Shown: one piece after another, positions 1 through 64,000 of the stretch
Layout: the number at the start of each line of letters is the position of its first letter
Numbering within the stretch: position 1 is the stretch's first letter
NCBI GenBank assembly: GCA_027405735.1
Contig: JAPEHQ010000006.1
Location: 1,674,001 to 1,738,000, forward strand
Length of the DNA: 64,000 nucleotides
Direction: 5' to 3'
DNA from: Mucor racemosus
Taxonomy: Eukaryota; Mucoromycota; Mucoromycetes; Mucorales; Mucoraceae
The notes under the pieces: generated by a model
The model's input: the letters and a program-made list of their open reading frames with translations, nothing else
What the model was told of the DNA's origin: nothing
Databases searched by the model: none
Made by a program: the position numbers and the translations under genes

Positions 1-653
1 ACAGCGAATGAATCATAAACTAATAAACAAAATAGGCGATATCGGTTACTATAATAGAGACATAAAATTTTCTAATGGAAAAACCATCTGTCATATCATA
101 CATTCATTAAAAAATTGAAAAAACGAACCCGTAGAGCGACGCCGTAATTGAGTATAGCAAGATTGAGCGGCTAAGTCTCTTATGCTATGGTATATCTAAG
201 TTTTAAATAAAAATGCATTTCTTTTTTTTAACTTTTCATATATTTAACCACGTACGGTCTGAAAATTCAGTTTTTGTAGCGGACATTTTCGGGGCCCATT
301 TTATCCTTACCATTACTCATGATTTTCATCAAAAAATAGAAAAATCAAATTTTAATACCAAAATCAACGTTTAAATATACTACATTATGAGAGAAAATTG
401 TAGCAATAGCTAATACGCACCTTATAAAAACTTAATATTAAATGTTAAGTAATGAAAATTTGTACTTTTGTCCGAAAAACGGTTTTTTGATTAAAGGATT
501 TTCATGTAATATTTTGCAATAAAAATATTGTATATTTTTTATTGAGCAAATAGAGCGTTAAACGTTGTATATATGTATATTTTTTGTTTTTATAATTGGT
601 AGTATAATTAACTCTAGATTTGCAAAACTAAAAAAAAAAAAATTAAAAAATGT
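1..653 (+). mobile_element. R1 element copy A, left part (split by transposon)
   Basis: This stretch is near-identical to 8484-9116 (copy B) and 25099-25744 (copy C), so it is the interior of a dispersed element called R1 here. It begins before the window and stops at 653, where the transposon at 654-5709 is inserted. The R1 sequence resumes at 5718 exactly as in the uninterrupted copies. No gene is visible in it. It contains the GC-richer core (about 120-185) present in most R1 copies. Confidence 0.85.
646..653. repeat. 8-bp target-site duplication, left
   Basis: AAAAATGT at 646-653 is repeated at 5710-5717, immediately outside the two ends of the transposon. Unoccupied R1 copies (for example around 9107-9120 and 25740-25755) contain this octamer once, running straight into CAAAATTGATGATCTGG. 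That is the empty-site evidence that the duplication was made on insertion. Confidence 0.9.
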
Positions 654-679
654 GGCTCCGTGGCCATAACTGGGGTTTG
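654..679 (+). repeat. Left terminal inverted repeat
   Basis: Starts GGCTCCGTGGCCATAACTGG. Compared with the reverse complement of the right end, 20 of 26 positions agree, the best block being GCCATA-CTGGGGT. It abuts the target duplication directly. Confidence 0.85.
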
Positions 680-690
680 ATCCGACTAGA

Positions 691-732
691 TTTTTTTTTT
701 TTCAGGAGGGCGAAGCCTTCCTGAAAAAGAAA
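691..732. repeat. Inverted repeat (hairpin) inside the transposon's left end
   Basis: A T-run followed by TTCAGGAGGGCGAAGCCTTC and then CTGAAAAAG folds into a stem of about 12 bp with one bulge and a small GC-rich loop (GCGAAG). It lies between the left terminal repeat and the 3' end of the transposase gene. It could be a transcription-end or 3'-end signal, or a protein-binding site; nothing else in the sequence decides. Confidence 0.5.
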
Positions 733-1006
733 AAATTCGGTAAAATGTGCATTAATTAATGAAAATATGTCATTTCGATTAAAAAATACTAAACACATTA
801 AATCCTAGCTTAAATGTATCTATATTTCCAAGTTATTGTATATATATACATTAGATTAAGATCAAATTTGTGTAAATTGAAGAATGAAAAAAAGCAGGTT
901 TATGAGACATTGGATTGTTTTATTGAATCTGTAGTCGATAATTTCAGTTTAATGACTTGAGTTAGTGGTGATAATGAGTAATAACTTGGATAAAAAATTT
1001 ATAAAT

Positions 1007-4000
1007 CTAAGGCGAGTAATGCTTGCAGTTTTTTATATGTTGTTTTCCTGGACATTTATACATGTTTTCAGGATCAATTGCTTTACATCTGGTACACCTT
1101 CTTGTTCTAGGTTTTTTTACAGAATTAATATCAGTTGTCAAAAGTACAGGACCTGCAATGAGTTGAGAGTGATCAGGCTGTAAAGGATCATCAGATTTTC
1201 TCTTGTTTGAAGTTAGTGGAGCAAATGAGAGACTACCTCGAAGAGGTGATGGGAGAATAGCAGGAGGAAAAGATGCAGCTGGTCTTTTTGAAGAATCAAC
1301 TGCGTTCTTAACTTTTTTGATCATCTCTGCATTTTGAGGGATCTTGACACAGTCTTTGTAGGTATTGTTACTTTGATACTTATTGAAAAAAGATTCAAGA
1401 ATCTCGGGTATCTTATAAAACACTACTGGCTGCTGATTTTCTTTGAGTTTTCCATTAGTGTGATTGCAGCGTTTACACCATTCTTGAGCCATTTCCATGA
1501 AATCGGGGTTGGTCTTTTCATGCATTTTCAGATCATTGTATATGTTCCAAAACAGTATTCTCTCTTCATCTGTATGTACAGGTACAATAGCATACTTCAC
1601 ATTCTGGCAGCTTGCAAGATATTGATACTGGGATAAATTTAATTTCGAGGCTTTAATCAATGGTAATGCAGAGAGCTGCAAAACTTGGGTAACCAAGGAA
1701 TAACTACTAGAATCAACATCACTAGCAATGCCATCATCAGAAACATCTTCAGTATCAGTAGGCTTGTTTGAAGGCGCATCTTCGTTCTTTGCAGAGTCAG
1801 ATTCGTTGAATGGCAACATGTTGAAATATGCTCTTGCAACGTCTGATATAGGACAAATACCGAAAGTTCCACCTTTTGGATCAAAATGGATAGCATTACC
1901 ATCAGGATCATGGTAAGATCCTTGTACTGTAAGACCGAGTTCACTTTTTAAATGGTTGATGCCATGAGTTAGCCAAGGATTGTAATGACCAGTATGCTTT
2001 ATATTGTATCGATTCAAAGAACCAACCTTGAAGAAAATATTTAGTAACAAGCTCTTTCATTTAACTTATAATATACTTACATCAGTATTATGTCGAAGCC
2101 TATAATCGGCTAATAGACAATTTGTCAATCTAGGGGAAGCATTATACATCGAGAATTTCCTTATAATATTGGTGTGAACACCACCCTCCAAACTATTGGT
2201 TCCTCTGACACAGCGATAGACTGGGAGACCGAACTCATCAATTCTTCTTGTATAATATAAAGGTACACCAACAGGATCCGAAATATGGCCTTTACTGATT
2301 GCATCGAGAATCTTGGCAGCTTGAGATTGACATTGTTTGTCGAACAGTTTTAGACCAGTCTTGAGATCCAATGAATTACCATAATGGCTAAAGAGAGCTG
2401 CAACAACCGGATAAAGTTGCTTTGGAGGAGGAATTGTGCGTCTAATCCGTTTGGAAATCCAGCTAGGCCTTGCTTTTACCATACGGTCCCAGGTTATCTG
2501 GTTGCGTTTTAAGGCTTCGGTAACCCGTTTCTTGTCTTCTTCATTCACGAGAAACAAAGCATCTCGAAAACGAGCCATAAACTCCTTGTGCATTCCATGC
2601 TTCTCCGAAACCGAGATGAAATCCATTAGGTGAAAAGCGTCTTTAAGCACCAAAGTTGGAATAGTAGCAGCCTCATCAGCTTGTAAAGGAGTTTCATCTT
2701 CAATATCACTTCTGGCTGTACGCAAACAGCGGGTATCGACGTTAATAATCAGGAACTCATCCTTAATAGCCTCAAAGGTTATTCTATTTCTATCGGAACT
2801 TCTGTTATCGTGGCTACAAATTGGTGCAAGAGCTCTATACTTGAAGACATTCAAGACCTTCACCGGCAAACATTTACTACAACCTTCGGCTCTTTCAACA
2901 ACCTTTCCAACGGCTAATTGGCGACCTCTACATGTATTTGACGTAGCATATAGGTTGACATACGTGTTAATAGATACAGGTTTCTTAATAATACAATTAA
3001 GTTGTGGCAAAGCATCCATTGCGGCATTCAAATGTAAAGCTACATACGCATCATTTGCAGCATATTCTCTTTGCTCCTTGGTAAGATCGGAGGACTCCCA
3101 ATCACCGCATCTTATTCCAACTGGCTTTGGTAAGTACTTTCCAAAAATGTCTTGACAGAGACTTTGTAATGAGCACCCCTTCAATTTGTCCACGTAGCCT
3201 AACTCCAAATACTTGCTGCTTAATTCAATAAAAGCAAATGTATCATAGCTAGCTTTAGAAATTGCATAATCTCGGGACAGCTTCATAAGATCTTGCTTGA
3301 CAGAACGTCCAATCTTTACAACATCATTACATTCAAGCAGAGTTTTGAGGTGTCTTGGTAAGTGAGCTCTTTTCTTCAAATGGAATAAGTAAACATTGTC
3401 TTGATGCGCAATTTGTATTAAAGAAACCTTCTGAACGATTGTTTTAGTTCTAATCAGATTAACATTCCATTCGCAGTCGAAGCCAATGTAAACTGGAATA
3501 ACTTCGCCGGTATTGGGGTCTGTTTGCAAATAATCAAGAATTCTTGACGCCATTAAATCCATCTGTTTGCCTGCTGAAAGATATAAAACTGTGACATTAT
3601 CAGGGACCTTATAATGAGGGAGATTGGGATTTCCTTCTATTTCACTATTTGTGTGGACAACATTTTTTGTCAATGAAGGTATCCATTTTTCCAAAGATTG
3701 CTGATCACCAACGACATTATCAGTGTAAAACACCTTTGGCTCGGGTTGTTGGTTTGCAAGGTATGTCTTCATCATCTGAGCAAAGCTTTCTTCTAATTGG
3801 GGAAGTGATTTAGTTGATGCTAAGACCATCATGCGAATTTCTTCAAATTCATTGCACAACGTATACAAAGCAGTAAAGATAGAGACACCATTTAATTGTG
3901 CGATTTGCTTGATTATCTTAAAAGTATGATCTCCTTTTAGTATAATACCACCAAGCTTCATCATCTCAGAATCAACACGGTCCTTGATATTATCCATGTA

Positions 4001-5191
4001 GCTAGTATACACATATCCAATATAAGAAGCCGAAGGAACACTACCGTTGTAACCTTTTTTATCATGGAATTCAGAAAACTCGGCTGCCTTCCCATTCCCA
4101 AAGGAGTTATTTGACTTATGCGAATAAGCTGCAGCAAGATATTGATACTGGAGTTTATCGTATCTTAAATGATGCATTTCTTGAAGGGTTTTGTGCAGAC
4201 GTCCTGGACCAACTGAATTTTGCATCAATGGACGTAATAGGTCAACTAACATTATTGAAATACCAGATTTGTGAGTTAAAAGAGCCGGGAAATCACTTTG
4301 TACATGGTAAGGAAGCTGTCGGATGACTTCACTGTCGTAACCTGTATAACTATGCTTCGTATTTTTGGAACATACATAGCGAGAAGACATCATATAAAAT
4401 GAGCTAAAATAAGTAGTTTAATTATAAAGTTGTCATAGATAAAAATATTATTACTTACTCGTTGACATCAATAATACGGCGAGCATTTTCCAAAAAGCCT
4501 TTAACATTTAGATTACTATCACATTTAGGACAAGAAAGTTTTGATTCACCCGGCATTAAATATTGAGGAAACCACAAAAACAAGCGAGGCATGTATAACA
4601 CATCCGGCCTTGGCCATCCTTGATTATGGTACACATTAAGATTAAAGCTAGGACTACCTTGAGATACCCAGAAAGTCTTTCCTTCAGTGTATTCGGAAGG
4701 CGCTTTACCACGATTTGGGCCCTTTCGCAATCTATCAAGAACCTTCTTCGTTAAAATGTCCACTGGACTATCTTCTATGATTTGAAGAAACTCTTCTTCT
4801 TCTTTATGGATAGTAGACATATTGATAGGAAGAGTATCTTGATCTTCATCATCGTCATCATCGTCATCATCAGCGTCTAAACCGTCGTCTAAAGGCACAA
4901 AGGTAGCATTGAGATTCTGGTTTGCGATTACATTTGCCTATGTTTACATATTGTGAAAATATTAGAACGCTGCTTAACATTAATGATAGCAACTTTTAAG
5001 ATTACCTCAGAATTAGAGTTTTCGGCTAATAGAATCGAGTCAGAACTTGATGTCTCGTTTGATGGAGAACTACTTTGATTGTTTGATTCGGTCATGAAAA
5101 ATGAGTTCAATATCTTTTGAGATGGGTCTATTATCTTTTTGTTTCTAGAACCATTTTTTCGGCCACGACCAATATTGTTAGACTTAGTCAT
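1007..5191 (-). CDS. DDE-type transposase with inserted DEDDy 3'-5' exonuclease domain
   Basis: Four exons: 5191-5006, 4937-4459, 4403-2081 and 2026-1007, all with GT-AG introns (68, 55 and 54 nt), giving 1,335 aa in one frame. Order of parts: basic N-terminus (residues about 8-19); Asp-rich run (79-96); zinc-ribbon-like region with C198xxC201 and C233, resembling the fungal DUF6729 region; then GDHTFK (D380) and YTDNVVGD (D450), which look like the first two catalytic Asp of an RNase-H-fold transposase. Next a WRN/RNase D-like exonuclease, about 515-690: FDCEWN (D531, E533), KQD (D593) and YAANDAY (Y669, D673), a complete DEDDy set. Then DAFHLMD (D810, H813), similar to the MULE CxxH site, and RGTNSLEGG (E961), the candidate final Glu. 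The C-terminus has C1307xxC1310, C1321 and C1330. Exonuclease call is strong; transposase reading is motif-based inference. The ATG at 5191 is the first in frame. Confidence 0.85.
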
Positions 5192-5508
5192 TTTTTGAAT
5201 CAATTAGAATAAGAAATCTAAGATAATGAAGCACAACTCGAAGGTTTTATTATGACAGATTTTACATATTTATATATTTTTATTAACTCTCAGGGGTTAA
5301 GATTGCGATTAATTGACATTTCAAGGTCAAGCAGGGTTATTAAGACCCCTTCATTTTAATAATAAGATTAATTTTTAACTTATTGGGGTTTAATGTATGA
5401 TTATTGTTATTTGGCTATGAAACTTCTCAACAAGATTCACTTGTTTTATCATTTTTTCTGTAGATTGTTGGATATTATCTGTTGAAATCAGGCACATTTT
5501 GTACATTT

Positions 5509-5660
5509 AAACTCAAAATGATATTTTTAAACTCAAAAACTAATATTTGAAGCTCAATAACTAATATTTCAATCTCAATAACTAGAATTAAAACCCAATA
5601 ACTAGAATTCGAAGCAATTTTATTGGCTTACAAATAAATTCAAACCCAATAACTAGATTA
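5509..5660 (+). repeat. Subterminal 21-bp tandem repeat array of the transposon
   Basis: Five adjoining degenerate units of 20-21 nt start at 5509, 5529, 5550, 5571 and 5591, each reading about AAnCTCAATAACTAnnATT. A sixth, detached unit lies at 5642-5660. The array sits 50-200 bp inside the right end, upstream of the transposase gene. Such arrays are commonly transposase-binding sites; here that is inference from position. Confidence 0.75.
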
Positions 5661-5683
5661 TCCGACCACTTGATTGGATAAAA

Positions 5684-5709
5684 CACACCCCAGCTATGGC
5701 TTGAGAGCC
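5684..5709 (-). repeat. Right terminal inverted repeat
   Basis: Reads, on the minus strand, GGCTCTCAAGCCATAGCTGG followed by GGTGTG. It mirrors the left end and is followed directly by the second copy of the target octamer. Confidence 0.85.
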
Positions 5710-5717
5710 AAAAATGT
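5710..5717. repeat. 8-bp target-site duplication, right
   Basis: AAAAATGT, identical to 646-653. The following bases (from 5718) continue the R1 sequence as in copies B, C, D and E. Confidence 0.9.
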
Positions 5718-6404
5718 CAAAATTGATGATCTGGACAAAAATAATTTTCTAAATTAATATTCCGCTTATAAGCTTTATAAGTCTTAAAAATAAGAGATTT
5801 TATTATACTTGAGAACTTTTTCAAGAATTTACGATGCTGCTGTACCCACTTGATTCAAGCTTATTACTTTAAATCTTTATACATGTTAATATTGTGTGGT
5901 GGTTCATTTGATGATAATATAATCTTACTTTATAATTATTGCGCTAGAGGTGATTTACATTAAGTTGTAGTCTTACATCTCCAATAATATTATAAACATA
6001 AACATGGCCATCGCTGGAACCTATTGCCGTCTTTTTACTCTCTTTATCCCAATCCAGTTTATTCAATGCTTTACCAGAGCCAACTTAAGTACTTACAATG
6101 GTTCCTCGGTATTTGCATTCAAATTCTATAAATTAAATTGACTGGCTCCATCTACAGTAGTATCAAACGTATCATCATCCCGCCTTATGATAAATGTTAG
6201 TCTAAAATCAGAAACATCCTATTGTCATTGTTATAAGCTATGAAAAGCTTGATTTTTAATAATACAGCAATTAAATAAAAAACAAGACGATACTAATAGT
6301 ATATGGTGAGTATTTAACATCTAAGTAAATAAGTTTGATAAAGTATGCTTTTAAACCCTTTTAAAAATCTTGAGGCAAATGCAACATCTTGGTTCTGTAA
6401 TTGT
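5718..6404 (+). mobile_element. R1 element copy A, right part (truncated)
   Basis: Continues R1 after the inserted transposon and matches 9117-9470 and 25746-26420. Like copy C, and unlike B and D, it keeps the longer segment after position 6070. It stops at about 6404, where another repeat begins, so its right end is lost. It contains a copy of the captured WD40-like fragment, annotated separately. Confidence 0.8.
5990..6170 (-). pseudogene. Captured dynein intermediate chain-like WD40 fragment (copy A)
   Basis: On the minus strand, broken frames read VDGA, then KALNKLDWDKESKKTAIGSS and DGHVYVYN. This resembles the final WD40 repeats of cytoplasmic dynein intermediate chain. The fragment lies inside the R1 element and is shared by other R1 copies. 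Stops and frame breaks show it is not translated as a whole. Identification is from motif memory, not from a search. Confidence 0.55.
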
Positions 6405-6760
6405 CGTATATTTTCAGGAGGATTGATAAATAATACTTAAAAAAGAATACAATTATAAAAGAATGAGTAATTAACCAGTTCTTCAACTGTGAAATGTCAA
6501 AAGAGTCTATATAAATAACCTTGCCAGAATATTACACTTTTATTAACAATACATCCTTTGGATGTATTTATATACATTAATTATAACTATTACTAGGGTT
6601 TTACTATCTAAGAATATGATGTAAGTCAATGATCCGCATTGATTTACTGTAACACTAATTATAGACTGTGACCTTGGATGTGAGACATACAGTAGGATGA
6701 GTATTGACATAACAATAAGATGCAGGTATCGAAATACCATACAAAAATTAAGGTTCGACT
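6405..6760 (+). repeat. R5 and R4 repeat fragments
   Basis: 6405-6485 recurs inverted at about 28742-28832 (called R5). 6490-6760 recurs at about 10540-10800 and, inverted, at about 50530-50725 (R4). R4 has a small palindrome, ACATCC/GGATGT, near its start, no coding capacity and a length of about 260 bp, as expected for a MITE-like element. Exact ends were not determined. Confidence 0.6.
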
Positions 6761-6889
6761 GTATTGCTATTAATTATTCAAAGGCTTATTTTAAGTAAAG
6801 CATAAATACAACCTACAACATTATCAGCCTAATAACGGATTTAACTTGAAAAGCATAAGATGATACAACCGGATTCGAAAAAAGTCCAT

Positions 6890-7318
6890 AAAATCTGGAA
6901 TGCCCAAGATTTAGAATAAATATTGTAGCAAGAAAAAATGTATAATTTAATAAAGGAGCTTGTTAAATTAAATCACATACAAAAACTGAAGATTGTTTTT
7001 ATTTAATATCAATAATTTGTCCTATTTATATACAAATTTTATATTACATTTATCCGTTGTTGGATCATTATTGGATCGATTATATCTTTCTGACATTCCA
7101 TGTCAAATCAATCTATTTACATTAGTAACACAGCATATTTAAGTTGAGCTTATTTTATATAGCTAAATCCAACAAGTGGATATGTCTCACATATCCTGTT
7201 TCCTGGACCTTACTTTAGAACAATAAGAACAATCAAGAATGTTACCACAGATCAGTTAGCTAACTTCTTATCAATAAAGATTACAAATTAAAAGGTTTAT
7301 TATCTTACAAATAACCGG
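6890..7318 (+). repeat. R2 repeat, copy 1
   Basis: The segment from about GCCCAAGATTTAGAATAAAT to CAAATAACC recurs at 21805-22605 (with about 390 bp more in the middle) and, inverted and degenerate, at about 51740-52045. It is non-coding, with no clear terminal repeats. Confidence 0.65.
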
Positions 7319-7362
7319 TGGATGCAACAAAATCACAAATTTAAAGGATTCATATGTAAAAG

Positions 7363-10300
7363 CACTAAGGCCAACCTGTGCTGCACAAGATGATTTTGTT
7401 GTGCCCAGGTGGGCTGCACACTATAGCCTGAGCTGTTGTGCCACTGAATAATGGCTAAAAAGATAACACGATGCACATGGGTACAACAAAAGAAACTGCA
7501 CACAAGCACAACGAAAAGCCTACTGTATATGTGCAGAATTATAGATTCTGTCCATGTGCATGACATTAATCCCATGAGTGCGTAATAGTAGAATTGGCCA
7601 TTAGCATATCATTATCCTTATTTGTGCATAATAATAAAATCGGACCATGAGAATAATGAGCTGATCGTATGGGCACAAATTGGTTTGTACATGACCATCA
7701 CGCCGTTCTCAAAATTCCATTGCATTTTTCACTGGAATAATGGGTTTTTAAATTACATTTGCTTTTATTAATATAGATTATTATAGACAATAATACAATT
7801 CAATGCGTTGTTGATGTAGAGCAATACATGCAAGCCGAAACTAAGGTTATAAACGTTACTTTATCACACATAAAATTTAAACAAATTAATCTTCTTTAAA
7901 CTTACTATTTTAGTTTACGATTATCAGCTGTAAAAAGATTGGTTTTCAATCATAGCTACGATCAAAACTATGGTTATTATACAAGACATCAGATTATTCT
8001 TTTTTTATTTTTGTTCTATATCATTTGAAAATTTATCACTTTCCTGGAACATTTCTTGAGTTTGTAGCCAGATCTAGATTTTCATTGAATAGATGTAGAT
8101 ATCGTTGCCTTTTTTGATTTGATCTGGTAATCATCAAGAAATACGTCCAACAATACAGTAGCAAATAATGATATTTGATCTTAGTATGCGGTTAAATAAA
8201 AATATCAGTCTCCAATATAGACTGCTACTATCTATATCAAAAATATCAGTTCCTTATGTTAGCATGCGTATTCAGATAAAAGAAAAGTATATCAGCTTAA
8301 TAATAGCATGATATGCCTTATCAAACGGTGGATATATCCTTGGAATATGAAAACAAAAAGAGAGAAACAACACACGTAGAAAAGGATTTTACAAGGCTTT
8401 ACATTATTTAGCGCAATTAAAACCCTGCTAAATTACACATTTCAGCCAATGTAAAGGCAGCATTACAGCGCATAAACCATAAATGAAACAAAATAGGCAA
8501 TATCTGCTATTATCATAGAACCATACATTTTTCTATTAGAAAAACCGTCTGTAATACCATACATTCGTTACAAAATTGCAAAAACGAGCCCGTAGAGCGA
8601 CGCCATAATTGAGCATAGCAAGATTGAACGGCTAAGTCTCTTGTACTATGGTATATCTAAGTTTTAAATAAAAATGCGTTTCTTCTTTTTTAACTTTTCA
8701 TATATTTAACCACGTACGGTCTGAAAATTCAGTTTTTGTAGCGGACATTTTCGGGGCCCATTTTATCCTTACCAACACTCATGATTTTCATCAAAAAATA
8801 GAAAAATCAAATTTTAATACCAAAATCAACGTTTAAATACACTACATTATGAGAGAAAATTGTAGCAATAGCTAATACGCACCTTATAAAAACTTAATAT
8901 TAAATGTTAAGTAATGAAAATTTGTACTTTTGTCCGAAAAACGGTTTTTTGATTAAAGGATTTTCATGTAATATTTTGCAATAAAAATATTGTATATTTT
9001 TTATTGAGCAAATAGAGCGTTAAACGTTGTATATATGTATATTTTTTGTTTTTATAATTGGTAGTATAATTAACTCTAGATTTGCAAAATTAAAAAAAAA
9101 AAAATTAAAAAATGTCAAAATTGATGATCTGGACAAAAATAATTTTCTAAATTAATATTCCGCTTATAAGCTTTATAAGTCTTAAAAATAAGAGATTTTA
9201 TTATACTTGAGAACTTTTTCAAGAATTTACGATGCTGCTGTACCCACTTGATTCAAGCTTATTACTTTAAATCTTTATACATGTTAATATTGTGTGGTGG
9301 TTCATTTGATGATAATATAATCTTACTTTATAATTATTGCGCTAGAGGTGATTTACATTAAGTTGTAGTCTTACATCTCCAATAATATTATAAACATAAA
9401 CGTGGCCATCGCTGGAACCTATTGCCGTCTTTTTACTCTCTTTGTCGCAAACCAGTTTATTCAATGCTTTACCAGAACAAACTTACTTTTGACCTATACA
9501 AATTGATTTACTAGTAAAATTAATTAACAGGTTCATAAGTAATGATTATGGTGTACCTTTGAAAGTTGGTAGTGGTATACAAGACAACAACTTGTTTTCC
9601 TCTTCTTAGCTGTTGGCCACTAAATAAAAACAAATACTTTTTAGAAACTAAATAGACTAACATGAGTTTATTCATTCATTAATTCATTGAAATCAAGTAA
9701 ATACTTTACATACTTGTATAATAATCACCCATTTTTCTGTAGGTAGATATCGACTTTAGACCAAAAAAAGCATTGATTACAAAGTAGGTGATGAAGCAAA
9801 ATGATTAAGTCTTGGATGCTTTTTTTATTCGAGGAAGATTTTATAACGCGCCCTAACATTAATAGTTGATAATTCATTTCCAAATATGCAATAGAAGAAA
9901 CATGTACTTGTACCTGTTACTTGATTTCAGTTTATAAAAAATATCGGTCTTTTTATTGTAGTTTTAAACATAAACAAAAGAGTGGAGAAGAAAACAGAAA
10001 AATAATCCTAAATCAGTCGATTTTGTGTGTTTCAAACAGAAATTTACAAAGGCATACTGTAAATACTTTTAGTGTTGCTAAACAGGTTGTTGTTGTTTTC
10101 GTTGTTCCCATTTGGTCCCCGAAAGAAGAACATGGGCAGAACTCTTTCAAACCCCAAATTTCAAATTGATATATCTCGTCAATTAAGGCAATTTTGTTGA
10201 ATCAAAGTAACTCACATTTGCTTCAAACCGTTCAAATTATTTTTGTTATTAATTAATATTATAATTGATATACTTCAGTAAATTGACTAAAAAAACTTGA

Positions 10301-10405
10301 TCTCATTGCTCTGCCCATCTGGGCTGCCTGATCTGCACAAAAGCTTTTATTCTGCCCATCTGTGCAGATCATTATGCCCCTGGGAAGCATAGTTCGACCG
10401 TAGTA
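7363..10405 (+). mobile_element. R1 element copy B, full length, CACTA-like ends
   Basis: A 3.04-kb element starting CACTAAGGCCAACCTGTGCT and ending ACCGTAGTA. In copies C and E the ends read CACTACGGCC and GGCCGTAGTG, so the family has CACTA-type inverted ends with many short CTGCAC/GTGCAG motifs just inside both ends, typical of CACTA (EnSpm) subterminal regions. No transposase is encoded, so it is presumably non-autonomous. The T-to-G change at the last base and the absence of an obvious 3-bp target duplication leave the superfamily assignment tentative. Confidence 0.65.
9395..9475 (-). pseudogene. Captured dynein intermediate chain-like WD40 fragment (copy B)
   Basis: Shorter version of the fragment in copies A and C. 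The minus strand reads ALNKLVCDKESKKTAIGSSD then GHVYVYN. The upstream part seen in A and C is missing because copies B and D lack a segment of up to 1.25 kb present in copy C. Confidence 0.5.
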
Positions 10406-10539
10406 AAATGTTATGCCAGGAGATTACTGTATATCAATCTCAAAGCTAAAATATGTACTAATAACTCATTAAATAAAAAATAAAGGAAAATTGTTATAAA
10501 ATAAAAAAGCACACTAAAACTAAAGAACTTTATTGTACG

Positions 10540-10800
10540 ATCTGAAATGTCAAAATGGTCTTAAGAAATAATCTTGCCAAAATATTACACTTTTTATTAA
10601 CAATACATCCAGAGGATGTATTTATGTACTCTTTATTATAACTATTACACAGAATTACTATCTAAGAACATTACACCAATTTATTAAGACGCATGTGAAT
10701 CAACCTGGACACCTGTTGATTTACTATAATACCGAATATCGACTGCGACCTTGAATGTGCGACCTAGGATATGATATTGACATAACACGATCAAAACATC
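10540..10800 (+). repeat. R4 repeat, second copy
   Basis: Matches 6490-6750 over most of its length, including the run around AATATTACACTTTTATTAAC followed by ACATCCAGAGGATGT. Non-coding. It lies about 140 bp right of R1 copy B. Confidence 0.6.
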
Positions 10801-10849
10801 TTTTTTTATATTCACATTCTCTAATTATATGACTAGTCTAAAATGGGTC

Positions 10850-10872
10850 TATATATATATATATATATATAT
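10850..10872. repeat. (TA)n microsatellite
   Basis: About eleven TA units. A shorter one lies at about 11236-11254. Confidence 0.9.
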
Positions 10873-11430
10873 CTAATCAAGTCTAGGCGACACACACTAA
10901 TTCCATATTCTTCAATACGTACAGTATAAACTGATCTTTATAACATAATACACAGCAATGCAGAACTTATCATATCAAACGGTGTCGTAATTTTAACCAA
11001 GAAGAAATGTACACAGATTCTCAGACGCAACATTATTATTATGTCTATAGATAAGTTTTGTGTTCCATAAACTCTCAGAATTTTCCTCGCCGAGTCATCG
11101 AGCTTTGCTCGAGCCCTCGAGTTTTTTTTTTTATTTGTCGAGTTTCAGGAGACAGAGAGACTCTACTTGACTCTTTGGCAATGCATAATGCTTTACTAAA
11201 TAGCTTCCTGTAGTTTGTCAGAACGTTAGTAAATAATATATATATATATATATCATAGGAAACTGACTGCAAAATGCAATATGTAAAATAGAGGTGTTGT
11301 CGAGCCCAGCTTATACTTGTAAATTTGGCTGGCAAAACCGGGCTCAACACCAACGCTAATGTAAAAGCTTCTCTATTTTGACAACATTTAGAGCGCTCTC
11401 TGTTGTTTACTGTATGCATATGGTAGATTC
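10873..11430. other. Intergenic, no gene recognised
   Basis: AT-rich. The 114-codon open frame on the minus strand (11075-11419) has no recognisable motif and is probably chance. Around 11095-11140 there are overlapping short palindromes based on CGAG/CTCG. Confidence 0.5.
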
Positions 11431-12600
11431 AATTGTAAACTACTCTGCATTTTCTGTTCTAACAAAAAATATTGATTCTTCACTGAGACAATCAAATTAA
11501 TAGTTTATATTACAGCCTACAGTCTGTTCTACCTGAGTTCAAAATTTGATTTGCGTGCAAAAAATGATCGAAAAATCATCCAAAACGCAAAATTGTTTAA
11601 ATGTTCATGAACTGCAAAGTAAGTCCACCTAGTGTATTAAATAGTTTTTTTACAGTTTTGGATTCTGCATCTACCTAAATAAAAATTAAACAAATGTTTT
11701 ACGTTAAATTTTGTGTAAAATAAAGTTGAAATTTTGGAGGTTTTTTGAAGATACGCATTACTTTTTATAAATACATTTTAAATATAAATAATAGATATAA
11801 TGTAGAAAACTATTATCTATCGATTGAGTTATTGCTGAGCCTTTTATCTGAATTTTTCGTAGAGAAAACGAGATTTTTGTCGATTTTTTTTTAAATTCAG
11901 AATTTGGGATGAGGGTATATAAGGGAAAAATTGAAGCTAGAAAAAAAGGTATTCCTTGATTCACATTTTCGAGGATATCTCTACGAAAAATTAATATTTT
12001 GAAAAACCTTAAATTGAGTCCAAGAGAGCCCAACGAGCTTGATGACATGAATGCAAAAAAGAATGCTGTTCAATATAACAAATATTTTGAAATCTACTAC
12101 AAATATGTCAAAAAAACGAAAAAAAAATAAAAGTGCTCAGAATTTTTTTATACTAGAGTATGTTATAAAGTACTTTAAAACAAGTAAGTTTTATTATTAA
12201 AAATTGTTAGTATAGCTTAATATTTCTTGAAGATATGGAGCATCAAAGTTTTTGATTTTTAGCAATGAATTACGCGTAAAAATCTGAAACATTAGCACTG
12301 AAAAATTAATACCACCTGCAAAAAGTAGAATATTTTTGGATACTCATTTTTGGGTTAAAGTTGAACATCTCAGGTACATTGGCATATACTTTTTTCTTGG
12401 TGTTATTTAGTGAAACAAAAAGTTGATCAGGGATGAAAAGTGAGACCCAGTTTTCAAGGAAAAAGCAATGAATTTCACTTGTTTTTGAGTCTTTCGCGAG
12501 ATATAGAATAAATTTAGAAATAGATAGCATAATGCAATCAATTTGTATGTATTAAAAAAATGTCTAAAGCATATCCTAAAAAATATTTAATAAGAGGTTG
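11430..12600 (+). repeat. R3 repeat, copy 1
   Basis: Matches 29100-30265 and, inverted, 49270-50320, all about 1.1-1.2 kb. Recognisable blocks are the CTACTCTGCATTTT start, TTTGAAGATACGCATTACTT, the GAGAAAACGAGATTTTTGTC region and a GTTATTTAGTGAAA block near the end. No known protein. A charged frame (about RVYKGKIEAR) recurs in all three copies, with one stop in this one. Confidence 0.7.
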
Positions 12601-14239
12601 GCTGTAGAAAAAAGGGCACGCTCCGATTTTGAAGATTGAAAACTATGAAGATTGAAAATTTGAATTTTACTCGAGTTTTAGCCACAAAAAAAAGCGATCA
12701 AAATCCATTTTGACATATGAAGTGTAAATGCTTGCTTAGCTTTTGCGTCGTAATGCGTTACCACCACCAGATCTAGTACCCCCCATAAGAGGGCTCCAAT
12801 TTTCTCAGTGTTCAGTTTGTCCATCATTTTAAGACTAAAGCAACTTTTTTTTATCAACATGTAATTTATCAGAGTTAGGGTTGCTAATCTATTATTTCCA
12901 TGAATACATAGTGATTGTCAGCTTCTCACAACAGATTGTAGCGGCTCCAAACTCACATTGTGCTACTACATGTATATGCTGCTATTTTGAAAGGAGTTAT
13001 TGTACGTCAAAAGTGAAGCAACTGCATTAATCTATGCTATGCGGGTAAAGATTACCACTTTGCGACCAAGTTGCATAATATATCATTGATTAAGCTATGC
13101 AAATATAGTGTGTATTATAATTAAAGATGAAATTTAATTAATTTTAAAAAAAAAATTGATAATACATCAAAGGTATATTCAACAAAATCGGAAACTTTAT
13201 TACGAATTAAGGGGATTATAAGTAATGTGTATCACAACTATAGATGTATTATTTGAAATGATATGTATGTAACAGATATAATATCATTAGCATAATACAG
13301 TTCTGATAATACATATATTGTTTCTCTATTTATATGTCTATACTACATTGTATTCTTTATACATATATTTGCATTTTTGCATGAATTTCCTTCGTATTAT
13401 GGCTTTACAGGCATTAATTCTCCAGGTACACAAAGTGATACTTCTTTTAGTAATAAAATGTTTTTTAAGAGTTTCCCAGTTATGGGTAAATATGAAAAAA
13501 AAAACAAAAAAGGAACAATATGTGAGTTGAATTATAGCCTTTAGTTGATAATACCATTTCTCTACTTTATAAACCAAATAACCCCAACAACACAGTGCAT
13601 ATAATACTATAGTTAAGATTCTTCTCCCCAAGAAACCTTATATAATAAATATTGATATCATAACGTGAAAGATGAGTCATAGTTGATTTGTACACCTAAA
13701 TCAATGCTTATTAACCTGCAGAATTTACTATACGCACATACAATTAATCCTCCTTTTTCATTTTTTGACATGTAAATAACTGATATTTAAAATTACAAGT
13801 ACATATCAGCTCATTTTCTTTACTATATTTGGACATCGTTATCTGGTTACATCATGAATGTAATTTTATAATCAAGCAAACAAGGCAATTTAAGTTCAAG
13901 TGTTACATGAGATTTTTTCATATGAGATCAAATCAGCCAATTGCTTCACTTTTCACACGAATATTTGGAACCAAAAGAAAAGGGGGGGAGTTGTTTAAAG
14001 ACTTATCAATCGAAAATTAACGACCCCTTCTAAATTAGGTCTGTGTGTTGCCTTCCGTAACCTTTATCCGTTTGTTTCCATATTTTGTGGGGAAATCAAC
14101 CCCGCATTTTATATATGAAAAAAAAAAAGATCTCCAAAAAGAATAAGCGATTACACAATAGATTTTAGTTATCTCAAATGATGATATACATTTTATTTAT
14201 TATAATACAATTTTAAAAAAAGAGGATGTAAGAGTATAT
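12601..14239. other. Gene-poor stretch downstream of isocitrate lyase
   Basis: No feature with support. Short open frames at 12678-12860, 13318-13530, 13338-13631 and 13829-14020 are low-complexity AT translations with no motif and no splice context. 14100-14239 is likely the 3' UTR and polyadenylation region of the isocitrate lyase gene. Confidence 0.5.
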
Positions 14240-16000
14240 TTAAGCCTTGAATTGATCTTCAGTAACACCCTTACCCATAGCAGCAGTGGCAGCAACACCA
14301 CCAGTAACAACCTTGATAAGTTCATCAACATAAGTAGCACCAGACCACTTTTGGTGTTGGAGAACATCAACGCCATGTTCACGTTCCTTACGTTGAACTT
14401 GGCTGACATAACCGAGCATACCATCTTCCTTATAGGCCTTGGCAAAGGTGGAAGAAGCCAAAGCATTAGCATGAAGACCACCCAAAGTAATGAATTGCCA
14501 GGCAAAACCGAGTTTACCCAAATCATGAATGTAAGACTTCATGTTGTTATCATTTAAACCAGCAGCATCCCTAAAATAAAGATATGAATAAAATGATAAA
14601 TTATATAAATGAATAGAAACTTACCAGTTGAAAGAGGGAGACAAGTTATAACACAAAAGAACCTTGGGGTGAACAGACAAGACACCTTCAGAGAATTGCT
14701 TGGCTTGAGAAAGGATAGGCTTCTTGGTTTCCATCCATAACATATCAGCAAAAGGAGCAAAGGCAACGGCACGAGAAGTAGCAGCTTCAGTGCCACCTTC
14801 ATAACGATAGTAACCTTCACGGACACGGGGCAAATCCCAATCCCAGAAGATCTCAACACCATATTCCTTTGCAATGGCACGAGCTTCCTTGTTGGACTTG
14901 TAGTGAATCTTGGAAAGGAATTCCTTGGCAGCATCAGCCTTACCTTGCTTGACGAGTTCATCAGCAACGGCAACACCATAACGCTTAAGACCAGCCTTAG
15001 CGATCCATTCATCTTCAACAGCTTGAAGAGCAGCACCGTTCTTACCAGCTTGTTCAGCTTCATTCATGAGTTCAGCCAAAGCACCAATATTAGCGTTAGT
15101 AGTACCAACAACAAACTCATGATCACGGGGATCAATGTTAGAAGTCAAGAGAGTGGCAGCTTCAGCATCAGAACGAGCGACAATCAAATTCTCAACACCC
15201 ATAATATCGTATTGAACACGAATAGCAACCAAACGGTTAATGTGTTCTCCGATGGGGACCAAGACCTTACCAGCCATATGACCACACTTCTTGGTACCTG
15301 GTGCTTGATCTTCAACTAGTGTATGTATATAAAACATTTAAGTATTTTGTTTGATTACCAAATATGTGCCTTTTTTAAGACTTTTCTGTCTGGGTGGGAA
15401 TTTGATGATTAACTTACCATGCATACCAGCAGCACCACGTTCAACAAACATCTTTGCGAGCTTCATAACAGCAGTGATACCACCATGACCAGTATCACCA
15501 TCAGCAATGATAGGTCTCAAGTAGTCAATAGCGGGAGTATTGGCACGTTCTTCAGCAGACATGGAAAGACGAGCTTCACGTTGCTTGCGATCATGGAAAA
15601 GTTGAGCAAAGAAGAGATGCTCAACCTTGTTAGGGACAGTATCCATAGGATAATCAGCAAGATCAGGTCCAGGTTCATTAGAGCTGGAAGCGGTGGAAGA
15701 ACATTGCCATCCAGAAACATAAACGGTCTCAAGATGAGGAGCCATTTGAGTTACTTGAACGGGATCAAGAGCACCAAAAGTGTGAGAGGCAGTACCATTA
15801 GCCTTGTGGTTTTGCAAAAGCTTCCAAACCTTCTTGGCTTGAACATCAGAACGGTATTGAACAGGGAAATAACCACGCTTAGCAACAATGGCTTCAGCAG
15901 AATAAGGACGCTTAATGTTTTCGAAACGAGGAGAAGCCCACCATTGCTTTACCTTTTCAACCTCTTCGAGGAAAGCTTGTTGTTCGTGGTCAATGGTCAT
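14240..16000 (-). CDS. Isocitrate lyase
   Basis: Cleaves isocitrate to succinate and glyoxylate, the first committed step of the glyoxylate cycle used for growth on acetate and fatty acids. Exons 16000-15418, 15315-14625 and 14570-14240 (introns 102 and 54 nt, GT-AG) give 534 aa, the normal fungal length. The catalytic signature KKCGHM lies at residues 203-208, just after the first splice junction, inside [18 protein letters not shown]. The nucleotide/metal-binding stretch [11 protein letters not shown] and the conserved LSPSFNWDAAG at the second junction are intact. The C-terminus ends QFKA, with no canonical SKL-type peroxisome signal. It reads in the same direction as the upstream protease gene, whose stop is 391 bp before this start. 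That gap must hold its promoter, where carbon-source control would be expected. Confidence 0.97.
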
Positions 16001-16391
16001 TTTGTTTATCTTTTTAATTAATTATGTAGAAGAGAAAAAGAAGAGAAATTTGAAATATTGATTCATTGAATGGTATCCTTTTATAGTTTTTTCTCCACAG
16101 CAAAAAAAAAAAAAAAGAAAGACTGGAGAAACTCGGGGAACAGAATTAACAGAATAATAGCATAATTTCAAATGGTGCATGTGAAATCTTGGTTACATTG
16201 AATAGAGATATTTTTCCCCACGTGAAATACAATTGTGGGGGGACTGAATGGATCATTGGTCCTCTTTACATGAACAAGGTTTCCGGGCTCTCCGCAAAAA
16301 TGAATATGCCATTTGTCATCGATTTTTATATTTTTTATCTTATCTATTTTATTACTTGATTTGACATTCTCTATATATACATACACATAAA
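16001..16391. promoter_or_regulatory. Isocitrate lyase upstream region
   Basis: 391 bp between the stop of the protease gene and the isocitrate lyase ATG. It holds an A-run (about 16101-16117). A minus-strand open frame of 72 codons (16168-16386) shows no motif. No specific factor site could be assigned. Confidence 0.4.
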
Positions 16392-19300
16392 TTAAAGATT
16401 TTTAACGGCTTCCCCCCACTGATTAATGGTCCAGCCGTTCTCTGCTGCTATTTTATCAGTAGATTCACCTAATAATGCAATAGAATATTCATTTTGTTTG
16501 AAAGGTGCATCTAAATATTCATGTGCAACTCGTTTAATGTCATCTTGAGTCACCTTTAAAAGTGCTTCACGGCGCCTAATTTATATATATATATATATTT
16601 TAGATTTATCATTATAAATACACAAGCAAATAAACACTTACATTTGTCTCATTTCATCAGATACTCCATTCACAAATTGAAGCATACCTTCTTCTGATAC
16701 ACTTTGAGGTGAATCAATACCTTGGAAAATAGATAATTTGGATTCTGTAATTTCTTGATCTGTAAATTTACGTTGTTGTACCCAATCAATGGATTGATTA
16801 TAAGTATCTAATGTCTCTAATGTACGAGGATCTCTGTAAGAATAGAATGAAAATATGCCATTTAATCCTGCATAGCGAGCTCCACCTCCATAAGCACCAT
16901 TCTTTTCTCTTATCTCACGATGAAGATAATGATTAGTCATTAAAGATGATAAAACTTGCAAACTAGCTCCATCAGCATGTGTATAAGGTACACCACGAAG
17001 TACTTTAGCAGAGAAATTTACTTGGAATGGCAATGGGAAAAATGTTTTCTTGTAGTGAGGTTTAAAAACGTTCTATTGTAAACATATAAATAAATGCCAT
17101 CATGAATGTGCACATGCTTAGTGGACTTACGGAATCAATATTGCTGGAGATAGATTTACCCTCAGCAGGTAATCCTTCGATAAACTTGACCAAAGCCTTT
17201 GTGTTACTTTCAACTGCATCTTCACCTGATGTAATAGCAATACGAAGTGATGATTGAGTCAAAACTGCAGATGCAATTTGCTTTAATTTATCAACAATGT
17301 CAGACATATCTTCTTGTGCTGCAAGGCGACTCATGAAATTGACTTGTGTCATACCACCCATAATTTCAGCATTATGCATACCAGGTGTAAGACTAGATCC
17401 AGCAAAAGTACGAGCAAAGATATGACCAGAATCTGCAATAGAATTTACCATGGAAGATGCATTACCATTGATCAATGTCTTGAGTTTTTCAACATCATCA
17501 AAGTTGGTTTCATGAATCAATTTGGCTAAAATAGTATACATTTTGTCGATATTGCGATCCAAACAGTTACCAACCAATGCAATGCCTTCTTCAATATGAT
17601 CAATATCAGAATGGTTAGTAGTTAATGTAGTAGAAGCACGAAGACCACCAGTATAAAGTCTGATTTCATCATCGATCTCAGCCATGGATTGTTGACGAGT
17701 ACCCAAAGATAACAATGAATCACAGAATAAAGGTAAATACAATTTCAAATCATCAGAAAGCGTGGGTAATGTACTGATGGCTCTAAAATAAGTGATGCCG
17801 TTGGTAGACGTAGTTCTCCATTGAACAGGTGTATTGCAAAGACCTGTATGTTCCAAAATACTATGCTTTGCTTTGAGTGCAATGTCGCTCAATTTCAAGG
17901 AGGGTAAACAAGATAAATCCTCTGTACTGTCTTGAGATGCCAACAAATCTTTGCCATCTTGAGCAATTTGTTTCTTATCATCTTCAGTCAATGCTCCTAC
18001 TTTTTTGGCTAATCTGTCCTTTTCTTCTGCTAATAAATCGGCACTATAATTCTCTTCAGGGCGCATAACAAAGGATAAGGTGTGGTTATTTTGCAAAAAG
18101 TATTTATCGATACGGCTTTGGAAGAAATCTCCATTGGCTAATTCTGCTTTAAGACGATCAATGTTCTATAAAAATTTGTTAGTTTGTGCTGCTTTTTATC
18201 TAGCACTGGCTAATATCTTGCCTTGTTAACTTCTAAAAGATCGACAGGGTCTACACCATTGAACCATCCTGAAGTGACACCATGCATGATGGAAAGACCG
18301 AAATCAGCAGTTTTCTAATGGTACGAATTTAGCATAATTTGGCATTTTATATACTCTAGACAACTTACATGCTTCTGACTGAGCTCCATTTGATGAATTG
18401 CGGCTTCAATACGTTTGGGGTCAAAGCCTTCTTTCTTTACTTGTTCAAGAACAGATGTAATTGCAGATTTTACTGTATCAACATCTGAATCTTTGACACC
18501 TTGCAAGCCAATTGACATGCAGCTTGTCCTTTAATAAAAATGTCATGTTAGTATACATGCCTTGTTTCATACAATTACTAACTTACTTGGTGCTGTTATC
18601 GTAGCCAGTATTAGATGAGAATTCTGAACCGAGATTGGTATCGATTAAAGCCTTATACATTGGCGATGCATGTCCGTCCAACAAAAGATAGGACAATAAG
18701 CGCATGGAGAATGTCTCAAAGGTATCCTATAAAAGATATAATTAAATCATTGGAACATTATCAATGTTGATTTAATATTTCACATACGTTAGATTCATTT
18801 GTAAGGTAAGATAATGAAAGCTTTGTTTGTCTGTCAATTGGGCTCACTATTATTCAATTAGTAAATGGCATTTATAATATATTACAATACTTACTGGGAT
18901 CCAATGCACATGTTGTCTCGACACTCTTGGGTTCACTCCAAGGCGTAGCTACCTTATTCACAAAAGGTACTTCAGATTTCTTGAATCCTTGAAGACGTTC
19001 TCCAACTGCAGCCAAATGATCCTCCAATGGGAAATTACCATAGGTGTAAAATCTAGCATTACTAGGGTGGTAATGCTTTTTGTGAAAATCAAGCAATTGT
19101 TGATGTGTTAAATCAGTGATATATTTAGGATCTCCTCCACTACAATATTCGTAGGTAGTTCCAGGGAACATGGCTTGTTGCATACGAATGTAATATAAAT
19201 AATTGGCATCAGACTATTGAACAATAATTAGAAATACTGGGATTACTATTATGCAAAATAACCTACTGTTTGACCCTTCATTTCATTATATACAACACCC

Positions 19301-20149
19301 TTAAATTGAATTGGAGTGGTTGTATCTACATTTTATACTTAATACCATTATAAATATTTGTAATTATCTCCACACATACCAGTAGGAACCTGATGCTCTA
19401 AACGCCATCCTTCTTGCTTGAAATCAAGTCTATCTAATTTAGGATGTAAAACGGCATCCAAATACACATCTCTGAGGTTGTTGTAATCAGCTGGGTTAGT
19501 TGTAGCAAATGGGTAAACTGTATAATCGCTGGCTATAGTATATTGTCAATACGCAATATTTTCCCATTTTTTTTTTTTTTTTTATTTGAATTTACCAGTG
19601 AATGCATTCATAAATGTAGCCAAACTACGATTCAACATTTTGAAAAAGGGATCTCTAACTGGATATTTTTGACTCCCACAAAGTGTTGTATGTTCCTGAT
19701 TTTTTAATGTAAATTTAGTAATAGTCTCAATATAATTAAGCCAAAAAAAAACATTACCAGGATATGAGGAACACCAGTGTCGTTGCTTACAGGTGTATGA
19801 AAGCCAACTGCAAATACATTATTGGAATCATCTCTATCAATATGCAAATGTTGAGCTCCAGTAGCTTCGTGTTTCAATGTAATGGCTGTAAGTTCAAGCT
19901 CGGGTACTTTACGAACCTAATCACTTAATTTAATAAACCTTTACATGCATTGCATCTCTTGAAAAACTTACTTGTTGAACCTGATAACCTTGCAACTTTT
20001 GACCGGGGGTCAAAATAGCTTTTTTTTTTATTGTATGTTAGTTTTGGAGGCATTTTCTATATCTGAATCATTTCTTCATTACCTTTAGAAGTGTAATTGC
20101 GAACACTCTTTTGCAAGAATCGTGTAGAAATTCCTAGTTGCGTAGACAT
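16392..20149 (-). CDS. CYM1: Mitochondrial presequence protease (Cym1/PreP, M16C)
   Basis: Zinc metalloprotease that degrades cleaved targeting peptides in the mitochondrial matrix. Fourteen exons: 20149-20083, 20018-19972, 19916-19758, 19695-19596, 19532-19380, 19325-19267, 19213-18895, 18846-18788, 18726-18587, 18528-18369, 18314-18222, 18165-17131, 17072-16642, 16575-16392. Sum 3,006 nt, 1,001 aa, as expected for the family. The N-terminus ([20 protein letters not shown]) is a typical matrix presequence. The inverted zinc motif HILEH is at 89-93, split by intron 3. [10 protein letters not shown] and the C-terminal [21 protein letters not shown] block (here [19 protein letters not shown]) are conserved. 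The intron 18221-18166 starts GC rather than GT. Other introns are GT-AG. Confidence 0.95.
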
Positions 20150-21804
20150 TTATTAATGGCAAGCAAACTATACTACTGTAAAAAGAAAATAATAACTAAA
20201 AGAAAAACAACTGCGAATAGAATTCTAATTTTGTCATTATAATGTAACTAGTTGCAGCAAGCAGTAGCAGTAGTCTAGCTTTTTAAGACTCCTCAGAGGT
20301 GAACGGACGCTGTGTAATTCCTGTTGTGGAGACGACACTAGTGAAACAATATGGAATACGATTGGGTTTGTTTTGAGCTATTCATAATTGAAATGTGATT
20401 CAGATTTTTGATTAATCGATAATCAAAACAAATTGTCTCAAATAATATACCCTGGATCAAGAAGACGCCATGTACACATTGCTACATGTTGACATTATTC
20501 AATGGTGTACATGACCATCAAAAGTTCTTAAGTTTTTCCATATACATGTCTGCCACCAAGCCATTAGTAAAAATATCAAAATAGATTTTCTTTCATTAAG
20601 GCTAAAAGAAATTAAAATATTGCCGTGTCTGAATTTCAGATGAAAACTCTTTAAACATTGGATACATATATATATTCCATTGTTGAATCCTCTAATTAAC
20701 GAGATTTATAGGCTGTATCCACTTGATTTATCTATGTTTTATTTTAAAAGGTGCATTTGATTTTCTAAATTGGATATATAAACTGTATTACCTGTTGATG
20801 AGTCAATCAAGCATAACATATAGCCTGTGTTGTGGTATATACAGCATAGATAAAAGAAATGATTCTATATTTAAAATTATGTAAGCTTCGTTTCATTCAA
20901 AATTGAATTTTAAAGCTGCATAAATTTGATTATTGCGTAGTCAGCGTCTACAAAATGCAACTCACTGGATTGAGGCTACCAGTAATTAGTTTGAATACTG
21001 CTATTATTTAGCCTTGTTCCTTGTAAATTGGTGTCGTTAGATCACATAACATTAAAAATGCATGATTTTCCGTTTTTTCAATCATTAATATCTCTGCCAA
21101 TTCTAGAAATTTTTGAGACCAAGATGCATCATTAAATAAAAAGTATGAGTTACGACTTCAAATTTTATCAATTTAAAATGTGTGTTAAAGTTTCTAGTAC
21201 TTTTAATATTTAAAGACGTGAATGTTGTGAAATGATAAGGCATTTTGATTAATCAACCAACAAACAACATTAAGCCTTTTCCGTGCCATTTCTTTTCACA
21301 TTGTTATGATAGGCACAAGATGTCTCGCATTTACTAGCTCTATTTCGCTTAATTCCAGATACATTATTTGCAAAGTTATGATACATTAGATTGTTGATAT
21401 TGGTCTTCAAAAAATTACCTTAGGTGTCTTGAAAGTCTTTTGATTATGCCATCAAGTTTTGTGGCATTGACTACGCTCTCCATAATGTGAAGCATGACAT
21501 GGATCTTTTCAATGATAATCAAATGGTGAGCGTTTTATTCCTACAAATTAACTAGCAAAGCAAATGATGCTAAAATTTTATTCCTGAATACTATTACAGT
21601 TATAGGTAGTGAGTGTAAATAGCAGACATCAAACTGTTTTTTAGACTTATTGAACGCATTATGACCCATGAAAGCTGCTGATATCTGAAATACAGGTAGT
21701 ACATATTCATACCTATCTCCATGTAGAATGATAGCTTACTTGGATCAATAATCACTGAAGTGAACTAAACTAGATTCCCATCATAAAATACCTAACTTGA
21801 ATGT
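20150..21804. other. Protease promoter and long gene-free stretch
   Basis: The first 200 bp should include the CYM1 promoter. The remainder is AT-rich, with no open frame over 60 codons and no match noticed to R1-R5. Nothing supportable is seen. Confidence 0.5.
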
Positions 21805-22260
21805 CTGAAATGCACAAGATTTAGAATAAATACCGTAGCAAGAGAAATGTATAATTTAATAAAGGAACTTGTTAAATTAAATCACACACAAAAACTGAAA
21901 GAGAATTGATGTATCATTCTTAATAAACCGGGTCATGTCAAACCCAAAAAAGTAAACAATAACAGATTCGGAACAGGAAGTTACTTAATTGAATATTAAC
22001 TATGCCATGCTCCTAAAAACATGGTATAGAAGCATGGTACAAAAGCATAATACGCCAGTGCGATATTCCAACATGATATACCAACATGACACATTACTAT
22101 TAAATAATATCTAAACTACCTTATCACATCATTAATTCCCCAAATCAAATAGTATATAAACCCTATTAATTTCATTCCAATAAACGATATCTCTTTACTT
22201 GATTAAATTTCTAGTTTTTATTTAACCTAAGCATATTTTGATAAATCAAGAATCTCTATT

Positions 22261-22294
<34 letters not shown>

Positions 22295-22605
22295 ATAATT
22301 TGTCATATTTATATACGAATTCTATATTACATTTATCCGTTAGATCAGTATTGGATCAATTATATCTTTCTGACATTTCATGTTAAATCAATCTATTTAC
22401 ATTAGTAACACTTAACATAGTGCATACAAGTTGAGCTTATTTCATACAGCTAAATCCAACAAGTGGATATGTCTCACATATCCCGTGCCCTGGATCTTAC
22501 TTTAGAACAATAAGAACAATCAAGAATGTTACCACAGATCAGTGAGCTGACTCCTTATCAATAACAATTACAAATCAAAATATTCGTAATCTTATAAATA
22601 ACCAC
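21805..22605 (+). repeat. R2 repeat, copy 2 (with internal extra segment)
   Basis: Left part (to about 21900) and right part (from about 22290) match 6890-7318. Between them lie about 390 bp absent from copy 1, ending in a (TA)n run at 22263-22292. Either copy 1 is deleted or copy 2 carries an insertion at the microsatellite. Confidence 0.6.
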
Positions 22606-22949
22606 CCCTTTTTTTATTATATATCTTTCTTATAAAGTTTAGAAAGCATCATATACTTGATTTTATCATTACATACACTGTACATATTTTCAATATCATG
22701 TTGTTTATTAATATCGTATATTTTAAAAAAGCATCTGCTATTCCTTGTCTTTATTCATTTGAACACGCAGACGATTATAATATAGTATGATGTAAAATGG
22801 TCCCTTACTACACATCCTTCCTTGTTTGGTACTTTAAGCGAAACCAACGAACCAGCCAACTTGATTTATCGAATTTTACAATAATAATCTTGAATCGAGG
22901 GAATCCAGCATAGTAGATGCTTGAAAAAAGTTTTCAAATATGGCAAAAC

Positions 22950-23610
22950 CTCTTATTTTTAAGACTTGAAGGGATTGTAAGCGGAATATTAATTTCAAAA
23001 ATTATTCTTGTCCAGATCATTAATTTTGATACTTTTTAAATTTTTTTTCTGGTTTTGCAAATTTAGAGTCGATTATACTAGTAATTTTGAAAATAAAAAA
23101 TACGCACATGCACAAAATTTTGTGTTCTATATGATAAATTAAAAATAAAAAACATTTTTATTTTAAAATATTACATGAAAACCCTTTAACCAAGAAACCG
23201 TTTTTGGCCCAAAAATACAAAGTCTCAGTACTCAACTTTTAATTTTAAGCTTGTATAAAATGCGTATTAGTTGTACCTACAATTTTCTCTCACAATGTAT
23301 TATATTTAAACGTTGATTTTGGTATTAAAATTTGATTTTTCTTTTTTTTGATGAAAATCATGAGTGTTGGTAAGGATAAAATGAGTCCCGAAAATGTCCG
23401 CCAAAAAAATGAATTTTCAGACCGCACATGGTTAAATACAAGAAAAATTGAAAAAAATTGCTTTTTTATTTAAAACTTGGAAACTCTATAATATATGAGT
23501 TGGCAGTTGAATCTGGTAACGTTTGATTATGACATTGCCCTGTGGGCTCGCTTTTGCAATTTTTTAAATAAATGTATCACAAAACTAACAGTTTTATCTC
23601 GTTGCCTCGT
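22950..23610 (-). mobile_element. R1 fragment, inverted and degenerate (copy F)
   Basis: The reverse complement of this stretch matches the R1 interior (about 8560-9210): CCGAAAATGTCCG, TACAATTTTCTCTCACAATG, ACGTTGATTTTGGTATTAAA, and CAGATCAT near its start. It is more diverged than the other copies and lacks both ends. It lies 320 bp left of copy C in the opposite direction. Confidence 0.65.
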
Positions 23611-23933
23611 TACGCTTTATTACTGCCTTTCTAGTTGAAATATGCTTTTTTTTTAGTGAAATTTTAATCTTTGATCACACATGTTATCCCTGTTTTATTT
23701 ATAGGGTACCAAGCCATGTGTCTTTGTTTATTTGAATTTATCAAGGTAGATGCTACTATTGTAAACGCAGCTCCTCTTTTTCTCCTCTTTGGAAAATAAT
23801 ACAAGAAGTCTTTGACTAGAATGACAATAAAAAAAATTTATTTATCGAGCCTTGTTTACTGAAGGTTCTTTTGATTTGAATATAACGGTATAAAGGTATT
23901 GCTCATTATCAAGATTGGCTTCAAACTGGGTTA

Positions 23934-26900
23934 CACTACGGCCAACCTGTACTGCACAAGATGATTTCGTTGTGTCCAAGTGGGCTGCACATTATAGCCT
24001 GAGCTGTTGTGCCCACTGAACATGGTTAAAAAGATAACAATATGCACATGAGCACAACAAAAGAAACTGCACACGAGCACAACGCTAACCTTGTATGTGC
24101 AGAATTATAGATTCTGTCCATGTGGATAACATTAATTCCTTATGTGCATAATAATAAAATCTGACCATGAGCATAATGAGCTGATCGTATGGGCACAAAT
24201 TGGTTTGTAAATGAGCATCGTGCCGTTCTCAAAATTCCATTGCATTTTTATTAGAATGGTTTTTAAATTACATTTGTTTTTATTAATATAAATTATAGAC
24301 AATACAATTCAATACGTTGTTGATATAGAGCAATACATGCAAGAACCAATATATTTACGATTATCATCATTTTTAAATATGTTTTTAGCTATATTGTTTA
24401 CAGCAACAATGGTTTTTGCTTGAGCATAAAATTAAATAACACTTACTGCTTAAATTTATATGGAAGCCAAATCTAAGATTACAGATGTTACGTTATCACG
24501 CATAAAATTTATACAAAGTAACCTTCTTTAAACTTACTATTTTAGTTTACGATTGTCAGCTGTAAAAAGATTGGTTTTCAAGTATAAAGTAGCTACGATC
24601 AAAACTATGATTATTAGACAAAACATTAGATTATTCTTTTTCTTCTTTCTATATAATTGAAATTTTATCACTTTTCTGGAACATTTCGTGGGTTTGTACC
24701 CAGGTCTAGATTTTCATTGAATAGATATAGATATCATTGCCTTCGATTTGATCTGGTAATCAAAAAATACGTCCAACAATACAGTAGTAAATAATGATAT
24801 TTGATCCTAAAATGCGGTTAAATGAAAGTATCAGTCTCTAATATAGACTGCTACATATATGAAAAACATTAGTCCCTTATGTTAGCATACGTATTCAGAT
24901 AAAAGAAGAAAAGAATACCAGCTTGATAATAGTCTGATATGCCTTATCAAACGGTGAATATATCTTTGGAATATGAAAACAAAAAAGAGAGAAACAACAC
25001 ACGTAGAAAAGGATTTTCAAGGCTTTACATTATATAGCGCAATTAAAACCCTGCTACTGTATATTGCTCATTTTGGTCAATGTAAAAGCAGCATTGCAGC
25101 GAATGAACTATAAACTAATAAACAAAATAGGCGATATCTTTTACTATAATAGAGACATAAAATTTTCTAATGGAAAACTCGTCTGTCATATCATACATTC
25201 ATTAAAAAATCGCAAAAGCGAGCCCCTAGAGCGACGCCGTAATTGAGCATAGCAAGATTGAGCGGCTAAGCCTCTTATACTATGGTATATCTAAGTTTTA
25301 AATAAAAATGCGTTTCTTTTTTTAACTTTTCATATATTTAACCACGTACAGTCTGAAAATTCAGTTTTTGTAGCGGACATTTTTGGGGCTCATTTTATCC
25401 TTACCAACACTCATGATTTTGAACAAAAAACAGAAAAATCAAATTTTAATACCAAAATCAACGTTTAAATATACTACATTATGAGAGAAAATTGTAGCTA
25501 TAGATAATACGCACCTTATAAAAGCTTAATATTAAATGTTAAGTAATGAAAATTTGTACTTTTGTCCGAAAAACGGTTTTTTGATTAAAGGATTTTCATG
25601 TAATATTTTGCAATAAAAATATTGTATATTTTTTATTGAGCAAATAGAGCGTTAAATGTTGTATATGTGTATATTTTTTGTTTTTATAATTGGTAGTATA
25701 ATTAACTCTAGATTTGCAAAACCAAAAAAAAAAAATTAAAAAATGTCAAAATTGATGATCTGGACAAAAATAATTTTATAAATTAATATTCCGCTTATAA
25801 GCTTTATAAGTCTTAAAAATAAGAGATTTTATTATACTTGAGAACTTTTTCAAGAATTTACGATGCTGTACCCACTTGATTCAAGCTAATTACTGTAAAT
25901 CTTTATACATGTTAATATTGTGTGGTAGTTTATTTAATGATAATATAGTCTTACTTTATAATTATTGCGCTAGAGATGATTTACATTAAGTTTTAGTCTT
26001 ACTTCTTCAATATTATAAACATAAACGTGGCCATCGCTGGAACCTATTGCTGTCTTTTTACACTCATTTGTCCCAATCCAGTTTATTCAATGCTTTACCA
26101 GAGCCAACTTAAGTACTTACAATGGTTCCTCGGTATTTGCATTCAAATTCCATCAATTAAATTGACTGGCTCCATCTACAGTAATATCGAACATATCATC
26201 AACCCGCCTTATGATAATTGTCAATATAAAATCAGAAACATCCCATTATCATTGTTATAAGCTATGAAAAGCTTGATTTTTAATAATACAACAATTAAAT
26301 AAAAAACAAGACGATACCAATAGCATATGGTGAGTATTTAACATCTAAGTAAGTTTGATAAAGTATGCTTTTAAACCCTTTTAAAAACCCTGAGGCATAT
26401 GCAACATCTTGGTTCTGTAATTTTTATTCATCATCAAAATGTTGCAATTTTCACTGCACAATTAATGCACCTACTATCTATCTTGACCTCGATGTACATT
26501 GGGTATCAGTTTTTTACCAGTTGTATTTTCTTTAATTCATTAATATTAAGTCATATTAGACGATGATTTTGTAGCATTGTTAAAAAAAAGGAATAAATGC
26601 TTCAAAAATTTTCTGCAGCATATCAGATTATGCAATTTAGTGGCAACGATTGCATTTAACTATTATACTTTTTTAGCCTATTGATTTTAATCAGAATAAT
26701 TAGTACTTTCATTCGAAAGTTTTTCTTTATACATTTATACTCACCCATTCATCAATAAATGACATTGCATTTATTATCCGTTATATTAATCAATCAACTG
26801 CATCTTGATTCGATACATTTGACAATTAAACGCCTAAATTACACTTGAGTCACCAGGTATCGCCACAAAATAATGTCGTACAGGTCAACGAAACACCACA

Positions 26901-28265
26901 ATTTGGGTTATTTTTTTATGTTCGTAGATCTGTGTTCTCTCACACATTCATAGATCTCTGCATAAACCATCATATCTATATCTGTTCAATTTAACTGAAA
27001 TACAACATTAAATACCACCATCGTACTTGATAAAACGCCTTACTTTATTGCGTGTCAACACAACTAATTTAATGCTAGTTTAGCATCAGCATTTGAATCA
27101 GATAAATTTGATATTAGACGGCCCCTTTTAATAGTTTTGCATACCATCATGAGCTAATAATGGACCGTTATTATAGATACGCTGCTAATCAACGATGGTC
27201 TGTTAACTCTAATGGACAAACGAATCAATTAGCAGCATAATAAACAGAATAATATCAAAATTAAATATAGTAATTGAATGAGCAAGAGAAGATACACCAT
27301 GTAAATTATGCTAATTTACATGATTTCAAGCGTTTTGAACTAAATACGCCTTTATTTTTGACCTATAAAAATCGATTTATTAGTAAAATCTAATAATTAT
27401 GATGTACCTTTGATAGTTGTTGGTAGTGGTATACAAGACAACGTCTTGTTTTTCTCTTCTTGGCTGTTGGTCATTAAACAGAAGAAACAAATACTTTTTA
27501 GAAACTAAATAGACTAACATGAGTTTTTTATTCATTCAAATCGAGTCAATACTATACATGCTTTTATAACCACCAATTTTTCTGCAGGTAGATATCGACT
27601 TTGGATCAAAAAAGCATTGATTATAACGTAGATGATGGAACAAAATGACTAAATCTTGGATGCTTTTTTTTGTTCGAGAAAAATATTATATTGCTCTCTA
27701 ACATTAACAGTTAATAATTTATTTCCAAATAAACAATAGGAAAAACATCATGTGCTTGTACCTGATACTTAATTTCAGTTCTTCATAAAAAATACGGTGG
27801 GTCTTTTCATTGTAGTTTAAGTATAATAAATAAAAGAGCCCAGGAAAAGTGGGGAAGAAAAAAGAAGAAATAACTCTAAATCAGTCGATTTTGTGTGTTG
27901 CAAGCAGAAATTTACAAAGGCATAAATACTTTTAGTGTTGCCAAACAGGTAGTTGTGGTTGTTCGCATTTGGCCCCCGAAAGAGGAACATGGGCAGAACT
28001 CTTTCAAACCCTAAATTTCAAATTGATATGTTTCGGCAATAAAGCAATTTTGTTGAATAAGAGTAACGAGTAACTCACGTCTGCTTTAAACCATTCGAAT
28101 TATCTTTATTATTAATGGTACTATGATTGATATAATTTAGTAAATTGATTGAAAAACCTCAATCTCATTGTTCTTCTTATCTGAGCTTCCTGATCTGCAC
28201 AAATTTTTTTATTCTGCATATCTGTGCAGATCATTATGCCCATGAAAAGCATAGTTCGGCCGTAT
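23934..28265 (+). mobile_element. R1 element copy C, longest copy
   Basis: Begins CACTACGGCCAACCTGTACT and ends TTCGGCCGTAT, 4.33 kb. Compared with copy B it has an extra segment (about 26105-27350) beginning inside the captured WD40 fragment, so B and D may be deletion derivatives. No transposase frame is present. The left end carries the same subterminal CTGCAC-rich block as B. The last bases (GTATT instead of GTAGTG) suggest a damaged right tip. Confidence 0.65.
26010..26205 (-). pseudogene. Captured dynein intermediate chain-like WD40 fragment (copy C)
   Basis: Best-preserved copy. Reading the minus strand from about 26200: FDITVDGASQFN, one in-frame stop, then WNLNANTEEPL, a stop/intron-like break, then ALNKLDWDK and, after frame damage, SSDGHVYVYNI. 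In dynein intermediate chains the last WD40 repeats have this order: a VDG-W-LN-T block, then ALN-W and a GSSDG-VYVYD-like block. The piece is embedded in a repeated element, so it is a captured gene fragment, not a host gene. No dynein gene is seen elsewhere in the window. Confidence 0.6.
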
Positions 28266-29077
28266 TTTTAATGCTTGGCTTAAATGATCTACACCTTTTA
28301 TTGAGCTTGTTTGTTATATGCCACCTAGTATCACACGTTATCATCTTCTACAGTATCAATACATCTTACAATCTATTGACTACAATATGTATTGAAGTGC
28401 AAAGTCTTGATATCGGATATAAGAAACTCCTAGCGTACCAAGTTTAATCCAGTAATTACCAAAAACGCTTGGACCTCAATTATGACACTATATTATTTCA
28501 TCCCAGCGGTTAATCAATCAAGTAGCTATCAAATCAACAGTCAAGCATATTTAGCGCAGCATTAAAACAAGGCAACGCACAAGCTCTGCAAGAACAGTTA
28601 AATTATGACTGATCCATTTCAGTCCATAGATTACTATTAAACAGATCTAATGGTTCAATAGTGCCTTAAATTACATCTCAGGATCTCAATGTCAAATCAA
28701 TATAAAGGCCATACTTTTATATCTAAATAAACGATATCTTTTTTTATTTTATAGTTGAAGAACTGATTCATTACTCATTCTCTTTTAATTGTATTCTTTT
28801 TTAAGTATTATTTATCAAACATAAAAATATACGACACGACACGTAGTTTTATTGGACAGAAACATCATATTTTGCTGATGGTTTCCTCAATTTACAGTGA
28901 TCTGTGAAAGTAGAAATATGATTTTTTATGCAGGATATATTTAAATCTACCATCATGTATAATTGGAGGAGATTAATTGGATCAACATTCACAAGGATGA
29001 GTTTTTTTTCTTTATTTTCTGCTGTTTTAAATATTAGTTTATTATTTTATAAAACAAAACTCATTATTTAGGGCTTA
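28266..29077. other. Gene-free stretch with inverted R5 fragment
   Basis: 28742-28832 is an inverted copy of 6405-6485 (TTGAAGAACTG to TATACGAC). The rest shows nothing supportable. Confidence 0.5.
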
Positions 29078-30270
29078 ATTTCTGTATTCACAAGATAGGT
29101 CTAATTGATTGCTACTCTGCATTTTTTGTTTTAGCAAAACTCATTGATTTTTTATCAAGATAACCAAAATAATAGTTCGTATCACAGCTTAAAGCCTATC
29201 ATCACGGGTTTCCAAAATTTATTTATTGAAATGAAAGAAAAATGATTTAAAAAAACAAAATTGTATAATGGCTCATGAACTGCAAAGTAAGTCAACCTAG
29301 CGTATTAAATAGTTTGTGTACAGTTTTGGATTCTGCATCCAACGAAATAAAATTTAAATAAATGTTTCACATTAAATTTTGCGTAAAATGTAATTGTAAT
29401 TTTAGAGGTTTTTTGAAGATACACGTTATTTTTGATAAGCATATTTAACATATAACTAATTGGAATAATGCGCAAAAAAAGTATCTATCGATCGAGCTAT
29501 TATATAACCTTTTAGCTGTATTTTTTGTAGAGAAAACGAGATTTTTGTCCAAATTTTTTTGAAATTCAGAATATGGGATGAGGGTATACAAGGGGAAAAT
29601 TGAGGTTAGAAATAATAAGGGTATCTCTTTGTACACATTTTTGAGGATATCTCCACGAAAAATCAGTATTTTGAAAAAAACTAAATTGGGTCTAAGAGAG
29701 CTCAACGAGCTTAATGACATGAGTAAAAAAAAACTGCCACTCAATTTAACCAATATTTTGAAATCTACTACAAAAGTGTCGAAAAAATGAAAAAAAAATA
29801 AAAATGCTCAGAATTTTTTTGTACTGAAATATGTTATAGAGCGCTTCAAAACAAGTAAGTTTTATTATCAAAAAGTGTTAGTGTAGTTTAATTTTTTGTA
29901 GAGATATGAAGCCTCGAAGTTTTTATTTTTTAGCAGTGAAATACGCGTAAAAATCTGAAACATTAACACTGAAAAATTAATATCAACTGTAAAAAATGGG
30001 ATATTTTTGGATACTTGCTTTTGGATTAAAGTTGAACATCTCAGGTGCATGGGCATATAATTTATTCTTGGTGTTATTTAGTGAAAAAAAAAATAGGGTA
30101 GGGATGAAAAGTGAGACCCAGTTTTCAAGGAGAAAATGTTAAATTTTACGTTTTATTAAGTCTTTTATGAGATGATATAAAATAAACTTTGGAGACGGTA
30201 ACATCATGCAATTGATTCATAATATTTTGCAGTGTCTGAAGTATGTCCTGAAATTTGTTTGTGATAGAAT
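29078..30270 (+). repeat. R3 repeat, copy 2
   Basis: Matches 11430-12600 and the inverted copy at 49270-50345, including GTATTCACAAGATAGGTCTA at the start, shared with copy 3. A frame on the plus strand (29578-29790, MRVYKGKIEVRN to KVSKK) stays open here. The same amino-acid pattern appears in copy 3 and, with one stop, in copy 1. Confidence 0.7.
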
Positions 30271-30765
30271 AGGTTAATTATTATAAAAATCGTAGCACGT
30301 TCCGATTACTGAAGTTTAGCAATTACTAAAAAAATAGCCAATTTTGAGAAGAAACAATTTACGTCGGATTTCAAATAGAGATTTCTTCAACTGACTACTA
30401 ATAATACGGTCGTAATGTTAAACAAAGGTGTGTAATAAGCGCAGCATGAAGTATTTAATCAATAATAAATCAACGATGATTATTAAACATTATACTATAA
30501 TAGTGATATGACGTTTACTGTCAATGATTCAAAATCCTTTTTGTTTTTCGTCAGCAGGGTTAAAAATAATTACTTTATTATTATTAGAAACATAGAATTA
30601 GAAGATTCAATAAGAGGCCACTAATAGATTCAAATGTAAGCATCTACGACTATCATCCATAACAATGGATAATGAAGTAAGGTCAATATCTATTGAGATA
30701 ATCACATGATTGTATTTATTTAATACAAAATATATATCATTTTATGATTGTTAATTTGTCATGAC

Positions 30766-30908
30766 TGTTATGTACCTATAATAGCCGAAGGCTATTAAGT
30801 ATTTTAGTTATGTTTTATGTTTAGTTTGTAAGGAACAACTATTAATAAATGTAGTAGTAATAGATTTATATTAGAAAGAAGTTAAGTTTATTATTGAAGT
30901 ATATAACA
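30766..30908. mobile_element. Possible solo LTR
   Basis: A 143-bp segment begins TGTTATGTACCTATAATAGC and ends ATATAACA, the TG...CA form of LTRs with a 6-bp inverted tip (TGTTAT/ATAACA). It contains a small palindrome, GCCGAAGGC. It lies 150 bp upstream of a tRNA gene, a favoured site for several fungal LTR elements. The flanks ATGAC and ATGAG overlap a tip base and are not a clean duplication. Confidence 0.35.
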
Positions 30909-31057
30909 TGAGCTTATATACTCATAACTAGGAATGACTAAATACCGGACAGATCGATCGAACCGAACAAGCCGGAATGAACCTGATAAATATCACGTGA
31001 TCTGAATATATGTACTATTACTATTTATTAAAAATAATGCTTCACAATATCAACAAG

Positions 31058-31129
31058 TCCTTGATGGTCTAGTGGCTAGGATTCGTCGCTCTCACCGACG
31101 CGGCCGGGGTTCAATTCCCCGTCAGGGAA
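31058..31129 (+). tRNA. tRNA-Glu (CTC)
   Basis: Full cloverleaf of 72 nt. The acceptor stem TCCTTGA pairs with TCAGGGA (one G-U), the D arm is TGGTCTAGTGGCTAGGA, and the anticodon stem CGTCG/CGACG holds loop CTCTCAC with anticodon CTC. The T arm is GGGG-TTCAATT-CCCC. The A-box and B-box (GGTTCAATTCC) are intact, and there is no intron. Confidence 0.97.
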
Positions 31130-31308
31130 CATTTTGTTTTACTTCGCAATAGTGGTGTTTGTAGCAAGTTTTTCGTAGATCTTTTTTTATTTATTTTTGA
31201 TATATAATGTCTAATATACTCATTTAATTTGATTGCGATTTATTTTATTAATTAATCAAAGAAGAAATAGGTATAGAAGAAAGACTAGTATTAATTGTAG
31301 CAGTAATA

Positions 31309-32192
31309 TTAATTTGTTGAAGCAGACAATTGATCGATAGCACGAAGTCGACGCATAATTCTATCCATTTCTTCCTTGACGACGACCATACTTTCCTCAT
31401 GCGATAAAGTTGAAGCCTCTGATTGCTCTAATTTTTTACGAAGCTGATCTACTTCCTCATATACCTGCTTTACAGCCTCCATTTGTCTTTGTTCCAAAGC
31501 ACGATGCTCTCTTTCCAAAGTATGAATATCAAAACCTGGTAATTCTGAATCCATCTTTTGTTGAATTTCTTGTTGCAATTGTAAAGCTTGAGCAGATGCT
31601 TTTTCCAAATCAGCATAAGCCTTATCGATTTTAGTTTTCAGAGCTTCTTTATTATCTTTATGTGCTTCTTGCATAGCTTTAATGGTGGTCTTGACACGAA
31701 TAGCTTCCTCTTTGGATGACTTTTCGAGCTCGGCTTGCTCAGCCTTGGCTTGATTCAACTGATCATCCAGCTCCTTCAAATGACCCATACCTTGCCTTGC
31801 CGTCTCGATTTCATCCATGTATTTTTTTACTTGCCCCTCAAAGAAAAATGCGGTTGCCTTTGAGTTTTCTGCTTGTCTGTCCTTACGATTACTCATGTCT
31901 GTTAAGGTTTGAATTTCGGTTTTTAATTTACGATTAGTTCTACCACTCTCTTGGGCGTATACTTCAGCTTGCTTGGCTTGTTGTTTTGTTTGGTCCAACT
32001 CAAGTTTAAGTTGACCAAGCTCTTTTTCTGCTTGGCTGATTTTCTGTTGAAGTTCGCCAATATCTGCACCTGTAGTTGGGCGTCCTAATCTAAGGGAGCC
32101 GCCATCTTTTTATTTTTCATATTAATAACTTTATTTTAAAGGTTGTATAATGTATATCTCGACTCACTTTCTGTAATTTCTTCGGATGCCAT
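31309..32192 (-). CDS. Coiled-coil protein of unknown function
   Basis: Exons 32192-32168 and 32105-31309 (intron 62 nt) give 273 aa. After a short N-terminus (MASEEITENGGSLRLGRPTT) nearly the whole chain is charged heptad-like sequence rich in Glu, Lys and Gln (from about residue 30 to 260). One interruption around SELPGFDIHTLERE probably marks a break between two coiled-coil segments. It has no membrane segment, signal peptide or enzyme motif. I do not recognise the family. Its size exceeds fungal tropomyosin (about 160 aa) and the sequence does not look like it. A cytoskeletal or scaffold role would be a guess. A spliced frame and consistent codon use support it as a real gene. Confidence 0.8.
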
Positions 32193-32803
32193 ATTATATC
32201 AAGTAGAGAAGAAACAAGGAAGGAAGAGAGTGCGAAAGGAAGTGGTCTATTTTAAATAAGGGGGACGGGAGTTTGAAATCATATAGATGAATGATTGTTG
32301 TAAAAGGGGTATCTATGGGCACATTTAGTCGAGCCAAATGTTTATTGAATTATTCAGCTGCTCCTATGTGAATGCTCCTTACAATAGGTAAATGCTCATA
32401 CCATATCAAAGCATAAAGCCTCCTTATAATATATCAGACGTTGCCTTTTTGACATGAATATATTATTCGGGACAGTTTCATCTGCTTGTTACACTTGTCA
32501 TTTAAAGACCTCGTGTATTTAATATAGTGCACATCATCGACTATCCTTCCATTGATCTGATAGATGTAGCTGTATATCGACATCTAATTTGTATTCTATC
32601 TAATATTAATAAGGAAGAACATTCTATAAGAGCAATTTCGTTGATTATATATGATTTTATCATTGGTTGATTTATGATCTTGCATTAGTAGGATATCCAA
32701 TATGTGTGGTGGCTTATGATTAGATTTTTTTTTTCAACATATTCGACTCCAATTCTGCCCAAAACTATACCTTCTCTTCAATTTACATATACATCAATAA
32801 ATC
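32193..32803. promoter_or_regulatory. Shared upstream region of two divergent genes
   Basis: 611 bp between the divergent starts at 32192 (minus) and 32804 (plus). AT-rich; no specific site assigned. Confidence 0.4.
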
Positions 32804-33034
32804 ATGAGCAAAAGACCAGAACTTGTACCTCTCAATTTGAAGGTTGAATCCAACAAAGATGCTACTATCGCCAATGCTACCGCTTTCCTCGATAAATTCT
32901 TACATGAAGGTGTCGCCATTCATGCTGCTAATAACACTGTTGCTGCTCAACTTCATCAACTTCACCAAGGCTTGAAAGATGAAAAGAAGAGAAGCCGTGG
33001 TCATACAGCATCAACTGAAACTAAAGAATTTTAA
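32804..33034 (+). CDS. Small protein of unknown function (76 aa)
   Basis: Single exon, 76 aa, ATG in the context ATCATGAGC, with codon use like the neighbouring genes (frequent GCT, GCC, CTT). The chain is mainly helical in character (residues about 20-60, ...FLDKFLHEGVAIHAANNTVAAQLHQL...) and ends in a charged tail. No CaaX box, so it is not a G-gamma subunit, and there is no zinc motif. I do not recognise it. The compact frame, the pyrimidine-rich leader and the A-runs downstream are consistent with a short expressed gene. Confidence 0.7.
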   Translation: MSKRPELVPLNLKVESNKDATIANATAFLDKFLHEGVAIHAANNTVAAQLHQLHQGLKDEKKRSRGHTASTETKEF

Positions 33035-33798
33035 ATTACTATAAATTTAAGTAATGCATAGACCTTCCCAACCAAACACTCAAAAAAAAAAAAAAAAAAA
33101 AAGAAAATCACACAACAAAAAGAATCATTTAATAATTTTTTTTGAACCACATTTAGAACAATAGCAAGTAATAGTATATATTTTTCACTTCAATTATAGT
33201 TTGAGAAAGTGGTAGACTTTTTTTTTTTTTTTTTTAATTAGATATATATATATATTTTTTATTATTATTTGCTACAATATCCCCATGAAATGACCTTTTT
33301 TTTTGTATGTAATAAAAGCCAGAAAATTTCAAACATAATTTTATTATTAGTGATCCTGATAAGCAGAGATGTTCAAACGAAAGAGTTATTTAGGCTATTG
33401 ATCAGTTAGTGGAATCTCTTCTTTTGTTGTCTGCGCTTTCTTTTGAGGCGTCTTTGACGCTATATATAAAATTAGTCTTGACATATTTCAATGTAAATGT
33501 TGCATACCTTTTTTTTCCATTTAAGTCTCACTGGAAGAGATGAAATTCATGTTAATAGTGATTTAGATACATTTTCATATTTCAAACTACTTGCTTTTTT
33601 TTTTTCAATTGATAAACGTTTATTGATTTAATAATAGAAAGAGAAAAACAAATCGATGAGAAATTAAGGGAATGATAAGATTTTATATAGAAGCTATTAA
33701 GGTTGATGTCATGTATCAATCTTGTATTTTTATAGAAAACTGGTGTGATAAATTGAATATTTACAGGATATTAAAGAGGAAAAAAAAAATAACTAAAT
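33035..33798. other. 3' flanks of two convergent genes
   Basis: Low-complexity A and T runs (33080-33110, 33218-33235, 33597-33607) and an AATAAAAG signal near 33310 on the plus strand. AATAAA on the minus strand near 33620-33630 may serve the transporter gene. No gene is supported. Confidence 0.5.
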
Positions 33799-35206
33799 TC
33801 ACACAGATAATGCTCTTGGTCTAGAAGAGGATTGTTTCTCCCTTGCAATAGCATTTGGATGCCTTTCTCTATCATCATCTTCTGTATCAGTGTAATTGTC
33901 CCAACAACTCTTTTCTGTAATAGCTGTTGCTGCTGCAACGGAAGATACTCGACAAGAGGATGATGAAAAAGGTAGCTCTAGTAAAGAGCTTGATGTTACA
34001 TTTGAAAGTGGTGCAATCATGTCGAGTAAATAGACACCCGAGAAAATGATTAAAAATCCACAGATCAAGCTTATAGTATTTGTAAGACTCGCTGTATTCC
34101 AACCTTGAAACATGATTGCAGATGCAATAATTGTAGCAGTTGTAAAGCATACATAATAAATAGGGTTTACTCTAAACAAAAATCCTTTGGGAATTAATAC
34201 ATAACACAAACTCACAAATGCAAATCATATGACCTACACATTAGTACAAAATAAATCCAACGCTTTGTTGAAATAATTGACCTGAATCAAAATAAATGAA
34301 ACGCACATGAGCCCAAATATGTATGTTGATGGCTGATTAAACTGATTATTGCCCGCAATCGTTAATTTGACAGCGATACCAAATGCTTTAACTGCCATAA
34401 CAGAAAGTGACCCAACCAAGGAACATATAGAAAGGTATACAATAGGTTTGGTTTTCCCCCATCGAGGCACAACCTTCCAAATCATTCCCACAACAATCAA
34501 TATGACCGAAATACCATACACTAAAAAGCCTATATAGAAAATTTAATACAGTGATTACCAATAAAACAAATTACAAACCTGGCTTAAGCATGTAAGCAAC
34601 TAATTCCTGTACACTTTGAACCTCTGGATCTTCAGGTGCATGAAAAATGATGATCACTGCACCAATTACAGATAATAAGCATCCAATGATGCCTATAGGG
34701 CCCATTTTTTCTTTTAAGAATATCGAACCCAAGATGGCTCTACACGATAAAATTTAATACAATATTATATCTTGATAATTGATGAAGCGTTACCCTGTAA
34801 TGACACTTAGGGCCCCCAATGGGGTGATCAAAATAGCAGGAGCAAATGTATACCCTAATCTTATTATGCTTAATTATTTAGTATATAGTCAATGCTTGCT
34901 TTAAAGTTATTCGTTACCTATAAAATTGAGGATTTCACCCAGTACCATGATTATTAACCCTATCCACCATATAGGACTCTTCAAGTAACGATGTGAATCA
35001 GAGGCTCGTCCTGAAAATTACATATTGTTACAATTTAGATCTTTTCTTTGTATAGGTAATTGCCCAGTAAAGGGACTCAAATTATTACCGTGTTCTGCTG
35101 TTGAGGAATTTTGTAATCCCTTTTTAGTTACTACAAAAGAGATGCCAATAAATAAACTTGAGCAGATTGCAAGAATCAGCCCAATATATCTCCCGTCTAA
35201 TGCCAT
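33799..35206 (-). CDS. NIPA-family magnesium transporter
   Basis: Multi-pass membrane protein of the NIPA (DUF803) family within the drug/metabolite transporter superfamily, which moves Mg2+ across plasma or endosomal membranes. Exons 35206-35089, 35010-34918, 34854-34794, 34739-34579, 34529-34238 and 34171-33799 give 365 aa, the usual length. About nine hydrophobic helices are visible, beginning with YIGLILAICSSLFIGISFVV. Family blocks include PIWWIGLIIMVLGEILNF, GYTFAPAILITPLGALSV and NPIYYVCFTTATIIASAI. The C-terminal tail (about 70 aa) is polar and Ser-rich, facing the cytosol by inference. The exon 5 donor is GTAGGT one base inside the apparent stop, which keeps the frame. Substrate specificity is not decidable from sequence. 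Confidence 0.92.
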
Positions 35207-36084
35207 TGTAAATATTAGATGAAAAAGAAAAAAGATAATAGCAGAAAAAAAAAGGAGTAATTTCCATACATAAAGAATGTATGCCTGTATTTACTATAAA
35301 CATAAATGCTACCCATCATAGTCAACTATACCAAATATCAAAATCAGGGGGTGCAAACATATCTTTTTTAGAAGTACGGTATGCTCACTCTTACGTGTAT
35401 GAATTACTAAATGTGAAATTGATCTGTGCTGAGTAACATTGTTTGAGAGCCCAGCATATCTAATTTTACCGATACTTTAGAGTTTGCATAATTTTATCTC
35501 TACAAAAAAAAAAACATATACTGCAAACAACGTATGATACTAATATAAACCAGCTCAACTAACTAGTTTCAATGAAACTGAGGCAAAACAATTCTTTACT
35601 GCACTTTATAAATGATTTTTTCTTAATTTTCATACTTTTAACGCAATTTCAAATCGGAGTAAATTTATGCAAATTTGTTGTTTAAATCAGCCGACATAAC
35701 AGTAATCCTTGACTTGATCCCTTTTTCCTCTATTAGTAATCAACACATTATGACATTATCATATAGTCAAAACCTATACGCAAAATATATAACGAAAAAT
35801 AAATAATTCAAACCAAAAAAAAAAAGCAAGATGCCATTTGCAAATCAAGAAAACGGCATCAATCATTTAAAATTCTTCCTAGTAAAATTACAAAACCTTT
35901 CAATTTAGGCAAGACAATAAGCCGGATTCACCGTTTACAACATCTTCGTGACTGGGGATCTTGTTTTTTTTCTGACAAATCCAAATATCCTCAAAAAAAA
36001 TATATAAACGGAGATCTTGTTTGGGCAATTTTCTTAAATTCTCTCTTTTCTCATTGAAATAATCCCTTAAAATATTTATTATAA
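35207..36084. promoter_or_regulatory. Shared upstream region of the NIPA and GCLM genes
   Basis: 878 bp between two divergent starts. AT-rich; no open frame of note. No factor site could be assigned with confidence. Confidence 0.4.
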
Positions 36085-37184
36085 ATGCCTTCTCAACATT
36101 TTCCTGATCAAGCCGTTGTGCCTGATTTCAAGCAATTGGTTCTTTACACTGGCAATGTCATGCTCACATCAACCACTGCCACTGCCGGGAAACATTGGAA
36201 TAAGAAATCTAATACAGAGGTAGGGATTTGATTGTGAAATTTTGGGTTTTTCCTTTTTTCGGGGAGATTGATCCTTTTTTTTTTTTTTTTCTATTCTCGA
36301 AAGTTGGTAAAAGCTATCTCTGATACCCTTGACATTTCCTTAAATGGTCCTGATAAACCTTCATTCCGTTACTATACAGAAACTGAATTATTGGAAGTTC
36401 CTGACTTGAGATTAAGCAGCCGTATCCATCCTGATGATCGTAATGATGTTGAAGTTACAGGTTAAATATATTCTACATTTGGAAAAGATCGGTGGACCCT
36501 AAACCCTTTCTATTTTAGCCAAATTGTTTTATCTTGATTCTTGCCATGAATATCAACCCTCTCACATTGATAAGGCCATTCATCATCTTCAACAACTTTT
36601 AGATGTTAAATCTATTGATACCTTTATTGTTTCTTTTGATGCTGATGGTAGCGCTTCATCAGTGGACAAGGCATGGAAAGACTTGGAAGTTTACCATGAA
36701 AAAGGAGTGATTCAAAAGTTGGGTTTGGCTGATTTTGATTACCAAACATTGACAGATTTCCTCAATAAGGAGGATTTAAAAGTCAAGCCATCTATCGACC
36801 AAGTACATGTTGATCAATGCTGTTCTTTACCTCAAGATTTGATCAGACTTGGTAAAGAACATGGAATTGAATTGACTTTTAATGGAGATACCACAGGTAC
36901 AATACGGGCATCTAATTTTAAATCTTGGAAACTAACGCCTCATTTTTTCGTCATGCCTTAGAAATCTTAACAACTGAAGCTTTATCTACTTTACTATCTA
37001 ACCATGGTGTAATTAATGATAAAACAAATGTAAAGCCCCGTTGGGTTTTGAAGTATAATGTCTTTTTCAAATGTAGAAGTGTAGTGGCCGATAAAGGGTA
37101 AGTCCGCGCTTAAGTATAAATTTTTCCTTTGGTAGGTTTCTAATCATTTGAAATAGTTACATTGTTGTGGGTGATGTTGCTTAA
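36085..37184 (+). CDS. Glutamate-cysteine ligase regulatory subunit (GCLM-like)
   Basis: Modifier subunit of the first enzyme of glutathione synthesis; it binds and activates the catalytic subunit. Exons 36085-36219, 36304-36460, 36519-36896, 36962-37097 and 37157-37184 give 277 aa, near the family's usual length. It has the aldo-keto-reductase-like barrel blocks of GCLM: KLFYLDSCHE, the WKDLEVYHEKGVIQKLGLAD segment, VKPSIDQVHVDQCCSLPQDL, and a C-terminal stretch ending KGYIVVGDVA. The last exon is only 28 nt; the frame across it is exact. The exon 2 donor is GTTAAA, a weak form. No catalytic role is expected, since these proteins lack the reductase's active site. The gene diverges from the NIPA gene. 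Confidence 0.9.
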
Positions 37185-39569
37185 AGGCAAAGAAATATAT
37201 TCCCCTTCCTCTCTCTCTCTCCTCCTCCTCCCCCCCCTCCACCTCCCCTTAATAGACATTTTTTTTTCCTTCTTTTTAGCGCAATTAATTCAATCAAACA
37301 AACACACACACACAATAATTTTTGCATCTTTATACATGTATAATAAAGAAATATACTGTTATTTTTTACACCTACATATATATATTTCACGAAATATATA
37401 TATGTTTCCAGTCTTTGTTATTCTATAGTTCCATTGTGTAATCTTGAAATTGAAATTCAGAGAACATTCGTATACAAGAACCAACAAATGTCCATAGATC
37501 TCAGTAGAAGAAAATATACATCAAAATCAAGGTAAGTGTTGAGGAGTGAATGGGATTCGGACCTACAGTAGATGGGATTGCATCATGTTTTTATAAATAA
37601 AGTTCATATTTCGTAATTTTTGTTTATTTATTTGTCCAGTTTTGTTTGTATCTTGTTGTTTGAAAGGAAACGTGGTACCACTGTTTATTCTATCTACTAG
37701 TTTCTTTTTCTTTTTGGGATTTAGACATCATGATGACACTCTATAGTCAAGTCTCCCATTCGTTCCGTTTAAGAACCTATTACAGTCATTGGAATAAGCT
37801 TAAATCAACAAATGCCAAACTTTTTATGCATGTACTCAGTAAATAATTTAATTTCTCAGCTTATCTAATCTAATTGTTTGCCTTCATAATGATATAAACA
37901 TACTATATATTGCATATAATCACAACGTTTTTCTTCTGCAATAAAAATCATATGTTTCACAAAGCCTAGATTCACATCGACATAAATCAAATGTGGCAAA
38001 TCAAATCTATATGTTGTAGTATACTCTACTCAATTTTGGTTATGCTTTGTCACACAAGATGGATTGTATAAGAGATAGAATGCACTGATCACTGTTGTTT
38101 TCATGCAAATGTGATCGAGCACACCATAATGTCATGAAATGTAGCAATAAATTAGAAAATCGAATTTTGGGCATAGGGTTTACTATAAATCATCAATTAT
38201 GCGTGATAAGCTAATACTCACAATGGTAACTGTACTTGGAACAACGAAATTCATTCACTGTATGTCTAAAATAAATTTAGCTTCTGTTATTTACAAACTG
38301 ATCAGTGATATGCTTATTTTAAAGCACATTTTAGACCCTTTTTTGCATTAAATTAGAAGTCAAGTCTTTCAAATTGAGGCGCTACATTGTCTGATTGAAT
38401 ATCTACAGAAAAATAAGAGTGTACCTGAGATACTGAGAAATAACAACCCAGTGAATATTCTTGTTTTGCATATATTATTGGCGAGAATTAATTCTTTAAA
38501 GAGAGATGTTTCACAATTTACTGCTTATATTTGGGGGATTTAAAAAGCTATATCTCGAGAAAAAAATAAGCTATTGCAACGAATCCAATTATAAAACCCT
38601 GCTTTATTTTCATTTTTTTATAACATATCCAAATTTCAGAAGTTTTTTTTTTTTTTTATAATTTTTTTTTCACGTTTTTTCTACATGTTTTGATAGATTA
38701 AAACAATTTAAAAACATAATTGTAACAACAGTATATATTCATAGGATGGTGATAAACAAAAGCTATCTAAAATAGTTTACCTCTCCAAAAAATATGGATT
38801 TTTGATGGAAAAATTTGAAATTAAAGTCTTTTTTTTTGACTGACCCAAATCATCTCGACTTTTTCCCTTACCATTGGTCGTCCTTCGATTTTGCAGATTC
38901 AAAAAAATCACTAAAAAATTTGAATTTCTCCACAAAAAATAGAGCTACAGTTGCAAATATTAGCTCATTCAGTAGATATATTTTGTGGCTATATTGTGAT
39001 TAAGTTATATTTCCAAAAAGCGTTAAAAAATTAGTACTTTTAGCCAAAAAACCATTAAAATTTCACTTACAATTTATCAAAGCTCTGCTTACTATTTTGA
39101 TTTTAAAATAGCATGAATCGATGCAGAACTAAAAGCTCTACAAAAAACTTTTAATGCACTAATCCAAGTTACTATATGGTTTGTTGCTCAATTAGAGATT
39201 TTAAATTTCTGAGGAATTTTTGATCGAAAAATTCATTACGTTTAAATTAAAACTCAGATGTGCCCTCTTTTTTGCTGTTGGTTTAATCGTTCTTTACAAC
39301 GACATTATGAGATATTTCAACTACTGCCGTGGTGTTTTTCAAATGTGTATATATTTTGAAGTCTCTTAATGGTTTGCTCAATCCCACATCGAAGGTGATT
39401 TTTTAACTTTGGGATTAATTGAAGGATATATTAGAAGATAAAGGTACAAATCTAGGCACTGATTGGTTCAAAAAATATCGCAATCCTTATCCAGCTTTCT
39501 TTAGATCATCAGCGTAACAAATCTTTTGCCCCTATCTTTTTCCTTTTCTCTTGTTTACATAATAACGGA
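37185..39569. other. Long gene-free stretch with CT-rich tract and diffuse repeat
   Basis: 37203-37253 is a C/T-rich tract, probably in the 3' flank of the GCLM gene. 38330-39260 has the texture of the R3 repeats (lone ACAGTT, AAAAAATT and TTTTTTAT blocks) but no solid alignment. No coding frame is supported. The last 100 bp lead into UreF. Confidence 0.45.
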
Positions 39570-40334
39570 ATGGCCACACCATCAGCAGCACCATTTTTCA
39601 CCTCTAATGAAACAAGTAGCTGGCTACTTTACATCTTGACCGATTCTGCTTTACCGACTGGTGGTTTTGTTGCATCTTCAGGTTTAGAAGCAAGCTGGCA
39701 AGCTGGGCTTATCGACAATGAAAATTTGGGAGCCTGGGTAACCTCCTCAGCACACAATTACGCTTCCAACACCAATTGCTTTGTAAGAGCAGGCTATGAA
39801 GCACCCGATCACGAAGATCCACTTGCTTATTTAATAGAATCAGATAATATTTGCGATGCAGTGATGGCAGCGAATACCGTAGCTAGAAGAGCTTCATTAG
39901 CACAAGGAATTGCCATGTTGACTCTTTACTTAAAGTGCTTTACAGATAGTCCTGAGAATGTTCCAGAACAAGAACACAAGAAAAATATGGAAGTCGTTAA
40001 AAAATGGAAGAGCATGATTCGAGGTGAGAAAATCGATGGGCATTTTGCAATTTGTTATGGTCTCGTTTGTCGCTATCTTAAAGTCGATCTCGAAAACACA
40101 CTTCATCTATGGCTTTACCTTTTTACTCGTACGATTTATTCTAGTGCAGTTCGATTGAATGTAGTAGGCCCTTATGAAGCACAGAAATTATTATTACAAT
40201 CCAGAAAGCCTATTGAAGTTATTATCAAAGAAACAAAAGATATAGGCATTGAGGATTGTTGTCAAACAAATCCACTTTTAGACGTATGTCAAGGCATGCA
40301 TGATAGACTTTATTCTAGATTATTTAATAGTTAA
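39570..40334 (+). CDS. Urease accessory protein UreF
   Basis: Single exon, 254 aa. UreF works with UreD/UreH and UreG to load nickel and CO2 into urease. The N-terminal block WLLYILTDSALPTGGFVASS GLEA is the family's hallmark, and the region LWLYLFTRTIYSSAVRLNVVGPYEAQ matches the conserved C-terminal helices. Length is normal for fungal and plant UreF. It is convergent with HIS1: the two stop codons are only 41 bp apart, so the 3' UTRs must overlap. It implies that the organism uses nickel-dependent urease. No urease structural gene is in the window. Confidence 0.93.
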   Translation: MATPSAAPFFTSNETSSWLLYILTDSALPTGGFVASSGLEASWQAGLIDNENLGAWVTSSAHNYASNTNCFVRAGYEAPDHEDPLAYLIESDNICDAVMAANTVARRASLAQGIAMLTLYLKCFTDSPENVPEQEHKKNMEVVKKWKSMIRGEKIDGHFAICYGLVCRYLKVDLENTLHLWLYLFTRTIYSSAVRLNVVGPYEAQKLLLQSRKPIEVIIKETKDIGIEDCCQTNPLLDVCQGMHDRLYSRLFNS

Positions 40335-40375
40335 ATAAATTAAATGGAAAAAGAAGGAAAGGGAAGGGGGATATC

Positions 40376-41330
40376 TTAAACTCTACAATTTGTGAATGCC
40401 ATAACTAAAATATCGGTAGCACCGACTTCAGATAAACGATCCATAATATCACCCTTTTGTTTCTTTTCAATCATAGCTGAAACAGCTACCCAACCTTCAT
40501 GAGAATCTAAAGAAGATACTGTAGGTCCTTGACGACCAGGAGTAACTTGAACTGCACGAGCCAAGTTTTCACGCTCGATGTTATAAGTACAAAGAACATA
40601 TTTACTAGCGGTAATAACACCACGAACACGAGAGGTGATTTTGTCAATCAATTCTTGATGCTTGGAGTTTTTGTTTGACATGAGGACAGATTGGGTTTCC
40701 AATAATGTATGAACATCGTGAAGGCCAGCTGCACGCATAGTTTCACCAGATTCGACAAGATCAACTACAATTGTATGTACATTTAGACATTTATCCCATT
40801 TAAAAAAAAATATTGATCTACTTACTGATACCGTCAGCAAGGCCTAAAGCACAAGCAGCTTCCACAGATCCAGAAACATAATTAATGGTTGTCTTGGTAC
40901 CCTTGGCAGCATCAATAGGTTCAAATACCTTTCTAGCAAAAGCATCAAAGCTAGTGACAATACGCTTACCAGCTAATTGTTCAATTTCTGTGAAATTACC
41001 CTTGACAGGTACTTGAACACACAAACGACATTTACCGAAACCGAGTTCTATAATTTCAGTAACCTTGTCTTGGACTTCATTCTCGACAATCATGTCTTGT
41101 CCAGAAATACCTAAATCAACGTTACCCTCAGCAACGTACTTGGGAATATCAGCAGCAGGCAAGAAAATGAGAGCAATGGGCAAATTGGTACTCAAAGCAA
41201 TGTCTTGACGAGAACGACGATTGAAGTGAATGTCAGATCCTGACAAGAGCTGCATACATTGTTCATAGAGACGACCTTTTTTGGGTACAGCAAATAAAAG
41301 TCTGTTATCGAGATCTTTGACGAAATCCAT
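40376..41330 (-). CDS. HIS1: ATP phosphoribosyltransferase (histidine step 1)
   Basis: Condenses ATP with PRPP in the first, feedback-regulated step of histidine synthesis. Exons 41330-40826 and 40764-40376 (intron 61 nt) give 297 aa, the same length as the yeast enzyme. The N-terminal LLFAVPKKGRLYEQ and DLGISGQDMI blocks form the catalytic domain. The family signature E-x5-G...DLVESGETM spans the splice junction (EAACALGLADG then IIDLVESG), which confirms the intron. The C-terminal part (KQKGDIMDRLSEVGATDILV) is the regulatory domain of the long, hexameric form that binds histidine. Confidence 0.97.
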
Positions 41331-42382
41331 TTTTTGATATAAAGAAGAAGAAAAAGCAATAGTTTACCTACTATCAAAACAACGATAAGAGGGGGGTTTA
41401 CCTGTCATGAAACGTCACAAGAAGTGCTTTGGTATAGATCAAATCCATCATTTAGAGATCCGTTCATGAAGCTGCTTATCATAAAGCAAGGTGGTAATAG
41501 TCGACAATAGCCTTAGAACATTTCTTTAGATGCTTGAACCGATAAAGAAGCAAATTATCATCTTTTAATCGAATAATTACGCTTTACAAAAGGGTAGATT
41601 TCTTGTTGATTTCAAGAAATGTCTAATTCAATCGACATTTACAAATATAAATGCTCTTGCATACCCTCTGCAGAACATGTGTTTTGGAGATATTCGAATC
41701 AGAAGCTAAAGTGGTACACACATGACCTAGAAATAAGTATTTGATGCCATTTCTCTTTCTGACTCATATTGATTCATCCTAATTTCAAAGGGTGACATGC
41801 GATTACCCTTTAGAATAGCCTGGAAATAGCTCATTTTTTTAAATATATATAGTAGAATGAAAGTATCACATATAATCCTCAATTGGTAGTACCAAAATAT
41901 ATAGATAATGTCACTCTTTGAAGGTATAAATCGAGCTGATATCAACGAACATGAACTTGGAGTTTCATCGGAGTTTAAACGTGATTCAACAGCACTCCAA
42001 ATTCCAAAAAAAACCTTTCTTTTTAAACTTTCAAGAGTTCTTTATCTATAACACACCAACATAAAACTCCAAATAACACACATATAAAATAATATTACAT
42101 CTTAAAAAGGTATTTCAATTTTTTAATTAGATTTTCATCATTATAGTCACTGTAGAACTAGCTTTGAAGTTACAGCTATACTTGAAATGCAGCCAAATGA
42201 AAATACCAAATCATATTTTTCCTATATCATATTATTATGCATTGAGTATATTTTATTTTTCAGTTTTATTATAATTATGCGGTAAAGAAAAAAAAGGGTG
42301 TTTGCTGTAAATGAAGAAATAGAAACAAAACAAAAAAAGACCCCATTCTTTCCTCCTCTCTCTCCCTGAAAATTTACTTTTT
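41331..42382. other. HIS1 upstream region and septin 3' flank
   Basis: 1.05 kb between the HIS1 start and the end of the septin gene. Open frames here (for example 41727-41945 minus) lack motifs. No supported gene. Confidence 0.5.
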
Positions 42383-44101
42383 TTAACCAAAAGCAGGTAC
42401 AGATCTAGTTATACAACAAAAAGAACATGTCAGTTTCTTGGATAGGCGTACGAAAATAATAACTAAACTTACTTGTTAGATTGTGCAGGGCTTCCCATTG
42501 TAGAGCTAGCAGCACCAGGGCTAGCGAGAGCGTTACCAACCATACTGTTGGGGCTAGCCATGGTATTAGGACTGTTAGGAAGTGTTCCATTGGGTACAGT
42601 ACCAAGTGAAGCTTGACTACTAGCAGGTTGAGTAGATTCCTTGATGGCCAAAAGTTGTTTAGCACGGAATGCTTCATAATGAATTTGTGCAGTTGTTTCA
42701 ATCAAGTCTTGAAGATGAGTACGGGTCAAGAAATTACGGAGATAGATGAATTCACAATGCTCTTCATTTTCAACTAAAAAAAAAAAAAATGCGATTGTTT
42801 AGATACAATAACGTATAGAAATTTATATTTACTCACCATTAATCACACCATATCTATTTTTTCTACCTCTTACTGGTCTTCCATCAATAACGACATTACG
42901 CTCAGAACCGACAATAGCAAAAGGAAGAAGTTCCTAATCAATGACAATATAAAAACATCCCATTAATTTCATAGGTAAAAGGTCAATGAGAAATTAACCT
43001 ACTCTGATACTCTCGTTCAAAGCTTGTTCTTGCTCATCATCTTCGTCACTTTCATAAGGGTATAATTTAATGTTGTGGAATACTAACTCTGCCTTGATCT
43101 ATAATAATAATAAAGAGTTACATATTTAGGGAATTTTTTCTTGTAAAAAATGTTTGCCACTATTTACTCTTTGTTTGAATGCAGCACGTTCATCAATAGT
43201 GAGTGAGTCAGATTTAGCAATAACAGGTACAACATTGACAACCTCAGAAAGCTTTTTAAGGACAACAATATCAATGGGCTTTAAACTAAACAAAACAAAA
43301 GCCAAAACAAATAAACAATTAGCTTATATACTGTGAAATATAAATGCAAGCTCCTATATTTACGCATGTCCTGTAGGGCCAATAAAGAATAAACAGCAAT
43401 GAACTCTAGTATCTTGAATATAACGATCACGAGTAGCAGTTAACTCTTTACGTAAATAAGCTGAATGTTGATCTTTAATATACTTGATAATAGGCTCCCA
43501 ACTAAATATTGTAAGTAATTTGTTTATCGTATTTTTACAGCTTATTTCCTTACCAATTTTCGTTATTGACTTGATCTCCATAACCAGGGGTATCAACAAT
43601 ATTGAGTCTGAGACGTACTCCGTTCTCCTCAATCACTGCAGCATTTTTAGTTGTAATTAGAAATCAAAAATTAGGAGAAAAATCAAGGGACTTATATATA
43701 TATATATTTACAGTGAGATACAGTTTGGATTTCTGTTGTTTGCCTTGGTGGTTCATCAGCAGAAAGACGAGCTTTGCTTTCAATTAAATGAGAAGCAAAG
43801 ATTGTATTCACCAAAGTCGATTTACCCAAACCAGATTGGCCTGATTGAATTGTTAGCATTTGCATGAAAGTAGTTTTTTTTCTCTCTCATTTACCAACTA
43901 CCATGACATTAAAATGAAATCCTCTTTTCAACAACTTCTTTTCGATTTGTTGAGTAATGGTATCAAAACCAACGTAACCTTCTAAAGAGGTTTGAAGTGA
44001 AGACTATAGAATTCATCAAATGTTAAATTCAATCACCTATGTGTGATTTGGATATGAGTATTTACCGCAACAGGTTCAACAGTTATTGATGAAGATGACA
44101 T
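42383..44101 (-). CDS. Septin, Cdc10-like
   Basis: GTP-binding filament protein of septa and hyphal rings. Exons 44101-44066, 44003-43895, 43840-43712, 43635-43554, 43501-43364, 43285-43168, 43098-43003, 42933-42837, 42773-42473 and probably 42404-42383. P-loop GQSGLGKS at 49-56, DTPG at 106-109, AKSD at 188-191. The start of the GTPase domain ([20 protein letters not shown]) and lack of a C-terminal coiled coil point to the Cdc10/AspD group. The tail (about 60 aa) is rich in Ser, Pro, Ala and Asn. The stop at 42469 overlaps a perfect donor (GTAAGT). With a branch-like CTGAC and an AG acceptor, splicing would give a short last exon ending SVPAFG (375 aa); unspliced it is 369 aa. Confidence 0.95.
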
Positions 44102-44518
44102 TTTCAATTATTTAATATTTGCAAAAAAGAAGAAAAGAGAAAAAACCAAACAGAAATCAAGAGATAGATACAAGAATTAAGGAGATAAAGAAAGGAGGAA
44201 AAAAAGGAAGGAGTCAAGAAAGGGGCAATGGTTTATTTGGAATGTATGAATATACCACTACTTTATTGTTACACGTTCCAGCACAAAAAAAAAACATACA
44301 GTTTTTTTTTTTGCATAAAGCAAGAGATTTACATGTTACTATGTTATAATATACTTGATTGTTTCTCTCGTTCACTTACTCTCTTCGATATAAGCATCAA
44401 CATCATGTACATGTCCATCGAGTTACATACAAACTGAGTCACAAAAACGCTATCGTCGAGAATTATCCAACTACATCTTTTAGCAAAACAATTTTTACCA
44501 TTCATCTAAACAAACTAA
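44102..44518. promoter_or_regulatory. Bidirectional upstream region, septin and NAA38-like genes
   Basis: 417 bp separate the divergent starts. It has purine-rich stretches (GGAAAAAAAGGAAGG near 44200) and pyrimidine-rich sequence near the plus-strand gene. The ORF-like reading frames here are low complexity. Confidence 0.4.
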
Positions 44519-44854
44519 ATGGTAGCAAATACAGAAAACATTAGACGACTTAATTCGTACTTGAACTTCAAGTCGCGTATCAAAATTACCGATGGTAGAA
44601 CATTTATTGGTACTTTTGTATGCATTGATAAAGAAAAGAACATTATCTTGGCTCATACAGAAGAGTTTCGAGGAGGTAATTAGTTATTTCGTAAAAGGTT
44701 TTTTTTAATACATATTTCTGATAAATCTATAGCTGAAAAAAGGCTTGTTGGTCTTATCATGATACCTGGAAAACATATTGTAAAGATTGAAACTGAAGAT
44801 TTAGATGTTCCTAATAACATCGATAGTAATACTAATTCACCCATGTACACTTGA
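44519..44854 (+). CDS. NAA38/LSMD1-like Sm-fold protein (NatC auxiliary subunit)
   Basis: Exons 44519-44675 and 44733-44854 give 92 aa. It is a single Sm-like domain: Sm1 reads FKSRIKITDGRTFIGTFVCIDKEKNII and Sm2 reads GLIMIPGKHIVKIE. The MIPGKHIVKIE form is that of LSMD1/NAA38 rather than the spliceosomal Lsm proteins. NAA38 (Mak31 in yeast) is the small subunit of the NatC N-terminal acetyltransferase, which acts co-translationally on the ribosome. An Lsm8-type protein was considered, but its Sm2 motif differs. The last 20 residues are polar and unconserved. The gene diverges from the septin gene. Confidence 0.8.
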
Positions 44855-45055
44855 GCACAAAAACACGCTTAAAACATATATACCCTACCCTTCTTTTTTT
44901 GTCCATTTATATCTACATGAATCTTGTTGCTATGCTCAATAAAATTGTGTACCTGAATTTAACTGTCAAATTAATCTGATCGTTGTCATGGAAACAAAAA
45001 ATTGATTTTATTTGTATATTTTTGTAAAAGCAGATTATATATTAAGATGGACATA

Positions 45056-45319
45056 TTATTGTTGTCCTGTCAAATGCTTCCAAGGATCTTGTGTCATGCT
45101 TGGTAAATAAAATGCTGAGAAACGCTCTTCAATTGCCTCAGGTGTGTAATCGACATCTACGTGATAAATAGGTTGTCTTGGCTTATTATTATGATGTTGA
45201 AAGCCTCCTCTTCCTCGACCTCCTCCTCCTCCTCTACCACCTCTTGATCCACCTCTTGATCCACCTCCGCGTCCTCTTGATTGATAGCCACGAAATGAAT
45301 TTTGTGGTGGTTGCGACAT
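45056..45319 (-). CDS. Small RGG-box protein with C-terminal PSMxxDPW motif
   Basis: Single exon, 87 aa from ATG at 45319 (the frame stays open upstream, but only by non-ATG codons). Residues about 9-40 are Arg-Gly repeats (RGG, RGRGG), an RNA-binding and methylation-prone tract. The C-terminal half carries YLPSMTQDPWKHL. Human MPLKIP/TTDN1 ends in a similar PSM..DPW block after a Gly/Arg-rich region, so this may be its fungal counterpart, a factor tied to lariat debranching and transcription. That link is from memory and rests on one short motif. It converges on the NAA38-like gene with 201 bp between stops. Confidence 0.7.
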   Translation of the reverse strand: MSQPPQNSFRGYQSRGRGGGSRGGSRGGRGGGGGRGRGGFQHHNNKPRQPIYHVDVDYTPEAIEERFSAFYLPSMTQDPWKHLTGQQ

Positions 45320-45836
45320 TGTTGGAATATAATAACAAACTACTCGATTTAAAACTATGTGTACAACATATTCATCGTCTGATAACAAGCCACTGTTAAA
45401 ACAACTAAAATGCTGTAGTTTAATTTTGCATGATATTGAATACCCTAGGCAAAGTGAATAACGTGAAATGAAGCTCGGTTAATTCAAAGCTATAGTACAT
45501 AATAAAAAATGACCAAGTACTGATTTATCATACCGTACCAAAAAAAAAAAACCTTTAAAGATAGTATACTTGTTTTTTATCAATTAAATATTATCAATTT
45601 TGCGAAATTACATCATGTCAAACCATCAAACTCAATTTATTAAAGAACAACGTGTTAAATATAACTAGAAATTGAACTGAACTCTCTTTTTGCTTTTTGA
45701 TGAATGATTTTTCCACCAGGTGAATGTTTTTACCGAGAAACAAAATAATAATAGAACTCAACTAAAAATAACCCTGCTGTTTATCGTTATCTTTTTTGAA
45801 TTTTTGATCACTTTTTTTCGATATTATATTATCAAT

Positions 45837-47099
45837 ATGGGTAGAAGCGTTGAAGAAGCTTACCAAAAATGGAGATCCAAGTATAGAATTGAACTATCAT
45901 TGTTACTTGATAAACTTTCTAATATTGTATTAGGTATTTGCGTGCATATGGGGATGGTTTTTACATTTACTACAAGGAACCGAATGAAGGTACCTCAGAA
46001 ATGACATGTTCGGAAGCACATGGTAAGGGAAAGTATCTTTGAGATAACAAGAAGGCTTAAATATATATATATATATGAATTAGGTTATGGTATGTTAATT
46101 TCTGTACTTAAGCGTAATCAGCAAGATTTCGATGGGTTGTATAGATACTTTTTACAATGGAAAAATCAGAAAGGCTTGATGCAATGGCAACAAAAGAGCA
46201 CAAAAAAGGGAGCCTTTGTACCAGGCGATGAAGGAGGCCAGAATTGCGCTACAGATGGCGATGTAGATGTTGCCACAAGTTTATTTATTGCTGGTAAAGT
46301 ATGGGGTAGAGGTGGTGCTCAAGGTGAATACAATTATCATGCTGCAGCTTGTGCTCTTGCTGGTTCTATTTGGGAACATTGCTTCAACCATGATACATTT
46401 ATGCCCTTGGTTGGGGATTGGGCTGATCCTGGAGACGAAGCTTATGCTTTAACAAGGCCAAGTGATTTCATTTTGAGTGGTTATTTAATGTTTTATTACG
46501 TAAGATTATATATTTTATGAATTATTTGATTTTTCTCCTATTTACATTTATACACATACAAAAAGGGTGATCAAGAACGACAACAGATTTGGGGAAATGT
46601 GATAAACGCTATTGTAAACACATGCCAAAATCAGCTTGCTCTTAACCCCCAAACTGGATTAATTGCTGATTTCTTGAGCTTAGATCCACGAACAAAAACA
46701 TATAATCCCGTTCGTAAAGAAGTATTAGAAAGTAAGCACGATCCTGATTATAATTGGAATTCTTGTCGTGTTCCTTGGAGATTGGGACATTATTACATGT
46801 TATCAAAAGATGATAGAATTCGACCATTATTGGAAACAGAAGGTCAATTCTTTGCTAATCAATTAGCTAAAGGTGGAGATGAATGTCCCATTAGAGCTGG
46901 TTACAAATTAAATGGAAAAAGCATTGCAGATTATAGTGACATGGCTTTCACTGCACCTGTCAGCTTTCTTTTTTGGGTGCTTGGTTGGCAACAACAGTTG
47001 CATCAATTGATGAAATATATTGATGAAGACGTTGAATGTACATATTTTGGTGAAACGATTGCTATGCTAGGATTTTTACAAGCTCATGTACCTTATTAA
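45837..47099 (+). CDS. Glycoside hydrolase family 8 (endoglucanase/chitosanase type)
   Basis: Exons 45837-45880, 45934-46022, 46084-46499 and 46566-47099 give 360 aa. The catalytic acid is expected in CSEAHGYGM (E42), whose motif is completed by joining exons 2 and 3. The ATDGDVDVATSLFIAGKVW stretch (100-118) fits the family-8 signature almost fully, with D104 a likely catalytic base or stabiliser. Family 8 has an (alpha/alpha)6 barrel and cleaves cellulose, xylan, lichenan or chitosan; chitosan is a cell-wall polymer of zygomycete fungi, so a wall role is plausible. No signal peptide: the start at 45837 lies after an in-frame hydrophobic leader without any ATG. Family 8 is mostly bacterial, so ancient transfer is possible, though the gene carries normal host introns. 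Confidence 0.9.
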
Positions 47100-47377
47100 G
47101 TTATTCTTATATACAATAAATTCCCATTTGATTCAATATGTAGCAGACTATCTCTCCCCTTTTAAGGTATACATACAAGGCGTTACATATAAATGCATTC
47201 AATGATTTACCCCCCTTTTACAAACGCTGTGAAGTTACATCGAGAAAGAGCCCCTACTTTTTGATAAAGTATCTTATTTTTAGAAAACACATTATGAAAT
47301 CTAGTTTTACTAATAAATCTCTTTTTCTTTGCTATACTTCTCCAGATTTATAAGCTTATTTTTTTATTATTCATTTA

Positions 47378-48006
47378 ATGTGTAATATAATACATTATAT
47401 CACAATTTTATTGATTGCGATTAACATCATTGTAGCTGATGAAACCACTACAAATGCACTTGTATCAATCAATAATCCAAAAGTAAATCAAATGCTTATT
47501 CCAGGCCAACAAGTAATATTACAGTACACTATAAACGGTATACCTACAAGTAAGTATAAATACAAAATAAGCATATATGATATTTATAAATAAGTGTAGA
47601 CGGAACTTCTCGTCTTAATCCTATTCCAAACTACCCTTCTTCGCTTGATGTTTATTTGAAATGGACACATGACAATCAAAACATCCAGCTGAGAGCTGTT
47701 AGCGGTTTATTAACTGCTGCCATGGCAGGTGGAAATAATAAAGTATATAATCACCGTTGGAAGCTCCCTAATTGCCATTTTTTCAAACGTTACATGCCAT
47801 CGGAATGGTCATTTAGTTTAGTATTTGATCCACAGTACCCGGCTATCAAAGTTAAAGCTGCAGCAACGTCTGTGGCCAATAATACGTCGAAGCCAGCGCA
47901 TACCCCTCTTATAGCTTTAGGACCAAAACAATCTCAAATAATTGTACCTATATCATTTCGTTTCAATGCAACAGCCATGGCCGATTCTCATCACAGAGGA
48001 TGTTAG
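47378..48006 (+). CDS. Secreted protein of unknown function
   Basis: Exons 47378-47549 and 47600-48006 (50-nt intron) give 192 aa. The first 20 residues (MCNIIHYITILLIAINIIVA) are a clear signal peptide, probably cut before DETTT. The mature chain has several potential N-glycosylation sites (NGTS, NNTS, NATA), a few Cys, and beta-rich composition (PGQQVILQYTIN, WSFSLVFDPQYPAI). No GPI-anchor tail: the end is HHRGC without a hydrophobic stretch. I do not recognise the family. It is downstream of, and in the same direction as, the family-8 glycosidase, and convergent with the nucleotidyltransferase gene. A cell-wall or extracellular role is an inference from the signal peptide only. Confidence 0.75.
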
Positions 48007-48119
48007 AACTTTTCTATGATATAAACCTTTAAATGTTGAATAAAATAAACTTCATGGTTCTTATAGTTACAAACTCATATTGAGATAAAACATTGATTTC
48101 TATACATTTTGTTGCTATT

Positions 48120-48982
48120 TTATTTTTGCTCGAAATATTTATTGGCATCAATATATGAATCTAAACCACCTACATCGATACGACCAGAAATAGGGAATGT
48201 AGAAATAGTGTAGCGAGGATAGAGGTAAGCTAGGCATTTACCAGTTGCGTCATAGGCTTCTTTGGGAGCATTGGTCTCCCTGCAAGCTGTAATGAATTCG
48301 TCAATTAATGGTAATGCTTCTTTTCTGAACAAATAAAAACAAGGGCAAGCGGATCGAGCACTTGTTGCTGTAGGTTCAGGCTTCTCAAGAAAGCTTGTAA
48401 TAACACCTTGTTGATTAGTTTCTACAATGCCAAATTTGTGTACATCTTGATCGCTCACTTGATACGTTGTCACTAAACAGCTTGATGGCTTTTCATCAAA
48501 CACCTTTAAGAATTCGGCAAGATTGAAATCATGCAAAAATAATGTATCTCCACCTACAACAAGCACATCTTGTTGCAATAACCCAAACTCTTTAATACCA
48601 AACATAATATCAGGAACCGCACCGAGACGAGTTTCATTTGTGGTAGTTCCATCGCTCACAATATGATCAAGAGGAATAGCATGTACTGAAGCCCACTGTT
48701 TAAAAGCATCATAACATTGCCCGTTTGTAACAACGTAGATATCATTTTGAGCAGAGATATTGTGAGATTCGAATAATTCTACCCAGTGTGTAATAAGTGC
48801 ATCCTTGTTACCTAAAGGTAAAAGTGCTTTTGGTACACCGAGCAAGTGGTTGTATTCACTAGAGGCTTTCAAGTCTCTCTGGAGACGCGTACCATAACCA
48901 GCCCCGAGAATTAATACTGATAATATACGTTAATTAATAAAGTGATAGGATGATGTTAATCGTTTTTATTACCTTTCACCAT
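48120..48982 (-). CDS. Sugar-1-phosphate nucleotidyltransferase-like protein
   Basis: Exons 48982-48973 (only 10 nt) and 48916-48120 give 268 aa. The N-terminal LILGAGYGTRLQRD is the nucleotide-binding GxGxGTR loop of the NTP-transferase fold, followed by LGVPKALLPLGN. VVGGDTLF carries the metal-binding Asp. FLEKPEP is the sugar-contact block common in glucose-1-phosphate and mannose-1-phosphate nucleotidyltransferases. There is no C-terminal left-handed beta-helix, so it is a bare catalytic domain. The exact sugar and nucleotide cannot be told. The tiny first exon is needed because it supplies the ATG and completes the conserved MVKVLILGAG start; its frame is exact. Confidence 0.87.
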
Positions 48983-49269
48983 AATCAATGTGTGAAAACT
49001 GGGAAGAAGACTGGAAATTAGTTGGTAACATTAAATATTTAAACTATAAATGGTTACTTTCTGGCTTTCAATAGAAATGAAGTAAGCATAAATTCTTCCA
49101 ATGTACGCTTCTTGTTATTTACAACCCTACATGGACTCTAGATGATTGGAATAACGGAAAAGGTGAGTTATTGTGGTTGTATGGTTGGAAGCCCTCCAAA
49201 TCTTACCAAATATACATACATTGGCTGCATTATGTTACCTGTTCATAAATTTATTTTTTGCACCAGGAA
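48983..49269. other. Upstream flank of the nucleotidyltransferase gene
   Basis: Short AT-rich flank ahead of the R3 repeat; nothing specific seen. Confidence 0.4.
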
Positions 49270-50345
49270 AGTCTCAAAAACATAAAATTTAAAAATTTTC
49301 TCTTACAAAGTGGGTCCGATTCTTCATTCCTTCTTAATTTTTTTTTCACTAAATAATACCAAGAAAAAATTATATGCCAATGTACCTGAGATGTTCGACT
49401 TTAATCCAAAAATAAGTATCCGGAAATATCCTACTTTTTGCAGGTGATATTAATTTTTCAATATTAATGTTTCGGATTTTTACGCGTATTTCACTACTAA
49501 AAATTAAAAACTTTGAGCTCAAATATCAATGCAAAAAAGTAAGCTATACGAACAATTTCTAATAATAAAACTTACTTGTTTTAAGGCACTCTATAACATA
49601 TTTCAGTATAAAAAAATTCTGAACACTTTTATTTTTTTTTTCATTTTTTTTTGACATTTTTGCAGTAGATTTCAAAATATTCATTAAATTGAGTAGCAGT
49701 TTTTTTTACTCATATCATCAAGCTCATTGAGCTCTCTTAGACCCAATTAAGTTTTTTTCAAAATATTGATTTTTCTTGGAGATATCCTCAAAAATGTGTA
49801 CAAAAAAGTACCTCCATTTCTAGCTTCCATTTTTCCCTTATATACCCTCATCCCAAATTCTGAATCTGAAAAAAAATTGTACAAAAATCTTGCTTTCTCT
49901 ATGAAAAATGCAGCTAAAAAATGTTGCAATAGCTCAATCGATAGATAATTTTTCTGCACATTATTTCAGTTTATTATATTTTAAATATGTTTATAAAAAG
50001 TGATGTGTATCTTCAAAAAACCTCCAAAATTTCAATTGCATTTTGCGCACAATTTAATGTGGAATGTTTGTATAATTTTTACTCAGATGGATACAGAATC
50101 CAAAACTGTACAAAAACTATTTAATACGCTATGTCAACTTACTTTGCAGCTCATGAGCATTTAAATAATTTTGTTTTTTGTTCATTTTCTGATCGATTTT
50201 ACAAATCAATTTTGGAACACCGCTAGTATAGTTTTAAGCTGTAACGTGAACTATTATTTTGATTATCTCGACGAAAAATCGATATTTTTTGCCGAGATAA
50301 AAATTACAGAGTAACTTAGAATTAGACCTATCTTGTGAATACAAA
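49270..50345 (-). repeat. R3 repeat, copy 3 (inverted)
   Basis: Reverse complement matches 11430-12480 and 29078-30150. On the minus strand the frame carrying GMRVYKGKMEARNGGTFLYT and LRISPRKINILKKT is open (within 49747-49959), as in copy 2. Its ends, TGTATTCACAAGATAGGTCT on one side, are shared with copy 2. Confidence 0.7.
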
Positions 50346-50529
50346 AAAAAAAACAATTCCGTTATATTTAATATAGGTCGCATGGCCACAACAATTGCCA
50401 GTCGATCAAATACTAAAAAAAAATGAATGCGCTAGCAATTAGCCGTTTTATTAGTTCAAGCTATTTCTCATCTTTTTATGACGCTTCTTAAAATCTTTAG
50501 TCTGGCATTTTGTGTTATATCAAAATTAT

Positions 50530-50725
50530 ATCACAGACCTTACACCTAATGCCTCAATCTACAGTCAATGTTATATTAAATCAACATGAGGTCCACATTG
50601 ATTTACATTATATTTTTAGTAGATAGTAAACTCTTGTGATAATTAATATAATGAACGTATATAAGTACACACAGAGGAGGACGTATCGTTAATAAAAGTG
50701 TAATATTATTTTGACAAAATTTTTT
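50530..50725 (-). repeat. R4 repeat, third copy (inverted, degenerate)
   Basis: The reverse complement aligns with 6535-6700: AATATTACACTTTTATTAAC, then TTTACTATCT and GTAAATCAATGTGG. More diverged than the other two copies. Confidence 0.55.
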
Positions 50726-51739
50726 ATATATACAATATAGACCCTTTTAATATTTCATTTTGATTGATAAATTAAAGAAGTGTGTTCATTTTCTTATCCG
50801 TATGCTTAGTTAATGCAATATTAAATTCTAGACTACTACTAACAAAAGTATAAAGGGTCTTTCTATAAACTAACTTTTTTTCTGTATGCGTTTGTGCCAA
50901 TGATGGGCACTGTTGAATGGCATTGTTATCAAATTGATAATTGGCAGGTAAAATTGTTCTTTTTTGTTATATTTTATCTGGGTATATCATCTAACAACAC
51001 AATTTGGAGGCAAAATTGATCATCATCATACTGTATTATTATACAATCGCTTTTCTATAACACAATATTTTTTGCAGATTTCTTTTCTTTCTATATAATC
51101 TTTTCTTTTGCTATTTTCTCATTAAATGTCTCAAATAAAATTACTGTAATTATACAACCCTCACAAAAAGACACCATTAACAAAGAAATGATATAATACA
51201 TACATATATATATAGTCGGTTAATTGCCTATTTCAAGTTTGTTAAGCTTATTAAACATTAGAATATCATCTTTTACAACATATTATGGAACGGTTTTCTC
51301 CCGATGAGATCAACAATGCTCAAAATAATACTTGGATTTAGAATTGTAATCTAATGAGAAAGAGTCTTTGTCGTTATGAAGCAAAAAGACTATCTAAAAC
51401 ACAAGAATCTGGATTGTTATGGCGGCTCTAAAACGCAAATAAAAAGAGCAATGATCAGATACATTCGAAAAAAATATAAATTTTTCAAAAATATTCAAGG
51501 AAAAACTGTCCGTGTACATGAAGTTGGAAATCTGCCAGTTAAACGGACAGATCCAGAAAGTAAAGAGAATCATATTTTGATGAATATAATAATATATTAA
51601 TATATCAAGGTTTTCTTCTTTCAACGATACAGTTGATGAATGCTTTCAAATTCATTTTAAAAGTTATAGTCTTTTATTAGCCGCACATCAGAAATAAACA
51701 TTAAACAAATTGTTGCTCCCATAGGTTATTATAGCAATT
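50726..51739. other. Gene-poor stretch with an unrecognised open frame
   Basis: An open frame at 51376-51600 (74 aa, MKQKDYLKHKNLDCYGGSKT to ILMNIIIY) is Lys-rich, lacks known motifs and has no clear splice partners. It could be a relic of a transposon gene or chance. The rest is AT-rich without features. Confidence 0.35.
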
Positions 51740-52045
51740 TTTAAGATAACGAACAACGTTTTGATTTGTAATCCTTATTGTAAAGATAAGTTAGCTAATT
51801 TGAGCTAGTATTCTAATTATACTTATTTCCATAAAGAATGGTTCGGGAATGTGGGATATGCGAGATATATTTTAGCTGTATGAAATATGTTTCACTCAAT
51901 ATGCTGCCTTATTAATGTAATAAATAGATTTATTTGACATTCCATGGCAGAAAAATATGGATAAATTAAATACTGATCTAGTAAAATAATTTTAATATAG
52001 AATATGTGTATAAATAAGACAAATTATTGATATTAAATAAAAATT
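51740..52045 (-). repeat. R2 repeat, copy 3 (inverted, partial)
   Basis: Reverse complement matches about 7000-7290: TTTATTTAATATCAATAATT, then GACATTCCATG, GTAACACAGCATAT-like and GATATGTCTCACATATCC-like blocks in the same order. Confidence 0.55.
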
Positions 52046-52213
52046 CTCCAGTTTTTTCTGTGCTGCTCACAAATTTTTGTAATGTCAATGAAACAAGTGC
52101 TTGCAGAATTTGATAGCTGTATTGATGGAATAACTAGAAAATGTGAAAATTACATGCACGGCAGTGGCCCTCACTGACGTGAAATTTATCTGGAATAGCA
52201 CAATATAAATTCA

Positions 52214-52282
52214 GGTAATGGATGGGAATCGAACCCACTCACATTCTCAATAAAGAGAAGCACATGCCAGCCATTCCATTAC
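52214..52282 (-). tRNA. tRNA-like sequence (probable pseudogene)
   Basis: On the minus strand a perfect 7-bp acceptor stem GTAATGG/CCATTAC encloses a T arm with an intact B-box (GGTTCGATTCC) and an anticodon-like stem TTCTC/GAGAA. The loop of that stem has six bases (TTTATT), not seven, and the D arm is poor, so it is probably not a working tRNA. It could be a tRNA pseudogene or the head of a tRNA-derived SINE. No anticodon is assigned with confidence. Confidence 0.45.
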
Positions 52283-52579
52283 TTCAGTTATACTCCGAAA
52301 CCAATCCATAAAGAACCGGTAAAGTGAGTGTGCTAGGCCAAATAGACATTCATGTCTATTATAAATATATTACTGCACTATCGGAAGCCAAGGTGATGAT
52401 CAATAGCTGGACACTCGAAGGTTTGAGCCTCGAAAAAATGCTGCTCTTACGATTTTTGTCAATACATAAGGGGTGGTGCCTTAGAAATTTCTTCTTATCA
52501 ATCTGTAGCTATCATACTTTGTTTCGCTTGAGACCAGTAATATGCTTTAACCCCACTACAAAATCATTGGAATGGTAAA

Positions 52580-53935
52580 GACCTCACGCTTGACTACGCT
52601 AGCCACTGTTAACGTATGATGGATTACAGGATTCGCCTTGGATCCACCCAGGTACTTCTAATGGCAACACCTAGATAAAACCAAGAACTCCAGAGTTGCA
52701 CCCTCTAGGTATACATGGATCCCATCTATACCAGCAATTCAAAGCTAATTCCTTTATCAAGCACTAGAATTACCAGTTTAACTATTGGCCTTCGCACCTA
52801 CTGTACAACATAACTACCAGCCCCCCTTTGATAGTAATCAAGCAGACCAAAGGCAGAGTTCAACTTTATTATCCGAAATAAAATGCATCTACTGATGAAA
52901 ACTACAGTAGATACCTGCCTAAATGAGCTATTAGTCGCCAATAACAAGAACCATTAATCTGGTTTTCAGAATGTTTGTATATCAACCAAGCTTTGATTGT
53001 TTGATCAGATACTTTGGCCTACATTCAATGCTTCAAACACTGTCGCACTTATTTTACTACCTCAAATATCCTTTGTTTCTAAAAATGCATGGATCAAGCT
53101 TCAACTACTCATGACTAACATACATTTTGCTTGTTACTAATTATCACCAACTTGCTTTGTTTGTCTGTATGCTTGATTGACTTCAATGGATATTGTTAAC
53201 CCTACTGCTTTAATTTTTTAAATGGTTTTTGAAGGAATTTGTCACAAAAAGATTGAACTTTTCAGGAAAATGCTTAAAAACGGAAATTATGAATAAGGGT
53301 TTTTTTGTACAATCAGTAGAGTTAACAATATCTATTGAAGTCAATCAAGCATACCGGCAAACAAAGTAAGTGGATGATATTTAGCAACAAGCGAAATGCA
53401 TGCTAATCATAAGCAATATTCACAAGATCTAATTCTCGTTATAATTGTGAGATATTTGAGATAGCAAAATAAGAGAAGTAATGCTTGAAACATTGAATGA
53501 AAACCAAAATATAAGTGCAAACAACCAAAGCTTGATTGATATGCAAACAGACCTTGAACCAGACCAATAGCCTTGCCACTAGCTTCTTTTTCACCCATTT
53601 AGGACAGATACCTATTGCAGTTAACATGAGCATATACACCTTAAATCTTCTCTTCAGAATGAAAACCACCAATGGACCACTTGAATTGCCATCAAAAAAA
53701 GAGGTCGCAGCACCTTTTTATAACAAAACCAATAGTTAAACCAGTTATCAGGATTGACAAAGGACTTCGCCCCAAATTACCGGCACAGATTTTCACCACA
53801 CATACGCTGAGAGAATACAACCCCAAAGCTCCCAGCTCGCTCTAGATGAGACCAGAAGTTGTACATCATGAGTTTAGCCAAGCCGAACCTTTCTGTAATC
53901 CATTATACGCCAGTTGGTAGAATAGCCAAGTGGAA
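52580..53935. repeat. Large imperfect palindrome (fold-back)
   Basis: The arms lie at about 52580-53215 and 53310-53935, around a centre of about 95 bp. Best-matched block: TATGCTTGATTGACTTCAAT at 53168 against its reverse complement near 53331. Matching continues outward through CTTGTTACTAATTATCACC, CCTCAAATATC, CAAGCTTTGATTGTTTG, CAGTTTAACTATTGG and TGATGGATTACAGGATTCG, each with an inverted partner. Identity falls towards the outer ends. No intact protein on either strand. It may be a fold-back element or an inverted duplication of a decayed one; base composition is less AT-rich than its surroundings. Confidence 0.7.
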
Positions 53936-54732
53936 CTAATTATCACGACAACAATAAGCAGAGAGATCTTCACATAATAACCAAGCCAAAAGCAGCCACG
54001 CGGAACTCAAGATCCAGAATCAATATACTGAAGAGTGCATTGAAAATCAGTAAAGAGTAGAAAGCATCAAGTACTAGAGAATCAGCAACTGGTCATTCGG
54101 ACAGTCAGCAAAATTATGGTGATTGCCAACTAAGTAAAAGAAGTGAGTAAACAAATTCTATAAGTACAACGAAAAGGATTATTCTTATGACAAATATTTG
54201 TTTGCCACAGAAAGAATAACATTATATTTCGTTGCTTTTAATAAACACTTCTTGATACTTATCTTTTAGGATTATTGAAATTTTTTGAAAGCCGTTTAAA
54301 ATGTCAAAGCACCGTTCGACAATACCAGAACAACATATATTTAGGTTATAACTATAAGTTGAGTGTTGCGTGCAAACGATAAAGAGAACAAGCTTACCAT
54401 AAGAAAAACTATATTAGTATTATACAGTAAAGAAGAGCAAAAAAATTTTTTATCGCGTCTTGTTGTATTTTAATGAATATCTGACGTAATATTTACTTTC
54501 TCCTGAATACACGTAAAAATGGAAAAATATTATTCCTATGGATTCAATGATGAATTCTATTGAAGCTAGCATGTAAACGAGCTCTCAATGTCTATTCCTC
54601 ATAGGTTTATAGCGGTTTTTACGTTCTTTTCTATTGTTTCTTTGTAAAATTCAAGTTATTAAGTGAACAGTAACTATTTGTGTAGCACTTCTTAAAGTTT
54701 TGCTGTATGTCTGACCACCAAAAAAGCAGGAT
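53936..54732. other. Gene-free stretch
   Basis: No repeat family member or gene recognised between the palindrome and R1 copy D. Confidence 0.45.
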
Positions 54733-55794
54733 TCATTCTTGGAATATGGAAACTAAAAGAGAGAAACAACACACGTAGAAAAGATTTTTCAAGGTTTTAA
54801 ATTATTTAGCGCTTTTAAAGCCCTGCTAAATTGCACATTTATGCCAATGTAAAAGCAGCATTACAGAGCATCAACCATAAACTAAACCACATAGGCAATA
54901 TCTGTTATCATAGAAACACACATTTTCTACCAGAAACACCGTCTGTCATATCATACATTTATTAAAAAGTTGCAAAAGCTAGCCCGTAGAGCGACGCCGT
55001 AATTGAGCATAGCAAGATTGAACGGCTAAGTCTCTTATACTATGATATATCTAAGCTTTTCTTAAAAAAAGGTAGGTTTTTTTTTAACTTTTCTTATATT
55101 TAACCACATACGGTCTGAAAATTCAGTTTTTGTAGCGGATATTTTCGGGACTCATTTTATCCTTACCAACACTCATGATTTTGATAAAAAAACAGAAAAA
55201 TCAAATTTTGATACCAAAATTAACGTTTAAATATACTACATTATGAGAGAAAATTGTAGCTATAGATAATACACATTTTATAAAAGCTTAATATTAAATG
55301 TTAAGTATTGAAACTTTGCACTTTGCCCCCCAAAACGGGATTTTGGTTAAAAGATTTTCATGTAATATTTTGAAATAAAAATGGTGGTTATTTTTTATTG
55401 AGTAAATAGAGCTCTAAACGTTGTATATGCGTATACTTTTTGTTTTTATAATTGATAGTATAATTAACTCTAGATTTGCAAAACCAAAAAAAATAAAATT
55501 AAAAAATGTCAAAATTGATGATCTGGACAAAAATAATTTTCTAAATTAATATTCCGCTTATAGGCCTTGTAAGTCTTAAAAATAAGAGATTTCATTATAC
55601 TTTAGAACTTTTTCAAGAATCAATGATGCTGTACCCACTTGATGTAAGCTCATTACTGTAAATGTTTATATACTATATATTGATATTGTGTGGTAGTTTA
55701 TATGATGATAATATAGTTTTAACGTATAATTATTGCGCTAGAGATAATTTACATTAAGTTTTATTAGTCTTATCTCTCCAATATTACAAACATA

Positions 55795-55890
55795 AACATG
55801 GCCATCATCGCTGGAACCTATTGCTTCCTTCTTTTTACCTTCTTTGTCCCAAGCCAATTTATTCAATGCTTTACAAGAACAAACTTACTT
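55795..55890 (-). pseudogene. Captured dynein intermediate chain-like WD40 fragment (copy D)
   Basis: Minus strand reads ALNKLAWDKEGKKKEAIGSS then DDGHVYV with small in-frame expansions compared with the other copies. Of all copies this one has the most family-like ALNKL-WDKEGKK wording. Confidence 0.5.
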
Positions 55891-56617
55891 CTGACCTATA
55901 CTAATTAATTTATTAGTAAAATCAATTATTAATAACAAGCTAATAAGTGATTATTATTGTGTACCTTTGATATTTGGTAGTGATATACAAGACAACATCT
56001 TGTTTTTCTCTTCTTAGCTGTTGGCCACTAAATAGAAACAAATGCTTTTTAGAAACTAGATAGACTAACATAAGTTTATTCATTTATTCAAATCAAGTCA
56101 ATACTACATACTTTTATAATCACCAGTTTTTTTCCAGGTACAGTAGATATCGACTTTAGACGAAAAAAGCACTGATTATAACGTGGATAATAGAACAAAA
56201 TGATTACGTCCTGGATGCTTTTTTTTTCGAAAAAGATGTTATAACGAGCCCTAACATTTACAGTAAATAATTTATTTTCAAATAAACAATAGGAAAAACA
56301 TGTACTTGTGCCTGCTACTTGATTCCAGTTTATAAAAAAACGTTAGTCATTTTGTTGTAGTTTTAAACGAAAATAAAAGAGCTGAGGAAAGAGTAGGGAA
56401 GAAAAAAGATTTTGTGTGTTACAAACAGAAATTTACAAAGACATAAATACTTTTAGTGTTACCAAACAGGTTGTTGTCGTTCTTCCCATTTGGTCCCCGA
56501 AAGAAGAACATGGGCAGAAATCTTCCAAACCCCAAATTTCAAATTGATATATCTCATCAATAAGGCAATTCGGTTGAATCAGAGTAGCTCACATCTGCTT
56601 TAAACCATTTAAATTAG

Positions 56618-57048
56618 CCTTGTGAAAAAACGAAAATAAAACACGTAATAAATAATATATAAGATGTTGTTTTATTCTTTTAAGATAAGATGAAGATCTT
56701 CATGGCTAATGAAAGTTTTTTGCTATTTATATTAATTGTCTAATCTAAAGGGAATGGAAATCTAAAAGTAATGGATCATTGTAACTGACCAATGATTATC
56801 TAGAAAGATTGATGAAATGTGTTGAGTTGTTATGTACATTGGTAGATGGCAAAGTTATTGGTTCTTCATGAATGTAAAAATTTATGGACTTGTTTATCAA
56901 CAAGTTCCTTGGTTCTATCTTTGAATACACTTTGATTTGGTTGTACAGGATGTCAATTGTATGTACGCGAGATTGACATTTAATTTGTGATTCAAATAAT
57001 AAACTTTTGCTATAATAACAATTACCGTTCTATGATAAGTCTTCGTTA
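56618..57048. mobile_element. Unidentified insertion in R1 copy D
   Basis: About 430 bp that interrupt R1 between AAATTA and TTATTAAC, while copies B and C run through without it. Part of it (56829-57026) starts TGTTATGTAC and ends ATAACA, the same tips as the LTR-like segment at 30766-30908, so an LTR remnant is possible. A clean target duplication is not visible. Confidence 0.4.
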
Positions 57049-57202
57049 TTAACTATATTATAATTGATATACTTTGATAAATTGAGTGAAAACCCTTGAT
57101 CTCATTGCTCTGCTCATCTGGGCTGCCTGATCTGCACAAAATTTTTTATTCTGCCCATCTGTGCAGATCATTATGCCCATGGGAAGCATAATTCGGCCGT
57201 AG

Positions 57203-58450
57203 TGATCAAGAAATACGTCCAACAATACAATAGTAAGTAGTAAATAATGATATTTGATTTTTGAATGCGGTTAAATGAAGATACCAGCCACTAATATGGG
57301 CTGCTACCTATATTAAAAACATTAGTCCCTTCATTTAGCATGCGTATTCAGATGAAAGGGAAGAATACCAGCTTGATAGTCTGATATGTCTTATCAAACG
57401 GTGAATATATCCTTGTTGAAATATGAAAACTAAAAGAGAGAAACAACACACGTAGAAAAGGATTTTCAAGGCTTTACATTATTTAGCGCTTTTAAAACCC
57501 TGCTAAATTGCACATTTATGCCAATGTAAAAGCAGCATTACAGCACATGAACCATTAACTAAATTAAATAGGCAATATCTGTTATCATAGAAACACACAT
57601 TTTCTACCAGAAACACCGTCTGTAATATCATACATTTATTAAAAAGTTGCAAAAGCTAGCCCGTAGAGCGACGCCGTAATTGAGCATAGCAAGATTGAAC
57701 GGCTAAGTCTCTTTATACTATGGTATATCTAAGCTTTTTTGTAAAAAAAAAAGCGTTTTTTTAACTTTTCTTATATTTAACCACATACGGTCTGAAAATT
57801 CAGTTTTTGTAGCGGACATTTTCGGGGCTCATTTTATCCTTACTAACACTCATGGTTTTCATCAAAAAACAGAAAAATCAAATTTTGATACCAAAATCAA
57901 CGTTTGCACATACTACATTGTGAGAGAAAATTGTAGCTATAGATAATACACATTTTATAAAAGCTTAATATTAAATGTTAAGTATTGAAACTTTGTACTT
58001 TTGCCCCAAAAACGGTTTTTTGGTTAAAGGATTTTCATGTAATATTTTGTAATAAAAATGTTTATTGTTTTTTATTGAGCAAATAGAGCGCTAAATGTTG
58101 TATATGTGTATATTTTTTGTTTTTATAATTGGTAGTATAATTAACTCTAGATTAGCAAAACCAAAAAAAATAAAATTAAAAAATGTCAAAATTGATGATC
58201 TGGACAAAAATAATTTTCTAAATTAATATTCCGCTTATAAGCCTTGTAAGTCTTAAAAATAAGAGATTTTATTATACTTTAGAACTTTTTCAAGAATTTA
58301 CGATGCTGTACCCACTTGATCCAAGCTTATTACTGTAAATATTTATACATGCTAATATTGTGTGGTAGTTTATTTGATGACAATATAGTCTTACTTTATA
58401 TTTATTGCGTTAGAGGTAATTTACATTGAGCTTTAGCCTTATCTCTACCT
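57203..58450 (+). mobile_element. R1 element copy E, truncated at both ends
   Basis: Begins at ATCAAGAAATACGTCCAACA, which is an interior R1 position (8133 in copy B), directly after the right end of copy D, and stops at about 58450 before the captured WD40 fragment. The order right end / interior suggests recombination between R1 copies or insertion of D into an older copy. Confidence 0.65.
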
Positions 58451-58605
58451 ATAATCTACAAAATTGTAGTGCAATATGTTCTGCATCTATTTTACAAACC
58501 CCCCGTAAATATTTGGTTTTTGATTAATTTACTTTGTTAGATAATTGCTTGTGTATTTTTATAGGTCTAAAGAAATCATTTGGAAACATTATTCAATCTA
58601 TTTAT

Positions 58606-60503
58606 TTAGTTTTCATAATCATTCAAAATCAAATCAGATGCTTTTTCTGCACAAGCAATTACAGGGAAACAAATTTGGCCTGCTGGTACAATTGGAAAGA
58701 TAGATGCATCAATTACTCGAAGACCATGTATATCATGAACCTTAAGGTTTCCATCAACAACAGCATTTCTATCTTCAGCTGATCCCATCTACAATTTTTT
58801 GTCAGTTTGTGCATTTACAAAAATAGTGAGAGCTATACGTTTTACCTTGCAAGTACCTGCATAGTGATGCAATGTATCAACATGATCTTTGATATATTGC
58901 TTTATATCCTGATTTTCGGTAGCATTATTATTCTCGTATGGATGTAAAACCCAACGCTTAATACAATTTTCTTTATATTCTTCGTCATTAGCAATCTTCA
59001 TGGATAATTCCAATCCCATTTCAAGACATTTCAAATCTCTTTCATCTTGTAATAGTCCAAGGTCAATAATTGGTGTCTTATCTGACTTCAATGTGACAGA
59101 ACCCCTTGAGAAAGGAGAAATATAAACCATTAATAAAGTTGCACAATCGATATCTTTCAGTTTAGGAAGCTCTCTACACAAAGCTAAACCACCAGTGAAA
59201 AGTTCAATTTGAGGAGTATCTGTAAGGCTACTACTGTTATCAGGAGAGTTCTATGTATGCAAAACATTTTATTTAGTACAGAAATTATTGAAATTGTTCC
59301 ATTGTTCCTAAAGCTTCTTACAGGGACTTTCATATATGCCACAGCATCTGGCCATGCTCTTGCTAAAGCACTTTTTTCATTCAAAACAGTGATGCGTTCG
59401 AGGGATTCTTTCTCCCTTTCAAATATACTACGATGAAGTGACATTTCAGGTTTAGTTGTTTCGTGAACAAGTGGGACACGCCAATGATTTTGGAGATTCT
59501 TGCCTACGCCCGGTAAATCGACAATTGTTTGAATGCCCATGGTTTCCAATTCTGATTTAGGTCCAATACCACTAGATAATAACAATAAAGGCGATAATAT
59601 AGCACCTGCGGACAAGATTGCTTCTTTACCTACAGATACTTTATAGAGCTCGTCTTTATTATTATCAGTAGTGGTAAAATACTCGATATGCGTCACTGTA
59701 TTGGTTTCTTTATCAACAATAATGCGGGTCACGGTGCAGTTCAAAGCGATGGAAAGATTAGATCTATTTTGCTGAATATTTGGAGGTAAATAAGCAGAAC
59801 CTGTTGATGTTCGTTCACCCTGATGTACAGATGATTGGATACCAGTTACACCTATTTGACAAGGTAAATCTGTCATATCATGATATTGTGGGATGCCATA
59901 ATTCTGACATGCTTTTGTAAAATGCTTTCCTAAAATTGAGGTATCATCCTGTTGTTGCATTACATTTAATGGTCCAGAGAGACCATGCAAGTTCTCAGAA
60001 ACAAATAAATGTTCATCTTGAAATGTTTCGGCTTTACAAAAGTAATGCTTTAATTGATCATATTCCCAACCTGGCATATTCCAAGAGTCGAAATCAGATG
60101 GCGAACATCGATGTGATAAGCAAGCATTAATAGCGCTTGAGCCACCAAGGATCTTTCCTTGTGGTACGCCGATACTTCGGTCATCTGCATGTGGTTGTGC
60201 GGTGGACTTGAATTTCCAATCAACATTTGTGTTTTTTAATTTGCTATTAAAAAGAGGAATTCTAACATTTAATAATTCTTCTTGAGTATTAGAGCCTGCT
60301 TCGAGAACGAGAACTGTGTGTTTTCCATTTGATGACAAACGGTTTGCAAGGACACTACCAGCAGTACCTCCTAAAGGGTTACAGATATATATATTAAGCT
60401 CCAAAGAGTTTTTTTTTAAAAAAATAATAGTTTATTGTTTACCGCCAATGATAACAAAATCAAATCGACTGAGGTTAGCTTCGTTTGGTTCAAGTCGCGG
60501 CAT
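58606..60503 (-). CDS. GMC oxidoreductase (FAD-dependent)
   Basis: Exons 60503-60443, 60370-59322, 59250-58846 and 58788-58606 give 565 aa, the usual length for glucose-methanol-choline oxidoreductases. The dinucleotide-binding GGGTAGSVLANRLS is split by intron 1, ending in LVLEAG. GKILGGSSAINACL is the first GMC signature, and GAILSPLLLLSSGIGP the second. The C-terminal FAD-contact region reads HDIHGLRVIDASIFPIVPAG. In many relatives the residues after VPAG or IPAC include a His or Asn of the active site; here the sequence is QICFPVI, with Gln. LHHYAGTCK is conserved. No signal peptide and no peroxisome signal (ends LNDYEN). Substrate unknown; choline or alcohol dehydrogenase-type enzymes are the nearest by feel. 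Confidence 0.93.
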
Positions 60504-60613
60504 ATTTTGATAAAGAAGATTGAGAGAAGAGTAATAATATTTACAACTTACTTGTAAAGATCTAAATCTACCGGGGAAAAAAACCGTGTTTAGTACGGCG
60601 ATACAAATTAAAT

Positions 60614-61650
60614 TCAGGATCTTGCTTTAGGAGAAAACACATCTGGATGACCATAACCACCCCCATTAATGGTGAAATGAGCAACATATTCTTGGTAGCA
60701 TTGACGTCTTTCTGCCACAGTGTTTTGCAGTTTCCATATCCAAGAGCACTTTGGCTTTTGACACCATTCATCTTCTCCAAAGAATCTTCATAGCATAAGT
60801 TACAAATCCTGGAAGTCATGAATTCATCGATTGTAGCTACCAAAAAATCTTCCCCTTTTTCTCGTTCCTTCAAAGCATGTCAGATAATGCCAGTTACACC
60901 ACACCTATTACCTTTAAGTTTCACCAAGTCTTTACCAAACATTCTCGCACCAAAAATGACTAAAAAGACCTTGGCTTTATCTTTTTGGGATTTTTGCGGT
61001 TTCCATTTGCACCTGCATCATAAAATGCATTAACGGATGCGATACATAAATGCTAGTTTGTCAACCTACTTGATAATGGTTGCATCATGGTTTTCTTTTC
61101 TTCTTACATTCTACCTTCTGATGAATCTTTTTTTTTCTCTTTTTTACGTGCATTTCTCTGTTTTCTGTCGTGTTTCTTACTATTATAGACAAACATGTTC
61201 ATCATGATTTGAGGTGCCTTTTGGTGGCCTTGATAAAGATAAAATCGATCGTTGGCTCTTTGGAAACCATAAAAACCAAGTAAATTCTGTCTATGATGTA
61301 GCATAAAAATTGCATAGAAAAGATAAACAGTAGCTTGACAGGCTTGAAGGTAGGTGTATATGTTTCAATTAGTGTTGTATATCCCTTTCATCTTTAAGCA
61401 TTTGAAGCCTTATTGAGTATTTTGTGAAGCCTGTCAAATGATAGTATTTTTTAGGACTGCATCTCCGTATTTGATGATCGTCTCCCCAAGCCAACTGTAG
61501 TAGTAAACACAACTTTTCGTCCAGGATCGATAAATGCAGGTCTGTAAACATTTTCGACTTCTTCATATGTGAAATCTTCGACTGTCAAAGCATGGCCACC
61601 AATGATAGGCTCTTTTTTCTTTCTGTTAAGCAATGTATCACATCCGTTTG
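60614..61650 (-). pseudogene. Decayed TnpB/Fanzor-like nuclease gene
   Basis: Several frames on the minus strand carry, in order, RuvC-like pieces: FIDPGRKVVFTT (RuvC-I Asp), IRRCSPKKYYHLTGF, FYGFQRANDRFYLYQGHQKA, VFLVIFGARMFGKDLVKLKG, then VATIDEFMTSRICNLC (RuvC-II Glu and first zinc pair) and CKTLWQKDVNATKN (RuvC-III Asp), ending GHPDVFSPKARS in another frame. This is the layout of OrfB/TnpB-type proteins and their eukaryotic Fanzor relatives. At least three frame changes, an in-frame TGA near 60883 and Tyr in place of one zinc Cys show it is dead. The 5' end was not found. No terminal repeats or guide-RNA region could be assigned. Confidence 0.6.
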
Positions 61651-63005
61651 GAGGTTTTATATATCAATCAGTATCCAAGCAGTCAGCCTATGCTAAATAT
61701 GATACAACTATGTATTGATTTAATGTAATTGCTAGCATTTGTTTCCATCTGTTGCAAATTTTATCGCTACCAAATTTCGCTGTTTAAAAAATAAAGATGA
61801 TGCTCCAGAAATACATTGCTTGATTGAATCTACATATTCATCTCAAATCAAACTTATTTTGGTGTGGATTTGACATTTACTTGATCTAAATTCTCATCCA
61901 AGTTTCATTCCTGCTTTATCTAAACTTTATTTCTGTTTCGCCCAAAAAAATAATCTTTTCGCAACGATAAAAGATTACGAATGTGCTTGATTTTCCACAT
62001 GTCTCGGCGCCCGCTAAAATGTTTATTGGTCTATGATAAGCATCCCGATAAACTTGCGTTATCAAATACAACTGAAATAAAGAATTGAATGTTGAATCAT
62101 CGATAGTGTTGTTCCAAAATAAAGTATCCCATGCTTTTGTAATTGAAACAATAATATATAGTATTTCTAGAAACATCGTACACTTGATTTCTCTCATTGG
62201 TACGCATATAATATGTTTATCAAATGACCAAATATGTGCATTATACATGTTGCACAGTAGAAATTCAATTGTGGGAGAGTGCATACGTGATAGTACCTGA
62301 AACATATATGCTTTGATTTGTAGAAGTCTGTATTCATTCTAACCAAGCAAAGAAATATAGTGACAGATGTAATTTGGCATATGATGCACGATAACAATAT
62401 TAATAGTTTTTAACCAGATGATTTGATGAATTTTACTAATAAAAGTCTATTATATCAATGAAACCTTCGTGAGAAATCTTCTTAAAGATTACTTAAAATG
62501 TTGATATGAAGGATAAATAAAACATGATCTTAAGGATGCGTGCAATGTGACTAGAAGAAAAATTTTTGATGTTGAACAACTAGCATCTTATCATGACTAT
62601 TGGCTTGATGATTCCCACGACAAGCCCTACGGCAACCAAAGAAAAAGATTAGGCCCTGAAATTTACGACCGTGGTAAAAAAATATTGAATGAAATAATAA
62701 AGCAAAAGCCCAAATGTATAATATTACATTGCAAAAAAAGAAAGAAAAAAAAAAGGCCATGAAAGCATCGTTTTTTGTATCAAATTTCCCATGGAACCCC
62801 TTTAGAGATGAGCCTTTCGTGAGAAAATCAATAGTGTGTCCATACGATATAGTATATCATTATCTTTTTGCGGTATTATTACGTGGATTTGATACACATT
62901 TTGGCGGTATTCTGTATGGCGGTATTCTGTATGAAGATATACATATAAGCCAACGAGAAATTGAACAATTTTTTCAATATTATCAATTACAATTATCAAT
63001 CAACC
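61651..63005. other. Gene-poor stretch with one unrecognised open frame
   Basis: An open frame at 62547-62762 (MTRRKIFDVEQLASYHDYWL to KKRKKKKRP) has protein-like composition but no known motif. Its 3' part is poly-Lys from an A-run. It may be a relic. The last 100 bp before 63006 should hold the promoter and leader of the dioxygenase gene. No other feature is supported. Confidence 0.4.
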
Positions 63006-64000
63006 ATGTTTGCCCTGCGGAAAGTTAAGCCTACTACCCTTTTGAAATCCATTAAAACTATACCCAATGTCTCTGCTTTAAAGGCATCCTCCTCCTACTT
63101 GATGGTCAATCAAAGAAACTTTACAATGCTTACTGAAACTCAAAGCAAGGACTCTACTAAACAAATGTTCTCTGTTGGTCCTGATAATGGGTTCCTTCCT
63201 CGCCAAGATCCTCTTGCTGAACTTCCTGAGGAGTTTAGTAGATTGGAATCTCTTTTGCAGCGTATGCCAATGCAACTCTTGGATGGTACTCCTGGTCTCT
63301 TGGCTAGTGGTCAATTTGGTGATGCTGTACGCGATGAACTTCCCTTGTATGAAATTGATGGCATCACTGATCAAAGACTCTTATCAGGTATATATATGTA
63401 TATACACAATTTTTGATATATGTCTTATCTAATTTTATAATAAAAAAAAAACAAAGCTCTTTTCCGTGATTATACTTTTGCTGCTTCTGCATATTTGCTT
63501 GAACCTTGCGATATTCTTTATCGTTCCAAAAGTGATTATGGTTTAGGAAGAAAGGTATTACCTATGAACATTGCTGTACCTTTATATAAGGTATCAAAAA
63601 AGATCCAAAGTCAACCATTTATGGAATAGTAAGTACATAATACAATTTAGCAAGAATTGTTTATTAACATTTTATCATTATAGTGCTTTGAGTTACGCGT
63701 GAGTACATTTTAACAGTAGCGTTTCATATATAAGCAAATGTACTAACCACAAATATCTTACCATAGTTTGTATAACTACAAGAAAATTAATCCTTTGGGT
63801 GGCCTTTCCTATGATAATTTGGCTCTGATCCGTTCCTTTGCTGGTAGTGAATCTGAGTAAGTTGATAAACCACAAAATATAATAGCATAATCTAACCTTG
63901 CTATCTTTCTTTTAGGAAAGGGTTTGTTTTGAATCATGTTACCATGGTATCTTATTCTCCAAGACTTGTTCGTTATTCTGTTGGTGCTCTTGAAGCTGTT
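63006..64000 (+). CDS. Indoleamine 2,3-dioxygenase-family protein (5' part)
   Basis: Exons 63006-63387, 63457-63628, 63684-63698 (only 15 nt), 63767-63856 and 63916 to the window edge, exact frame throughout, 248 aa so far. The family opens the indole ring of tryptophan, first step of the kynurenine/NAD route, with a haem cofactor. The visible part fits the N-terminal half: DPLAELPEEF, LPLYEIDGITDQRLL, LPMNIAVPLYKVSKKIQSQP and FVLNHVTMVSYSPRLV. The haem-binding His would lie beyond the window. The first 40 residues are basic and Ser/Thr-rich without acids (MFALRKVKPTTLLKSIKTIP), like a mitochondrial presequence. Some fungal IDO-like proteins lack tryptophan activity, so substrate is open. Confidence 0.75.

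Follow-up and report, generated by a model that had tools for sequence, protein, structure and literature searches.

A Dada-type transposon candidate in Mucor racemosus with an exonuclease inserted into its putative transposase core and tail-to-head junctions bearing six base pairs of flanking DNA

With respect to protein layout, the closest described systems are found among the Dada transposons. In Dada elements of Laccaria bicolor and Ectocarpus siliculosus a DEDDy exonuclease is present at the same position of the transposase as in the protein reported here (Kojima & Jurka 2013, PMC3706591); the excerpted text of this paper gives no target for these two groups of families. According to the same excerpts, Dada-U1 shows an apparent 8-bp duplication, and its tandem copies are parted by the last six bases of this duplication, which Kojima & Jurka read as a 6-bp duplication (PMC3706591). 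Among bacterial elements, ISCth4 of the IS256 family is described in the excerpted portion of PMC7780238 as producing A/T-rich 8-bp duplications and as forming junctions whose spacers consist of 6 to 8 bp taken from the flank, integration being best at 6 bp; IS256 transposases are stated there to resemble MULEs. KolobokD, finally, is a eukaryotic DDE transposon of the C/DxxH group which carries a DnaQ-type exonuclease (PMC9587614, in excerpt). A preliminary description of the present gene had known of no described family with an exonuclease at this place, a statement which does not hold in view of Dada. The layout has thus been described since 2013, and what is new here is the surrounding element and its junctions.

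The window, i.e. the entire analysed stretch of 64,000 nucleotides, harbours at 1007-5191 on its minus strand a gene whose four exons (joined as 5191-5006, 4937-4459, 4403-2081 and 2026-1007, with GT...AG introns) yield upon spliced translation an intact protein of 1,335 amino acids with a single terminal stop. All ten residues named in the preliminary description are found in this protein at the numbers assigned to them, and re-splicing together with this residue check bears out its claim of an intact gene with the motifs in the order given. Taken as a whole, we hold it to be reasonably probable that the gene belongs to an intact, recently active and autonomous DNA transposon of Dada type, from the exonuclease-bearing branch, which moves partly by copy-out/paste-in. 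Its features within the window are as follows.

654-5709, minus strand: whole element, 5,056 bp
646-653, unstranded: 8-bp target site duplication on the low-coordinate side, AAAAATGT
5710-5717, unstranded: 8-bp target site duplication on the high-coordinate side, AAAAATGT
654-679, unstranded: terminal inverted repeat at the 3'-of-gene end
5684-5709, unstranded: terminal inverted repeat at the 5'-of-gene end; the flank here supplies the 6-bp spacer in tandem copies
8866-9365, plus strand: paralogous empty site, corresponding to the flanks joined with a single copy of the duplication
5006-5191, minus strand: exon 1, amino acids 1-62
4459-4937, minus strand: exon 2, from the spliced translation
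2081-4403, minus strand: exon 3, reaching to amino acid 996 and carrying both candidate Asp residues, the exonuclease, DxxH and the candidate Glu
1007-2026, minus strand: exon 4, amino acids 997-1335, with a Cys/His-rich tail at its end
4004-4622, minus strand: DUF6729 (Pfam), split by intron 2
3929-3931, minus strand: D380, candidate first catalytic Asp, in GDHTFK (spliced translation, alignment A3)
3719-3721, minus strand: D450, candidate second catalytic Asp, in YTDN (spliced translation, alignment A3)
2984-3493, minus strand: DEDDy 3'-5' exonuclease domain, about amino acids 526-695 (Pfam, alignment A3, profile search)
2630-2641, minus strand: DxxH motif, D810 to H813 (spliced translation, alignment A3)
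2186-2188, minus strand: E961, candidate catalytic Glu, in RGTNSLEGG (spliced translation, alignment A3)

Pfam, applied to the open reading frames of exons 2-4, matches DUF6729 and DNA_pol_A_exo1 (E 2.9e-15); the sole further match at E<=1 is a weak one to a ribosomal protein (E 0.18), and in these exons no known transposase family is matched at this threshold. In a search with a ten-row profile, WRN exonucleases (E 1e-34 and 5e-34) came out as the solved sequences closest to the exonuclease. All of the 49 DUF6729 matches listed for the genome fall within copies or pieces of elements of the present kind, and the sequences suggest that DUF6729 of Pfam is the N-terminal portion of a transposase; a literature search on this domain found no paper. 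This Cys-rich N-terminal region probably binds DNA. Three Cys residues and one His (C198, C201, C233 and H239) are located in the part of the window protein where Dada has its CCCC finger, upstream of the first catalytic Asp, four Cys being seen by eye in the relative P0026, and the C-terminal tail contains C1307, C1310, C1321, H1326 and C1330, whose spacing is unlike that of the published CCHC of Dada. For a profile of IS256, 13 transposases were translated from loci L051-L063, 12 of which were used while L060 was dropped as too short. Comparison with the profile of the window protein by hhalign results in a probability of 0.6-2%, and the observed score was attained by 2 of 60 and by 4 of 60 block-shuffled controls; at this level the similarity is at or barely above chance and not significant.

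Three protein searches provided 30 distinct relatives, the named sources of which are Mucor, Circinella, Phascolomyces, Apophysomyces and Blakeslea as well as the basidiomycete Roridomyces; one of them, P0028, is DNA polymerase I, a weak match. Alignment A3 comprises 27 rows, namely P0001-P0026 and the window protein, P0027-P0030 being excluded. Its rows are interrelated, not independent (P0001 is 98% identical), and all residue counts refer to those rows only which bear a letter at the respective position. Among the transposase candidates, D380 is present in 26/26, D450 in 26/27, D810 and H813 each in 18/19 and E961 in 17/18 rows; for the exonuclease the corresponding figures are 24/25 (D531), 24/24 (E533), 21/24 (D593), 22/22 (Y669) and 20/22 (D673). 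The exceptions are N at D450 and D593 in P0023, Y at D810 and D673 in P0006, T at H813, A at E961, E at D593 and N at D673 in P0016, V at D593 in P0012 and H at D531 in P0008. Judged from these rows, the conservation of both sets of residues is far beyond chance. The assignment of D380, D450 and E961 as catalytic residues of a transposase, put forward in the preliminary description, agrees with the homologues collected here, in which the exonuclease residues are conserved too, and the identity as a transposase gains support at the sequence level from the matching ends and target duplications described below.

In the window protein, the first and second Asp are 70 residues apart, the second Asp and DxxH 360, and DxxH and the Glu 151. 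In P0010 from Apophysomyces, which is devoid of the exonuclease, the corresponding distances amount to 70, 51 and 151. P0027, a far relative likewise without exonuclease, matches in its N-terminal part with E 6e-15, the match of its C-terminal part (E 0.12) not being significant, and contains a D, D, DxxH, E set with gaps of 75, 22 and 199. Because of these spacings in P0010 and P0027, the exonuclease appears to be set into a single, defined position of an enzyme which is continuous apart from it. That it follows the second Asp and precedes DxxH and the Glu, as claimed before, is supported by Pfam, by A3 and by the spacing in P0010. As a side observation, the gene model of P0015 from Mucor saturninus fuses a relative to a domain listed as PF13358, which we take to be a DDE transposase family.

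Since relatives without the exonuclease exist, the domain is suggested not to be essential to the core. The transposase might even work independently of the exonuclease, the latter being a passenger or fulfilling another task such as countering host defence or degrading donor DNA. We consider this conceivable, if somewhat doubtful. It would be in line with P0010 and P0027 lacking the domain, with only the Laccaria and Ectocarpus families of Dada being reported to possess it in the excerpts of PMC3706591, and with a mean pairwise identity of 37% within the exonuclease compared to 48% and 50% within the two core parts. Yet, most relatives have retained the catalytic residues of the exonuclease, so that it is probably used for something, and its absence from P0010 may be a real loss or an effect of an erroneous gene model.

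The element surrounding the gene is bounded by imperfect terminal inverted repeats, 20 of the first 26 positions matching between both ends of the window copy. In the genome (53.2 Mb in 54 contigs) the 5,056-bp element is present in full 16 times, the copies other than that of the window being 0-3 bases off the latter; partial and broken copies occur in addition. A second family with about 61% protein identity measures 5,113 bp (L018-L020), and a third one with about 37-41% protein identity, found on contig C1, measures 5,352 bp. Integration makes an 8-bp target duplication, which is exact at 17 of 19 sites (one of the 17 being obtained by pairing the contig ends of C13 and C26), while it comprises 7 bp at one site (C1:6869659) and 6 bp at another one on contig C39. 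The latter site is doubtful as, by eye, its left flank has a piece resembling the element's own end. The paralogous empty site within the window differs from the joined flanks by 1 mismatch in 500 bases.

Contig C39 (L005-L007, 19.8 kb) contains three tandem copies, and in its left flank the element-end-like piece is found beside a C13-like flank; this left flank perhaps represents another haplotype or a deletion product. In L025 (1-1500) a truncated copy is broken by a sequence which, by eye, looks like Tc1/mariner and has inverted ends. A contig binned in a metagenome-assembled genome (MAG) of Sporosarcina psychrophila (L031, 1-5556) carries a relative of the C1-family element with about 92-96% DNA identity over the compared stretches and the 8-bp duplication CTTGCTAT on both sides (read by eye); it is probably eukaryotic contamination of the Sporosarcina bin.

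Scans for small RNAs covered flanks of 12-635 bp. The 27 loci and 19 joined empty sites scanned with ARAGORN contain no tRNA gene, and Rfam at gathering scores gave no match in 20 loci, a threshold below which split halves of snRNA genes could fall. Another 14 loci, among them seven empty copies of two target repeats, yielded a single Rfam match, a fragment of large-subunit rRNA in L048 (2287-2668; 3' end of the model, 65.8 bits), situated about 0.8 kb from the target motif of the second repeat; two other empty copies of this repeat, L047 and L049, are without it. The first of both repeats, a 21-mer of which occurs 1,609 times in exact form in the genome, is found in the window at 5718, 9116, 25747, 55510 and 58187, and the insertions L002, L016 and L019 have entered it at positions which agree to about one base. 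The second repeat (1,365 exact 20-mers) has received three insertions of the C1 family and, from the main family, the C12 array; the loci concerned are L032, L034, L039-L042 and the flanks of the C12 array. Despite some insertions at the same position we do not claim target specificity for either repeat, given their abundance of 1,365 and 1,609. Ordinary genes neighbour the element in the window, namely those of isocitrate lyase (14621-16000), an M16C-type peptidase (17062-18096), tRNA-Glu (31058-31130), UreF (39570-40334) and a GMC oxidoreductase (59184-60404).

Tail-to-head junctions were searched as right end, 0-30 nt of any sequence and left end, both ends being exact. Seven were obtained, six of the main family and one of the C1 family, all of which possess a spacer of exactly 6 nt; the same search for exact ends 0-30 nt apart reveals none for the 61% family. 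Three different spacers occur among the seven. Of the six junctions of the main family, five have the same spacer; these may stem from a single event, and the contigs on which they lie may represent pieces or haplotypes of a single locus. The C12 array shows the outer duplication AAATTTTT and the spacer AAATTT, the C13/C26 array the outer duplication AAATCGCT and the spacer AAATCG, and the C1-family dimer the outer duplication CTTTATAT and the spacer TTGCTA. In all three junction types the spacer is identical with the last six, not the first, bases of a duplication (read in gene sense), which adjoin the 5'-of-gene end. As to the C1 dimer, the duplication in question is that of a single copy about 39 kb away (C1:1562615), CCTTGCTA, whose last six bases equal the dimer spacer. 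The chance of such a match is about 4 in 4,096, calculated for four other C1 sites and equal base use. Hence, this junction probably arose at one copy, from whose flank it took six bases, and is now part of a dimer located elsewhere; no other dimer has a spacer which derives from a different copy.

Ordinary cut-and-paste, as described for the related eukaryotic superfamilies hAT and MULE, could be considered for the present element as well, with the tandem copies originating from insertion beside an older copy or from unequal crossing over and with the 6-bp spacers as mere by-products. Unequal crossing over could indeed extend an array once a dimer exists; the first dimer, however, cannot arise in this way. 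Insertion into a site composed of the last six bases of the duplication plus GG does lead to a 6-bp spacer, but it puts a GG in front of the outer copy. This extra GG is missing from the arrays C12, C26 and C1, whose outer flanks end in the plain duplication, so that we reject insertion beside an older copy as the source of the arrays. In addition, the spacer which the C1 dimer owes to the flank of another copy is left unexplained. We therefore regard cut-and-paste as unlikely. The data on the 6-bp spacers fit copy-out/paste-in of IS256 type better, and while the transposase proposed in the preliminary description is supported, the cut-and-paste transposition assumed for it has become doubtful, the junctions pointing to end-to-flank joining as in copy-out/paste-in.

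By analogy with IS256 and ISCth4 we infer that the element moves at least partly by copy-out/paste-in. A single protein unites the DUF6729 region, a putative DDE core split by the WRN/RNase D-type exonuclease before DxxH, and the Cys/His-rich tail. The 3'-of-gene end would become linked to the flank 6 nt beyond the 5'-of-gene end of the same element or of a sister, giving rise to a tail-to-head junction, within a circle or a dimer, which bears 6 bp of donor flank. Such junctions are directly observed in the genome; the transposase would presumably be the agent joining them. The circles or dimers would then integrate or recombine. In the C1 case the data are compatible both with a circle which integrated by recombination with a copy already in place and with movement of the dimer as a unit. 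Joining of an end to the flank would free a flank-side 3' end, which constitutes a plausible substrate of the exonuclease. We conjecture that the exonuclease is an accessory insertion whose likeliest work would consist in trimming this free end. The wider proposition that the Dada-type superfamily moves by copy-out/paste-in, with the built-in 3'-5' exonuclease processing the displaced 3' end of the flank and with the 8-versus-6-bp puzzle of Dada-U1 as the same signature, seems to us evenly poised between right and wrong.

That D380, D450 and E961 are non-catalytic, that their surroundings adopt no RNase H fold and that the protein is a host nuclease which happens to be repeated would accord with the missing Pfam transposase match in exons 2-4 and with the non-significant match to the IS256 profile, but is highly improbable in view of 16 near-identical copies with matching ends and target duplications and of three acids plus DxxH conserved in the order published for Dada (excerpts of PMC3706591).

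Within the transposon favoured here, the exonuclease layout is present in copies which are intact, nearly identical and evidently recent, and for which the exact ends, the target sites and an empty site are available; this renders the layout directly testable. On the genomic side, the junctions with 6 bp of donor flank are evidence that circle formation, as known from bacterial IS256, may also be employed by a eukaryotic transposon from the hAT/MuDR/Dada group. Furthermore, they offer a reading of the ambiguity between 8 and 6 bp reported for Dada-U1 in the excerpts of PMC3706591, where the spacer, as in the junctions described here, consists of the last six bases of an 8-bp duplication. Circles of Dada are not reported among the titles and abstract openings listed, most subscription papers lying outside this search.

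The comparison with Dada is confined to motifs and published descriptions, no protein named Dada being among the 30 relatives. At the motif level, and as far as the excerpts of PMC3706591 go, the window element shares with Dada a DDE triad in which DxxH lies ahead of the E and past the second D, conserved in order, the DEDDy exonuclease between the second D and DxxH (in the exonuclease-bearing families), the presence of introns, a length inside the published range of 4.7-11 kb and a similar spacing of the first two Asp residues (70 compared to 68 in Dada-U6_DR). It differs by its 8-bp duplication (17/19 sites), compared to 6-7 bp in Dada, by imperfect terminal inverted repeats, whereas the excerpts state none for Dada, and by the absence of a small-RNA gene from the scanned sites, whereas Dada inserts inside snRNA and tRNA genes. 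Because of these three deviating traits we designate the element Dada-type rather than a confirmed member.

With IS256/ISCth4, as excerpted from PMC7780238, it has in common the A/T-rich 8-bp duplication, tail-to-head junctions with a spacer from the donor flank (6 bp being optimal there and the sole length here) and D, D, E residues with C/DxxH, the CxxH of ISCth4 being located 21 residues past the second Asp and the DxxH of P0027 22 residues past it. Unlike the present element, IS256/ISCth4 is bacterial, and an exonuclease goes unmentioned in these excerpts. According to the excerpts on KolobokD, this element is also a DDE transposon of the C/DxxH group which encodes an exonuclease; the latter, however, is of the DEDDh type (TREX/ERI1-like), in contrast to the DEDDy type of the window protein, and the duplication of Kolobok is TTAA.
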